A DNA stretch of 44,124 nt, taken from the NCBI GenBank assembly GCA_003602575.1, contig QQRY01000024.1, forward strand, positions 1-44,124. Reading direction: 5' to 3'. The position numbers and the translations under genes were made by a program. Each line of letters starts with the position of its first letter. Position 1 is the stretch's first letter. The stretch is from Candidatus Poseidoniales archaeon. GTDB lineage: Archaea; Thermoplasmatota; Poseidoniia; Poseidoniales; Poseidoniaceae. This document shows positions 1 to 44,124 of this stretch, piece after piece. The notes beneath the pieces were generated by a model. The model made no database searches, had not been told where the DNA came from, and saw nothing but the letters and a program-made list of their open reading frames with translations.

Positions 1-243
1 AACTCCTGTAATAACTCTAGTAATACTTGAATTAATCGTTTTGTCATAATCGTCACTTAAATCAGGTAATTTATTTTTGTAAAAATCTGCTGTAGATAAT
101 TGAGCATTTCTCCAAGAAATCCTCCAGTCATCATTTTCTTGATTGATAAAAGATACAGCGATCATTGACATTATGAAATGCCGCTCATATGTTTCAAATT
201 CTAAATTATAGATTTCTTCAAAAATTAAATCATAATCAGACAT
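1..243 (-). CDS. Unknown protein, 3' part outside window
   Basis: Only the first 81 codons are inside the window; the frame stays open to position 1. Its ATG (241-243) shares one base with the TAA stop of the McrB-like gene, giving a TAATG stop-start overlap, so the two are almost certainly translated together. The visible part begins MSDYDLIFEEIYNLEFE and is acidic and aromatic-rich with no transmembrane segment. I do not recognise it: the visible N-terminus does not look like McrC, the usual nuclease partner of McrB. By position it is the partner or effector of the ATPase, which is inference. Confidence 0.6.
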   Translation of the reverse strand, partial: MSDYDLIFEEIYNLEFETYERHFIMSMIAVSFINQENDDWRISWRNAQLSTADFYKNKLPDLSDDYDKTINSSITRVITGV

Positions 244-2615
244 TATATCACCTCGATTAAAATCATTTCTCCTAATCCATTACCATGATTTACGAGACAT
301 AATGGAATTTTTGAATCGCTTAAAATATTGTTGATTACGTCAACTTGCTCGAAGTTTTGTGTGAGCATCAATGTATCAACAATATTTGGTAAAATGGAGA
401 ACTGCCAAATCATCAAAAGTTCATTTTGTTTTCTAATTTCCCCGTCATTTAGCATTTCAAATAAGTATGAATGCCCAAGAACTGCATCCTCACCCATAGA
501 ATTCGTCAAAATCTCGTTTAGTTCTAAGAAGCAATCAATGTGCTGTTCTAATTCAGAAAAAGTGGAATCCACATCAATTAATTCTTGCTTGCTCATCGGT
601 TTCAAACGTATGAAACTGAAACGACGGCGCAGCGCAGCATCTAACGGAGTGACTGAGCGATCAGAAGTATTCATCGTTGCTACGATATGCAGATTCTTTT
701 TCTGATTATCACTTAGTTCTAATTTATCATCATCCAATCCTGCATTAAGAATTTGAAGAGTGGGAGGATTGCTATTTCCAATCAAACTTATCAAATCTCC
801 AAAGACTCGAGGAACATTAGCTCGATTCAATTCATCTATCCAAAGTAATGCCGGCCCTTCTTCTGCATCTTCAAGAATTTTCAGTAAATGCCCTTTTGTC
901 GGATTAAATATGAGTTCGCCATTATCCTTTCCAGGCCTAATTCCGCCGATAAATGAAGAATAATCTGATGAAGGGTGGAAAGTAAGAAATCTGGTAGAAA
1001 TTTCAGGACGTTTCTTAATCTGCTTGAAAATATGAGTTTTACCTGTTCCGGGAACTCCTTCTAAGATAACATATTTTCGTCGGATAATTTTTTCAATGAT
1101 ATCTTCCTTTTTGTCTTTCTTCTTGTCTTCTTCCATCGCAAAAAGATCGGGTAAATTAGATTTCATTCCTGTCCATAACGGGTGAATTAGTGAAGCCATA
1201 ATTTCTAAACCTAGTGTTATGTTATCGTGCCATTTCTCTACTGATGTACTCTGTCTAGTTAAGAGAAATACCTTCTTTATATTTTTACAAGCCTCTTTTT
1301 CTTTCGTATCACAATCATATAACTGTTTAAAACCAGCCGCCTCCATCTTTGAAGTGACCATGTCCAATATAGATTTCTCTTCATTTGAAGAATTTTCTGG
1401 AATCACAAGCCCCGCAGTAAATGCAATTTCGGTTGGCTCAAGTTTAGGTTCAATAGTTACATTGGTTTTTCTTGGTTTTCCGTCCGGCAATTTTCCAGAT
1501 TGATAACCTGGAAAATACGCGTTTAAGAAGAATTGTTCATTGTTAACGGCCTCAGTAGAAGAGCGAGTAATTCGGACATATCTTTTGAACTGCCAGGTTA
1601 CCCCGATAGATGTTGCTTGATGAAGTTGGTGCGTATTCAATCTTGAATGGCAATCTGTGGGCAATAATTCATCCCCTTTATTCGATTTTTTGAATTCTAT
1701 TGGCTCAAATTTTGAATCGTTTTGTTTTAACCACGCACTTTGAAGCATTACCCCCATTACATTTGTGAAGTTCGCAAGTTTTGATTCACCATCATTATCA
1801 TTTTCTTTTACCCAATCGGCATTTTCGGGGCTAAATTTTTCAGGAAACGTTGGACCCCAATTTGCATAATAACTTGGTTGCGAGGGTTTTAATTGGAGGG
1901 TTTTAGGACCCACTAGAGTAATTGAAATTTTTCCTTCTTCGGTCCACTCAAGTAAATCTCTACACAAATAAACAATTGCTTGATTTTGAATAGAAACGGC
2001 ACTGAAAATATCACCAGAAACCACGCCTTCTGAACCGAGTAATTCTTCATATCCCTTGATTGTAGCCCCTCGGTCAACAGTGCTAGGCGTATCTGACCAT
2101 TCCTCATTTCCGCTCTTTGGTGGCCTGTAGATCGTGATTTGTGAACCCTCACGTCTTAATCCACCTATTTTCCGTCTATTGCCATTAAATTCAAAGATGG
2201 AGCCATTATCTGGACCATCCGCCCTTTCAATCAAAAAATCCCAAAACGCATCTCCTGATAAAGGAAGAGAACTTTCAAATTCTCTAGACTCTGGAAAACC
2301 ATCCCAACAACATTTCTCCGGGGTATTTCCGCGTTCTTCAAAATGTATATATTGAAAATCATGCTTTTCAAGAATTCTTACAGCCATCTGAGTCTGATCT
2401 TTTGATCGATCAAAATTTGGATTGGCTAAATGCACGATTACTTTGGGTGGATAATATCGTCCTTTATGAAAAATCAATCCTGAGTAATTAGCATTAGGCC
2501 ACGGGTCTTTTTCTTCAAAATTACCTAATTTAGTTGACTTACCGCGATGATAGACATCAAATTCTTGCATCGCAATTAACAGGCGAGCCCGGGATGTATC
2601 GTGCTTAACCATCAT
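243..2615 (-). CDS. McrB-like AAA+ ATPase with N-terminal recognition-type domain
   Basis: Probable motor subunit of a modification-dependent restriction or related defence system. The C-terminal AAA+ domain has Walker A GVPGTGKT (about residues 519-526 from this start), Walker B plus McrB-style LLWIDELNRAN (about 588-598), and the MNTSDRSVTPLDAALRRRF sensor/arginine-finger block (about 648-666), all typical of McrB/MoxR-type ATPases. The first ~90 residues (SGLIFHKGRYYPPKVIVHLA) resemble the small N-terminal head domains found on ScoMcrA-like and other target-recognising nucleases. The open frame could begin at a GTG (2657) or ATG (2636), but a TATA-like box at about 2667-2674 predicts transcription from about 2644, which excludes the GTG. 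ATG 2615 is preferred and 2636 remains possible. Its stop overlaps the start of the next gene. Confidence 0.8.
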   Translation of the reverse strand: MMVKHDTSRARLLIAMQEFDVYHRGKSTKLGNFEEKDPWPNANYSGLIFHKGRYYPPKVIVHLANPNFDRSKDQTQMAVRILEKHDFQYIHFEERGNTPEKCCWDGFPESREFESSLPLSGDAFWDFLIERADGPDNGSIFEFNGNRRKIGGLRREGSQITIYRPPKSGNEEWSDTPSTVDRGATIKGYEELLGSEGVVSGDIFSAVSIQNQAIVYLCRDLLEWTEEGKISITLVGPKTLQLKPSQPSYYANWGPTFPEKFSPENADWVKENDNDGESKLANFTNVMGVMLQSAWLKQNDSKFEPIEFKKSNKGDELLPTDCHSRLNTHQLHQATSIGVTWQFKRYVRITRSSTEAVNNEQFFLNAYFPGYQSGKLPDGKPRKTNVTIEPKLEPTEIAFTAGLVIPENSSNEEKSILDMVTSKMEAAGFKQLYDCDTKEKEACKNIKKVFLLTRQSTSVEKWHDNITLGLEIMASLIHPLWTGMKSNLPDLFAMEEDKKKDKKEDIIEKIIRRKYVILEGVPGTGKTHIFKQIKKRPEISTRFLTFHPSSDYSSFIGGIRPGKDNGELIFNPTKGHLLKILEDAEEGPALLWIDELNRANVPRVFGDLISLIGNSNPPTLQILNAGLDDDKLELSDNQKKNLHIVATMNTSDRSVTPLDAALRRRFSFIRLKPMSKQELIDVDSTFSELEQHIDCFLELNEILTNSMGEDAVLGHSYLFEMLNDGEIRKQNELLMIWQFSILPNIVDTLMLTQNFEQVDVINNILSDSKIPLCLVNHGNGLGEMILIEVI

Positions 2616-2630
2616 GTTATCCACTAATGA

Positions 2631-2659
2631 ACACATACAAAGAGTATGTGTATACACAT
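2631..2659. promoter_or_regulatory. Operator-like cluster of inverted half-sites before the McrB-like gene
   Basis: Three copies of an 8-bp half-site alternate in orientation: ACACATAC (2631-2638), GTATGTGT (2644-2651, exact inverted copy after 5 bp) and an overlapping ATGTGTATACACAT palindrome (2646-2659). They lie between the TATA-like box (about 2667-2674 on the minus strand) and the likely ATG, where a bound repressor would block transcription. This suggests the defence-type operon is repressed by a dimeric regulator not visible in the window. Confidence 0.5.
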
Positions 2660-2892
2660 TTCATCATTAATAAATTAAGGATTCAATCAGTCTAGTCATA
2701 ATAAAGGCAGTTTCTTGTATTGCAAAACTAATTACTACACTTTGCTCATGCAGGCGATTAATTTATTCGTAATTCAATCTACAAATGTTTGTGTAGGGAA
2801 ACGAAATATCAGCTATTAGTAGTCAAAAAACTTCTTATTTTGTCTATGGAATTTTTCCGATTATTAATTTATCATTTTGTGCTATCTCGATT

Positions 2893-3225
2893 ATGTTTAG
2901 TTGGGATTTAGATGCCTCCTTGCAGAGACTTTTTTTCCTCAACATTCTACTTCTTCTCATTTTGCCATTTATTTTCGAAGGTTGGACGATTTTATTTATA
3001 TTGGGTTCAGCAGTTTTTCCAATATTAAATATCTTGACAGGCCTGACAGTTTCTATTGATGAATTGGATAGATTGGCATTTACAAGCATCTTATTCGCAA
3101 TTAATTTTCTAACAATAGTAATAACTGCTTTCATATTCAAGAATAATGGCTTTACTTGGGGATTAATTTTATCTTTGATACCGTCATTTATTATTGGATT
3201 TTATACAACTGGACTTGCGAATTAA
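2893..3225 (+). CDS. Small integral membrane protein
   Basis: 110 residues, mostly hydrophobic, with about three or four predicted membrane helices (around 13-30, 32-50, 63-83 and 90-106). No family recognised. The frame stays open and hydrophobic for about 95 bases upstream (to a stop at 2794-2796) but has no ATG, GTG or TTG there, so the annotated ATG may begin inside what was once the first helix. It could be a trimmed or decaying gene, or use an unusual start. It stands alone between the divergent McrB-like gene and the convergent dihydrouridine synthase. Confidence 0.5.
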   Translation: MFSWDLDASLQRLFFLNILLLLILPFIFEGWTILFILGSAVFPILNILTGLTVSIDELDRLAFTSILFAINFLTIVITAFIFKNNGFTWGLILSLIPSFIIGFYTTGLAN

Positions 3226-3343
3226 TATTTGTTTAAGCGATCTTTATCAGTTATGTTTTGATTATTGTATAATTGCCACATTTGTGAAATTTCGGAGTAC
3301 ATTAGTAAAGGAAGTAAATTAGATGATAAGTTTTGATTTGAAA
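3226..3343. other. Convergent intergenic region, nothing recognised
   Basis: 118 bp between the small membrane protein and the 3' end of the dihydrouridine synthase gene. AT-rich with no repeat, RNA or ORF that I can support. Confidence 0.5.
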
Positions 3344-4372
3344 TCATATGCTTCCAATTAAAAAGTCACTAATCGACTGAGCGAAGTCTTCGGGCGTAGG
3401 TTGTACATGCATCAAACCTCTTACTTTCTTGGCACCAGGTAATCCTTTGCTAAATGCTACTGCATGTCTTTGCATCCACTTGCCTTGAATGCCAGTGGTT
3501 TGTTTTGATAATTCGATATACTTGTCCCAGCACCATTTTCTAGTAGCGAAGGCCTTGCCTATTTCATCTAATTCAAACCAGTTTTCTTGATTGGCAATTA
3601 CCCATGGTAAATCCTCTTCTTTCATCCACCCAAGTCCGACTTTCATTTCTCCAAACATCGAAGGTCTACCAATCGCACCTCTTCCAACCATCAAACCTCC
3701 TGCATTGGTGGTTTCCAAGCATTCAGCAGCACTTTTAGAATCTACAACATCGCCATTTGCAATAACAGGGACATCGACAGAATCAACAACTTTCTTGATA
3801 TAGTTCCAGTCGGCTTCTCCTGAATAACGCTGTTTTAGGGTTCTGCCATGAACACAGAGGCGCTGAGTTCCTACTTCTTCCAACCGCTGACATATCTCAA
3901 TGGCATTATGTTGTTTGGCTCCAGTACCTAGGCGCATCTTTGCAGTGACTGGAATATCAACAGCGTCAACAATGCCCTCGACCATAGATACCAAGTTGTC
4001 AGGTTCTCCCATAAGCGCAGCACCAGCACAAATTTTGGTTACCTTTGGAGCGGGACAGCCAAAATTTAAGTCGATTAAATCAGCACTTGGTGCTAGCATT
4101 TCAGCAGCAGTAGCCATGTCTTTTGCATCGCCACCAAAGATTTGTGGAATAAATGGTATTTCAGTTTCGTGTGATTCCATTTTTCTCCATGAGACAGCTG
4201 CCTCCCGACTAAGAGCAGTACTATTGGTGAATTCGGTAATCGTCACGTCAGCGCCGCATTGCTTTGCAAGCAAGCGATAAGGAAGATCGGTGACTCCAGA
4301 CATTGGTGCGAGAAATAATGGGCGAGGCTCACCGTCCCATGGCCCAGGCTTGTCTCCAATAAACTCGCTCAC
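3344..4372 (-). CDS. dus: tRNA-dihydrouridine synthase
   Basis: FMN-dependent reductase converting uridine to 5,6-dihydrouridine in tRNA D-loops. At 342 residues it has normal Dus length. Visible hallmarks are LAPMSGVTDLPYR (21-33) at the FMN-binding start of the TIM barrel, DLNFGCPAPKVTK (101-113) holding the catalytic Cys (C106), the AKMRLG strand (144-149), CVHGRTLKQRYSG, and VPVIANGDV followed by GGLMVGRGAIGRPSMF for phosphate binding. It lies 37 bases downstream of a winged-helix regulator gene in the same direction, so the two may be co-transcribed. Confidence 0.95.
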   Translation of the reverse strand: MSEFIGDKPGPWDGEPRPLFLAPMSGVTDLPYRLLAKQCGADVTITEFTNSTALSREAAVSWRKMESHETEIPFIPQIFGGDAKDMATAAEMLAPSADLIDLNFGCPAPKVTKICAGAALMGEPDNLVSMVEGIVDAVDIPVTAKMRLGTGAKQHNAIEICQRLEEVGTQRLCVHGRTLKQRYSGEADWNYIKKVVDSVDVPVIANGDVVDSKSAAECLETTNAGGLMVGRGAIGRPSMFGEMKVGLGWMKEEDLPWVIANQENWFELDEIGKAFATRKWCWDKYIELSKQTTGIQGKWMQRHAVAFSKGLPGAKKVRGLMHVQPTPEDFAQSISDFLIGSI

Positions 4373-4409
4373 GACTAATGCTTGGCTATCTTGTTTTTCA
4401 AGGATTTGA

Positions 4410-5525
4410 CTACTCAGATTCGCTAAGGTTTGATTCGAGCATCTCTGCTACTCTTCGCATTCTCCTTAACACACGGTCTAATTGGTCCTGAACTTTACGT
4501 ATGGTTTGACTTGAATCTTCTCCAGACATTCTGTGTCCAAGAGGTAGTCTTCCACCTAGTAAATTTAGTAGCAGCATCTGTTGTTTAGGTTCAATACCTT
4601 TCATTTCGCTTTCTACTTGTTCTATTGTTAGTTTGCCTTTTTTCAGTTTCATCAATATGGAAGATTGTTTCTTAGTATTCAAAATTCTTTGGAATCCACC
4701 TTTTTTCAACATCCAATCTTCTCCTCTTCTTTGGTATTGAGTGGTCATAGCGGTCCAAAGAGCGATTGCTAAACGGTCGGTTCGTGGTATTCTTTCAACC
4801 ATTGAACTGCTTCGAAATCGCTCCAAAATTCTTCCAATTCTAGCCTTCTGCACTCCTACATGTTCAGCAGCTTCATCCAATGATAGAGGAGCATCTCGTG
4901 TCAATAATAACTCGAATAATCGTGCTGAAACAGAATCCGCTTTGATTTCTTTACCAGGTCTTTCTCCAAGCAAACCAAAATCACCCATCCACTGTGATAA
5001 GATGCTTTCCTCACTATCACTCATTAATGGGCGATGATCTGCGATACCTAGGCTAAGCGACGGAGAATCATTTTCTGGTAGTTCAAGTATAAGTCTTGGA
5101 TTTTCACGACCCCACATTTTCTCAATTAATTTAAGTCTTTGAGAAACAATAGTTTTGCATTGTAAAGAAAATAATTCGATGGCATTAGTGATAGTTCCTC
5201 CTCTAAGGTAATAGCGGCGCCATCCTTTTCCTTCATTGGTGTAACCGATAATTCCAGCTTGAACTAAACGAGTAAGATGATGATTTAGAGAGGCGGGAGT
5301 TAATGCTAATTCATCAGCAAGCATTTGTGCATCCCAACCGATTTCTGGCTGAGCAAATATGTAATCGCGTAAGAGTCTGTGAACAGGATTTGCCTTTCCG
5401 CCATCAGCCATTTCTTCTCCTTTTTTACGAACCAAACTCAATGAATCGATGAACCATGAAACCAAACTGTCTCGGTCCCTTTCACTAGTTGGAAGTGCGA
5501 CCTCTTGAATTCTAACTCTAAACAT
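4410..5525 (-). CDS. Winged-helix transcriptional regulator with two HTH regions
   Basis: 371-residue predicted DNA-binding protein. A first winged helix spans about residues 45-112 (WDAQMLADELALTPASLNHH then LTRLVQAGIIGYTNEGKGWRR), ArsR/MarR-like. A second HTH lies around 205-255 (SVSARLFELLL, SLDEAAEHVGVQKARIGRIL). The C-terminus is helical and may mediate dimerisation. The ATG at 5525 follows a TATA-like stretch near 5565-5578. An internal ATG at 5411 (MADGGKAN) has an excellent Shine-Dalgarno (GGAG, 5-nt spacing), so a shorter 333-residue product is possible. The ligand and targets are unknown. Confidence 0.8.
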   Translation of the reverse strand: MFRVRIQEVALPTSERDRDSLVSWFIDSLSLVRKKGEEMADGGKANPVHRLLRDYIFAQPEIGWDAQMLADELALTPASLNHHLTRLVQAGIIGYTNEGKGWRRYYLRGGTITNAIELFSLQCKTIVSQRLKLIEKMWGRENPRLILELPENDSPSLSLGIADHRPLMSDSEESILSQWMGDFGLLGERPGKEIKADSVSARLFELLLTRDAPLSLDEAAEHVGVQKARIGRILERFRSSSMVERIPRTDRLAIALWTAMTTQYQRRGEDWMLKKGGFQRILNTKKQSSILMKLKKGKLTIEQVESEMKGIEPKQQMLLLNLLGGRLPLGHRMSGEDSSQTIRKVQDQLDRVLRRMRRVAEMLESNLSESE

Positions 5526-5609
5526 CGTGCTCAGATATTAGGCTGTGGCGAAGGTCTTTGAAGACTATGTATTAATTGGCTCTCAAGAGGCGAAAATTCT
5601 AGTTGAATT

Positions 5610-6272
5610 TCAGCGACGCTCATCGACCCAGTCATAATCGACACCATGGGTGCCATGCCATTCTATGTCCATGTCGATGTGGGGCATTAGTTCGATTCTA
5701 TCTTCTCTAAGAATTCCTCTACGTCTTAATACTTTGATAGCAGAGTGTACAGTGGCTCTTGTTCTACCAATTCTTCTTGCTAGGTCAGACTGTGAGCGGG
5801 GGATTCCTTCTTTGACGATGTCTTCGATGATTAGCCTTTGAACTAGAGAGAGTCCGATGGGCAGTGATCTTGCTGCTCTTTGCTCATTGACAGAAATGCC
5901 CTTTAGCACTTCAATTTGAGTTGGAGCACCTGCGAAGTAACAGGTTCTTCCGTTGACGTGCATTACAGTGACACTTCTGCGGGATTGTAAGACATCTAAG
6001 TGATGTCTTAGAGTTCCATTAGCAGCATTTAGTGTCGATTGCAATTCACGGTAACAAAGGCCAGGATGTTTTTCTAGAGTAGTTAGAACTCTTCTTCTAA
6101 GTGGATGGTCATTATCTCTGGACTTAGAAGAAACGCCACCCCAAGCGAGTGCACCAACTGCACTGGCAGCGGCGGCCATTGAGCCAGCGACACCTGCGAT
6201 ACCACCTGCAGCACTAGCGATTCCAGCAGCCAACCAAGGACGCTGTCTAACCCACTGTGCTAACAAAGGCAT
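5610..6272 (-). CDS. Membrane-anchored tandem winged-helix regulator
   Basis: 220 residues. Residues about 10-47 form an Ala/Gly-rich hydrophobic segment that could span the membrane once as a hairpin or helix. Two winged-helix modules follow: about 57-115 (HPLRRRVLTTLEKHPGLCYR, LNAANGTLRHHLDVL) and about 140-200 (LVQRLIIEDIV, SDLARRIGRTRATVHSAIKVL, RRRGILRED). One-component regulators tethered to the membrane are known in archaea; here the signal is unknown. It faces the same way as the neighbouring regulator gene, with an 84-bp gap. Confidence 0.75.
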   Translation of the reverse strand: MPLLAQWVRQRPWLAAGIASAAGGIAGVAGSMAAAASAVGALAWGGVSSKSRDNDHPLRRRVLTTLEKHPGLCYRELQSTLNAANGTLRHHLDVLQSRRSVTVMHVNGRTCYFAGAPTQIEVLKGISVNEQRAARSLPIGLSLVQRLIIEDIVKEGIPRSQSDLARRIGRTRATVHSAIKVLRRRGILREDRIELMPHIDMDIEWHGTHGVDYDWVDERR

Positions 6273-6323
6273 ACAATCCGCTTATCGTTCTCCTTTGTTA
6301 AAGCATCCCGTATTTGTTCAATT

Positions 6324-6917
6324 TTATATGTTTAGAAACTTCATACCAAAAATAGTAATTATACTGGTAAAAGAAATCATTAATGGGACCAACCAGTATA
6401 ATTTTTTCTTTTCAATTGCATAAACTTTGGATAAATCAACCCATCTCAATCTGAGGGTATTAGAGAATCTAATATTTGCATGTGGCCAAATATCTTTTGG
6501 CGGTACAACGCCGAATACTTGCTCGTAGAATTGTAATGTTTCGTTGTATTGTTCCAAGAATTTGACGTCTTCGTCGTTGCCTCCTAGAGTTGGTCCGTGG
6601 TGAAGTGGTTTACCGAGCAGTTCAGGGCAGAATCTTTTCCAATAATCATGAGAATAAGTTAGGTGCAAGTGCCATGCTTGATCCACATCTAAAGAAGGAG
6701 TACACGCTATTTTTGAGTGCATACACATGTAGCAAAACCGTTTGTATTCTTCAAAGACACGCTTGGAATAAACCAGTGACCAACCATTTTCTTGCGCTAA
6801 TCTTAGTGTGAAAGGTAATTCAACATCATCAGAACCAACTGTATAAGACAATAATCTTCGATGAGATTCTATAGGAATCTTTCCTTCATGAAGAGATTCT
6901 AATGTTGATATTTCCAT
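6324..6917 (-). CDS. GRDP-like (glycine-rich domain-containing protein-like) protein with C-terminal TM
   Basis: 197 residues. The core, VDQAWHLHLTYSHDYWKRFC (about 78-97), followed by PLHHGPTLGG (104-113), a QYNETLQFYEQVFG stretch and PPKDIWP, matches the conserved signature of bacterial GRDP-like/DUF1399 proteins (conserved Asp, several His, Trp). A single hydrophobic helix sits near the C-terminus (about 173-193). Proteins of this family often occur beside genes for Gly-rich-tailed membrane proteins, and here the TPM gene ends 9 bases upstream, supporting a shared envelope role. The biochemical activity is unknown; the His cluster suggests metal binding, which is inference. Confidence 0.75.
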   Translation of the reverse strand: MEISTLESLHEGKIPIESHRRLLSYTVGSDDVELPFTLRLAQENGWSLVYSKRVFEEYKRFCYMCMHSKIACTPSLDVDQAWHLHLTYSHDYWKRFCPELLGKPLHHGPTLGGNDEDVKFLEQYNETLQFYEQVFGVVPPKDIWPHANIRFSNTLRLRWVDLSKVYAIEKKKLYWLVPLMISFTSIITIFGMKFLNI

Positions 6918-6926
6918 TTCTAGTCC

Positions 6927-8387
6927 TCAAAAACCGCCGCCACCGCCGCAGCCACCGCCGCCACAGCCACCGCCACAACTACTGCCGCAACTACTACCGC
7001 CGCTATCAGATGAACTGTAATCTCTATGAACATCATACATTTCATTTCCATATTCATCTCTTCCAGTTGAAACAACATTGAATCCATTCATACTCAACAT
7101 ACCGGTGATGCCTAAGAAACCAGGAATCAGTACTGCTCCTGAGGCATTTGTAGTCTTGCTTATGGGTTTGATAGAAGGAGATATAATCATCATATTTTTA
7201 GCATAATTAGGGAATAAAAAGGCAGCTAAGATCATTGAAAAAGCTAGTTTCAATGGTTTTACAAATGTTATCACAATAGTGTATACAGTCGTGAGTAGAA
7301 TTGGGATTAAGATCATGTAAAAACCGTTGATAGTCTCGAAATTAGTTATTATTTCATCAACACCTAATCCCTCACTCTTTAATCCTAGATTAAACACAAG
7401 CATTACCACAATAAAGAACATTGAAGAAAAAACATATGCTCCAAAACCGATAGAATCTTTGGTTGAAACATGTTTATTGATATTTTCAATATCTCTATCA
7501 ATACTCTCTAACTCGAGAACGTTATCTTCGTCAATATTTAGGTCGTCGGCTCTCTTGGTAAGTCTGATCATAGCCAAATGATTCTTTTGTGAACTAATTA
7601 ATGGCTGTTCACCATACTCGTCAAATTTCTTAATCGTATCGATGTCTTCTAATAATTCCCACTTTGCTTTCGAATCTTCAGAACCTTCCATAGAATCCAA
7701 AGCTAATTGGCCGCGTTGAATAAGAGACTCTTTTACCAGCCGATTATATGAAACTCTAGATTCAACATCATTGTAATTCGTCTTATTATAATCATTCTTT
7801 GCTTTCTTAACAACTACTGGAATACAAAGAATTGCAAATACCAACAACCCCCAAAAGATAATTTTAGGAAGTGTATTAATGTCATCAGCAGCATATGGTT
7901 CAATTCCATCTATTGCATTATTCAACCCTTTATTCCATTGATTGGCACCTAGGTATGGTGCGACATCATCATCAAAGACAACTTGAGATTGCTGTTGGGC
8001 AAATGTCGAATGGCCAGGCATGACGAATTTAAATCGTCTATCCTCGGCGGAAAGTGCGATTAGAATAGTTTCATTTTCTCCACCTTCCATACCATAATAT
8101 TGATACATTCCTCTTGCGTATCCATTGTCTTCATCGAAATAAGTATCATACATATCGACATTTAAGTCATACATCGACTTAATTGTGACAACTCTTACTA
8201 ATGCGCCGGTGGAATTTTGTACATCCATTAATTTACTAACCATTTCAATTTCTTCATTGTCCGATAGTACATTTCCATAATCGATTAAGTACCAATCTTC
8301 CTCAGGCTCAGGAGGGTAATCGGCAGAAACGTTGGGCAAGGCAAAAATTAATGTCAAAGTCAATAGCAATAGTATATTCTTACGCAT
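6927..8387 (-). CDS. TPM-domain membrane protein with Cys/Gly-rich tail
   Basis: 486 residues. An N-terminal signal peptide (about 1-22, ending near VSA) is followed by a TPM domain (about 30-165: YGNVLSDNEEIEMVSKLM, ILIALSAEDRRFKFVMPG), a fold linked to phosphatase-like or chaperone roles. Then come a first TM (about 173-190), a charged helical region, three further hydrophobic segments (about 310-400) and a C-terminal tail dominated by Gly, Ser and five Cys spaced in SSCGSSCGGGCGGGG pattern. Such tails end many TPM proteins and may aid membrane or metal association. It probably forms an operon with the downstream GRDP-like gene. Confidence 0.85.
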   Translation of the reverse strand: MRKNILLLLTLTLIFALPNVSADYPPEPEEDWYLIDYGNVLSDNEEIEMVSKLMDVQNSTGALVRVVTIKSMYDLNVDMYDTYFDEDNGYARGMYQYYGMEGGENETILIALSAEDRRFKFVMPGHSTFAQQQSQVVFDDDVAPYLGANQWNKGLNNAIDGIEPYAADDINTLPKIIFWGLLVFAILCIPVVVKKAKNDYNKTNYNDVESRVSYNRLVKESLIQRGQLALDSMEGSEDSKAKWELLEDIDTIKKFDEYGEQPLISSQKNHLAMIRLTKRADDLNIDEDNVLELESIDRDIENINKHVSTKDSIGFGAYVFSSMFFIVVMLVFNLGLKSEGLGVDEIITNFETINGFYMILIPILLTTVYTIVITFVKPLKLAFSMILAAFLFPNYAKNMMIISPSIKPISKTTNASGAVLIPGFLGITGMLSMNGFNVVSTGRDEYGNEMYDVHRDYSSSDSGGSSCGSSCGGGCGGGGCGGGGGF

Positions 8388-8451
8388 GATTATAATTGAA
8401 AATCAATACATAGATAACCTTTTCACCGACACATCTGAATGAAAATATAAA

Positions 8452-8910
8452 TCATTCACCAACTTGTACTGAGCCGGAATAGATCTTTAGGTGTGCGACT
8501 AAAGGAGAAAGTAATCTTCCACATGTTTTACCATGTTCACTAAGAGCATAATTAACTCTAATTGGAGGTCCATCATCGACGTGTCGAATTATCAAACGCT
8601 CGTCGGCTAAAAGTCTCAATTTATCAGATAGGGTTCTAGAAGAGATTCCTTCGAGGAGATTTTTCATCTCATTAAATCTTCTTGGACCAGCGATATATAG
8701 TGTAGAAAGTATTTCGATGGTCCATCTTGAACCAAATACATGAAGTGCCTCAACCGCTGCTTGAACTTCCCAGTTTGTATCATAAGGTACTTGATTTGAA
8801 TATGGCGCTAATGTATCTCTAATCGAGGTGCCAATTGCTATTGTGGACTCGATATTATCTTGTAAAAAAGAGTATGATTCGTGAGAAATTCGTTGTACAG
8901 GCTCTGGCAT
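8452..8910 (-). CDS. HxlR-family transcriptional regulator
   Basis: 152 residues. The winged-helix core (about 50-140) shows the HxlR pattern: ALHVFGSRWTIEILSTLY, RRFNEMKNLLEGISSRTLSD, KLRLLADERLIIRH and YALSEHGK. The typical N-terminal Cys of redox-sensing HxlR proteins is not present at the start of the domain, so it may respond to another signal. It is divergent from the CD36-like gene with 198 bp between starts, and that gap carries an inverted repeat, so the surface protein is its likeliest target (inference). Confidence 0.85.
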   Translation of the reverse strand: MPEPVQRISHESYSFLQDNIESTIAIGTSIRDTLAPYSNQVPYDTNWEVQAAVEALHVFGSRWTIEILSTLYIAGPRRFNEMKNLLEGISSRTLSDKLRLLADERLIIRHVDDGPPIRVNYALSEHGKTCGRLLSPLVAHLKIYSGSVQVGE

Positions 8911-9067
8911 TTTATCAACTCTTTAGTAGTTCGATACGAGCGAAAAGCACTTCCCTTTTTACACTTGGTACTTTTAGAACAAGCATTTTTTAATAGAGCT
9001 GACGACAATAATCTTGAAATTTCGGCTAATTTTCAAACCATTAATAAACCGATATTTCTAGTTACAT

Positions 9068-9089
9068 TAGGTGTAATGTTTAACACCTA
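9068..9089. promoter_or_regulatory. Inverted repeat in the promoter of the CD36-like gene
   Basis: TAGGTGT and ACACCTA form exact 7-bp arms around an 8-bp spacer, ending 19 bp before the ATG at 9109. The position in the divergent HxlR/CD36-like intergenic region fits an operator for a dimeric winged-helix protein. Confidence 0.5.
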
Positions 9090-9108
9090 GATGCTATGAC
9101 CGGAACTG

Positions 9109-11769
9109 ATGAGTATGTTAAACAACAGTAAGATGATGCTTGGCGCTGCTTTAGCGCTATTAGTTTTGAGTGCCCCTTTGTCGATGATGTCTACAGCAGG
9201 AGTTGAAGCAGCAGTTGAAGAGAATTTTGAAACCTTTACCAAGGATAATGCTTGTGCAAATGATGATTGTACTGAAGCAGAATCCGATTGGGCTAGTTCA
9301 ACATCCCAGCGTGATTATTACGCTTGGAATATAACCAATGTCGATGATGTAATGGCAACTAATGCCGCACCTATGTATCAGAAAGTAGGTCCTTTCACCT
9401 ATGATATCACTCATACAAGGACTATTGTTGACTATAACGAAAGTGCAGGTACAATGACTTACAATCAAGTCAAGTCATTCGAGTGCGCTGAAGATAGTGA
9501 AGTTTCTTGCGATACTCCAGTATCTCAACTAAACATTGCTTTTAGAGCACAAACAATTGGTGCAACTGGATTAGCAGTCAATGGAATTATGGAGGCTACT
9601 AAGGCTGGATTCGCAGTTGGAATGATGGGTCAAGACCTAAACACAACTCAAGCCGGTGTTGCTACAGCAGCGGACATTGCTGCAGATACTAGTTCTGATT
9701 CTGGTCAAGCATTTGGAACCAATGCTTACCTAACATGGGCAGCTATGAATCCAGTAGATGCGCTTACACTACCAGCAGCAGACTTTAGCCAAGGTATTGA
9801 AACCGCTCTTTCGGGTACTATGCATCCATTCGATGCTAACTTCAACATCTCCCTTCTTCAACCATTAGGTTCAGTCGCTTTCTTAGGACTTGGAGACCCA
9901 GAAGATGATTGGATTGCAGTAGCATCAGATCCATTGAATTCAACAACTATGCAACGTGCAACAACATATGGCTATGTCGCCCCAATGATGATCGACCATG
10001 ATGCCGACTCCGGAACACCAGATATCGTTGTAATGATGGATTTGGATGGTGATGGAACCGATGATGAGGTACCTGACTTTAATCAAACATTAGTAAGAGA
10101 CAAAGCACTTCATACAAAAGTAGGATTAATTTTCTCTGCACCTGCACTTCTAGGTGGGCACAGTGGTAACTCAGATGTTGACCCATCGGATAATGATGGC
10201 TCTGCAGATAGAATGGAGAACCTTCTGGGAGTTTCCTTTGATGGTGTAAATGTAACCAATCTACTTACAGCAGGTCATCTAACAGATAATCCAACTGGAT
10301 TAATCGCAACCAATGCAGCAGGAACCGGATTTGGAATTGCAACATTCCTAGGACTTGATGCTGGCACAGCAATGTCAACTTATGGATTGACTATGGAACA
10401 ATATGGTGCAACAGCAGGATGGGCTGCAGGATGGGTAACTTCAGTAACCTCAGTTCAATTGGGATTATTAGGCGGAATTGGGACAATGAATGCAGCACAA
10501 TTCGTTAACATCACCTTTGGTGGAGAAGATCCAATCAATGGTGGTTACTTGACCAACTCTCTAAACATGGGCGGACTTTGGGGTACAGCACTTACAGGTT
10601 CCTCAGGTGCTCCAGCAGTTGACTTAGACCCTGCTCTAGCAGGAAATATACTATACGGAGATTTAGGATTAACTACCAGTACGGGTGCAGGATTATTCCT
10701 CTATGGCGAACTATCAGGAATGACCCCTCCAATTGATTTCACAACCATGGGTCCTGGTACACCAATGACATGGAATACATCAACAATTTCGATGCTGTAC
10801 GGTGGAATTGATGCTAATACAATCGGTGCTCTAAGAACACTAATGATGGGACCAATCTTTGGTGATTTCGTTCCAGGATTCTTGCAAGATAGCTTTGGCT
10901 CAACGCCTTACTTAACTCAATCAGTTAGTTCTTGGCTATTTGGCTGGCATGACCCAGTCAGCGCTTTCCTAGCATCTGGAAACCCAATGGACATGTCTGT
11001 AGGATGGTCATCACTTGAAACCAATGAAACATACTATGGTTCTGATGAAATTGCTAACGGAGATGGAACTAATTACACAGTTTGTACTGGTGAATCCTCT
11101 TCTTGCGATTTGGGTGAAACACTTCTTGAAGACGGTTCTCCTGAATTACCATGGAGAAGCACAGAAATGATGATGGCTACATTCGGACTTGTAAGCGTAG
11201 AATACCTTAATGGAACCACAGGAGGATTCCTAACTGGTTCAGGAGACAAGGTTGATGTTTCAGGTTATGCAATTGCTGATATTACTTGCTCGGGAACTTC
11301 TGAAGTAAAGAATATCCCAGTCGATACTTGTTCTGCTTCAGTTGATCCACTAAACCGTTTGATTCAAGCAAAGCTACTAGGTGTTGGAGCAGGATTAGTT
11401 GCAGCAACTCCTTCAGCACTCCCTGTTTACTTAGGAAGCGATATTTCCATGAGTTCTGAGGAATTGTCTGGTTTGATTATTGCTGGAGAATCTACAACTA
11501 CATTCTACCTTGATACACGTGATGCAAGCCTAATGACAACAACACCAACAATGGATAATTTGACTAAAGTGTTTGAAATCAAGTCTTCATCAATGATTGA
11601 TGATGATGATGCTGAAGACATGGAAAGTGCAATTGTCCAGAACCAAAATGGTTTGAGTTATTGGACTAACTTCGATGTTCCAACAGATTATATCGCACTA
11701 CTATTGTACCTTGGTGCAGTTGCATGTCTAGTTCTTGCAGCTGTAGCAATGAACAAAGAAGAAGAGTGA
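9109..11769 (+). CDS. Large surface protein resembling the CD36/scavenger receptor B family
   Basis: 886 residues. An N-terminal hydrophobic segment (about 9-30) and a C-terminal helix (about 863-880, then NKEEE) bracket a large extracellular domain, the topology of CD36 proteins. Two stretches resemble that family: YYAWNITNVDDVM (about 68-80) with QKVGPFTYDI (about 88-97), compared with the WNVTNP...EVGPYVY start of CD36; and WLFGWHDPVSAFL (about 608-620) followed by an NETYY...NGDGTNY stretch, compared with the LLWGYRDP region and the NGKDN turn. Between them lies a long Ala/Gly/Thr-rich insert. Cys residues come in close pairs suitable for disulfides. The assignment comes from motif recall and needs a profile search. 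A glycosyltransferase gene follows on the same strand. Confidence 0.6.
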   Translation: MSMLNNSKMMLGAALALLVLSAPLSMMSTAGVEAAVEENFETFTKDNACANDDCTEAESDWASSTSQRDYYAWNITNVDDVMATNAAPMYQKVGPFTYDITHTRTIVDYNESAGTMTYNQVKSFECAEDSEVSCDTPVSQLNIAFRAQTIGATGLAVNGIMEATKAGFAVGMMGQDLNTTQAGVATAADIAADTSSDSGQAFGTNAYLTWAAMNPVDALTLPAADFSQGIETALSGTMHPFDANFNISLLQPLGSVAFLGLGDPEDDWIAVASDPLNSTTMQRATTYGYVAPMMIDHDADSGTPDIVVMMDLDGDGTDDEVPDFNQTLVRDKALHTKVGLIFSAPALLGGHSGNSDVDPSDNDGSADRMENLLGVSFDGVNVTNLLTAGHLTDNPTGLIATNAAGTGFGIATFLGLDAGTAMSTYGLTMEQYGATAGWAAGWVTSVTSVQLGLLGGIGTMNAAQFVNITFGGEDPINGGYLTNSLNMGGLWGTALTGSSGAPAVDLDPALAGNILYGDLGLTTSTGAGLFLYGELSGMTPPIDFTTMGPGTPMTWNTSTISMLYGGIDANTIGALRTLMMGPIFGDFVPGFLQDSFGSTPYLTQSVSSWLFGWHDPVSAFLASGNPMDMSVGWSSLETNETYYGSDEIANGDGTNYTVCTGESSSCDLGETLLEDGSPELPWRSTEMMMATFGLVSVEYLNGTTGGFLTGSGDKVDVSGYAIADITCSGTSEVKNIPVDTCSASVDPLNRLIQAKLLGVGAGLVAATPSALPVYLGSDISMSSEELSGLIIAGESTTTFYLDTRDASLMTTTPTMDNLTKVFEIKSSSMIDDDDAEDMESAIVQNQNGLSYWTNFDVPTDYIALLLYLGAVACLVLAAVAMNKEEE

Positions 11770-11822
11770 ATAACTGTTCAAAGCGACTCATCTTTCAATA
11801 GGTGAGAGCCCTTGGTCTAGCC

Positions 11823-13013
11823 ATGGCCAAGCGAGTGATGCTAGTTAGAGGAGGCATCCTTGGCCGTAATTCTGGCCTTGGTTCCGCCCATCATAATTTG
11901 GCAGATTTACTAGGTTCAGGTAGTGTTCCAGGGTGGGAAATAGATTCCGTAAGTGAGTATCAATTGCCAACTAAATCAGGACCTCTTCGACGACTGTGGA
12001 AACGTTGGTTTTCTCACCCTAGAGCGGTTGATAAAGCAATAAGAAAATCCTTTTCAAAAGGCTCATGTGACATTGTTCACATTACTGACCAAGAACAGGC
12101 ACATCTCGTTCCAAAGCGGTCTAAATTACCAGTTATAGTTACAGTCCACGATTTATTTCATTTATTCCCTACAAAGATGAATCTAGGTGGTCAAGAAATT
12201 GATATTGGTGAACAGAATCCTCCTAGTTATCGCCGTCGAGATATCAAGAAACTGAAAAGAGGTCTTTCACGTGCAGATTTACTTATTTGTGATTCTAAAG
12301 CAACTTTGAGAGATTGCCAAAAGCATTTTCCAAATGTTAAATCAATATGCGTGCCTCTAGGAATTGACGTATCGTCCTATTCACCAAAGAATCGAGATAT
12401 TAAGCTAGAAAAAGTCAATGATAGATGCAATCTATTGATTGTAGGTAGCAATGACCCAAGAAAGAGAATGGAATTTATTTGTAAAGCACTAGGTTCCATA
12501 GAATCATCAATATTGAATGAACTACAAATTCATCACGTCGGACAAGGAGAAAGTAGTTATGGACAACCAGCAATTATTGATTTAGCACTTCAAAATAAAG
12601 TCAATAATTGGTCTGGCCATGGGCCTTCGGTTAGTGAATCTAAATTAATGGAATTAAGAGACATAAGTGAGTGTCTTTTATTCCCTTCAGCAAGTGAAGG
12701 TTTTGGTTATCCTCCATTAGAAGCATTAGCCAGTGGTCTACCAGTTCTATGTGCTGATTTACCATCGCATAATGAATTGATGCCCGATGGGTATTGTTTA
12801 CCTGCTGAAGAGATAGCATCTTGGAAAGACTCCATTATTGAAATATATCAAGTTTGGAAAACTCGTAGTGGCAAGCCCCGAGAATTTCCTAGCGATTTGG
12901 TTGAGCATGCTAAAAAATTCGATAACTCAGTGTTTTCATCAAGGATGGCTGATGCCTATAATTCACTAGGATCAGATATCAACCTCTTCTCTTTTGGAAA
13001 AGTAGTAGAATGA
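11823..13013 (+). CDS. GT4-family glycosyltransferase
   Basis: GT-B-fold retaining glycosyltransferase (glycosyltransferase family 4/group 1). The C-terminal half has the nucleotide-sugar site: LLIVGSNDPRKRME, then LLFPSASEGFGYPPLEALASG with the E-x7-E motif, and LPVLCADLPSHNELM. The N-terminal acceptor domain contains GRNSGLGSAHHNLA and VTVHDLFHLFP. ATG 11823 (MAKRVMLVRG) fits the family start; the frame also allows a GTG at 11802. It lies 53 bp behind the CD36-like gene and may be co-transcribed, perhaps glycosylating surface proteins or lipids. Its stop directly abuts the stop of the convergent membrane protein. Confidence 0.85.
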   Translation: MAKRVMLVRGGILGRNSGLGSAHHNLADLLGSGSVPGWEIDSVSEYQLPTKSGPLRRLWKRWFSHPRAVDKAIRKSFSKGSCDIVHITDQEQAHLVPKRSKLPVIVTVHDLFHLFPTKMNLGGQEIDIGEQNPPSYRRRDIKKLKRGLSRADLLICDSKATLRDCQKHFPNVKSICVPLGIDVSSYSPKNRDIKLEKVNDRCNLLIVGSNDPRKRMEFICKALGSIESSILNELQIHHVGQGESSYGQPAIIDLALQNKVNNWSGHGPSVSESKLMELRDISECLLFPSASEGFGYPPLEALASGLPVLCADLPSHNELMPDGYCLPAEEIASWKDSIIEIYQVWKTRSGKPREFPSDLVEHAKKFDNSVFSSRMADAYNSLGSDINLFSFGKVVE

Positions 13014-13565
13014 TTACCATGGGAATTTGACATTCCACAATATACCATCAAGGAATATACATTGGATACTCAGCATAACTGAACCAAGTAGCATTGTTCC
13101 AGCCCCTTCAACCCCATCTTGATAGGCAGAGTAAGCAAGAAGACCAAACATTATGTTTCCAATTGATGCTAGAGTTAGAATTCCAATTACCAAAAATGGA
13201 GTCCAAGAATATTCATTATTCATATGAAATTGAGTGCTTTCAAGCCATAGCATTGATGGAATCATAAACACACAATAGGTTAGCAATAATCGATTGGCGC
13301 CTTTACCATCTGATTCGCCCCAAGGCCAGCGCAGGCCATCTATTACCGACGCATCAACGCTGTAAAGAATAGTCCACCAGTACATTAGGAATCCAATCGC
13401 AGCAATGAACATCCATGGTATGATGAATTTAGTCCAACTGAGTGGTATTCCACCCCAAAGTGCAGTAGCATCATCCGATTTTGAAACTCCGTAAACATAG
13501 GATAAAAGAACCAATATTCCAACAATTATTACAAATGTCCTGATGAACTGTCGTGTGATTTCCAT
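13014..13565 (-). CDS. Hypothetical multi-pass membrane protein
   Basis: 183 residues with about five predicted membrane helices (about 8-26, 46-66, 92-108, 122-142 and 155-172). Trp-rich loops (WPWGESDGKG, LWNVKFPW at the end). I do not recognise the family. It is convergent with the glycosyltransferase with no intergenic base, and divergent from the beta-oxidation fusion across 93 bp. Confidence 0.6.
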   Translation of the reverse strand: MEITRQFIRTFVIIVGILVLLSYVYGVSKSDDATALWGGIPLSWTKFIIPWMFIAAIGFLMYWWTILYSVDASVIDGLRWPWGESDGKGANRLLLTYCVFMIPSMLWLESTQFHMNNEYSWTPFLVIGILTLASIGNIMFGLLAYSAYQDGVEGAGTMLLGSVMLSIQCIFLDGILWNVKFPW

Positions 13566-13658
13566 ACACCTTCGTTATCTTTTTGATAGATAAAGCGTTG
13601 CTCGCTTCCGTGTGCAATTATCCGCATTATTCATGTGCATGTTTAATTTCGCCAGTTC

Positions 13659-15749
13659 ATGCAACCGATTCAAAGTGTAGCGATTGTCGGTGCTGGGAAT
13701 ATGGGTTCAGGTATTGCCCAAAAGTCAGCACAAGAAGAATTTGATGTCCAAATGGTGGATAGAGAGCAACAATGGGTCGATAGAGGGCAAGGGATTATTG
13801 CTGATTTTCTTTCTGAAGCGGTAGAAAGAAGAATTTTTTCTCCAAAACAGGTTGAAGATATTAAGAATCGTATTACTGGTGTTGTCGGTGTCGAAAACAC
13901 CGCTGAAAATACTGATTTAGTTATTGAAGCGGTATTCGAAGATTTTGACATAAAAACTGCAGTTTTTAACACCCTAGACAAAGTATGTGGGCCTAATACA
14001 ATACTTGCGTCTAATACTTCTTCTCTTTCAGTAAATGCTTTGGCAGAAGCTACAGGTAGAGCAGACCGTTTTGTTGGCCTTCATTTCTTTTATCATCCTG
14101 CTAAGAATCGTTTGATAGAAGTAATTCCTGCTAAGTCTTCTAGTCAAGAAACAATCGACAAAGTAGTACAATACTGTAAGATGCTAGGTAAAGTAGTAAT
14201 TGTTTGTGCAGATAGACCTGGATTTGTCGTCAATCGATTTTTTGTTCCATGGCTAAATGAAGCCTGCTTACTACTTCAAGAGGGCGTTGCTAGTGCTGCT
14301 CAAATTGATGCTGCAGCATGTAAGGCATTCCGAATTGGACTTGGTCCGTTTGGATTGATGAACCTCACAGGTCCGCCGATTGCTTTGCATTCTACAGATT
14401 ACCTTGCCGAACAATTGTCAACACCAAGGTATGATGGTGCACAGAACCTTCGAGATCTTATCGAAGCGAATGCTCACTGGGATGTATCAGGTGAACAAGA
14501 TTACAATCAAGAACAATATGAAATGATTTCGAATCGTTTATTTGGTGTTGTTTTTGGTGTCGCTACTCAAATCGTAGAGGAAGGAATCTGCTCTATGGAA
14601 GACGTGGACAGAGGGGCTAAAGTAGGTTTAAGATGGGCTAAAGGACCATTTGAATTGATGAATAAAATTGGAATAGAAAAATCTTATTCTATGGCTCAAA
14701 GTTATAGTGAACTCTGTGTCTTAGAAGATGGTACAAAATCTTGGGAGGTTCCAGAATTTTTCAAGAATCAAGCAGAATCTAAGACTCCTTGGAATTTCTC
14801 TTATGTAGATACAAGTATTTCACAAGGTATAGCAACTATCACTATCAACCGCCCAGAAGCGATGAATGCTCTTAATGAGACAGTAGTGGCACAACTTGGA
14901 GAAGCAGTCCAACAAGCTAATGAAGATGATTCAGTTCATACAGTTGTTATAGACGGTGCAGGGAAAGCATTTGTTGCAGGTGCGGACGTCAAATTCTTTG
15001 TAGATAAGATAAGAGCAGATTCTATCGATGACATTTATGAGTTTACGGCAAATGGTCACAAAGTACTCAATTCAATTGAAAATTCTAGTAAGACGACTAT
15101 TGCCTTGACTACTGGTTTAGCCCTAGGTGGCGGATTAGAATTAGCGTTAAGTTGTGATTACAGGATTGGTACTAGAAGAACGCAATTTAGATTCCCTGAA
15201 ACATCTATAGGAATTTATCCAGGCCTTGGAGGTTCACAAAGACCTGCTAAGATATGTGGTATTCCTGCAGCGCGTTGGGCGGTATTAGGTGGTAATTTTA
15301 TGAATGCACAAATGGCTTCAGATTTAGGATTGATTACCCACTTAGTCGAGGTCTCTGCAGTTGAGTCGTGTATTTCTGATTGCTCTAAGATTGGTAAACC
15401 TGAAAATAAGTATCCAGGTATTCCAGCGGAAGCAGATAGTCAGGTGGCAAAGTTTGCATCAGAATTCTATAGCGATTCAAATATCAAAACTCTACTTGAA
15501 GGGCAATGCCCTGAAGGTTTTGATAGTGAAGAAAAGACAGTATCAAGACAATTGAAGAATTTAAAGTTCACTGCGCCTATTGCACTTTCTATGGCTAGTG
15601 ATTTGATAGATGCTACAGCGACAAATTCACTGCAAGATGGTTTGGATCTTGAACTTTCCAAATTACATGATATATTTGCAACTAATGATGCGCTTGAAGG
15701 CCTTTCAGCACTAATTGAAGGACGCCGCCCAACCTACAATAATTCTTAA
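13659..15749 (+). CDS. Bifunctional 3-hydroxyacyl-CoA dehydrogenase / enoyl-CoA hydratase
   Basis: 696-residue fusion for two consecutive beta-oxidation steps: hydration of trans-2-enoyl-CoA and NAD-dependent oxidation of 3-hydroxyacyl-CoA. The order is dehydrogenase first, hydratase second, the reverse of bacterial FadB and usual for archaeal fusions. The NAD site is GAGNMGSGIA (11-20), with NTSSLSVNAL and the catalytic His region HFFYHPAKNRLIEVI at about 141-155, followed by two dehydrogenase C-terminal domains (about 190-350). The hydratase part (about 380-580) has AGKAFVAGADVKFF for the oxyanion hole, GLALGGGLELALSCDYR with one catalytic Glu and FPETSIGIYPGLGGSQR with the other. Both acids are present, so it should be active. 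It suggests fatty-acid degradation. Confidence 0.93.
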   Translation: MQPIQSVAIVGAGNMGSGIAQKSAQEEFDVQMVDREQQWVDRGQGIIADFLSEAVERRIFSPKQVEDIKNRITGVVGVENTAENTDLVIEAVFEDFDIKTAVFNTLDKVCGPNTILASNTSSLSVNALAEATGRADRFVGLHFFYHPAKNRLIEVIPAKSSSQETIDKVVQYCKMLGKVVIVCADRPGFVVNRFFVPWLNEACLLLQEGVASAAQIDAAACKAFRIGLGPFGLMNLTGPPIALHSTDYLAEQLSTPRYDGAQNLRDLIEANAHWDVSGEQDYNQEQYEMISNRLFGVVFGVATQIVEEGICSMEDVDRGAKVGLRWAKGPFELMNKIGIEKSYSMAQSYSELCVLEDGTKSWEVPEFFKNQAESKTPWNFSYVDTSISQGIATITINRPEAMNALNETVVAQLGEAVQQANEDDSVHTVVIDGAGKAFVAGADVKFFVDKIRADSIDDIYEFTANGHKVLNSIENSSKTTIALTTGLALGGGLELALSCDYRIGTRRTQFRFPETSIGIYPGLGGSQRPAKICGIPAARWAVLGGNFMNAQMASDLGLITHLVEVSAVESCISDCSKIGKPENKYPGIPAEADSQVAKFASEFYSDSNIKTLLEGQCPEGFDSEEKTVSRQLKNLKFTAPIALSMASDLIDATATNSLQDGLDLELSKLHDIFATNDALEGLSALIEGRRPTYNNS

Positions 15750-15989
15750 TCAGGCCCATTTTGTTTGCATTGAAATTATACTCTGGATTAGTTCCTCTAG
15801 GTTCAAGACTTCTTCACTTTCCTTAGCAAAAGCAATCCTACTAGTCACTGCTTCAACCAATTCCTTACTTGGCTTATCTTGAATAATATTAGATATGACC
15901 TGTTCTACAGTTTGTCCTTTGCCATGTAAGATTGCCATTCTTGCTTTAGCAAGTTCTTCTTCGTCTTTTGGTTCTCTTACGCCAGTCAT
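15750..15989 (-). CDS. Small helical protein of the E1-JAMM operon
   Basis: 79 residues, charged and predicted all-helical (EEELAKARMAILHGKGQTVE, KELVEAVTSRIAFAKES, NLEELIQSIISM). Its ATG overlaps the JAMM stop codon by 4 bp (ATGA), so translation is coupled. It does not look like a beta-grasp ubiquitin-like protein and has no C-terminal Gly-Gly; it ends in KWA. Its tight linkage with an E1-like and a JAMM protein suggests an adaptor, substrate or regulator, but the function is unknown. Confidence 0.7.
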   Translation of the reverse strand: MTGVREPKDEEELAKARMAILHGKGQTVEQVISNIIQDKPSKELVEAVTSRIAFAKESEEVLNLEELIQSIISMQTKWA

Positions 15990-16543
15990 GCCATTTCCCC
16001 CGTTACCATTTCCTTATCTAATTGATTATACCATTCTTGCCAACCTAAAACGCCCTCATCACTCCATTGACTTAGTGGCCCATTGTCATCTATACGTTCT
16101 GTAATATCGCTTAATTCATTGAAACTTGAGTTTAGCGCTTGCTTAATTCCAGGTGAACCAAGAACTAGTGCCTTTTCGATAATTGAGCATCCAAGTGCTA
16201 GGCTATTTGTGTCTGTAGAACTCCAGTAAGCCATGAATCCTGGATGTGTGTGCACCCATAGTTTGAATGGAGCCATAAATCCATGAGGTGCTTTTAGTAT
16301 CACTCTTCCTGGGTCACCCCAATCCAAAGAGACATTATCCTCGCTGTCTATTAGTACAGAAGTTTCTAATCCTGCTAATAGCGATAGCGAATACACTACA
16401 TCCCATCTGCCTAAAGAAGCACCCTTTCTTTGAACATTTAGGAGCAGAGGATTCTCTACATCTTTTTCTTTTGCCAAGTGGCAAATGTCAAACCATTCTT
16501 CTTTGCTAATCTCTAGTTGTTCAATATGTGGTATCTCTATCAT
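15986..16543 (-). CDS. JAMM/MPN-type zinc metalloprotease
   Basis: 185 residues. Residues 98-111, HTHPGFMAYWSSTD, fit the JAMM zinc motif H-x-H-x7-S-x2-D exactly, giving H98, H100 and D111 as zinc ligands with S108. An upstream Glu near E30 (VENPLLLN) could be the catalytic acid. JAMM proteins cleave isopeptide or ubiquitin-like C-terminal bonds, or process sulfur-carrier proteins. It lies between an E1/ThiF-like gene and a 79-residue protein with 4-bp start-stop overlaps on both sides, implying one polycistronic message and a joint role in activating and cleaving a small protein modifier (inference). Confidence 0.8.
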   Translation of the reverse strand: MIEIPHIEQLEISKEEWFDICHLAKEKDVENPLLLNVQRKGASLGRWDVVYSLSLLAGLETSVLIDSEDNVSLDWGDPGRVILKAPHGFMAPFKLWVHTHPGFMAYWSSTDTNSLALGCSIIEKALVLGSPGIKQALNSSFNELSDITERIDDNGPLSQWSDEGVLGWQEWYNQLDKEMVTGEMA

Positions 16544-17193
16544 TGTATCGCCTCTTTTTCATTTTTAATTTCTGGGAAACTTAGTTGTCCAAAGTTCATC
16601 GATCCCATCGCTTGAATTGGTGATGGACTGTTTCTGAGTTGTTGCAACGCCCATTGGGCCCCGTATGAAGCAGATATTGCAAAGCCGAATTCTAGATTAC
16701 CGAGATTTAAGGCACCTTCATGTTGACAACTCTTTGGTTCATGGTCAGGTGTCATATGAGCAACAAGTTCCTTTTGACTATCCGAAGATAGAACTACATA
16801 ACCATCTCCACCACACCTAAGGTCGATCCAAGGGATGTCAAGTGAATGAACTAATCTTCGAGGCTCAGGTCTGTCGACACAAATGATGACATAATCCGAG
16901 TTCTTTACTTGGTCTATGTCTCTAAAATTCTCACACGCAGCAATAACTGAAACAGAGTCGTCTTCAAGCGTGTACCTCGATGCTAAACATTCAACCTTTG
17001 CCTTGCCGATATCTGAACTTGTATACTTTTGATGACCCAAATTAGTATCTTCTACAATGTCGCCGTCCATGATAATTATTTCACATTCCACCCCTATTCT
17101 TCGAAGGGCTGGTATGAGTAAATCAACTGTTTGACTACCGATGCCCCCAGCTCCAATAATTGTCAATACTGGGCGCCTAATATCCATCGACAT
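16540..17193 (-). CDS. E1/ThiF/MoeB-like adenylyltransferase family protein
   Basis: 217 residues with the ThiF/E1 Rossmann fold: GAGGIGSQ (14-21), IIIMDGDIVEDTNLGHQKY (39-57), DIGKAKVE (61-68) and CVDRPEPRR (105-113). These match the ATP-binding elements of MoeB/ThiF. The NLxRQ arginine that contacts ATP in most E1 proteins is His here (H54). There is no CxxC zinc pair; C127 and C156 are the candidates for a catalytic Cys. The sequence style recalls ThiF proteins of PRTRC-type cassettes. The start (17193) is near-leaderless behind a TATA-like TTTAAAAGG at about 17215-17222. It heads a three-gene operon with the JAMM protease. Confidence 0.8.
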   Translation of the reverse strand: MSMDIRRPVLTIIGAGGIGSQTVDLLIPALRRIGVECEIIIMDGDIVEDTNLGHQKYTSSDIGKAKVECLASRYTLEDDSVSVIAACENFRDIDQVKNSDYVIICVDRPEPRRLVHSLDIPWIDLRCGGDGYVVLSSDSQKELVAHMTPDHEPKSCQHEGALNLGNLEFGFAISASYGAQWALQQLRNSPSPIQAMGSMNFGQLSFPEIKNEKEAIQ

Positions 17194-17300
17194 GCCATAT
17201 AATCAATTCAACACCTTTTAAACAATTAATCACCTTTATCTCATGATTTTCAATGATTATTTTCGCCGACATTTGAAAAGGAGAATGCCTACGCAGGTTC

Positions 17301-18365
17301 ATGGGCGACAAAGTGGCGATGATTACTGGCGTGACAGGTCAAGATGGGTCTTATCTTGCAGAGTTATTGCTTGAAAAGGGATATATCGTCTATGGCCTAG
17401 TTCGTAGAGTATCACAACCAACCCTTGGACGAAGTCTGATCAATCACCTGATAGATAGCGAAAAGTTCCATTTGATAAATGGAGACTTAGCAGACCAAAA
17501 TTCGATTGATAATGCAGTATCTACCGCTCAGCCTGATGAATTTTACAATCTAGGCGCTATGTCCTTTGTTCCAGAATCTTGGAGGTCTCCTATGATGACC
17601 GCAGATATTACTGGGCTAGGCGCTCTTCGTTGTCTTGAAGCAATCCGTAAGCATGCTCCAAAGTGTAAGTTTTACCAAGCAGGTTCTTCAGAACAATATG
17701 GTAAAGTCAGACATGTTCCTCAAACCGAAGAGACACCATTCCATCCTAGGTCTCCTTATGGGTGTGCAAAAGTTTTCGCTTTTGAAATAACTAGAAATTA
17801 TCGAGAATCATATGACATGTTTGCTTGTACTGGTATCCTATTCAATCACGAAAGCCCACGACGTGGACTTGAATTTGTTACACGAAAGGTTACAATGACG
17901 GCAGCAAGAATCGCTCATGGTTTCGACCAATGTTTGTGGATTGGAAACGTAGAAGCAAAGCGTGATTGGGGCTTTGCTGGAGATTACGTCGAGATGCAAT
18001 GGAGAATGCTTCAACAAGATAAACCAGGAGACTTTGTAGTCGCTACAGGTAGGACTCACAGTGTGAGAGATATGATTTCACTTGCTTTTTCACACGTAGG
18101 TATGACTTTGACATGGTCTGGTGAAGGAGTAGACACAATAGCAACCGACCAAAATGGAGAAGTTAGAGTTAGAACAAATCCGAAATTCTTCCGTCCAGCA
18201 GAAGTAGATTTGTTGATTGGAGATGCCTCATTATCTGAAAAGGAACTTGGATGGGTTCCTGAAACCTCATTTGAACAATTGGTAGCAATGATGGTCGATT
18301 CAGATATGAAGATAGTCCAAGAAGCCGTAGATGGTGGTTATGCTCCTCCAACTCCTCCAGAATGA
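17301..18365 (+). CDS. gmd: GDP-mannose 4,6-dehydratase
   Basis: NADP-dependent short-chain dehydrogenase that makes GDP-4-keto-6-deoxymannose, the precursor of fucose, rhamnose-type and related surface sugars. 354 residues, normal length. Visible are the TGVTGQDGSYLAELLL NADP motif (9-24), DEFYNLGAMSFVPESW, GSSEQYGKV containing the catalytic Ser/Glu, SPYGCAKV with the Y-x3-K pair, HESPRRG, and KRDWGFAGDYVEMQWRML, which is diagnostic for Gmd. It is followed after 13 bases by a GST-like gene. It presumably feeds surface glycan synthesis along with the GT4 enzyme upstream. Confidence 0.95.
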   Translation: MGDKVAMITGVTGQDGSYLAELLLEKGYIVYGLVRRVSQPTLGRSLINHLIDSEKFHLINGDLADQNSIDNAVSTAQPDEFYNLGAMSFVPESWRSPMMTADITGLGALRCLEAIRKHAPKCKFYQAGSSEQYGKVRHVPQTEETPFHPRSPYGCAKVFAFEITRNYRESYDMFACTGILFNHESPRRGLEFVTRKVTMTAARIAHGFDQCLWIGNVEAKRDWGFAGDYVEMQWRMLQQDKPGDFVVATGRTHSVRDMISLAFSHVGMTLTWSGEGVDTIATDQNGEVRVRTNPKFFRPAEVDLLIGDASLSEKELGWVPETSFEQLVAMMVDSDMKIVQEAVDGGYAPPTPPE

Positions 18366-18378
18366 TGGGGCTTTGTAA

Positions 18379-18987
18379 ATGACGGATAAACCGATTCTGT
18401 ATAGTTTCAGACGTTGTCCATATGCGATGAGGGCAAGAATGTCAATCGTTAGAAATCAGTTCCAAGTAGAACACCGAGAAGTAATTTTACGTGATAGACC
18501 AGAACACATGATGGAGATTTCTCCTAAAGGAACCGTTCCAGTTCTATTACTACCCGATGGTAGAGTAATTGAGGAAAGCCTTGAGATAATGCAATATGTT
18601 CTTGATTGGCAACTCAGCGATATTGAGAATCAATGGGTTACAAGAAACGATGATGAATTTAAGTTTCATCTAGATAGGTACAAATATCCAAATCGATATG
18701 ATGATGTTGATGGATTACATCATCGTAAACAAGCTTCAATCTACCTTAGTGATCTGGATAATTTTCTAGATGATGGAGATATTAATTCTTCATTAAGCGA
18801 TGCTTTGTTCCCTTTTGTAAGACAATTTGCTAATCATGATAGAGATTGGTTTGATTCTCAAACATGGAATAATATCCATGAATGGCTTTCAAGCAATCTA
18901 GAAAGTTCCGAATTCAAAACCTGTATGAAGAAGTACAAGCAATGGCATCAAGGAGATGAGCCAGTGTTTTTCCCAATCATTGAATGA
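18379..18987 (+). CDS. Glutathione S-transferase/glutaredoxin-2-like protein
   Basis: 202 residues. The N-terminal thioredoxin-fold domain has FRRCPYAMRARMSI (11-24), a monothiol C-P-Y-A active site, and the cis-Pro segment KGTVPVLLLPDGRVIEESLEIMQY (about 51-74), both typical of omega/beta-class GST and glutaredoxin-2-like proteins. A helical C-terminal domain follows. Its thiol partner in this archaeon is unknown. It is co-directional with gmd (13-bp gap), and its 3' end overlaps the convergent Taw1 gene by 11 bp. Confidence 0.85.
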   Translation: MTDKPILYSFRRCPYAMRARMSIVRNQFQVEHREVILRDRPEHMMEISPKGTVPVLLLPDGRVIEESLEIMQYVLDWQLSDIENQWVTRNDDEFKFHLDRYKYPNRYDDVDGLHHRKQASIYLSDLDNFLDDGDINSSLSDALFPFVRQFANHDRDWFDSQTWNNIHEWLSSNLESSEFKTCMKKYKQWHQGDEPVFFPIIE

Positions 18988-19993
18988 TTGGTAGATGTTT
19001 AACCGGCGGGGCTATGCCTAAATCTTCAGGGAAGAACATAGTTGCTTCAGGAATTGGTATAGGGGTGATTTCTTGCCCTACAAGAGCAACTCGACTAGGT
19101 TTGGAATCAGAAAGAATTTTTCTCCCGGTAAGAGGAGCGATCTTAGCAGAGAAATCCATTATATCATCGTGCCTTGGCATATTTTCAGCGCTTAAATTCT
19201 CTCTGCTATGGCCGACAAAAACATATCCCTTATTTTCTATAAAGTCGGGGTCTGCTCTATTGTCAAGCGCAGCAAATTGTTCAATGTGCTTATCGCTCAT
19301 ATTGATGCCTTTCATCAAAGTATGGCGACAAACTATTCGAGTGTCTAACGATGGTAATAAATCGATAGTTTTCTCAAATTGTTCCCATGCTCTAGTATTC
19401 CACTTTGGTTTACATACTTCATCGAAGACCTTCTTATTTGGTGCATCAACAGAGACATAGAGTTGTGTTGGAAGAGTATCTAATTTTTCTAAAATTTTAG
19501 GAAATGTACCATTGGTTACCAGCATTGTAGTCATTCCATGCTTATGGCACAAGTCCATATATTCAGCAAGCCTAGTGTAAAGAGTAGGTTCACCATTAAG
19601 TGAAATTGCTACGTGTTTTGGATTTTGAGCATCCAACCACTTTTCCCTAGGCACTTTTGGATTACCACCAAATCCAGAGAGTAATCTACGTTGTGCTCTT
19701 ACAGATTCATACAATAGTTCCATTGGATCTTGGTCAGTCAACTCAAGAGTATCCATATGCGGCTCTCTCCAACAGTAGGTACAAGCAAGATTACACTGGT
19801 CTACCACAGGTGAGGTTTGCATACAATTATGGCTTTGAACACCGTAGAATTTACCTTTGTAGCATTGTCTATCTCTAAGAAGGGATTCTTTGGTCCAATG
19901 GCAAGTTTTTACTCCACCATGTTCTCCAACAATGTGGTATCTCTGCTTCTGTAATTTTGCCTTTAATGCTAAGTCCATACCCATTGGGTTCAC
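18977..19993 (-). CDS. taw1: tRNA 4-demethylwyosine synthase (Taw1/TYW1)
   Basis: Radical SAM enzyme that builds the tricyclic base of wyosine from N1-methylguanosine-37 in tRNA-Phe using pyruvate. 338 residues, archaeal length (no flavodoxin domain). The radical SAM cluster motif CNLACTYCWRE holds Cys in C-x3-C-x2-C spacing, and upstream Cys in KTCHW, RQCYKGKFYG and HNCMQTSP can supply the second 4Fe-4S cluster. VAISLNGEPTLY and LVTNGTFP are further radical SAM strands. This gene is specific to archaea and eukaryotes, so it supports an archaeal host. Confidence 0.93.
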   Translation of the reverse strand: MNPMGMDLALKAKLQKQRYHIVGEHGGVKTCHWTKESLLRDRQCYKGKFYGVQSHNCMQTSPVVDQCNLACTYCWREPHMDTLELTDQDPMELLYESVRAQRRLLSGFGGNPKVPREKWLDAQNPKHVAISLNGEPTLYTRLAEYMDLCHKHGMTTMLVTNGTFPKILEKLDTLPTQLYVSVDAPNKKVFDEVCKPKWNTRAWEQFEKTIDLLPSLDTRIVCRHTLMKGINMSDKHIEQFAALDNRADPDFIENKGYVFVGHSRENLSAENMPRHDDIMDFSAKIAPLTGRKILSDSKPSRVALVGQEITPIPIPEATMFFPEDLGIAPPVKHLPIIQ

Positions 19994-20085
19994 GCTCCTG
20001 AGCCGTCAGCCACTGTTCCACAGATGTGGGGTTGGGTTAGGCTCGGACATTCATCCGAAATCCTTCCTGATTATCAATGGCGCGC
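19994..20085. other. Gap between Taw1 and the phosphate permease
   Basis: 92 bp, less AT-rich than its surroundings. It contains CCACA-GA-TGTGG (20018-20029) and CGGA/TCCG (about 20044-20057) as short inverted pairs. It lies before Taw1 and after the Pit gene on the minus strand, so it may hold the Pit terminator and the Taw1 promoter, but no clear TATA box is visible. Confidence 0.3.
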
Positions 20086-22215
20086 TTACTTATTTAGAAT
20101 CGGCAAGAATGCATTTGCAGCCTTCTCACAAGCATTTGCAACATCATCTAATCTTTGCAATACTCTGTACATATGCATTGCAGCGAGTGGTGAATCATCG
20201 CCATTGCTAAAGACATAACCAGCAGCCTCAGCTTCAACAATGTCAGTTTCATGCTCTTTGATATTCACTTCTCGGATAAGTTCTGCCAGTATTATTTCTG
20301 CAGCCTTGGTTTGTCCAGAGATAGTAAAATCACGTAGTGCTTCAACAGTATCTTCGTACTTAGCAACAGTTTCAGCAACAGACTTTGCCATTTCTTTGAG
20401 CATTTCCTTGGCTTTATCATCATCGAATAATGGCCTGAAGTTTAGTTGCTCTGCTACGTTCTGCGCATAGTCAGCGATTCTATCTTGTCGAGTGACCATG
20501 TATAGGAAATCATCAACACCAACATGCACTCCAAATCTCATGTCATGAATAGCCATTCTTCTAATTTCAGCTTTCACATTATCAGCATCTAATTCAGCAT
20601 CGATTGTATTTTGAATTGAATCGGAAGGGTCTTCGCCGTCACATGCTTGGTTTACTGCTTCAAGCATATGTTCAACAGTCTTCTCAACTTCTTGTGCATG
20701 TTGATGGAATAATTCGAATGGAGTAACAGGGTGTCCATCTCCTCCAACATCGGAAAGAGCATCCTCAACATGTACTTCTCCACCGCTCTTCCATATTGCT
20801 AATCCTACAGCGATAAATGATAGAGGCAGTAGTACAATCATGTTTAGATCTTCTCCACCAGAAGCGACGAATAATACGACTGCACCAAAGGCTGCTACAG
20901 GTACACTTGCAACCCATGACATTGCAATCTTTCCAAATACGCGGAAGTCGACCGCTTTTGCACCGCCAGCAAGTCCAACACCGACTACTGCACCTACAAG
21001 GGTGTGAGTGGTGGAAACTGGAACAGCCAAGAATGGCATCGAGAACAGAAGGATGGTCGTAGCAGCGCCGAATTCAGCAGCAAAACCACGAGTAGGGGTA
21101 ATATCGGTAATTTTCTTACCAATAGTTTCCATAACTCTCCAACCCCAAGTCATTACACCAATTGCAATTCCAGCAGAACCTAGTAGTACTAACCATAGAG
21201 GAATAGGAGCCTTGTCCAATAATTGTTGGCCATCAGAGGATAGAACTTGCCAAACAGCAGCCATTGGACCTATTGCGTTAGATCTGTCATTTGCTCCATG
21301 TGCAAATGCTACATATGCTGCAGTGATAATTTGGAGCCAAACAAATATCCTTTCAACACCTCTAAATCCTTTATGTTCCTCTTCAATGTTAATTCTCTTT
21401 AGAACATAATACAGACAAAGACTTGCAATTGCTCCAATAATCGCAGCTAAAATTAGAGAGTTTATTGGGAACCACGCATTATCTGCAAATGGATTGAAAA
21501 CCCCGTCCTCTTTAACAGGTAGCCAGTCATACTTGTCATCTATCCAGCCATTAGATGCAGCTTTACTGAAGAAACCTTTCAGAGCCTTAAACTGTAGAGC
21601 AAGTCCTAGGATAAAGAAAGTAGGGAATGCTAGAATTGGAGCCAGCCACCTAGACCTCTGGATTGGTGTTGCAGAGTCAAGGATTGTTTTCTTGATAATC
21701 ATGTAAGAGAAGAAAGCGATTAATGCGCCCATTAATGGACTTGCTACCCAAGACATGACTACTTTACCAACAACGTCCCAATCTATTAGTCCTCCTGCAT
21801 CAGGATGCTTTACTTCTAGAACTAGTCCAACACCAAGAATTCCCCCAATGATCGAGTGAGTTGTTGAGACTGGTAATCCGAATCTGGTTGCAATTGTAAG
21901 CCAAGTAGCGGCTGCCATCATAGCCGCAATAAACCCAAATGCTAGATCTTGAGAAAAATCTTTATCGACATATTCTGCTGAAAAGTCTACAGCCAATATG
22001 CCTTTTCTAACAGTATCGGTGACAGCATCTCCTGCAAAGAATGCGCCAGCAAATTCGAATATTGCGGCAATAATTACAGCTTGCTTTAATGTTAAAGCAC
22101 GAGAACCAACCGAAGTTCCCATAGCATTAGCAACATCATTAGCACCAATGTTCCATGCCATATATGCACAAACGATTAGTGCAAGTCCAATCAATACTAG
22201 AGTTATAGGTTCCAT
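20086..22215 (-). CDS. pit: Pit-type phosphate permease with C-terminal PhoU-like domain
   Basis: Low-affinity inorganic phosphate transporter of the PHO4/PiT family. The two inverted signature copies are visible: AWNIGANDVANAMGTSVGSR with GLPVSTTHSIIGGILG near the N-terminus, and AHGANDRSNAIGP with VPVSTTHTLVGAVVG later. About ten or more membrane helices precede a cytosolic C-terminal PhoU/DUF47-like helical domain (about residues 500-709: FELFHQHAQEVEKTVEHML and DMRFGVHVGVDDFLYM). The fused regulator probably senses or gates transport. ATG 22215 is preferred; a longer frame starts at a TTG (22227). A TATA-like TTTAAATAATA near 22240-22250 precedes it, with near-leaderless spacing. Confidence 0.93.
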   Translation of the reverse strand: MEPITLVLIGLALIVCAYMAWNIGANDVANAMGTSVGSRALTLKQAVIIAAIFEFAGAFFAGDAVTDTVRKGILAVDFSAEYVDKDFSQDLAFGFIAAMMAAATWLTIATRFGLPVSTTHSIIGGILGVGLVLEVKHPDAGGLIDWDVVGKVVMSWVASPLMGALIAFFSYMIIKKTILDSATPIQRSRWLAPILAFPTFFILGLALQFKALKGFFSKAASNGWIDDKYDWLPVKEDGVFNPFADNAWFPINSLILAAIIGAIASLCLYYVLKRINIEEEHKGFRGVERIFVWLQIITAAYVAFAHGANDRSNAIGPMAAVWQVLSSDGQQLLDKAPIPLWLVLLGSAGIAIGVMTWGWRVMETIGKKITDITPTRGFAAEFGAATTILLFSMPFLAVPVSTTHTLVGAVVGVGLAGGAKAVDFRVFGKIAMSWVASVPVAAFGAVVLFVASGGEDLNMIVLLPLSFIAVGLAIWKSGGEVHVEDALSDVGGDGHPVTPFELFHQHAQEVEKTVEHMLEAVNQACDGEDPSDSIQNTIDAELDADNVKAEIRRMAIHDMRFGVHVGVDDFLYMVTRQDRIADYAQNVAEQLNFRPLFDDDKAKEMLKEMAKSVAETVAKYEDTVEALRDFTISGQTKAAEIILAELIREVNIKEHETDIVEAEAAGYVFSNGDDSPLAAMHMYRVLQRLDDVANACEKAANAFLPILNK

Positions 22216-22261
22216 ATATTTTCCCAATGAAAATAGGTATATTATTTAAATTAGATATATT

Positions 22262-22279
22262 CTATATAGTATTATATAG
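22262..22279. promoter_or_regulatory. Inverted repeat in the shared pit/phoU promoter
   Basis: CTATATA and TATATAG are exact 7-bp arms around GTAT. The repeat lies in the 72 bp between the divergent phosphate permease and AbrB-PhoU genes and overlaps the likely TATA region of the regulator gene, so a bound dimer could shut both promoters. The AbrB-PhoU protein is the natural candidate ligand (inference). Part of the symmetry may simply reflect TATA-like sequence. Confidence 0.45.
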
Positions 22280-22287
22280 TCGGCAGA

Positions 22288-23331
22288 ATGAATATTATGT
22301 CGTTAGGTCCAGGTGGTCAAGATGTTCGTAGATTGCAAAGTACAGGGGGAAGCACTTTCACTCTCAGCCTTCCTAAACCATGGGTAATCCAACATAAACT
22401 CAATTCTAGAGATGTCTTAAAAATAGATTGGCGCCCAAGCGGTGCACTTAGAATAACCCCATTAGAGGCCGAAGACAAACTAGAGAAAACGGTATTTCTA
22501 TCTCTAAGTAAATTGCCTAAAAATAGTTTATTTGACCACTTGATGGGCGCATATATTTCGGGTGTTGATGTCATAAAAATAGGATTAAATAATAGTGAAA
22601 GCCGTAAATCCAATCTTCAAATTCGAAGATTTCTGAGAAATACAAGAGGTTTTGAAATATTTGAAGAAACCGACTCTATGATGGTACTGAAATGTTTGTT
22701 GAATCCAGGAGATATGCCAATTCATGCAAGTCTAAACAGGATGTATTTACTTCTAACATCTTTAATCAGAGATTTGACATCAGTATTCGGTGGAGAGGAT
22801 AAAGAATTCATCCAAGATGCACAAGACCGAGAAAATGAAGTAGACGCATTACTCTATCTAATCGAGAGACAGGTTAGAATTGCTCTAGACTCTCACAAAG
22901 TTGCATCTGGCCTTAAGCTCAGTAGAACGCAAGCGGTTGAATTTGCTAATTTAGCACGTTCGCTTGAGAGAATGATGGACCATGCATTCACAATCTCCAA
23001 TTTAGTAAAAGAAAACCCTAATCTAACAAGTAATATGATAGATATGGCCCCATTGGAACAACTTCCAAAATGGCAACTTGCTTTGAAAGAATTGATGATT
23101 AACATAAGGACGAGAGACTCATTAAGAATTGAAGCTGCGCGCGGCGATCTTAAACAATGTCAACAAATCTTAAAGATACATGAGAAAGACCTTTTGGACA
23201 ATCACAGGCACAATGAATGGATGGCCTTCGACCTTAGTTTATCCGAATCGGTTAGAAGATTGTGCGCGTATGCTCGCGACTTTGGAGAGATTTTGTTGAA
23301 TATGTTGATATTTAGTAAAATAACGACATAA
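22288..23331 (+). CDS. phoU: AbrB-PhoU phosphate uptake regulator
   Basis: 347 residues. The N-terminal SpoVT/AbrB-like DNA-binding domain (about 12-55: RRLQSTGGSTFTLSLPKPWV, then DVLKIDWRPSGALRI) is followed by paired PhoU helical repeats (about 140-345: LNRMYLLLTSLIRDL, DRENEVDALLYLIERQVRIA, ANLARSLERMMDHA). This architecture is the archaeal phosphate uptake regulator. It is divergent from the Pit permease and very likely controls it. A TATA-like stretch about 26-30 bp before the ATG implies a leaderless transcript. Confidence 0.9.
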   Translation: MNIMSLGPGGQDVRRLQSTGGSTFTLSLPKPWVIQHKLNSRDVLKIDWRPSGALRITPLEAEDKLEKTVFLSLSKLPKNSLFDHLMGAYISGVDVIKIGLNNSESRKSNLQIRRFLRNTRGFEIFEETDSMMVLKCLLNPGDMPIHASLNRMYLLLTSLIRDLTSVFGGEDKEFIQDAQDRENEVDALLYLIERQVRIALDSHKVASGLKLSRTQAVEFANLARSLERMMDHAFTISNLVKENPNLTSNMIDMAPLEQLPKWQLALKELMINIRTRDSLRIEAARGDLKQCQQILKIHEKDLLDNHRHNEWMAFDLSLSESVRRLCAYARDFGEILLNMLIFSKITT

Positions 23332-23348
23332 AAACGATGTAGTATAAA

Positions 23349-23373
23349 ACACCTACTTTAGTTATTACACCTA
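23349..23373. promoter_or_regulatory. Direct repeat ACACCTA upstream of the microprotein operon
   Basis: Two exact ACACCTA copies (23349-23355 and 23367-23373) start 18 bp apart, upstream of a TATA-like TTATTAATATAG (about 23393-23404). The same 7-mer forms the inverted repeat before the CD36-like gene. It may be an activator-type site; the evidence is limited to sequence recurrence. Confidence 0.3.
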
Positions 23374-23455
23374 TGTGTTGGCTTTGTTACCGCTTATTAA
23401 TATAGTTCGGGTGCGTAATTTAAACTGAAGCAAAAAGAAACCCCAGGTGATGATG

Positions 23456-23617
23456 ATGGATAAAGAATTAGAAAGTTTTGTAGAGCAAGTAATGGAAAAA
23501 CAAGTATATCGAAATGGAATATTTTCGAATTGGATTGATGCAGTAGTTCAATCCATGGCAGATTTTAGAGCTACTCCAGATAATCGTGGAATGTATGGTA
23601 TCAGAGGTGATCAATAA
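23456..23617 (+). CDS. Microprotein A, paralogue of the next gene
   Basis: 53 residues. It begins MDKELESFVEQVMEKQ, then VYRNGIFSNW, and ends GIRGDQ. Three ATGs occur in a row (23450, 23453, 23456); the third is chosen because AGGTGA at 23445-23450 is then a Shine-Dalgarno at 5-nt spacing and because the start aligns with the neighbouring paralogue. Alignment with microprotein B gives identical L-E-S, V, V-M, Q, Y-R-N-G-I positions. It is soluble and probably helical; the function is unknown. Its stop is directly followed by the ATG of B. A promoter lies upstream (TATA-like at about 23393-23404). Confidence 0.7.
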   Translation: MDKELESFVEQVMEKQVYRNGIFSNWIDAVVQSMADFRATPDNRGMYGIRGDQ

Positions 23618-23740
23618 ATGGATAGTTACCTTGAATCCTATGTTGACTCTGTAATGGACTCTCAGCAGTACAGAAACGGAATTGAGTTTTCTAGCTCATG
23701 GTTTTCTAGATTATTTAGTCGTAAATCTAAATCAGAATAA
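23618..23740 (+). CDS. Microprotein B, paralogue of the preceding gene
   Basis: 40 residues, starting MDSYLESYVDSVMDSQ, then QYRNGIEFSSSW, with a basic C-terminus (RLFSRKSKSE). Its ATG immediately follows the TAA of microprotein A without a spacer, so it is probably translated by re-initiation. The shared pattern D-x2-L-E-S-[FY]-V-[ED]-x-V-M-[ED]-x-Q-x-Y-R-N-G-I with A is strong evidence that both are genuine coding genes and arose by duplication. It lies 36 bp before the AlkB-type hydroxylase, so it may be in the same operon. Confidence 0.7.
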   Translation: MDSYLESYVDSVMDSQQYRNGIEFSSSWFSRLFSRKSKSE

Positions 23741-23776
23741 TGCTAAGTTCCTTAACTGACCAGTCTATCGTATGTC

Positions 23777-24727
23777 ATGGTTCGGTGGAGTTATCATCTT
23801 CTCGGATTACTTACACCATTGGTTACTATTCTAGGAATCTATCTTGGCGGATGGTGGATGGGTTCGACAATCTATCTAGCACTTGGATTATATCCTGTTT
23901 TGGATTATATCTCAGGAACTAGTTCAGAAGTTCCTTCTGTTGATAGTCGTCGGCCGTTTGACATTATCGTACATCTTCACGGTTTTCTTGTTCCAATCGT
24001 AATACTTGTATTATTTTGGAAAATTTTTACTTACCCTGTAGATTCTTTTTTACTGCTAGGAGTGATATCTGTAGGGCTTAGTTCAGGTGCATCAGGTATT
24101 ATTACTGCTCATGAACTAGGTCACAGGAAACCTAAATCTTTCAGTTGGTGGCTTGCTAGACTTGATTTATTATGTGTAAATTATTTACATTTCACAGTCG
24201 AGCATAATCATACACATCACAAGCATTGGGCTCGTCCAATCGATCCAACCTCTGCACCAATTGGTCGAAATGTATACTATCATTTTTTACGTACCATCCC
24301 ACTTCAGATTAGGGGCGCTTACAAAGCTAGACCAAAAGATGTAAGAATCTCATTTTTGGTTGAAGCAGTATTGCTAATCTCATTATTTTTGATTTCAAAA
24401 ATTATTTTTTTAGCATTCATTGGGCAGGCAATTGTCGCAATTTTCTTACTAGAATTTGTCAATTATTTACAACATTATGGTCTATCACGTGCAATGGATG
24501 AAAGAGCAAATGCATCTCATGCGTGGGAAAGTAGACACCGTTGGTCAAGATGGACTTTAATGGAATTGCCCCTGCATCCTTCACATCATCTAAAATCGAG
24601 TACTCCTTATCATGAATTATCGGTTCACGATGAGTCTCCACAACTGCCAAATGGATATTATATAATGTTCTGGACTGCTCTAATCCCACCCCTATTTCAT
24701 TATAGAATGAAAAAGGCTTTACAGTAG
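23777..24727 (+). CDS. AlkB-type membrane di-iron monooxygenase/hydroxylase
   Basis: 316 residues with about six membrane helices. The histidine boxes follow alkane 1-monooxygenase (AlkB) order: HELGH (112-116), EHNHTHHKH (142-150) followed by W.RPIDPTSAPIG, LQHYG in VNYLQHYGLSR, and LHPSHHLKSS near the C-terminus. These ligate a non-haem di-iron centre that hydroxylates alkyl chains. It is shorter than typical AlkB (about 400), and no rubredoxin gene is adjacent, so the substrate could equally be a lipid or other alkyl chain. It follows the two microprotein genes on the same strand. Confidence 0.85.
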   Translation: MVRWSYHLLGLLTPLVTILGIYLGGWWMGSTIYLALGLYPVLDYISGTSSEVPSVDSRRPFDIIVHLHGFLVPIVILVLFWKIFTYPVDSFLLLGVISVGLSSGASGIITAHELGHRKPKSFSWWLARLDLLCVNYLHFTVEHNHTHHKHWARPIDPTSAPIGRNVYYHFLRTIPLQIRGAYKARPKDVRISFLVEAVLLISLFLISKIIFLAFIGQAIVAIFLLEFVNYLQHYGLSRAMDERANASHAWESRHRWSRWTLMELPLHPSHHLKSSTPYHELSVHDESPQLPNGYYIMFWTALIPPLFHYRMKKALQ

Positions 24728-24785
24728 CATTTGAAACATTGATATATATATTAAAACCTAACGATGCTGCTTATTAGTGGTTGTT

Positions 24786-25508
24786 ATGTTAGAAGTTGAA
24801 GGCCTTACAAAATCATTTGGAATGGGGTCGAACAAACTCCAGGTCCTCAAAGGAATAGATATGGAAATGAAAACCGGTGAACTTGTGGCTTTGATGGGAC
24901 CATCTGGCTGTGGCAAGTCCACTCTTCTCAATATAATAGGGGGCCTATTGCCAGGCGATGGTGGAAAAATCACTTTGAAAGCTAGAGATTACGGGCTAAA
25001 AGGCCCTTCAAGTGTTGTCGATGTTCGTCGAGATTTAGTCGGTTGGATTTTCCAAGATTTTCATTTATTGAACCATCTTTCTGCCATGGATAATGTAGCG
25101 ATGGCTCTAGAATTGTCAGGAATTGAATCTAAAGAAGCAGAGATTAGAGCTGCCGAAGCACTGAACAAAGTCGGCCTTGGAGATAGAATGCATCACATTC
25201 CTGAGCAATTATCTGGCGGCCAGCAACAAAGAGTTGCAATCGCTAGGGCTATTGCTGGAAATCGTCCATTACTTCTTGCCGATGAACCAACGGGCAACTT
25301 AGATATAGCAAGTGGAAAAGATGTTTTGCAATTATTCAAAGATCTATGTCATGATGAAGAAAATCCTATTTCTATCCTTATGGTTACTCACGACCCAGAA
25401 CTTGCGTCAAATGCAGATAGAATGTTGCTGCTCACAGATGGAAAAACAAAGGCTTCTGATATTCGAAGTGCGTGGGGACTTGACGACTTAGAAGGTGAGG
25501 AAGAATGA
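24786..25508 (+). CDS. ABC transporter ATPase, LolD/MacB type
   Basis: Nucleotide-binding subunit energising the FtsX-type permease that follows. Walker A is GPSGCGKST, then Q-loop WIFQDFHLLNHL, signature [14 protein letters not shown], Walker B LLLADEPTGNLD and the H-loop VTHDPELA. ATG 24786 gives the normal family start MLEVEGLTKSFG; an upstream GTG at 24777 is in frame but close to the expected start of transcription from a TATA-like TATATATATTA near 24741-24752. Its TGA overlaps the permease ATG (ATGA). Confidence 0.93.
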   Translation: MLEVEGLTKSFGMGSNKLQVLKGIDMEMKTGELVALMGPSGCGKSTLLNIIGGLLPGDGGKITLKARDYGLKGPSSVVDVRRDLVGWIFQDFHLLNHLSAMDNVAMALELSGIESKEAEIRAAEALNKVGLGDRMHHIPEQLSGGQQQRVAIARAIAGNRPLLLADEPTGNLDIASGKDVLQLFKDLCHDEENPISILMVTHDPELASNADRMLLLTDGKTKASDIRSAWGLDDLEGEEE

Positions 25509-28500
25509 GTTCTGAATCAGAAGAGGATAATTTTGATGCATTCACTGTAGAAGAAGTGCCTAAAATAAATTTCATCGAAAGGTGGCGCAGAAGGGTCCGT
25601 GATGCTCCAGAAAATATCAGGCTCGCTTCACAGAGTGCTTGGAGAGGTAGAGAAAGAGGACTAGCGGTTGTTGCAGGAGTTTTCCTCGCTTCTTTAGTTA
25701 TCACAACCGTACTCTCCTATGGAGTTGGACTTTCTCAGATTTTCTTTGATGAATCCTTGAGTGGCGAACCTATCGATGCTAAAGTAGAATATGCACGAGA
25801 ACCGGTAGAAGGAGCTAGTGGCTGGTCAAATAACACTACTACTATGCAAAATGTTTGTAGTGAACTGATGGAATCTTACTCTGATGAGTTGAGTGATTGT
25901 ACTCTAATATTTGGAAGGCAAGGAATCCATAGTGGTGGATTTTTCAATGAAGACTTCGTCTTTGCTCAACCGCTTGAAATGAGGTCTATAACCGATGATC
26001 AAAATCCATACTGGCTCAATGTGACTTTCCAATATCCTGAACTTGACGAGGCAGGCCCACCAATCTCAGATATGCGCTCTATTCGATTAATGGGGCCAGA
26101 GGCTTTCGATGGAGAATTGGCAAGTAGATATGGAGAAAGAATTATCCAAGGACAAGGAGAATGGCCAACGCCTGAAAACATGTCTTCACAAAGAGGTGTG
26201 ATTTTACCATCTAATATTGCTTCGCAAGCTAAGGCAGAAGTCGGAGATGAGTTAGAAGCAGTAGAATTTGTCTATGTAGTCGATAGCGAATTCTTCGATT
26301 CTGGTGGAGTTGAATTAGTTGAATCATGCCCTGGTGTGGCTTCTGCATCTCCTAATGGGAAAATATACTGTCGTCAATCGATTATTATGACAAATATGAC
26401 TGTTGTCGGAATATATCAGCCATGGGATTTAGGAAATCCTACTCTTGCTCCTAATCCAATCTTTACCACTTGGACTGCTCTTGATGAAAGCCAGAGAGCG
26501 ACCTTGATGGATTATGACCACATGTATCTTGGAGTTACCATCGATAGAAGTCAGTTGCCGACCACATCAACTGCAGATGCTCAAGATTGGCTTGATGCCT
26601 TGAAAAGTGACATTATGGCTGATAACTATACTTCAGAAGGTGTGGAATTATTTTATACAGATATTGTTGGAGGAACGATCACTTTCCTCAATATATTCCT
26701 TGGTTTGATTCAAACCTTTGACTATATCATCATGGTGCCAATTGTTGTAATGTCTTTGGCGGTGCTGGTTTATGGATTGATACTTTCACTTGAACAACGT
26801 CGTAAAGAGATTAGTATTCATCGAGTTATTGGTGCTGACAGCGCTGGACTTCAAGGAATGGTATTATTGGAATTAGCAGTGTTTTCTTCAGTTGCATGGA
26901 TTGCAGGCTACCTTTTAGCAATGTTTTCTGTACCTGTTGTTCTTTCAGCAGTTGGATTCATGGAATTTAGAACCGGTGAATATGATATAGACCCTGCATT
27001 GAGTTTCGGCTCAACGGTTTTTACCGCTCTTTCGACTCTAGGTCTAGCACTTCTTTTCGGTCGAAAGCGTTCTCAAAAGTTCATTGAATTAGAAATCGAA
27101 GAGGGAGTAAAAAGTACAATGCAAGCAGCAGAACCAAAGAGATGGCTTCATTGGTTATGTTTCATTTTCGGCTTAATTTCGGTCATCGATACATGGCTTG
27201 AGATGAATGGCAGTGAAGATGGAATAGTTTCCAATTTCTTCTTTGAAGGTCTACTTGGAATTTTTGGGCCATTCCTACTTTGGATAGGAGGGGCATTACT
27301 CCTAGGAAGAATCGGAGCAAAAGGCCCTCAAATAATGCAGTTATTATTTGGAAGTTCACCACTTTTGAAAGATGTCAAGAGAGGTTTGAAAGGTTCAGGT
27401 TCGACTGAATCAGTCAATCGATTAGCAGTAATTATGCTATTGACACTTTCAATTGTAACTTTGGCCGCAGTACAAGGATATACCGGTACTCTTGTCGATG
27501 AAAGAACAGTAGATGCCACTGTTGGTTCAGATGTCCAAGTGACATTTGAAAACCCTCAAAACCAATCACAGGCTCTCGATATTTTCAATGAGATTTACGA
27601 CGGTAGTGCCACTGCTATTGCTACAACAGTCCCAAGTATTTTGTTAAAACCATCAGAAGGTGGTGATACTCTACGTACCTGGGTTATTCTTGACGATAGT
27701 GATGAAGTACTGAAATGGAACGAACAATCTATCCCTGGAACTGATGTTTCAGATGCTTTAGATGTATACTCTAAACTTGGTTTTACCGCTGGTGAAGACT
27801 CAGCCTATACTTTGAAACTTGGAGACAAAGCCGATGACAATTTAGACGATGTTCTATTGGAAGAAGGAGATAAAGAATTTGAGAGATTAGAATTTACTTG
27901 GGATGAGGTTTCATTTAGATTCATAAATAGCACAGATGACATCGATCCATTTGGACTATTTTTAGAATATACAGAATTAATGAATCTAGATTTGAGCGAT
28001 GTTGATTTTTCAGGACAAGATTTGAGTTATAGAGACCTCAGTCGCCTAGACTTTAGTGGAGCCAATCTTTCAGGAGCCAATCTTCAAGGTTCAAATCTCA
28101 GTGAATCGATTTTAGTTGGCACTAATTTGGATAATGCTAATCTTCAAGATACTAATTTAGTAAACACAATCATCGTTGAACTTTCAGAAGGCTCTATGAT
28201 TCAAGCAAATCTTACTGGTGCAAATATGGCGGGATTATTCGGTGAAGTTGACTTCTCACAAGCGATTCTTGGTAATGCAACTTGCCCAGACGAAAGTATG
28301 GCTAATGAAACACAATGTGCCTCTGGAGGTTCATTCATCCCAACTCCATTAGCAGCCCCTATTTTTGCTGCTGGAGTACAAGTTGAATTCATAGTAACAC
28401 CACATAATATTACACTAGAATATATGGGACTTCACAAATATATTCCAGGAATTTCCACTACAACCATTGATAGTGAATTGATAATTGGTGAATCTTCATG

Positions 28501-29128
28501 GAGAACTTTGGTTGGAGAAAACAGAACTCTGAATCATAATTCTACAACATGGATATTCAGAGTTGATGGAGTCGAAGATGAAGACTTGGAAACTCTCGGT
28601 TCAAATATTGAAGCAGACTCTAGAGTTGCAGGGGTAGTTGATTGGGCGAGCCAACATAAAACAGTGGAAAGGAATGGAGGTTTGATTTTTGGAACACCAG
28701 GGCTTCTTTCACTACAATTCGTAGTTGCTAGTATTGCAGCAGTTGCCTCCAGTTTCGTATTCTTATCTTTGGTACTTAACCAGAGAAAGAAAGAGTTAGC
28801 AGTTCTTCAAGCGATTGGAGCTAGTCCAAATCAAATCTTACGATTAGTGCTGTTTGAGATTTTATCTATTGTTATGGTCTCAATGGTATTAGGTTTGGTT
28901 CTTGGAATTGGTCTAGCCTTTTCTTTCAATGGATTCTTTGATGTGTTTGGATTTATCTTTGGTATATTTGGTGGTACATCAACAAGTATTCGCAGAGAAT
29001 TGGTTTATCCTTGGTTACAACTTGGATTTGTTTCTCTATCTGTTTTTGCTGCGGTAGTAATGGCACTACTCGTTACAACACGTAGAGCGTTAAAGTCTGA
29101 CCTAGCAATGGTCTTGAAGGGGGAGTAA
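25505..29128 (+). CDS. Giant FtsX/MacB-type ABC permease with pentapeptide-repeat insert
   Basis: 1207 residues with two FtsX permease halves. The first has its initial TM near 55-78, a large extracytoplasmic domain, and a core around 410-525 ([20 protein letters not shown]). The second has a TM near 645, another outer domain and a core around 1080-1200 ([18 protein letters not shown]). These coupling loops before the IGA motif are typical for the LolC/E-MacB class, which pulls lipoproteins or other envelope substrates. Within the second outer domain, residues about 828-922 contain pentapeptide repeats ([16 protein letters not shown] and [10 protein letters not shown]), expected to form a quadrilateral beta-helix. 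I do not know this insert in other FtsX proteins. It is flanked by two different ATPase genes. Confidence 0.9.
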
Positions 29129-29130
29129 GA

Positions 29131-30108
29131 ATGGTTGAAAGTATATTGAAAGCACAAGCATTGTATCACGTCTATGAATCTAAAGCTGAAGATGGAAACG
29201 TTGTTGCTCTTCGAGGGCTTCATATCGATGTTAAAGAAGGTGAAGCAATAGCAGTTGTCGGACCTTCTGGTTCAGGTAAATCAACACTAATGAAGTGTCT
29301 TGGTGGATTGATGAAGGCGAGTGCAGGGTCTGTTTTCCTTGCTGGAAAGAATATGACTCGATTGAGCGGCCCAGAACTGGTTCATCTTAGACAGAAGACC
29401 GTATCATTCATTTTTCAAGATGGAAATTTACTTCCTAACATGAATGCTAGAGATAATGTCGCTCAGCCACTAAGGCATCAAGGAATCTCATCAAGAAAAG
29501 CCTTGAAACTAGCCGATGAGATGTTAGACAAACTCGGTATTTTACACCGTGCAAAGGCCTTGCCAATGAGGCTAAGCGGTGGGGAACAACAAAGAGTTGC
29601 AATTGCTAGAGCATTAATCACAAATCCTAGATTGATTCTTGCTGATGAGCCAACAGGTGCTTTAGATCCAGTAACCAGCCGAGAAGTCCTTGCTTTGTTC
29701 AAAGACTTGCATGAAAATGATGGTGTATCATTCTTGCTAGTTACTCACTCAAAAGAAGTAGCAGCATTTGCTAATCGCTCACTCGAACTTAGAGATGGAA
29801 GATTTGTCGCTGAACATGGAGAAGGTGTTGATGTTGAAGACCTTTCAGAGGGAAGAGAGTTAATTATCGATGACACAGGTACTGTAACCTTACCTCCTGA
29901 TGTTTTACTTAGAATCGGTGGAGCAGGTAAGTATATGATTGGAAATATGGATAGTGGATACATCTCTTTACAAGGTGAAGGTGTTGAAAGTATGGGTAGT
30001 TTAGAACTCGCTTCAACATGCCCTGCATGTAAACATGATTATGGAGACTCTGATGACCAGTTATGTCCTGTTTGCGGTGCAAGTAGGCCTATGGTTGAAG
30101 TAAAATAA
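29131..30108 (+). CDS. ABC transporter ATPase with C-terminal zinc ribbon
   Basis: 325 residues; the second ATPase of the cluster, starting 2 bases after the permease stop. Walker A is GPSGSGKST (about 43-51), Q-loop [12 protein letters not shown], signature [14 protein letters not shown], Walker [13 protein letters not shown] and H-loop VTHSKEVA. After the usual ~225-residue domain comes an extension with a small beta region ([20 protein letters not shown]) and a C-terminal four-Cys zinc ribbon (C297, C300, C312, C315). The two ATPases probably make a heterodimer on the single two-halved permease, or act alternately. The zinc ribbon is unusual and may be a contact or sensing module (inference). 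Confidence 0.9.
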
Positions 30109-30220
30109 TCCAAAATGATTGTTATTTTTCTTCTAGGTGTCCTAAGAATATAGGAAAATAATCCCGTTTTTGGGCGTTTTGACCGAAACTTTTTTAACGG
30201 TGGCCACGATATGGTAGCCT

Positions 30221-30315
30221 GTACCGGAATGGTGAGTAATATGAGGGCAACAAGATTCGACATACAAATTGCGTTGATTCGGGCCCTCCGTCATCGCTGA
30301 TAGCGTGATCGGTAC
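30221..30315 (+). ncRNA. Candidate structured RNA with a compact three-way junction
   Basis: There is no good ORF here. Exact complementary segments nest: P1 GTACCG (30221-30226) with CGGTAC (30310-30315); P2 GAGGGC (30243-30248) with GCCCTC (30283-30288); P3 TCA-T-CGCT (30291-30298) with AGCGTGA (30302-30308), loop GAT, one bulged T. P2-P3 and P3-P1 are joined by only 2 and 1 nt. CGAAAC plus TTTTTTAA (30184-30197) looks like an archaeal BRE/TATA and would start transcription near 30220, the first base of P1. A further small hairpin (30320-30337) and a T7 run (30345-30351) could terminate it. It is not a 5S rRNA, RNase P, SRP or tRNA by its motifs. Confidence 0.45.
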
Positions 30316-30344
30316 GTTTTGCATTGTAAATGATGCATCTTTGA

Positions 30345-30351
30345 TTTTTTT
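30345..30351 (+). terminator. Oligo-T stretch after the candidate RNA
   Basis: Seven T residues follow the TGCAT/ATGCA hairpin (30320-30337). Archaeal RNA polymerase stops at such runs, so this may end the candidate RNA before the tRNA promoter region. Confidence 0.35.
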
Positions 30352-30386
30352 CATAGATGTTGTATTTTCTTTGCATACTGAAGCTT

Positions 30387-30458
30387 GGAGGTATGGTGTA
30401 GCGGATAGCATCAAGGATTTCGAATCCTTGGACCTCGGTTCGAATCCGAGTACCTCCG
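30387..30458 (+). tRNA. tRNA-Arg (anticodon TCG)
   Basis: 72 nt, no intron. Acceptor GGAGGTA pairs with TACCTCC (7 bp). The D-arm is GTGT/GCAT around AGCGGATA. Anticodon stem AAGGA/TCCTT holds loop TTTCGAA with anticodon TCG, reading CGA. The T-arm is CTCGG/CCGAG with loop TTCGAAT; discriminator G, CCA not encoded. It lies 11 bp before the second tRNA-Arg. Confidence 0.95.
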
Positions 30459-30469
30459 CCTTCAGAAAT

Positions 30470-30541
30470 GGGGGCGTGGTGTAATGGATAGCATAGTAGA
30501 ATGCGGCTCTACAGATCCGGGTTCGACTCCCGGCGCCCCTT
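30470..30541 (+). tRNA. tRNA-Arg (anticodon GCG)
   Basis: 72 nt, no intron. Acceptor GGGGGCG pairs with CGCCCCT (first pair G-T). The D-arm is GTGT/GCAT, anticodon stem GTAGA/TCTAC with loop ATGCGGC, anticodon GCG. The T-arm is CCGGG/CCCGG with loop TTCGACT; discriminator T, CCA not encoded. A four-gene operon of unknown function begins 21 bases after its 3' end. No second copy of its 3' end, which would mark an integration site, was found downstream. Confidence 0.93.
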
Positions 30542-30561
30542 CCAAATTAGGAGGAATAAAT

Positions 30562-31359
30562 ATGAAAAATAAAAATAATAATAAAAAAATAGAAAATAAC
30601 GAAGAAATAAATTCAGAATGGTTTGAAAATAATGGTTATAAAAAACCGGAAGACTTGATTGATTATGATGCAGATTTAGACAAACCGAAGAATTTCTTTG
30701 GTATTTTTGCTGCTTATAATCAACATAATATTGCTGAGAATAAAGCATGGGATAAATGGCCTGAATGGGAATTTTGTTTGACATCAATGAATGACACTCT
30801 TCATTTTGAGGACTTAGAAAACGATAAGCCACAAGTAATTGCAGAAAGAGAACACTGGCTTGCTCTAGCACAATTTATTTATGAAAATGATGAGATTTCC
30901 ATCGATGATTATACAATTTCTATCAATGGAAGAAATGGCAATAAATTTGCATTTGATTTTTGTTTAGAAATCAATTGCTGGGGTACGCCAGGTACATTTG
31001 CTGAACATAAGTCTTGGATGGAATCTAGTAAAGGAAAGATTAATCCGAACGTTAGAAGAAGAAACTTATATGCATTTGAGCACCAAATTGGGCATTCTCT
31101 AGGCCCTTGGTGGACTTGTCCAGAGTATATTCCAAGTTATGGCGGCAAGAGTACAATCCATACACCAGATAGCAGTTTTTGTGTAACTGGTGTTGGAGAA
31201 ACTTTCCCGCTGTGCATGCTTTCAGCAATTAATTTGTGTATTGATGATTTCCAAATTTGGATTATCCAATACAAGGAAGCCGAATCAACCGCTGAGTATA
31301 TTCAAAGAATAGAAAGAGAGTATCCTTCGGGGAGGCCTGAAGATTATTATTACCTGTGA
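30562..31359 (+). CDS. Unknown protein, first gene of tRNA-linked operon
   Basis: 265 residues. A Lys/Asn-rich leader (first ~15 residues) is followed by an acidic, Trp-rich protein with conserved-looking segments: DKWPEWEFCLTSMND, FDFCLEINCWGTPGTFAEH, SLGPWWTCPEYIPSYGGKS and PLCMLSAINLCIDDFQIW. No TM or signal peptide. I recognise no family. The start is set by a near-perfect Shine-Dalgarno AGGAGGA (30549-30555) 6 nt before ATG 30562; the longer frame from 30484 runs through tRNA-Arg and is rejected. The next gene begins 9 bases after its stop. Confidence 0.75.
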   Translation: MKNKNNNKKIENNEEINSEWFENNGYKKPEDLIDYDADLDKPKNFFGIFAAYNQHNIAENKAWDKWPEWEFCLTSMNDTLHFEDLENDKPQVIAEREHWLALAQFIYENDEISIDDYTISINGRNGNKFAFDFCLEINCWGTPGTFAEHKSWMESSKGKINPNVRRRNLYAFEHQIGHSLGPWWTCPEYIPSYGGKSTIHTPDSSFCVTGVGETFPLCMLSAINLCIDDFQIWIIQYKEAESTAEYIQRIEREYPSGRPEDYYYL

Positions 31360-31368
31360 GGTGAAAAA

Positions 31369-31590
31369 ATGAGTGAAAAAGAACAAGATAAGAAAAATAA
31401 AAAAGAGCAGAAGAGAATGAATGAAATGTATGAAATGATTAAGCAATTTATACAAACTCAAATTGAGGTAAATAAATCTAGGATTAAACACTTCAAAGAG
31501 TTTGATGATAGTCATGATGAAGATGAAGAATTTGTATCAATAGAAAATGAAACAGATTTTTCTAAAAAGTTTGAGGAGGAATGGGCATGA
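31369..31590 (+). CDS. Small charged coiled-coil protein
   Basis: 73 residues, extremely charged: a Lys/Glu-rich N-terminus (MSEKEQDKKNKKEQKRMNEM), an amphipathic helix (YEMIKQFIQTQIEVNKS) and an acidic C-terminus. Preceded by GAGGTGA as Shine-Dalgarno. Its stop overlaps the ATG of the peptidase gene (ATGA at 31587-31590). Its size and composition would suit an adaptor, an inhibitor or an assembly helper for neighbouring proteins; the function is unknown. Confidence 0.7.
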   Translation: MSEKEQDKKNKKEQKRMNEMYEMIKQFIQTQIEVNKSRIKHFKEFDDSHDEDEEFVSIENETDFSKKFEEEWA

Positions 31591-32129
31591 TTATCGGCTG
31601 GAAACCAGATTCTAAAGCGCCAATTTGGGATACTCAAAATGGAGTCGAGAATAAATTTTTCAAGAATCTCAATTTAAAACATATCCAGCAAATTGGGCCT
31701 TCATGTGTCGCGACAACCCTTACGATGATAGCAAGAAGTACAGGTGCAGATGTAACAGTCGATTACTTCAAGAAAATAACAAATTCTCAGTCACCCCAAA
31801 CTTGGTCCGATGCACTGAAACCATTTGGTATGCAACTTGCCTATTGTAATGTTGATTTGAGGAGAATTGGATACTACATAGATGAATTAATTTCTCATGA
31901 TGATTTATTCCTTTTATCATTTTATTCTACAAATCCACCAAGTGACCCTGATGAAAATGGAAAACTCTGCACAGCGCATATCGTGACCATGTATAGAGAT
32001 CAAATCTATGATACAGCCAAATCGAAAAACTTTGGAGGATTGGTAAAAGCACAGAATTATTCTAGGCTAGAAAGACAAACTAAGAGGATATTTAGAGTAG
32101 TACCAATAGGTCATCCGAGGTGTTTATGA
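31587..32129 (+). CDS. C39-like (papain-fold) cysteine peptidase
   Basis: 180 residues. IQQIGPSCVATTLTMIARS (about 35-53) matches the oxyanion Gln plus catalytic Cys helix of C39/papain-fold peptidases. LCTAHIVTMYRDQIYDTA later supplies the catalytic His and the Asp (H followed by a D about 11 residues on). No signal peptide, ABC domain or TM, so it is cytosolic. C39 enzymes commonly cleave double-Gly leader peptides or isopeptide-type bonds. The start at 31587 (third codon of the open frame) has GGAGG at 8-9 nt spacing and overlaps the preceding stop. It also overlaps the next gene by 4 bp. Confidence 0.7.
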   Translation: MIIGWKPDSKAPIWDTQNGVENKFFKNLNLKHIQQIGPSCVATTLTMIARSTGADVTVDYFKKITNSQSPQTWSDALKPFGMQLAYCNVDLRRIGYYIDELISHDDLFLLSFYSTNPPSDPDENGKLCTAHIVTMYRDQIYDTAKSKNFGGLVKAQNYSRLERQTKRIFRVVPIGHPRCL

Positions 32130-33643
32130 TGTCATCAAGTGTTAGGAAGTTTAACTCTAAATTTGGTTTTGGAGATTGTATTAATTATGGACCTGAAATC
32201 GGTGTAGGTTTGCCAATTGATATTGACAAAAACAGACCATTGGTTGTATGCCATCCCGCAGCTGGAACATATTATCATTCTAGTATGAGTTTATTTGAAG
32301 ATACAAATCACCCATTCATGCATATTTTGGTAGATTTTGGAGGTTATTACCCCTCTACTTATCCATATGTTGTCGATAGTATAAATCATGCAATATATCA
32401 CAGATTACCCGATTCTTCAGATGGAAATGCCATTTTTAGAAAAGCATCTTCTTCAAATCCGCATTGGCAAATGCATGTTATCGCAGAGGCATATGAATAC
32501 TTGAGTAAATCTCCACCAATCGACATCTTATACGTTGATTGGATGACTTGGTTAGATAAATTCATAGTAAACAGAAAGACTTCTTTTTGTGATATGATTT
32601 CACATTATATTCATAAAATTAGAGATGGCGGATTAATAATTATTGATGATAAACATGAAAATATAGAGCAGTGGTTTGATTTTCCTAAGAAAAGAACTAG
32701 AATTTCAAAGGATTCTGAGATTGAATTTCAATGTCAGATTGAGTGGTTAGGTACTGATTTGGAAGATAAAATGAAGTCCTATAGCGCTAAGGTAATCAAA
32801 GTCCATCATGACTCTGATGGGAAATTAGGTTCCAATAACTGGTTTGATGAAATAAAGCAATGGTTCTGGAATTCGATTCCTGAAATGGCATTAGATCAAT
32901 CACAAATTTCTAGAATGATTGAAAATAAGCAAAATGAATCGATTCATCACTTAGCGGTCACTTGGGAAGATTGGCATGATACGTGGAGGGACGTATACAT
33001 GGATTTGAATGAACCATATTTACATCCAGTCCCTCCAATAAAGGCTTGGCCAAAGGATTCGTATCTAAATTATCTAAAATGGCTTAATGAAAATCCAAAA
33101 TTATTATTTGAAAAAATGAAAAAAAGAACATATCAATTACAGAATTACAATTTTAAATTGACTCTTATACATGGAGATATTGTTGAATTAGCCCCCACTC
33201 TCTATTGTAGAGATGGAGCAATCGCTGTAAGGGAAAATCTTCAACAGAGAATAATATCTAGATGTCCTTGGTGGAAAAATCAAGCTACAGTGCTACAAAG
33301 AGGTAAATTATGGAATTACAATCCAATCAAAGGAGGACTAATTTGGTCAGGAAATAATTCTACACCTGACTTAACTAGATTATTGATTGAACAATCAATT
33401 AAGCAGCCATACATGGAATTATTTCCAAGTGTAAAACCCTTCAAATGTAGAAAAATTATCACAATATCTCATAGTAAAGCATGTCTTAAACAATTGATGG
33501 ATGTCTGTGAAGAATTTTTCAAGACAGAAAAAAAGTTAGATATTTTTACAGATGAGTTAATTGAATTAATCATTGTTCATAGAGATAAAAAAGACTATCA
33601 GGAATTTGATATAATGGCTGATTGGGAGAAAATTTCGGAATAA
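32126..33643 (+). CDS. Unknown protein, possible Rossmann/methyltransferase-like domain
   Basis: 505 residues from ATG 32126 (or 32129), which overlaps the peptidase stop; GAGGTG lies just upstream. The N-terminal part has alternating strands and helices resembling a class I methyltransferase-like fold: RPLVVCHPAAGTYYH (about 37-51), IDILYVDWMTWLDKF and IHKIRDGGLIIIDDKHEN (about 165-185). The C-terminal part (about 250-505) is Trp-rich with many helices and contains LTLIHGDIVELAP. The methyltransferase reading is weak because no clear GxGxG motif is visible. It ends 10 bases before the convergent ZnuB gene. Confidence 0.55.
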   Translation: MMSSSVRKFNSKFGFGDCINYGPEIGVGLPIDIDKNRPLVVCHPAAGTYYHSSMSLFEDTNHPFMHILVDFGGYYPSTYPYVVDSINHAIYHRLPDSSDGNAIFRKASSSNPHWQMHVIAEAYEYLSKSPPIDILYVDWMTWLDKFIVNRKTSFCDMISHYIHKIRDGGLIIIDDKHENIEQWFDFPKKRTRISKDSEIEFQCQIEWLGTDLEDKMKSYSAKVIKVHHDSDGKLGSNNWFDEIKQWFWNSIPEMALDQSQISRMIENKQNESIHHLAVTWEDWHDTWRDVYMDLNEPYLHPVPPIKAWPKDSYLNYLKWLNENPKLLFEKMKKRTYQLQNYNFKLTLIHGDIVELAPTLYCRDGAIAVRENLQQRIISRCPWWKNQATVLQRGKLWNYNPIKGGLIWSGNNSTPDLTRLLIEQSIKQPYMELFPSVKPFKCRKIITISHSKACLKQLMDVCEEFFKTEKKLDIFTDELIELIIVHRDKKDYQEFDIMADWEKISE

Positions 33644-33653
33644 AACCAGTTTA

Positions 33654-34565
33654 TCAATTTTCATTTGGCTTTAGAACTAAATTTTTGCTAAATTTTAAAA
33701 TTGCAGTTAATAAGAATATACAAGAAGCAACTAATGCTATCATTGAACCACTTCCCGTACTGTGTTCGGCAGAAAAGTATAGTCCAAGAAGAACAGTTAT
33801 TACTCCTATAATTTGAGATAGAATGGCACATGAGCGGAAACTTCTGCCGATTAATTGTGCAGTAGCAGCAGGTGCAACAATTAACGCAGTCACCAGTAGC
33901 GCGCCAACAATTTGTACCATACTTACCACAATAGCAGCGGTAATTACGCTAAAATAGATACGAATTAAACGAACAGGTAAACCTTGTACTTTAGCAGCAA
34001 TGGGGTCGATAGATATGGACAGTAAACTATGGTATAGGAACAGCATCGAGAGATATCCTATGATGCACACAATTACAATAATATTGAAACTTTGAGGATC
34101 AACCAACAATAAGTCTCCGTATAAATATCCATCAACAAGCCTTGATGCCGTACCGCCCCAAATACGCATTATTACTAAACCCAATCCAAGCATACCCGTC
34201 ATGAAAATTGCAATTGCAGCGTCCCCATCTAAAATTTTACGCGTCTGTAATTCATCGATTAAAATGGCTGATATAGTGGAAAAAATCAATGCATACCACA
34301 GAGCGTCCATTCCACCAAAAACCAATCCTATGGCGATTGCTCCAAATGATACATGCGCCAATCCATCTCCAATTAATGCGAGATTTCTTATCAATAAGAA
34401 AGTTCCAAGAAAACCAGCTACTAAGGCGACAAAAAATGAAGCAATTAAGGGTCTGTGAAAGTATTCTAGAAGAAAATAATTTGGAAAGAATTCTCCAGGG
34501 ACATGAGGCGCTAGGTCCTTCAATATCGGGCTAAGTTGCCGAATAATCCATGATCCAATGTCCAT
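33654..34565 (-). CDS. znuB: Zinc/manganese ABC transporter permease (ZnuB-like)
   Basis: 303 residues, ABC-3 family, about eight membrane helices. Typical segments are RPLIASFFVALVAGFLGTF, LIRNLALIGDGLAHVSFGAI, DGDAAIAIFMTGMLGLGLV and VQIVGALLVTALIVAPAATA. It has an unusual ~35-residue N-terminal lead before the first helix. Its ATG shares a base with the TAA of the ATPase gene (TAATG), so it is coupled to znuC. It forms the transport channel for the metal delivered by the giant ZnuA-like protein. Confidence 0.92.
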   Translation of the reverse strand: MDIGSWIIRQLSPILKDLAPHVPGEFFPNYFLLEYFHRPLIASFFVALVAGFLGTFLLIRNLALIGDGLAHVSFGAIAIGLVFGGMDALWYALIFSTISAILIDELQTRKILDGDAAIAIFMTGMLGLGLVIMRIWGGTASRLVDGYLYGDLLLVDPQSFNIIVIVCIIGYLSMLFLYHSLLSISIDPIAAKVQGLPVRLIRIYFSVITAAIVVSMVQIVGALLVTALIVAPAATAQLIGRSFRSCAILSQIIGVITVLLGLYFSAEHSTGSGSMIALVASCIFLLTAILKFSKNLVLKPNEN

Positions 34566-35410
34566 TATTCCTCCTCCCTAGAACCTGGTACAAGTATTAT
34601 AGTGGCTTCATTCTCAGATTTTTTTATTGGTTTGAAATCAGTTTCTTCATGTGTCGATTCAATGCCTCTCAATCGAGCGAGTTCTGAAAGTCCCGGGAAG
34701 TCTATGGTTGGGCCATCAAATCTTATTTTCTCTTCAAGGTAAATCATTCGATGTACAGTTTGCTTTATACTGGTTAAATCATGAGATATCATCACGATAG
34801 TTTTATTCTGCTCATGACATAAACCATCTAGTAATTTCATAATTGAATTTCGAGCCTCACGGTCTACGCCTACCATGGGTTCATCCATTAATATCAAATC
34901 AGCATCAGAAGCCAGGGCCTTGCCTATAGCCGCACGTTGTCTTTGACCACCTGATAAATGGGTGATTCTAGTATTGGTATATTCTTCAAGCCCAACGATT
35001 TCAATTATTTTTTTAACAGTTAACCTATCCTTTTTCAAAGGATAGAATAAAGATTTTATCTTAAGGGTCCCTAAAGTAATGAATTCTTTCACTGTTATGT
35101 GTACATTTGTAGGTAACTTGGAGGCTGTCTGTGGAACCCATCCAACCTTTCCAGTAATTCCTTTTGAAAGCGGCCACTGATTGTATATTTTGACAGTTCC
35201 AGATTTTGGTTTAAGAACCCCCAGTATCGTCATAATTAGCGTACTTTTCCCGCCACCATTAGGTCCTACGATTCCTACAAACTCACCGCATGCAATTGAA
35301 ATATTAATGTCCTCAATTACTTTGCTACCAGAGCGGAAAACAGACAAATTAGAGACGTTGAGAATTTCTTCTCCACAGTTCCCAATTGACACTGACTGCA
35401 CTGTATCCAT
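34565..35410 (-). CDS. znuC: Zinc/manganese ABC transporter ATPase (ZnuC-like)
   Basis: 281 residues with a full ABC ATPase: Walker A GPNGGGKST, Q-loop VGWVPQTAS, signature LSGGQRQRAAIGKAL, Walker B LILMDEPMVGVD, H-loop MISHDLTS. A short C-terminal extension (about 240-281) is charged. It lies 50 bp downstream of znuA and overlaps znuB, so the operon order is znuA-znuC-znuB. Confidence 0.93.
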   Translation of the reverse strand: MDTVQSVSIGNCGEEILNVSNLSVFRSGSKVIEDINISIACGEFVGIVGPNGGGKSTLIMTILGVLKPKSGTVKIYNQWPLSKGITGKVGWVPQTASKLPTNVHITVKEFITLGTLKIKSLFYPLKKDRLTVKKIIEIVGLEEYTNTRITHLSGGQRQRAAIGKALASDADLILMDEPMVGVDREARNSIMKLLDGLCHEQNKTIVMISHDLTSIKQTVHRMIYLEEKIRFDGPTIDFPGLSELARLRGIESTHEETDFKPIKKSENEATIILVPGSREEE

Positions 35411-35415
35411 TATAC

Positions 35416-35432
35416 CAACCTGATATAGGTTG
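35416..35432. promoter_or_regulatory. Inverted repeat between znuA and znuC
   Basis: CAACCT and AGGTTG are exact 6-bp arms around GATAT, 6 bp before the znuC ATG. An AATAAATAT stretch farther upstream (about 35452-35460) could be a TATA box, so this may be an operator over an internal promoter, or an RNA hairpin that tunes znuCB expression relative to znuA. Confidence 0.35.
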
Positions 35433-35460
35433 ACATAAATGCCTTGTGATATTTATTATC

Positions 35461-38367
35461 TCAAGCAGTACATCCCATACCAATTTTCAGATTTTCAAGA
35501 TTCTTATTCATCATTGTTAGATAAGTATCGCTATCATCTGAAGGAGACATCTCCATAGTGTACAAGTAAAGAACTTGAACTCCAGTGGAATCGACAATAC
35601 TGTCAACTGCACTTCTTTGAGTGTATTCTTCAATATACAAAACAGTTATTTCGTCTTCATTGATCTTTTCAATTACTTCTGCAACATCCGCAACTGAAGG
35701 TTCTCCTTCAGGGTCCAAGCCGTGAACTGTAACGAACTCGATACCATAACGTACTGTTAGGTATGAATATGCATTGTGGTTAGCAGCAACTATGTTACTT
35801 GTACACGCGCTAGAAGGGCCAAATGCGTTGATATATCCTAGGTGGATTCTATCTAGTTCAACCATAAACTCCTGTGCATTTGCAGTGAAAGTTTCATTTC
35901 CTTCTGGGAATTGTTCGATTAGAGCATTAAGAACTAGGCTTGTTTGTGCTTTGAAAGCCACAGGGTCTAACCAGCTGTGCGGGTCATATTCGAATTCTTC
36001 TTCATCTTCGTCTGCTACGATGTTAGATTCGCCATCTGCATCACCATCATCATGTCCAGAATGGTCATCATGATCGTCATGTCCAGAATGGTCATCATGC
36101 CCAGAGTGATCGTCATGGTCATCATGTCCACCTTCACTCATTAGGATGTGTGCTGTGACATGGGATGGCAATGCAAAACCATAGTCGCCCTCGTTCTCAA
36201 CATGAATTGTTAGGAATCCGCGTGTTCCATCATTTGGCTCACCTTCCATCCACAAGTGTCCGGCTGCTTCGCAGTCTGATTGATTTGTATCTTCCATGTT
36301 TTCGTGTGTTTCTGTGTTGTGGCAAATAGGATATTCTTCATGATCGTCATGTCCATGGTGTCCGTGGGCACCGCCACCTTCTTGAGCAACAGGTTCAATA
36401 TCTGTACCAGTTGAATCTTTTAGATAGTGTTGATCACGCTCAAATTCGGTTGGTACATGCTGAGCATAAATTGCCAGGCCAGAAATTCCGGTAGTATCCA
36501 TGTTGAAGGTAGAGTCATCACCAGTACCTACATGAAGTTCGAAACAGGTTCCTGTATCAGCTATGTTTTGTATGGTTTCGCCATCTTCGACAACTGTACA
36601 GTCTCCTTCAATCAAAGATTCTGCGTCACTTTCAAGACTGTGCATTGTGGCTTCATCTGTAGTGTCAGTTGGGATTAATACCAAGCGCATCGATGGGTCG
36701 GCATACGCACCGTTTACCTTTTGCATTGACCAAGTGTGTGAGGCATCGTCCATAGCAAATATTCCTGCCCACTCAAATGCTTCGTCTCCATGGTCATCAT
36801 GTCCGTCGTCTCCGTGGTCATCATGTCCGTCGTCTCCGTGGTCATCATGTCCGTCGTCTCCGTGATCATCATGTCCATCGTCTCCGTGGTCATCATGTCC
36901 GTCGTCTCCGTGGTCATCATGTCCATCGTCTCCGTGGTCATCATGTCCATCGTCTCCGTGGTCACCATGTCCGTGATGGTGATGAGCGTGTCCTCCTAGC
37001 ATTGGAAGTGCAGCAACATCAAAACTGGTAGCATCAGTCGAACTGATTTCAAACTCTACAACATGGTTGCCTTTTTCCAAGTGGAAAACAGCGATTTCGG
37101 TGCCCGCTGGGCATCCAGCAGGGTTTTCGATTACCTTTTCAGGTTCAGCATGGGCATGTCCGTCGTGATCCCCATGGTCATCATGTCCATCATCATCTCC
37201 GTGGTCGTCGTGTCCATCATGGTCATCATGTCCGTCATCTCCGTGGTCGTCGTGTCCATCATCTCCATGGTCGTCGTGGTCGTCATGGTCGTCTTCAGGA
37301 GAAGGAATTGTAGAATCAACAGTGCTGTTTGGAGCCCAAGCAATATGCTCAGCGTCTTCCATGAGTACAAGGTCCATTCCATCATTGCTGTATTCCCAAG
37401 ATTCTACAGAATCATTCCAAACATGTAATTCCCAGTACCATGAGTAATCACTAGGTGCTGTAAATCCTCCAATGGAGTTGGTGTAGTTGCCAATTGAACT
37501 TTCGATGATTTCGTAACTGATACTGTTAGCAGTAAGTCCCATTTGCGTGAAATCATTTGCAGTTGCATTTTCAGGAAGGTTGTCGTGTTCTTCTTCAATC
37601 ACAACGCTTGTGCTATCTGGATAGACAACAACTAGGCTATGATGCATTTCTTCGTGATCTCCATGTTCATCATGTCCATCATGATCATCGTCATGACCAT
37701 CGTGGTCTCCGTGGTCGTCATGGTCATCGTGGTCATGGCCCTGAAGTGATGCAGCATCAGCGCCAGGGAAAGTCAAAGTGTGAACTCCTCTTTCTAAGTG
37801 AATTTCTAGTTCAGACGCTTGTCCTTCATAGCTCATAAGCGTGTTAGAAACTCTTACTCCCTCGTTTAGCTGCTTGCATAGGTCGCTGACTAATAGAGAT
37901 TGGAAATCAGGAGTTGTTTCTCCAGTTGGCATTGTATGGGTGGCATAAGCAGGTGGTGCATCGCTACCCAGTGTAGACAAAGTATCAGCAACCCAAGGCT
38001 CTAGGTCCAATCCGTGATAGAAGAATACATCGCTATTTGCGAGTCTTACAGTGTCTTGTATCGTAGGTGTATAATCGTGTACTGGGATGTTTGATGTACT
38101 CATCATTTCCACATTTGCAGTAGGTCCAACAATTGCCGAGACAAGTTGAGCAACGTGATATGTGGATACCATTATGTTACCATAATCAGGGATTATAGTT
38201 TCATTCGAAGTAATATTTTCTGTATTGTTTCCATCATCCAAATCAATGTCTAAATCACTGATATCTGATATCTCTTCGATTATTGCATCATCTTCTAAGC
38301 AACCAGCAAGGCTGGAAAAAATCATCAACAAGCTTAGTAGAATGGCCCTATGCCAATTAGTCTTCAT
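35461..38367 (-). CDS. znuA: ZnuA-like metal-binding lipoprotein with giant His/Asp-rich insertion
   Basis: 968 residues against about 300 for normal ZnuA. The signal peptide ends in a lipobox-like SSLAGC (C23). The ZnuA N-lobe is visible at about 60-165 (IPVHDYTPTIQDTVRLANSD, FYHGLDLEPWV). The C-lobe is at about 795-968 (DPHSWLDPVAFKAQTS, AANHNAYSYLTVRYG, VLYIEEYTQRSAV), keeping the canonical metal-binding His positions. Between them lie about 630 residues holding several beta-rich segments separated by runs of HDDHGDDG-type repeats and one Cys motif (CHNTETHENM...DCEAAGHLW). The runs could store or scavenge zinc. The gene is leaderless behind a TATA-like TTAAATAG (38388-38395) and divergent from a NikR-like regulator. 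Confidence 0.9.
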   Translation of the reverse strand: MKTNWHRAILLSLLMIFSSLAGCLEDDAIIEEISDISDLDIDLDDGNNTENITSNETIIPDYGNIMVSTYHVAQLVSAIVGPTANVEMMSTSNIPVHDYTPTIQDTVRLANSDVFFYHGLDLEPWVADTLSTLGSDAPPAYATHTMPTGETTPDFQSLLVSDLCKQLNEGVRVSNTLMSYEGQASELEIHLERGVHTLTFPGADAASLQGHDHDDHDDHGDHDGHDDDHDGHDEHGDHEEMHHSLVVVYPDSTSVVIEEEHDNLPENATANDFTQMGLTANSISYEIIESSIGNYTNSIGGFTAPSDYSWYWELHVWNDSVESWEYSNDGMDLVLMEDAEHIAWAPNSTVDSTIPSPEDDHDDHDDHGDDGHDDHGDDGHDDHDGHDDHGDDDGHDDHGDHDGHAHAEPEKVIENPAGCPAGTEIAVFHLEKGNHVVEFEISSTDATSFDVAALPMLGGHAHHHHGHGDHGDDGHDDHGDDGHDDHGDDGHDDHGDDGHDDHGDDGHDDHGDDGHDDHGDDGHDDHGDEAFEWAGIFAMDDASHTWSMQKVNGAYADPSMRLVLIPTDTTDEATMHSLESDAESLIEGDCTVVEDGETIQNIADTGTCFELHVGTGDDSTFNMDTTGISGLAIYAQHVPTEFERDQHYLKDSTGTDIEPVAQEGGGAHGHHGHDDHEEYPICHNTETHENMEDTNQSDCEAAGHLWMEGEPNDGTRGFLTIHVENEGDYGFALPSHVTAHILMSEGGHDDHDDHSGHDDHSGHDDHDDHSGHDDGDADGESNIVADEDEEEFEYDPHSWLDPVAFKAQTSLVLNALIEQFPEGNETFTANAQEFMVELDRIHLGYINAFGPSSACTSNIVAANHNAYSYLTVRYGIEFVTVHGLDPEGEPSVADVAEVIEKINEDEITVLYIEEYTQRSAVDSIVDSTGVQVLYLYTMEMSPSDDSDTYLTMMNKNLENLKIGMGCTA
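36785..36976 (-). repeat. Eight tandem 24-bp repeats within the ZnuA-like gene
   Basis: Eight consecutive 24-bp units, TCTCCGTGGTCATCATGTCC plus GTCG on the plus strand with few substitutions, encode eight copies of an eight-residue D/H/G unit. The near identity at DNA level, including silent positions, points to recent expansion by slippage or unequal crossing-over. Less regular relatives occur around 36050-36130, 37160-37290 and 37650-37740. Confidence 0.9.
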
Positions 38368-38398
38368 GGCTCGTCGATTAATATTAACTATTTAACAG

Positions 38399-38415
38399 AT
38401 GTTAATAATTAACAT
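38399..38415. promoter_or_regulatory. Perfect 17-bp palindrome between znuA and the NikR-like gene
   Basis: ATGTTAAT-A-ATTAACAT is exactly symmetrical. It lies just upstream of the minus-strand TATA-like box of znuA (38388-38395) and upstream of the plus-strand TATA-like TTATTATTATT (about 38421-38431). A second short palindrome TTAATATTAA lies at 38378-38387. The ribbon-helix-helix regulator encoded next door is the obvious candidate binder (inference). Confidence 0.65.
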
Positions 38416-38454
38416 TATAGGAATTATTATTATTGAGTGACTTTTCCAAGTAAT

Positions 38455-38883
38455 ATGAGCCGAATCATATCATTGAGTGTAGACAATGAATTTGCTAATA
38501 TTCTAGATAGTTTAATCGAGAAATCTGGTTATAAGAATCGTAGTAGATTCCTGCGTGATGCTGCATTATATTATGCTGAAATACAACAGAAGGGCGAATT
38601 GTTGAACATGGATGATAATTTAACAGTAGAAGGCCATCTAGTAGTATATTATCAACATGGGAGCGATCAAAAGTTAATGGTTAGTCGTACAGATTCAATA
38701 GAAGTAGCTGCATATCATCACAGCAGAGGAATTGGACATACATGCAATTCATGTGTAGATGTAGTTCACGTCAAAGGAACTGCAGAACATGTCCGTTCAG
38801 TATTCAAACAACTAAAGAATACACCTAATGTCGATAAAGTCTCCTTTGTCAGTTCTCCAATGCGTGAAGAAGATTGTTGTTGA
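38455..38883 (+). CDS. NikR-like metal-responsive ribbon-helix-helix regulator
   Basis: 142 residues from ATG 38455 (a GTG at 38437 is in frame but precedes the likely transcript start). The N-terminal ribbon-helix-helix is RIISLSVDNEFANILDSLIE plus SGYKNRSRFLRDAALYY. The C-terminal ACT-like metal domain resembles NikR: VVYYQHGS, AAYHHSRGIGHTCNSCVDVV and VHVKGTAEHVRSVFKQLK, with His/Cys residues suited to a metal site, and it ends in a Cys pair. The divergent location against a zinc-type ABC operon suggests it senses zinc or a related ion rather than nickel (inference). Confidence 0.85.
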   Translation: MSRIISLSVDNEFANILDSLIEKSGYKNRSRFLRDAALYYAEIQQKGELLNMDDNLTVEGHLVVYYQHGSDQKLMVSRTDSIEVAAYHHSRGIGHTCNSCVDVVHVKGTAEHVRSVFKQLKNTPNVDKVSFVSSPMREEDCC

Positions 38884-38923
38884 ACAGAATTAATATAACC
38901 AATTAAAGTAATTCTTGAGTCTA

Positions 38924-40264
38924 TCAATTATTAGAATTACGTTTTCTATTTCTCCTGTTACGATTATTTTTAGATCTAGGTCTTTGATTATCGTTTCTTT
39001 TCGACACAGAATCTCCTTTGGTATTTTTCTTAGTCTGTCTTTTTTGCTTATTTTTATTGTGATTATTTCTTTTCGATTGATTCTTTTGTTTGATTTTTCC
39101 AGGTTTTTGACCGGGTTTAGGAATTGCACCAGAGAAATGGAATTCATGTTCGACATCAGCATCTATTTCCTGTCCGATTAATTGCTGTATACCGACTAAA
39201 TAACCAGATTCAGATTCATCACAAAAACCGTATGCAATGCCAGAACGCCCAGCTCTAGCAGTTCGCCCTATTCTGTGGACATAACTCTCGGGTTCATTTG
39301 GTAAATCATAATTGAAAACATGTGTTATTCCATCGACATCAATACCTCGGCTAGCAATATCAGTCGCTACCAAAATTGCAATACTACCATCCTTAAATCC
39401 AGCGAGTGCCTTTGTTCTTGCCCCTTGGCTTTTGTTTCCATGTATCGCGGCTGCGTTAATTCTACTTTGGTCAAGTTGTTTTACCAATCTATTTGCACCG
39501 TGCTTAGTCCTTGTAAATACAATTCCGCATCTCACCTTCTCATCTTTGATCAAATTGACCAATAAACGTCTTTTGTCAGCCTTACGAACAAACATAATTT
39601 TTTGCTTAATTCTATCTACAGTGATTTCTTTTGGACTAACATCGATCATAACTGAATTGTTAAGAAAAGACCCTGCTAGGTCAGATATTGATTTTGGCAT
39701 GGTCGCACTGAACAAAAGGTTCTGACGCTTATTTGGAAGTAATTTTAACACTTTTTGAATATCTCTAATGAATCCCATATCTAGCATTCTATCCGCTTCA
39801 TCGAGAACAAAAAATTCAACTTTACCAATGTCTATATGACCTTGGTTAATCAAATCAAGTAATCTACCTGGAGTAGCGACCAGAATATCTATTCCTTTCT
39901 GTAATGCTCTGACTTGAGGATTTTGATTTACACCTCCAAATATAACTTTATGTCTAATGTCTAAATTCTCCCCATAGGCAGAAAAGCGCTCTCCTATCTG
40001 TGCTGCTAACTCTCTAGTTGGAGATAGAATCAAGGCTTTAATGTGCCTTTTTCCATGTGTTTTAGAGCGACTTAATATCTGTAAAACCGGTAATGCAAAT
40101 GCAGCGGTTTTACCAGTGCCTGTTTGGGCCACTCCTAGTACATCTCTTCCTGCAAGAAGAGGAGGTATGGATTGTTCTTGGACAGGAGTTGGATTTGTGT
40201 ATCCTTCTGATTCAACCGCTTCTAAAAGTTTCTTAGATAAGCCTAGGGCTTCAAAATTTTTCAT
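38924..40264 (-). CDS. DEAD-box RNA helicase, RhlE-like
   Basis: 446 residues. All core motifs are present: Q motif (TNPTPVQEQSIPPLLAGRDV), AQTGTGKT, PTRELAAQI, VATPGRLLDL, DEADRML, SATMP, VATDIASRGIDVDGITHV and HRIGRTARAGRSG. The C-terminal ~65 residues are Lys/Arg/Asn-rich and disordered (KQKNQSKRNNHNKNKQKR), a common RNA-binding tail. It is ATP-dependent and likely remodels RNA in ribosome assembly or decay, useful in cold water. Its 3' end is convergent with the NikR-like gene. Confidence 0.95.
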   Translation of the reverse strand: MKNFEALGLSKKLLEAVESEGYTNPTPVQEQSIPPLLAGRDVLGVAQTGTGKTAAFALPVLQILSRSKTHGKRHIKALILSPTRELAAQIGERFSAYGENLDIRHKVIFGGVNQNPQVRALQKGIDILVATPGRLLDLINQGHIDIGKVEFFVLDEADRMLDMGFIRDIQKVLKLLPNKRQNLLFSATMPKSISDLAGSFLNNSVMIDVSPKEITVDRIKQKIMFVRKADKRRLLVNLIKDEKVRCGIVFTRTKHGANRLVKQLDQSRINAAAIHGNKSQGARTKALAGFKDGSIAILVATDIASRGIDVDGITHVFNYDLPNEPESYVHRIGRTARAGRSGIAYGFCDESESGYLVGIQQLIGQEIDADVEHEFHFSGAIPKPGQKPGKIKQKNQSKRNNHNKNKQKRQTKKNTKGDSVSKRNDNQRPRSKNNRNRRNRKRNSNN

Positions 40265-40347
40265 CTTAATTTTCTCCGAGTGATTGAAAGATTACTGATA
40301 ATTCTCTTCCCTAACAAAAGACCGTTCCCCTTCTTACCTTAAACAAG

Positions 40348-40395
40348 ATTGGTAAGTTAAACTGAAACCAGCACCATCTTGACCTTATTACCAAT
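40348..40395. repeat. Inverted repeat in the helicase/cytochrome intergenic region
   Basis: ATTGGTAA (40348-40355) and TTACCAAT (40388-40395) are exact inverted 8-mers; CAAGAT (40344-40349) and ATCTTG (40376-40381) add a competing pairing. The 185-bp gap (40265-40449) has no convincing ORF. It follows the 3' end of the cytochrome b561 gene and precedes the helicase start on the minus strand, so it may be a regulatory or small RNA element, or chance in AT-rich DNA. Confidence 0.3.
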
Positions 40396-40449
40396 TACGG
40401 GAGTGACTCATAAATTACTTGACTAGGCATCAGTAGTTCAGAAACTATA

Positions 40450-41076
40450 TCACTTTTTATCCGAAGAAAAAAATGTTTGAACCTTGTCGTAAATTTTCTC
40501 TTCCACAGATGATATTTTTTGAATTATTTTATTGTCAGTTGGCTTATTTTCTTTCAGTATAGGCACCATTGACGACCAAACTCCTTCACCTTTTAGACGA
40601 GAGTAAATTGCTGCTGCAATATGAACTAAGATTAGCATGTAACTGAGATCAGCTACTGCTCCATGTAAATCTAATACAAAATCGATTATCGTTTGGTCTT
40701 CATCAGGTGTTGCATTTACTGTGTACCCCTGAGAATACAATCCAGCAATCATCAATCCCGTAAGAGGTAGAAGAATAAAGCAAGCATACATCGCTTTATG
40801 TACAGACCGGGCTAAATAGTAATGAACAATATGAACAGGTTCTCTTGCCCCCAAGAAAGTTTTGAAACGTCTCATGTAAGAATATCTTAAAATTACGATT
40901 ATTAGAAAAATACTAGCGAAAATAATTTCGAAAATAAGAAGTTCTTTATCCTCAAGGTCTTCTAATGCATTCACTTGTTTGAATATTCCATAGACATATA
41001 GGACAATAAAACTCCAATGGAAGAATTTAGCGACCCTAGTGTGAGAATTCGTCACAAAACATCGTAATAATCTCAT
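40450..41076 (-). CDS. Cytochrome b561-family membrane protein
   Basis: 208 residues with four or five membrane helices. Residues such as KFFHWSFIVLYVYGIFK, VHIVHYYLARSVHKAMYACF, LTGLMIAGLYSQG and LHGAVADLSYMLILVHIAAA match the prokaryotic cytochrome b561 (PF01292) pattern, with His in helices 1, 2 and 4 able to bind two b haems. It would transfer electrons between a quinol and a partner. It stands alone and is divergent from the CobW gene across 99 bp. Confidence 0.85.
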   Translation of the reverse strand: MRLLRCFVTNSHTRVAKFFHWSFIVLYVYGIFKQVNALEDLEDKELLIFEIIFASIFLIIVILRYSYMRRFKTFLGAREPVHIVHYYLARSVHKAMYACFILLPLTGLMIAGLYSQGYTVNATPDEDQTIIDFVLDLHGAVADLSYMLILVHIAAAIYSRLKGEGVWSSMVPILKENKPTDNKIIQKISSVEEKIYDKVQTFFSSDKK

Positions 41077-41175
41077 TTTATTATCTGTTCGCCAACTTGA
41101 ATAATAATTACAATAAATAAAAATATTAGTTTGCCTTAAATATGGACTCAGACAGGGATTGATGAGGATGATAAA

Positions 41176-42363
41176 ATGGCTAAGAGTAAAGTGAGAAGGA
41201 AAATTCCAGTCACAGTTTTAACAGGATTTCTTGGTTCAGGTAAAACTACGCTATTGAACCACATACTTTCTAGTACAGAACATAAAATGAAATTTGCTGT
41301 AATTGAAAATGAGTTTGGAGATGTTGGGATTGATGAGAATATTTTAGTGGAAAGTTCTGAAGAGAGTGTAATCGAAGTCATGAATGGATGTATATGTTGT
41401 ACTGTAAGGGGTGACTTAACCGAAGTTCTCGACCGATTGTATGATAGAATCCGAAATTTTGATGGAGTATTAATTGAAACGACTGGTCTTGCAGACCCTG
41501 CTCCTGTTGCTCAGACCTTCTTTGTCGATGATAGAGTTTCTGAAAGATACAAATTAGATGGTATAATAACTGTAGTCGATGCTAAACATGCTATCCCTCA
41601 TATTGAGGAAGAAAAGCCAGAAGGAATTGAGAATGAGGCCGTAGAACAACTCGCTTTTGCTGACCGAATCATGTTGAATAAAACCGACCTTGTGAGCGAA
41701 GAAGAGATTGAACAAGTCGAAAAGAAAATCAAATCCATTAATGCTTTTGCTCCTATTTATCGTACACAAAACAGTATTATCGATCCCAAGAGTTTGATAG
41801 ATATAGGCTCGTTTGATTTAGAAAGAACGCTAAAGATGGATCCTGAATTCCTTGATACCGATGCAGAACACGAGCATGACCAAAGAGTTACTTCGATAAG
41901 TTCAAAGTTTGTTGGAGCATTGAATGTCAATAAGTTGGAAAGATGGATTGGCGATTTAATGCAGAATAAAGCAGAAGACTTATTCCGCTACAAGGGTGTT
42001 TTAGCCGTTAAGGGAATGGACGAAAAATATGTATTTCAAGGAGTACATATGCTTTTTTCCGGAGTATTTAGCAAGGAAGTTGCGCCATGGAGAAAGGGTG
42101 AAAAGCGAGAATGTCGATTCGTATTTATCGGCCGTGATTTAGACCATGAAGCTCTTGAGGCAGGTCTAATGGAGTGTAAAGCAGAGGACCTTCGGTTCAA
42201 TGTTGGGGACACGGTTCTTGCTAATGTCGGAGACTTTGTAGAAGGTAAGATTTTGAAATGCTGGGACCAAGGAAATCCATATCGAGTAGAACTCCAAAAT
42301 AAAGAGAGATCCAATGTTTGGGTACCAATAGATAGCGATGAATTTGTTCGTCCTAAGATTTAG
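41176..42363 (+). CDS. COG0523 (CobW/ZNG1-type) metallochaperone GTPase with C-terminal SH3-like extension
   Basis: 395 residues. P-loop GFLGSGKTTLLNH (16-28), IENEFGDVGID switch, the metal-binding CxCC motif in MNGCICCTVRGDL, ETTGLADPAPV, and NKTDLV for guanine. A CobW C-terminal domain (about 235-335) follows. The last ~55 residues (VGDTVLANVGDFVEGKILKC to VPIDSDEFVR) form a small beta-barrel-like module resembling one found on some algal COG0523 proteins. Such GTPases load zinc or cobalt onto client enzymes. It is followed by its usual 2Fe-2S ferredoxin partner and sits near the Znu locus. Confidence 0.92.
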   Translation: MAKSKVRRKIPVTVLTGFLGSGKTTLLNHILSSTEHKMKFAVIENEFGDVGIDENILVESSEESVIEVMNGCICCTVRGDLTEVLDRLYDRIRNFDGVLIETTGLADPAPVAQTFFVDDRVSERYKLDGIITVVDAKHAIPHIEEEKPEGIENEAVEQLAFADRIMLNKTDLVSEEEIEQVEKKIKSINAFAPIYRTQNSIIDPKSLIDIGSFDLERTLKMDPEFLDTDAEHEHDQRVTSISSKFVGALNVNKLERWIGDLMQNKAEDLFRYKGVLAVKGMDEKYVFQGVHMLFSGVFSKEVAPWRKGEKRECRFVFIGRDLDHEALEAGLMECKAEDLRFNVGDTVLANVGDFVEGKILKCWDQGNPYRVELQNKERSNVWVPIDSDEFVRPKI

Positions 42364-42390
42364 ATTATCCTCTAAAATTTAATATCCGGA

Positions 42391-42741
42391 GTGTTTTATT
42401 TGCCCAGCAACGTAATAATTTGCGATGGTTGCTGCTGTGGAAGAGTAGAAAAAGGCCACGACAAGGTCCCTATTGAAGAATTGAAGCAGGCTTGGAAAGA
42501 TAGTGACCTCGAAGGGAGTGATAAGGTGAAACTAACAATTTCAGGTTGCTTAGGACCTTGTAGTATGCACAATGTATCTTTATTGAAAACAGAGCAGGGG
42601 CAGATTTGGTTGGGTAAACTAAGTGAATACGAACACTATCAAGCGCTTGTAGACTGGGCGGTTGAAGTTAGTAAAACGGATGATCAAGTGGAGATTCCTG
42701 AAATATTATTGTCTCATCGATTCGAGCGAAATAGCGTTTGA
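42391..42741 (+). CDS. Thioredoxin-like 2Fe-2S ferredoxin
   Basis: 116 residues. Cys in CDGCCCG (11, 14-16) and SGCLGPC (53, 57) fit the thioredoxin-like 2Fe-2S ferredoxin family often found beside cobW genes (pattern C-x2-CCCGR..EKG, ..LKQAWK, ISGCLGPC..HNV, WLG, Y..LVDWA). The open frame starts with GTG 42391; a TTG at 42400 after CCGGAG is an alternative. The gap to the GTPase gene is 27 bp, so they likely form an operon. It probably handles redox chemistry for the chaperone's client. Confidence 0.85.
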   Translation: MFYLPSNVIICDGCCCGRVEKGHDKVPIEELKQAWKDSDLEGSDKVKLTISGCLGPCSMHNVSLLKTEQGQIWLGKLSEYEHYQALVDWAVEVSKTDDQVEIPEILLSHRFERNSV

Positions 42742-42796
42742 ATTAGGAAATAAAAAAAAACACCGGTTCATAAACCTCCCTTTCCAAATCTAACAC

Positions 42797-43030
42797 ATGG
42801 ACGGAGTTTTGTCAGACACAAAGAGAATGTTTTCAATTACGAGCCTTTTCGGCTATGTTCTTGGATTACTAGGAGTATCGATTATTGCAGTTTCGCAGAT
42901 AGTTACAGCGTTAATACCATTGCTGTTTGCACCATTAGTTTGCATCACATTAGGGCTCTTGTTATACAAGTATCAGCCTGTAAATCAAACAATAAATTTG
43001 AATTCTGAACCAAATCCAACACAAAGATAA
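42797..43030 (+). CDS. Small two-helix membrane protein
   Basis: 77 residues with two hydrophobic helices (about 15-33 and 37-57) and a polar C-terminus (YQPVNQTINLNSEPNPTQR). No family recognised. It ends 14 bases before the convergent hydrolase stop. Confidence 0.55.
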   Translation: MDGVLSDTKRMFSITSLFGYVLGLLGVSIIAVSQIVTALIPLLFAPLVCITLGLLLYKYQPVNQTINLNSEPNPTQR

Positions 43031-43044
43031 TTCGATTTGAAGAA

Positions 43045-44124
43045 CTAAATAGTTCCCTCAAATGTTTTACAATATTCAAATTTATCATATTGGTTGAGTG
43101 CATCCTGATATACCAATAGAGGTAAAACGTCTGTGCCATCGGACCATTTGCCCATTGAGCGTAGTAAATCACTATCAATAAGATGCTGATAAGCCCAATC
43201 TTCAGTTATGGTGTCGCCGCGACTTCTCGCAATAACCCAATCTGCCTGAGCATCAATTCTTCGATAAACTCCTAAGTCTGCTAGAATATCATGAACAGAA
43301 TTTGTAGGTAAATAATGCGTACCAACCAATCGAGGAAAGCCATACAGATCACTTTGTAATTCAATGTATAGAACATGTTCATCAGGAAGGTTGCCAAATG
43401 CTTGCTGATGGTGGACACTATAACACGCATCGACCGTCATATCGTCTACTCCACGTGCAATGTGTACCATAGTATCGGACGGCATTCGAGAAAAATTAGG
43501 CTGTAGATAATTTTGATTTGGGCGCGTCCATCCTGATTCAATATCGATGAATAATGTCTCATTACCCCACCCTCTTTCCATCGATTCATGTAATTGAATG
43601 AAAGTGTATGCACCTCCTAAACTATGACCTCCAATCCATAGATGACTTGGATTGATTGAGATATTATGGATGGCAAAATCTACGCTGGAATGTCTTTGTT
43701 CTCCAAGTGCAATTTCAGTTAATGTATTTAGAGCAGAAGCGATGGCTTGAGCTCTATATTCGTGATGAGGATAGTTGGATGCTCCTTCAATATCTTCACC
43801 TTCAAGCCCTTCAGGAATGGGCGGGTCGATATGAGATGGATATTGAATGAAAGCAACAGCCATTCCTCGGGCAGATAAATGCGTGATCCAATCTGTATAT
43901 TCTTCATAAACAGGATAACCCCAACCATGGCTCAAAAGAGCTAATGGAATTGATTCTAGTGGGAGTTCAGGTGGTATTTCGGGCAATGTAAGATAGACTG
44001 AAAATTCTATATCTTCTTCTCTATCCATTATTATTTCTTCAACACTACTTGGCATTTCATATTCATGAATTGTCATTATAGTTTCAAATGGTCCAGGTTC
44101 CGCTCCATATCCAATTTTTGGAGC
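43045..44124 (-). CDS. Alpha/beta hydrolase, 5' end outside window
   Basis: An ATG exists at 44074-44076, but the frame stays open to the right edge, and the extra residues (GYGAEPGPFETI) match the conserved lead-in of dienelactone/PET-hydrolase-like alpha/beta hydrolases, so the true start lies beyond 44124. Visible elements are ALLSHGWGYPVYEEY (oxyanion loop), the nucleophile elbow WIGGHSLGGAYTF, and an Asp-containing ARGVDDMTVDAC stretch; GTHYLP is a candidate for the catalytic His. Likely a serine esterase or lipase-type enzyme; the substrate is unknown. Confidence 0.85.
   Translation of the reverse strand, partial: APKIGYGAEPGPFETIMTIHEYEMPSSVEEIIMDREEDIEFSVYLTLPEIPPELPLESIPLALLSHGWGYPVYEEYTDWITHLSARGMAVAFIQYPSHIDPPIPEGLEGEDIEGASNYPHHEYRAQAIASALNTLTEIALGEQRHSSVDFAIHNISINPSHLWIGGHSLGGAYTFIQLHESMERGWGNETLFIDIESGWTRPNQNYLQPNFSRMPSDTMVHIARGVDDMTVDACYSVHHQQAFGNLPDEHVLYIELQSDLYGFPRLVGTHYLPTNSVHDILADLGVYRRIDAQADWVIARSRGDTITEDWAYQHLIDSDLLRSMGKWSDGTDVLPLLVYQDALNQYDKFEYCKTFEGTI

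Follow-up and report, generated by a model that had tools for sequence, protein, structure and literature searches.

What holds four protein genes together directly behind a tRNA-Arg gene in a Poseidoniales (Marine Group II) archaeon, and what might they do there? For the stretch of DNA analysed (44,124 nucleotides, hereafter the window), the original prediction proposed genes acting together on an accessory island next to the 3' end of a tRNA, perhaps in peptide maturation, conjugate removal or defence. The four-gene operon is part of a larger unit at ~30114-33652, in which a promoter-like site is followed by a leader ORF, tRNA-Arg(UCG), tRNA-Arg(GCG) and the genes g1-g4. Its features are as follows:

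30114..33652, + strand: whole cassette as an insertion, absent at the homologous site of the relative G012
30183..30197, + strand: archaeal BRE/TATA-like promoter, CCGAAAC-TTTTTTAA, assigned by eye against what we take to be the consensus
30231..30235, + strand: Shine-Dalgarno-like GGTGA of the leader ORF
30241..30300, + strand: leader ORF MRATRFDIQIALIRALRHR, 19 codons
30243..30288, + strand: predicted RNA hairpin GAGGGC/GCCCTC, from fold energies, with weak covariation support
30387..30460, + strand: tRNA-Arg(UCG), cassette type, supernumerary (ARAGORN)
30470..30544, + strand: tRNA-Arg(GCG), cassette type, supernumerary (ARAGORN)
30562..31359, + strand: g1, Trp-rich, 265 aa, 0 CGN among 8 Arg codons
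31369..31590, + strand: g2, charged, 73 aa, 0 CGN among 2 Arg codons
31587..32129, + strand: g3, C39-like cysteine peptidase candidate, 180 aa, 0 CGN among 9 Arg codons
32126..33643, + strand: g4, methyltransferase-like N-terminal region, 505 aa, 0 CGN among 19 Arg codons

The genes g1 and g2 are spaced by 9 bases, and the ATGA overlaps described earlier between g2 and g3 and between g3 and g4 are present; the start of g1 lies 17 bases behind tRNA-Arg(GCG) as delimited by ARAGORN (30470-30544), rather than the 21 bases first given. That first description mentioned neither the tRNA-Arg(UCG) gene at 30387-30460 nor the leader ORF nor the absence of CGN codons. Promoter-like motifs that are alike and similarly placed occur in many of the other cassette upstream regions compared.

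The proposal of a single operon is borne out by the recurrence of the same set elsewhere, g1 and g4 being also present at 55 of 66 g3 loci (the window and 65 others), while four of the remaining 11 loci end within ~110 bases behind g3. The search for relatives of g4 covered 99 genomes, that of the window among them, and found one in 29. The sequence sets for g1 and g4 comprise copies that are free of N and uncut by contig ends. Upstream on the same strand, a tRNA-Arg is found at 61 of the 66 g3 loci; among the other five, three lie on contigs that begin within the genes or barely ahead of them, and two are an orphan g3. When 59 genomes of the genus are compared, the tRNA pair and g3 occur together in 25 and are both missing from 28, one of which (G011) carries a piece of g4 where a contig begins. 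The tRNA alone is seen in three genomes, all of which show g1 before the contig end, and g3 alone in three, always at contig edges. The set co-occurs far more often than chance would allow, in counts that are not independent because the loci are mutually related and the 65 g3 loci overlap the 99-genome set. Searches of viral contigs and of phage and plasmid records with g3 gave no useful match; in viral contigs the cassette-tRNA pattern turned up three loci, where the called tRNA was tRNA-Arg(UCU) in one case, tRNA-Arg(ACG) in another and absent in the third.

The cassette is patchily distributed and occupies different genomic sites in different genomes. In G012 the site is empty: the flanking genes stand 4 bp apart in the alignment and the cassette is missing, with window positions 29000-30113 and 33653-34996 aligning to 1183-2296 and 2301-3646 of L228. 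No tRNA is present at the empty site in G012 and G021, or near the same ATPase gene in 11 further stretches from cassette-negative genomes. The search for an att-like repeat found no tRNA word of at least 10 bases in window 33561-35000, no word of 7-14 bases is shared by the two insertion ends, and no integrase family matched g1-g4 in Pfam, NCBIfam, PADLOC and PHROGs. On the tRNA-less empty site and the lack of an att-like repeat, a tRNA as the insertion site was rejected; the tRNAs are not a host target. They are supernumerary, belong to the cassette, come and go with the genes and are missing where the site is empty. Of the island proposed originally, the patchiness and the varied sites are supported; the tRNA as an ordinary insertion site is not.

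The supernumerary character of the tRNAs is seen in the one-contig genome G055, where all anticodons found are single except Met(CAU), present three times, and Arg(UCG), present twice, the second Arg(UCG) being that of the cassette. The four housekeeping Arg tRNAs of G055 recur in the cassette-free genome G045, where no cassette type is present (38 of the 42 matches in G045 typed). Duplication of host tRNAs was considered and rejected, as the window pair is 55-68% identical to these four tRNAs of G045. Judged by their sequences, the spare tRNAs are intact: the acceptor stem is paired at 7/7 positions in 98 of the 99 cassette tRNAs that parse, the 1-72 pairs are A-U, U-A, C-G and G-C in the GCG type, and U33 and A38 are kept in 59/59 tRNAs of the UCG/ACG type. 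Among the GCG-type tRNAs that parse (n=40), U33 is missing from three, and the anticodon stem is imperfect in 16. At eight loci the anticodon is ACG, an uncommon one among archaea that may not read every CGN codon. No obvious nuclease-resistant anticodon loop was seen in the spare UCG tRNAs.

Codon use is the decisive signal. In cassette proteins, CGN accounts for 14 of 1907 Arg codons, compared to 68% in flanking genes, and for 0/38 in g1-g4 of the window. Across 40 loci the counts are 10/1342 in the cassette and 3675/5426 in the flanks. For both the 1907-codon and the 40-locus counts, g1 ORFs were trimmed where they reached into the tRNA (untrimmed, 157/2371 CGN). The 38-of-38 comparison that goes with the untrimmed count covers loci with at least 20 cassette and at least 50 flank Arg codons. 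The avoidance is specific to this codon set: at the same 40 loci the other six-fold families are used similarly in cassette and flanks (Leu CTN 55 vs 60%, Ser TCN 72 vs 69%), and the largest codon shift outside the six Arg codons is 0.71 log2 units. As a control that favours a tie to the leader and tRNAs, the orphan g3 genes at L094 and L096, which have neither, use CGN freely, in 7/12 and 12/16 cases. A point on the other side is that the gene in the g4 position at L088 and L093 is not CGN-free (8/16 and 11/17 Arg codons). Several general causes were rejected. An AT-rich donor is contradicted by GC3, since per-amino-acid departures from the flanks of more than 0.05 go upward (maximum 0.12); cassette GC3 is like or above that of the flanks at most of the 40 loci, and one locus combines a GC3 of 0.75 with CGN in 0/35 Arg codons. 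General CpG avoidance fails because NCG codons are enriched in the cassette, and arginine poverty because arginine makes up 4.0% of cassette residues and the skew lies in the choice among its codons.

The leader ORF shows the opposite codon preference. In the window, CGN codons stand at positions 14, 17 and 19 of 19, with AGG and AGA at positions 2 and 5. A leader ORF of 19-26 codons was found in 60/60 testable loci, six of the 66 having been dropped (five where no tRNA was identified, one because the upstream DNA was too short). Over these 60 loci, Arg after codon 4 is encoded by 214 CGN vs 30 AGR codons, and the AGR codons of leaders are mostly AGG at codon 2. At least three CGN codons are present in 54/60 leaders, compared to a mean of 4.8 and a maximum of 9 in 100 shuffled sets, and in 13/58 upstream regions of tRNAs from two genomes that served as controls. 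At each locus the ORF richest in Arg within a fixed range of distances was chosen as the leader, with a similar rule for the controls, and the list of Shine-Dalgarno motifs was loose. Since ORFs with two CGN codons are frequent in the controls (25/58), single leaders prove little, and the weight lies on their constancy; the leader peptide differs between clades, while the Arg clusters stay. Most of the window's leader ORF is covered by the hairpin predicted at 30243-30288, which stops immediately ahead of the last two CGN codons there. The fold energy of 30241-30386 has a z of -3.2, and z falls below -3 in 6/12 leader sequences; in an RNAalifold alignment of 35 leaders, four covariation pairs were detected, none of them in the GAGGGC/GCCCTC hairpin.

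The proteins themselves give fewer hints. Scans of g1-g4 with Pfam, NCBIfam, PADLOC and PHROGs gave no informative match and none to a known immune or RNA-repair family; the sole PADLOC match, of Cas8b to the charged g2 (E 0.0085, 12.9 bits), was taken as an effect of composition. The g1 gene, present in 1-3 copies per cassette elsewhere, has a confident structure model that matches no known fold in PDB or BFVD. The C-terminus of g2 is conserved, of the type FxxxFxxEWx. The most conserved cassette protein, g3, looks like a C39-type cysteine peptidase and is a candidate on sequence grounds, in line with the original assignment: among 47 sequences Q35, C40 and H131 are invariant and D142 is kept in 90% or more, which we take to be the Gln-Cys-His-Asp catalytic positions of C39/papain-like peptidases. 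The Peptidase_C39_2 model matches 16/47 members weakly (best E 0.016) and has no match in the g3 of the window itself (P0003), and a PDB profile search with g3 gave no useful match. For g4, with an N-terminal methyltransferase-like region and a second alpha/beta region, the suggested likeness holds in that it resembles methyltransferases: its model has 16 PDB matches at E <= 0.001, nearly all so titled, with poor superposition (TMq 0.12-0.16). What we take to define the Gly-rich SAM motif is absent, strand 39-44 being followed by a conserved HPAA. An extra gene found in the cassette of some lineages may be an acetyltransferase, as it is weakly GNAT-like in 2/5 copies tested. No specific support was found for peptide maturation or conjugate removal; defence is still a possible role, on the basis of the leader, the spare tRNAs and the codon purge, all of which lay outside the original prediction.

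From the gene-linked spare tRNAs, the CGN cluster of the leader, the codon avoidance and the filled and empty sites, we infer that the cassette is probably, at moderate confidence, an inducible response to failed decoding of the CGN arginine codons. The short leader ORF with its CGN cluster would be translated first. If the host's CGN-reading tRNA-Arg were lost, cut or uncharged, the ribosome would stall at these codons, the leader RNA would refold, and expression would run on into the two spare tRNA-Arg genes and g1-g4. As arginine in g1-g4 is nearly all AGA/AGG, the effector genes could still be translated during a failure of CGN decoding. Next, the spare tRNAs would restore this decoding, and the g1-g4 proteins (a peptidase candidate, a methyltransferase-like protein and two with no known relatives) would deal with the cause, most likely a virus or toxin attack on tRNA. 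That the whole amounts to inducible archaeal immunity or rescue guarding one codon box, with a stall alarm, spare tRNAs and synonymous-codon effectors, is put forward more tentatively, at slightly less than an even chance.

Other explanations have to be weighed against this response to lost decoding. It is possible, though unlikely, that the damage is self-inflicted, the cassette itself disabling the host CGN-reading tRNA-Arg as a toxin, abortive-infection or addiction system, with the spare tRNAs as antidote, the leader as feedback and its own genes avoiding CGN so as to stay expressed. The codon purge and the linked spare tRNAs fit equally well here, and g1, given its model without a known fold match, could be a new effector. 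The weakly GNAT-like optional gene also recalls the tRNA-acetylating toxins, among which TacT is named (PMC12409363). Set against this, no nuclease or known toxin family was found in the scans of g1-g4 or in the optional gene, and the ordinary anticodon loops of the spare UCG tRNAs show no visible resistance to a cutter. A sensor of arginine shortage, in which selective charging makes CGN isoacceptors lose their charging first while AGR ones stay charged, rendering the leader sensitive and the structural genes insensitive, and the peptidase scavenges arginine, appears improbable: extra tRNA genes would presumably worsen charging, the purge is nearly absolute (14/1907), beyond what a partial loss of charging would need, and the scans of g1-g4 recognised nothing from arginine biosynthesis.

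The peptidase, acetyltransferase and methyltransferase gene types would be compatible with tailoring enzymes, and an Arg-rich leader peptide of 19-26 aa is present at 60/60 loci tested, which suits a tRNA-dependent peptide pathway that draws its arginine from these tRNAs, or a leader peptide that is itself turned into a modified peptide. This is very improbable, however, as the leader peptide is unconserved between clades except for Arg, and a donor role leaves both the CGN avoidance in g1-g4 and the CGN coding of most leader arginines unexplained. Scarcely any likelihood is left for an ordinary island that entered at the 3' end of a tRNA and still shows the codon use of an AT-rich donor. Its patchy distribution and varied genomic sites would suit such an origin, but the empty site without a tRNA, the missing att-like repeat and the GC3 comparison contradict it, and the leader inside the same element is CGN-rich.

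The proposed alarm for lost CGN decoding has partial counterparts among known systems. In ribosome-mediated attenuators the regulatory codon is described as that which responds most sensitively when supply is limited (PMC1183508), and the cassette shares with bacterial trp/his-type attenuators a short leader ORF with clustered regulatory codons upstream of genes. It differs in its archaeal host, in controlling supernumerary tRNA genes and proteins without a known biosynthetic role, and in structural genes almost wholly devoid of the regulatory codons; the hairpins predicted in its leader, which show little covariation, identify neither a terminator nor an anti-terminator. Phage-encoded tRNAs, proposed as a means to escape the anticodon nucleases of the host (PMC10264068), are likewise additional tRNA genes seen as spares for when tRNA is attacked, whereas those of the cassette reside in cellular genomes, are restricted to Arg(NCG), go with a single operon and a single leader, and have UCG-type anticodon loops that are not visibly altered. 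For PARIS AriB, PrrC and colicin D, the last cited as acting on tRNA-Arg(CGN) (PMC12409363), the loss of a specific tRNA is at stake, as proposed here, but no matching nuclease or trigger domain was found among g1-g4. Stress sensing through one group of the synonymous codons of a six-fold amino acid is described for SinR of Bacillus subtilis (PMC3862929) and resembles the sensing proposed here; as described there, it takes place in the regulator's own coding sequence, with no dedicated RNA or protein and no near-complete purge. Charybdis elements of Marine Group II are reported as circular, ~4.6 kb in size, with a structural module and, when integrated, an integrase (PMC12324425). They resemble the cassette as small elements of the same group with accessory methyltransferases, some adjoining tRNA genes; by that description, rather than by sequence, the cassette is set apart in carrying its own tRNAs and no recognised integrase.

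Among the matches listed from titles and abstract openings of the open-licence literature (bioRxiv preprints being outside this scope), no description of such a cassette was found. To our knowledge, no system joins a codon-specific leader, supernumerary tRNAs and an operon purged of exactly those codons, and we know of no archaeal leader-peptide switch so far, so that the cassette, if the proposal is true, would be the first. Extra tRNAs adjoining genes without their codons also provide a simple rule for genome scans, by which similar systems for other amino acids may be sought. Should the proposal hold, archaea would use leader-ORF control, the loss of a codon box would be a real selective threat for Poseidoniales, and the CGN-reading tRNAs of these archaea, which abound in the surface ocean, would be under attack by a virus or a rival; what attacks tRNA in marine archaea would thereby become directly testable.

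The cassette occupies window positions 30114-33652 and consists of a promoter-like site, a leader ORF, two tRNA-Arg genes and the genes g1 (265 aa, Trp-rich), g2 (73 aa), g3 (P0003, a 180-aa C39-like peptidase candidate) and g4 (505 aa, methyltransferase-like). The window belongs to contig C17 of a genome (G000) assembled in 59 contigs. The four overlapping genes lie where the original prediction had placed them, and 17 bases separate the end of tRNA-Arg(GCG) from the start of g1. The following elements precede them:

30241-30300: leader ORF, MRATRFDIQIALIRALRHR
30387-30460, same strand as g1-g4, upstream: tRNA-Arg(UCG), detected by ARAGORN
30470-30544, same strand as g1-g4, upstream: tRNA-Arg(GCG), detected by ARAGORN

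Elsewhere in the window, 35461-38367 encodes a 968-aa protein that, judged by eye, is a ZnuA-like zinc-binding protein and contains extremely long His/Asp repeats; its gene adjoins ZnuB/ZnuC-like genes.

Relatives of g4 were detected in 29 of the 99 genomes searched, namely 28 of 59 from the genus (the window's own included) and one from another family of the order. A g3 profile search matched 28 of the 59 genus genomes and, across the phylum, 18 of 292 genomes, all 18 within this order. A pattern-based scan of one genome per species (84,980 species) yielded 65 g3 loci besides the window, overlapping with the 99 genomes of the g4 search; these are titled Poseidoniales, Poseidoniaceae, Poseidonia, Thalassarchaeaceae, Marine Group II or Euryarchaeota and, for locus L099, Thermoplasmatota. 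Searches of viral contigs, phage records and plasmids did not detect g3. The proposal that the genes belong together was sustained, with g1, g3 and g4 co-occurring in 55 of 66 loci (window plus 65; g3 in 66, g1 in 62, g4 in 56). Among the 49 loci with ample flanks, tRNA-Arg and g1 are each present in 47 and g4 in 43. The common order is tRNA-Arg, an optional extra gene, one to three copies of g1, g2, g3 and g4. The optional gene, found in some lineages between tRNA-Arg and g1, encodes ~130-190 aa with weak GNAT likeness in two of five copies tested. Exceptions are L099 (g1 downstream of g3), L078 (g4 position taken by a second g1-like gene) and L092 and L098 (without g1).

The tRNAs are closely tied to these genes. 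In 61 of 66 loci g3 is preceded by a co-oriented tRNA-Arg. Of the other five, three lie on contigs that begin within the genes or shortly ahead of them, and two, L094 and L096, are genuine orphans. The 158-bp tRNA pair has a strong match (E < 1e-19) in 28 of the 59 genus genomes, of which 25 also carry g3; three have the tRNAs alone, three g3 alone and 28 neither. In each tRNA-only genome g1 is visible before the contig end, the contigs break off at the cassette in the three genomes with g3 alone, and one genome with neither (G011) has a g4 fragment at a contig start. The one-contig MG-II genome G055 encodes 40 tRNAs, all anticodons being single except Met(CAU), present three times, and Arg(UCG), present twice, the second being the cassette copy; its housekeeping tRNA-Arg(UCG) on contig C1 contains a run of N, probably an assembly artefact. 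The cassette-free genome G045 (38 of 42 tRNA matches typed) has an identical housekeeping Arg set (CCU, GCG, UCG, UCU) and no match to the cassette pair. In the related genome G012, 4 bp replace window 30114-33652 and the genes flanking the cassette adjoin; the site is likewise empty in G021. Since the two are linked in these counts, none of 13 stretches at this flanking gene from cassette-negative genomes contains a tRNA and no att-like repeat was found at the cassette, the gain or loss of tRNAs and operon is joint.

The 103 cassette tRNAs comprise 51 UCG, 44 GCG and eight ACG types, and all seven acceptor pairs are intact in 98 of 99 that could be parsed. The 1-72 pair of the GCG type varies (A-U 16, U-A 14, C-G 7, G-C 2, G-U 1), which is compensatory change. 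U33 and A38 are retained in 59/59 UCG and ACG types; the GCG type is looser, with U33 missing in 3/40 and a full anticodon stem in 24/40. Acceptor pairs, 1-72 changes and U33/A38 together argue that the cassette tRNAs are mostly decoding-competent and form a lineage of their own. A viral contig (L261:2201-2273, IMGVR_UViG_3300031999_000135) carries a tRNA-Arg(ACG) exactly matching the cassette tRNA D-arm pattern.

Among the cassette proteins, g3 is the most conserved (52-77% identity to the window copy). Gln35, Cys40 and His131 are invariant in 47/47 sequences and Asp142 is present in at least 90%; weak matches to Peptidase_C39_2 occur in 16 of 47 members (best E 0.016), P0003 having none. In 46 of 66 loci, counted by eye, the small ORF directly upstream of g3 has a FxxxFxxEW-type motif at its end. 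The predicted g4 model is good (pLDDT 85.8). SAM methyltransferases are its top matches in PDB (E 2.5e-5); they superpose poorly on it, and the motif I position has HPAA instead of a Gly-rich sequence. The g1 model is also good (pLDDT 86.8) and matched nothing in PDB or BFVD at E <= 0.001.

Cassette genes nearly lack CGN, the four arginine codons read by the cassette tRNAs. In the window, g1-g4 use CGN for 0/38 Arg codons versus 221/540 in the other 31 genes counted (naive chance 2e-9). With the two orphans set aside, g1, g3 and g4 (trimmed) contain over all loci 14 CGN among 1907 Arg codons and no CGC, while non-Arg codons drop by at most 0.47 and rise by at most 0.71 log2 units. In 40 loci with enough flank, CGN accounts for 10/1342 Arg codons in the cassette versus 3675/5426 in the flanks; Leu CTN (55% versus 60%) and Ser TCN (72% versus 69%) are similar, and for the remaining amino acids third-position GC departs from the flanks by no more than 0.12, in most cases upward. 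All 38 loci that offer 20 or more Arg codons in the cassette and 50 or more in the flanks have a lower CGN share in the cassette. Even at a GC3 of 0.75, L066 has 0/35 versus 80/86 in its flanks. Inspection by eye identified the optional gene in 16 loci (the L095 copy partly N); it is CGN-free in 12 of these 16 copies (0 CGN versus 9-14 AGA/AGG, or AGR); in the four copies with 2-3 CGN (L038, L053, L087, L089) the called ORF starts inside the tRNA gene. Two gene types escape the purge:

L094:9965-10537 and L096:6225-6809 (the latter contig stopping about 100 bases behind g3): orphan g3, without cassette tRNA, leader or nearby g1 or g4
L088:10537-11190 and L093:3774-4424: 216-217-aa gene in the g4 position, overlapping the g3 end

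The orphan g3 genes use CGN for 7/12 and 12/16 Arg codons, and therefore the purge accompanies the cassette rather than the protein family. They are candidates for an ancestral stand-alone peptidase, possibly, and the 216-217-aa gene may be a recent recruit. In certain lineages, more small CGN-poor or CGN-free genes lie behind g3/g4 (L092:1329-4067, L098:2783-3820, L091:11883-12176), which suggests a variable effector repertoire.

The leader has the opposite codon usage. An ORF of 19-26 codons lies between the promoter-like site and the first tRNA in 60/60 testable loci, its stop 40-145 bp upstream of that tRNA, with a Shine-Dalgarno-like motif in 58/60 (loose motif list). The peptides vary among clades, e.g. 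MRGDTFLNRNVAQQPLCKRR, MTEKHSWKYRYRRYFRFHPIR and MQWKKFSRWGRLRRRVRSYERAFNQL, and arginine clusters persist; arginine makes up 22% of leader residues versus 4% in cassette proteins. Past codon 4, CGN outnumbers AGR by 214 to 30. With ORFs of loci and controls chosen by a similar rule, at least three CGN codons occur in 54 of 60 leaders and at least two in all 60, versus a mean of 4.8 of 60 (maximum 9) with at least three in 100 dinucleotide-shuffled sets. Regions upstream of tRNAs in G055 and G045 reach three in 13/58, one of these being the cassette tRNA's own upstream region, and two in 25/58. Folding energy is below the shuffle mean in 12/12 loci (z < -3 in six), and a predicted hairpin, present in the window and in several relatives, covers the ORF and stops close to the CGN codons. 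Its columns are almost invariant; RNAalifold on 35 leaders supports four pairs at another place. A switch structure is an unproven candidate, and Rfam detected the tRNAs and no other RNA family.

Literature bearing on the mechanism includes PMC10264068, PMC1183508, PMC3862929, PMC12324425 and PMC12409363; among the matches listed from open-licence papers, titles and abstract openings do not describe such a cassette. CGN codons could become unreadable through a toxin of the cassette itself, or through uneven charging during arginine shortage, although the latter fits poorly with the added tRNA genes. The best reading of the trigger would be a tRNA attack from outside. A gene set that has to be expressed while CGN is unreadable would be expected to combine a sensor in the form of a CGN-rich leader, spare tRNAs for CGN and effectors free of these codons.
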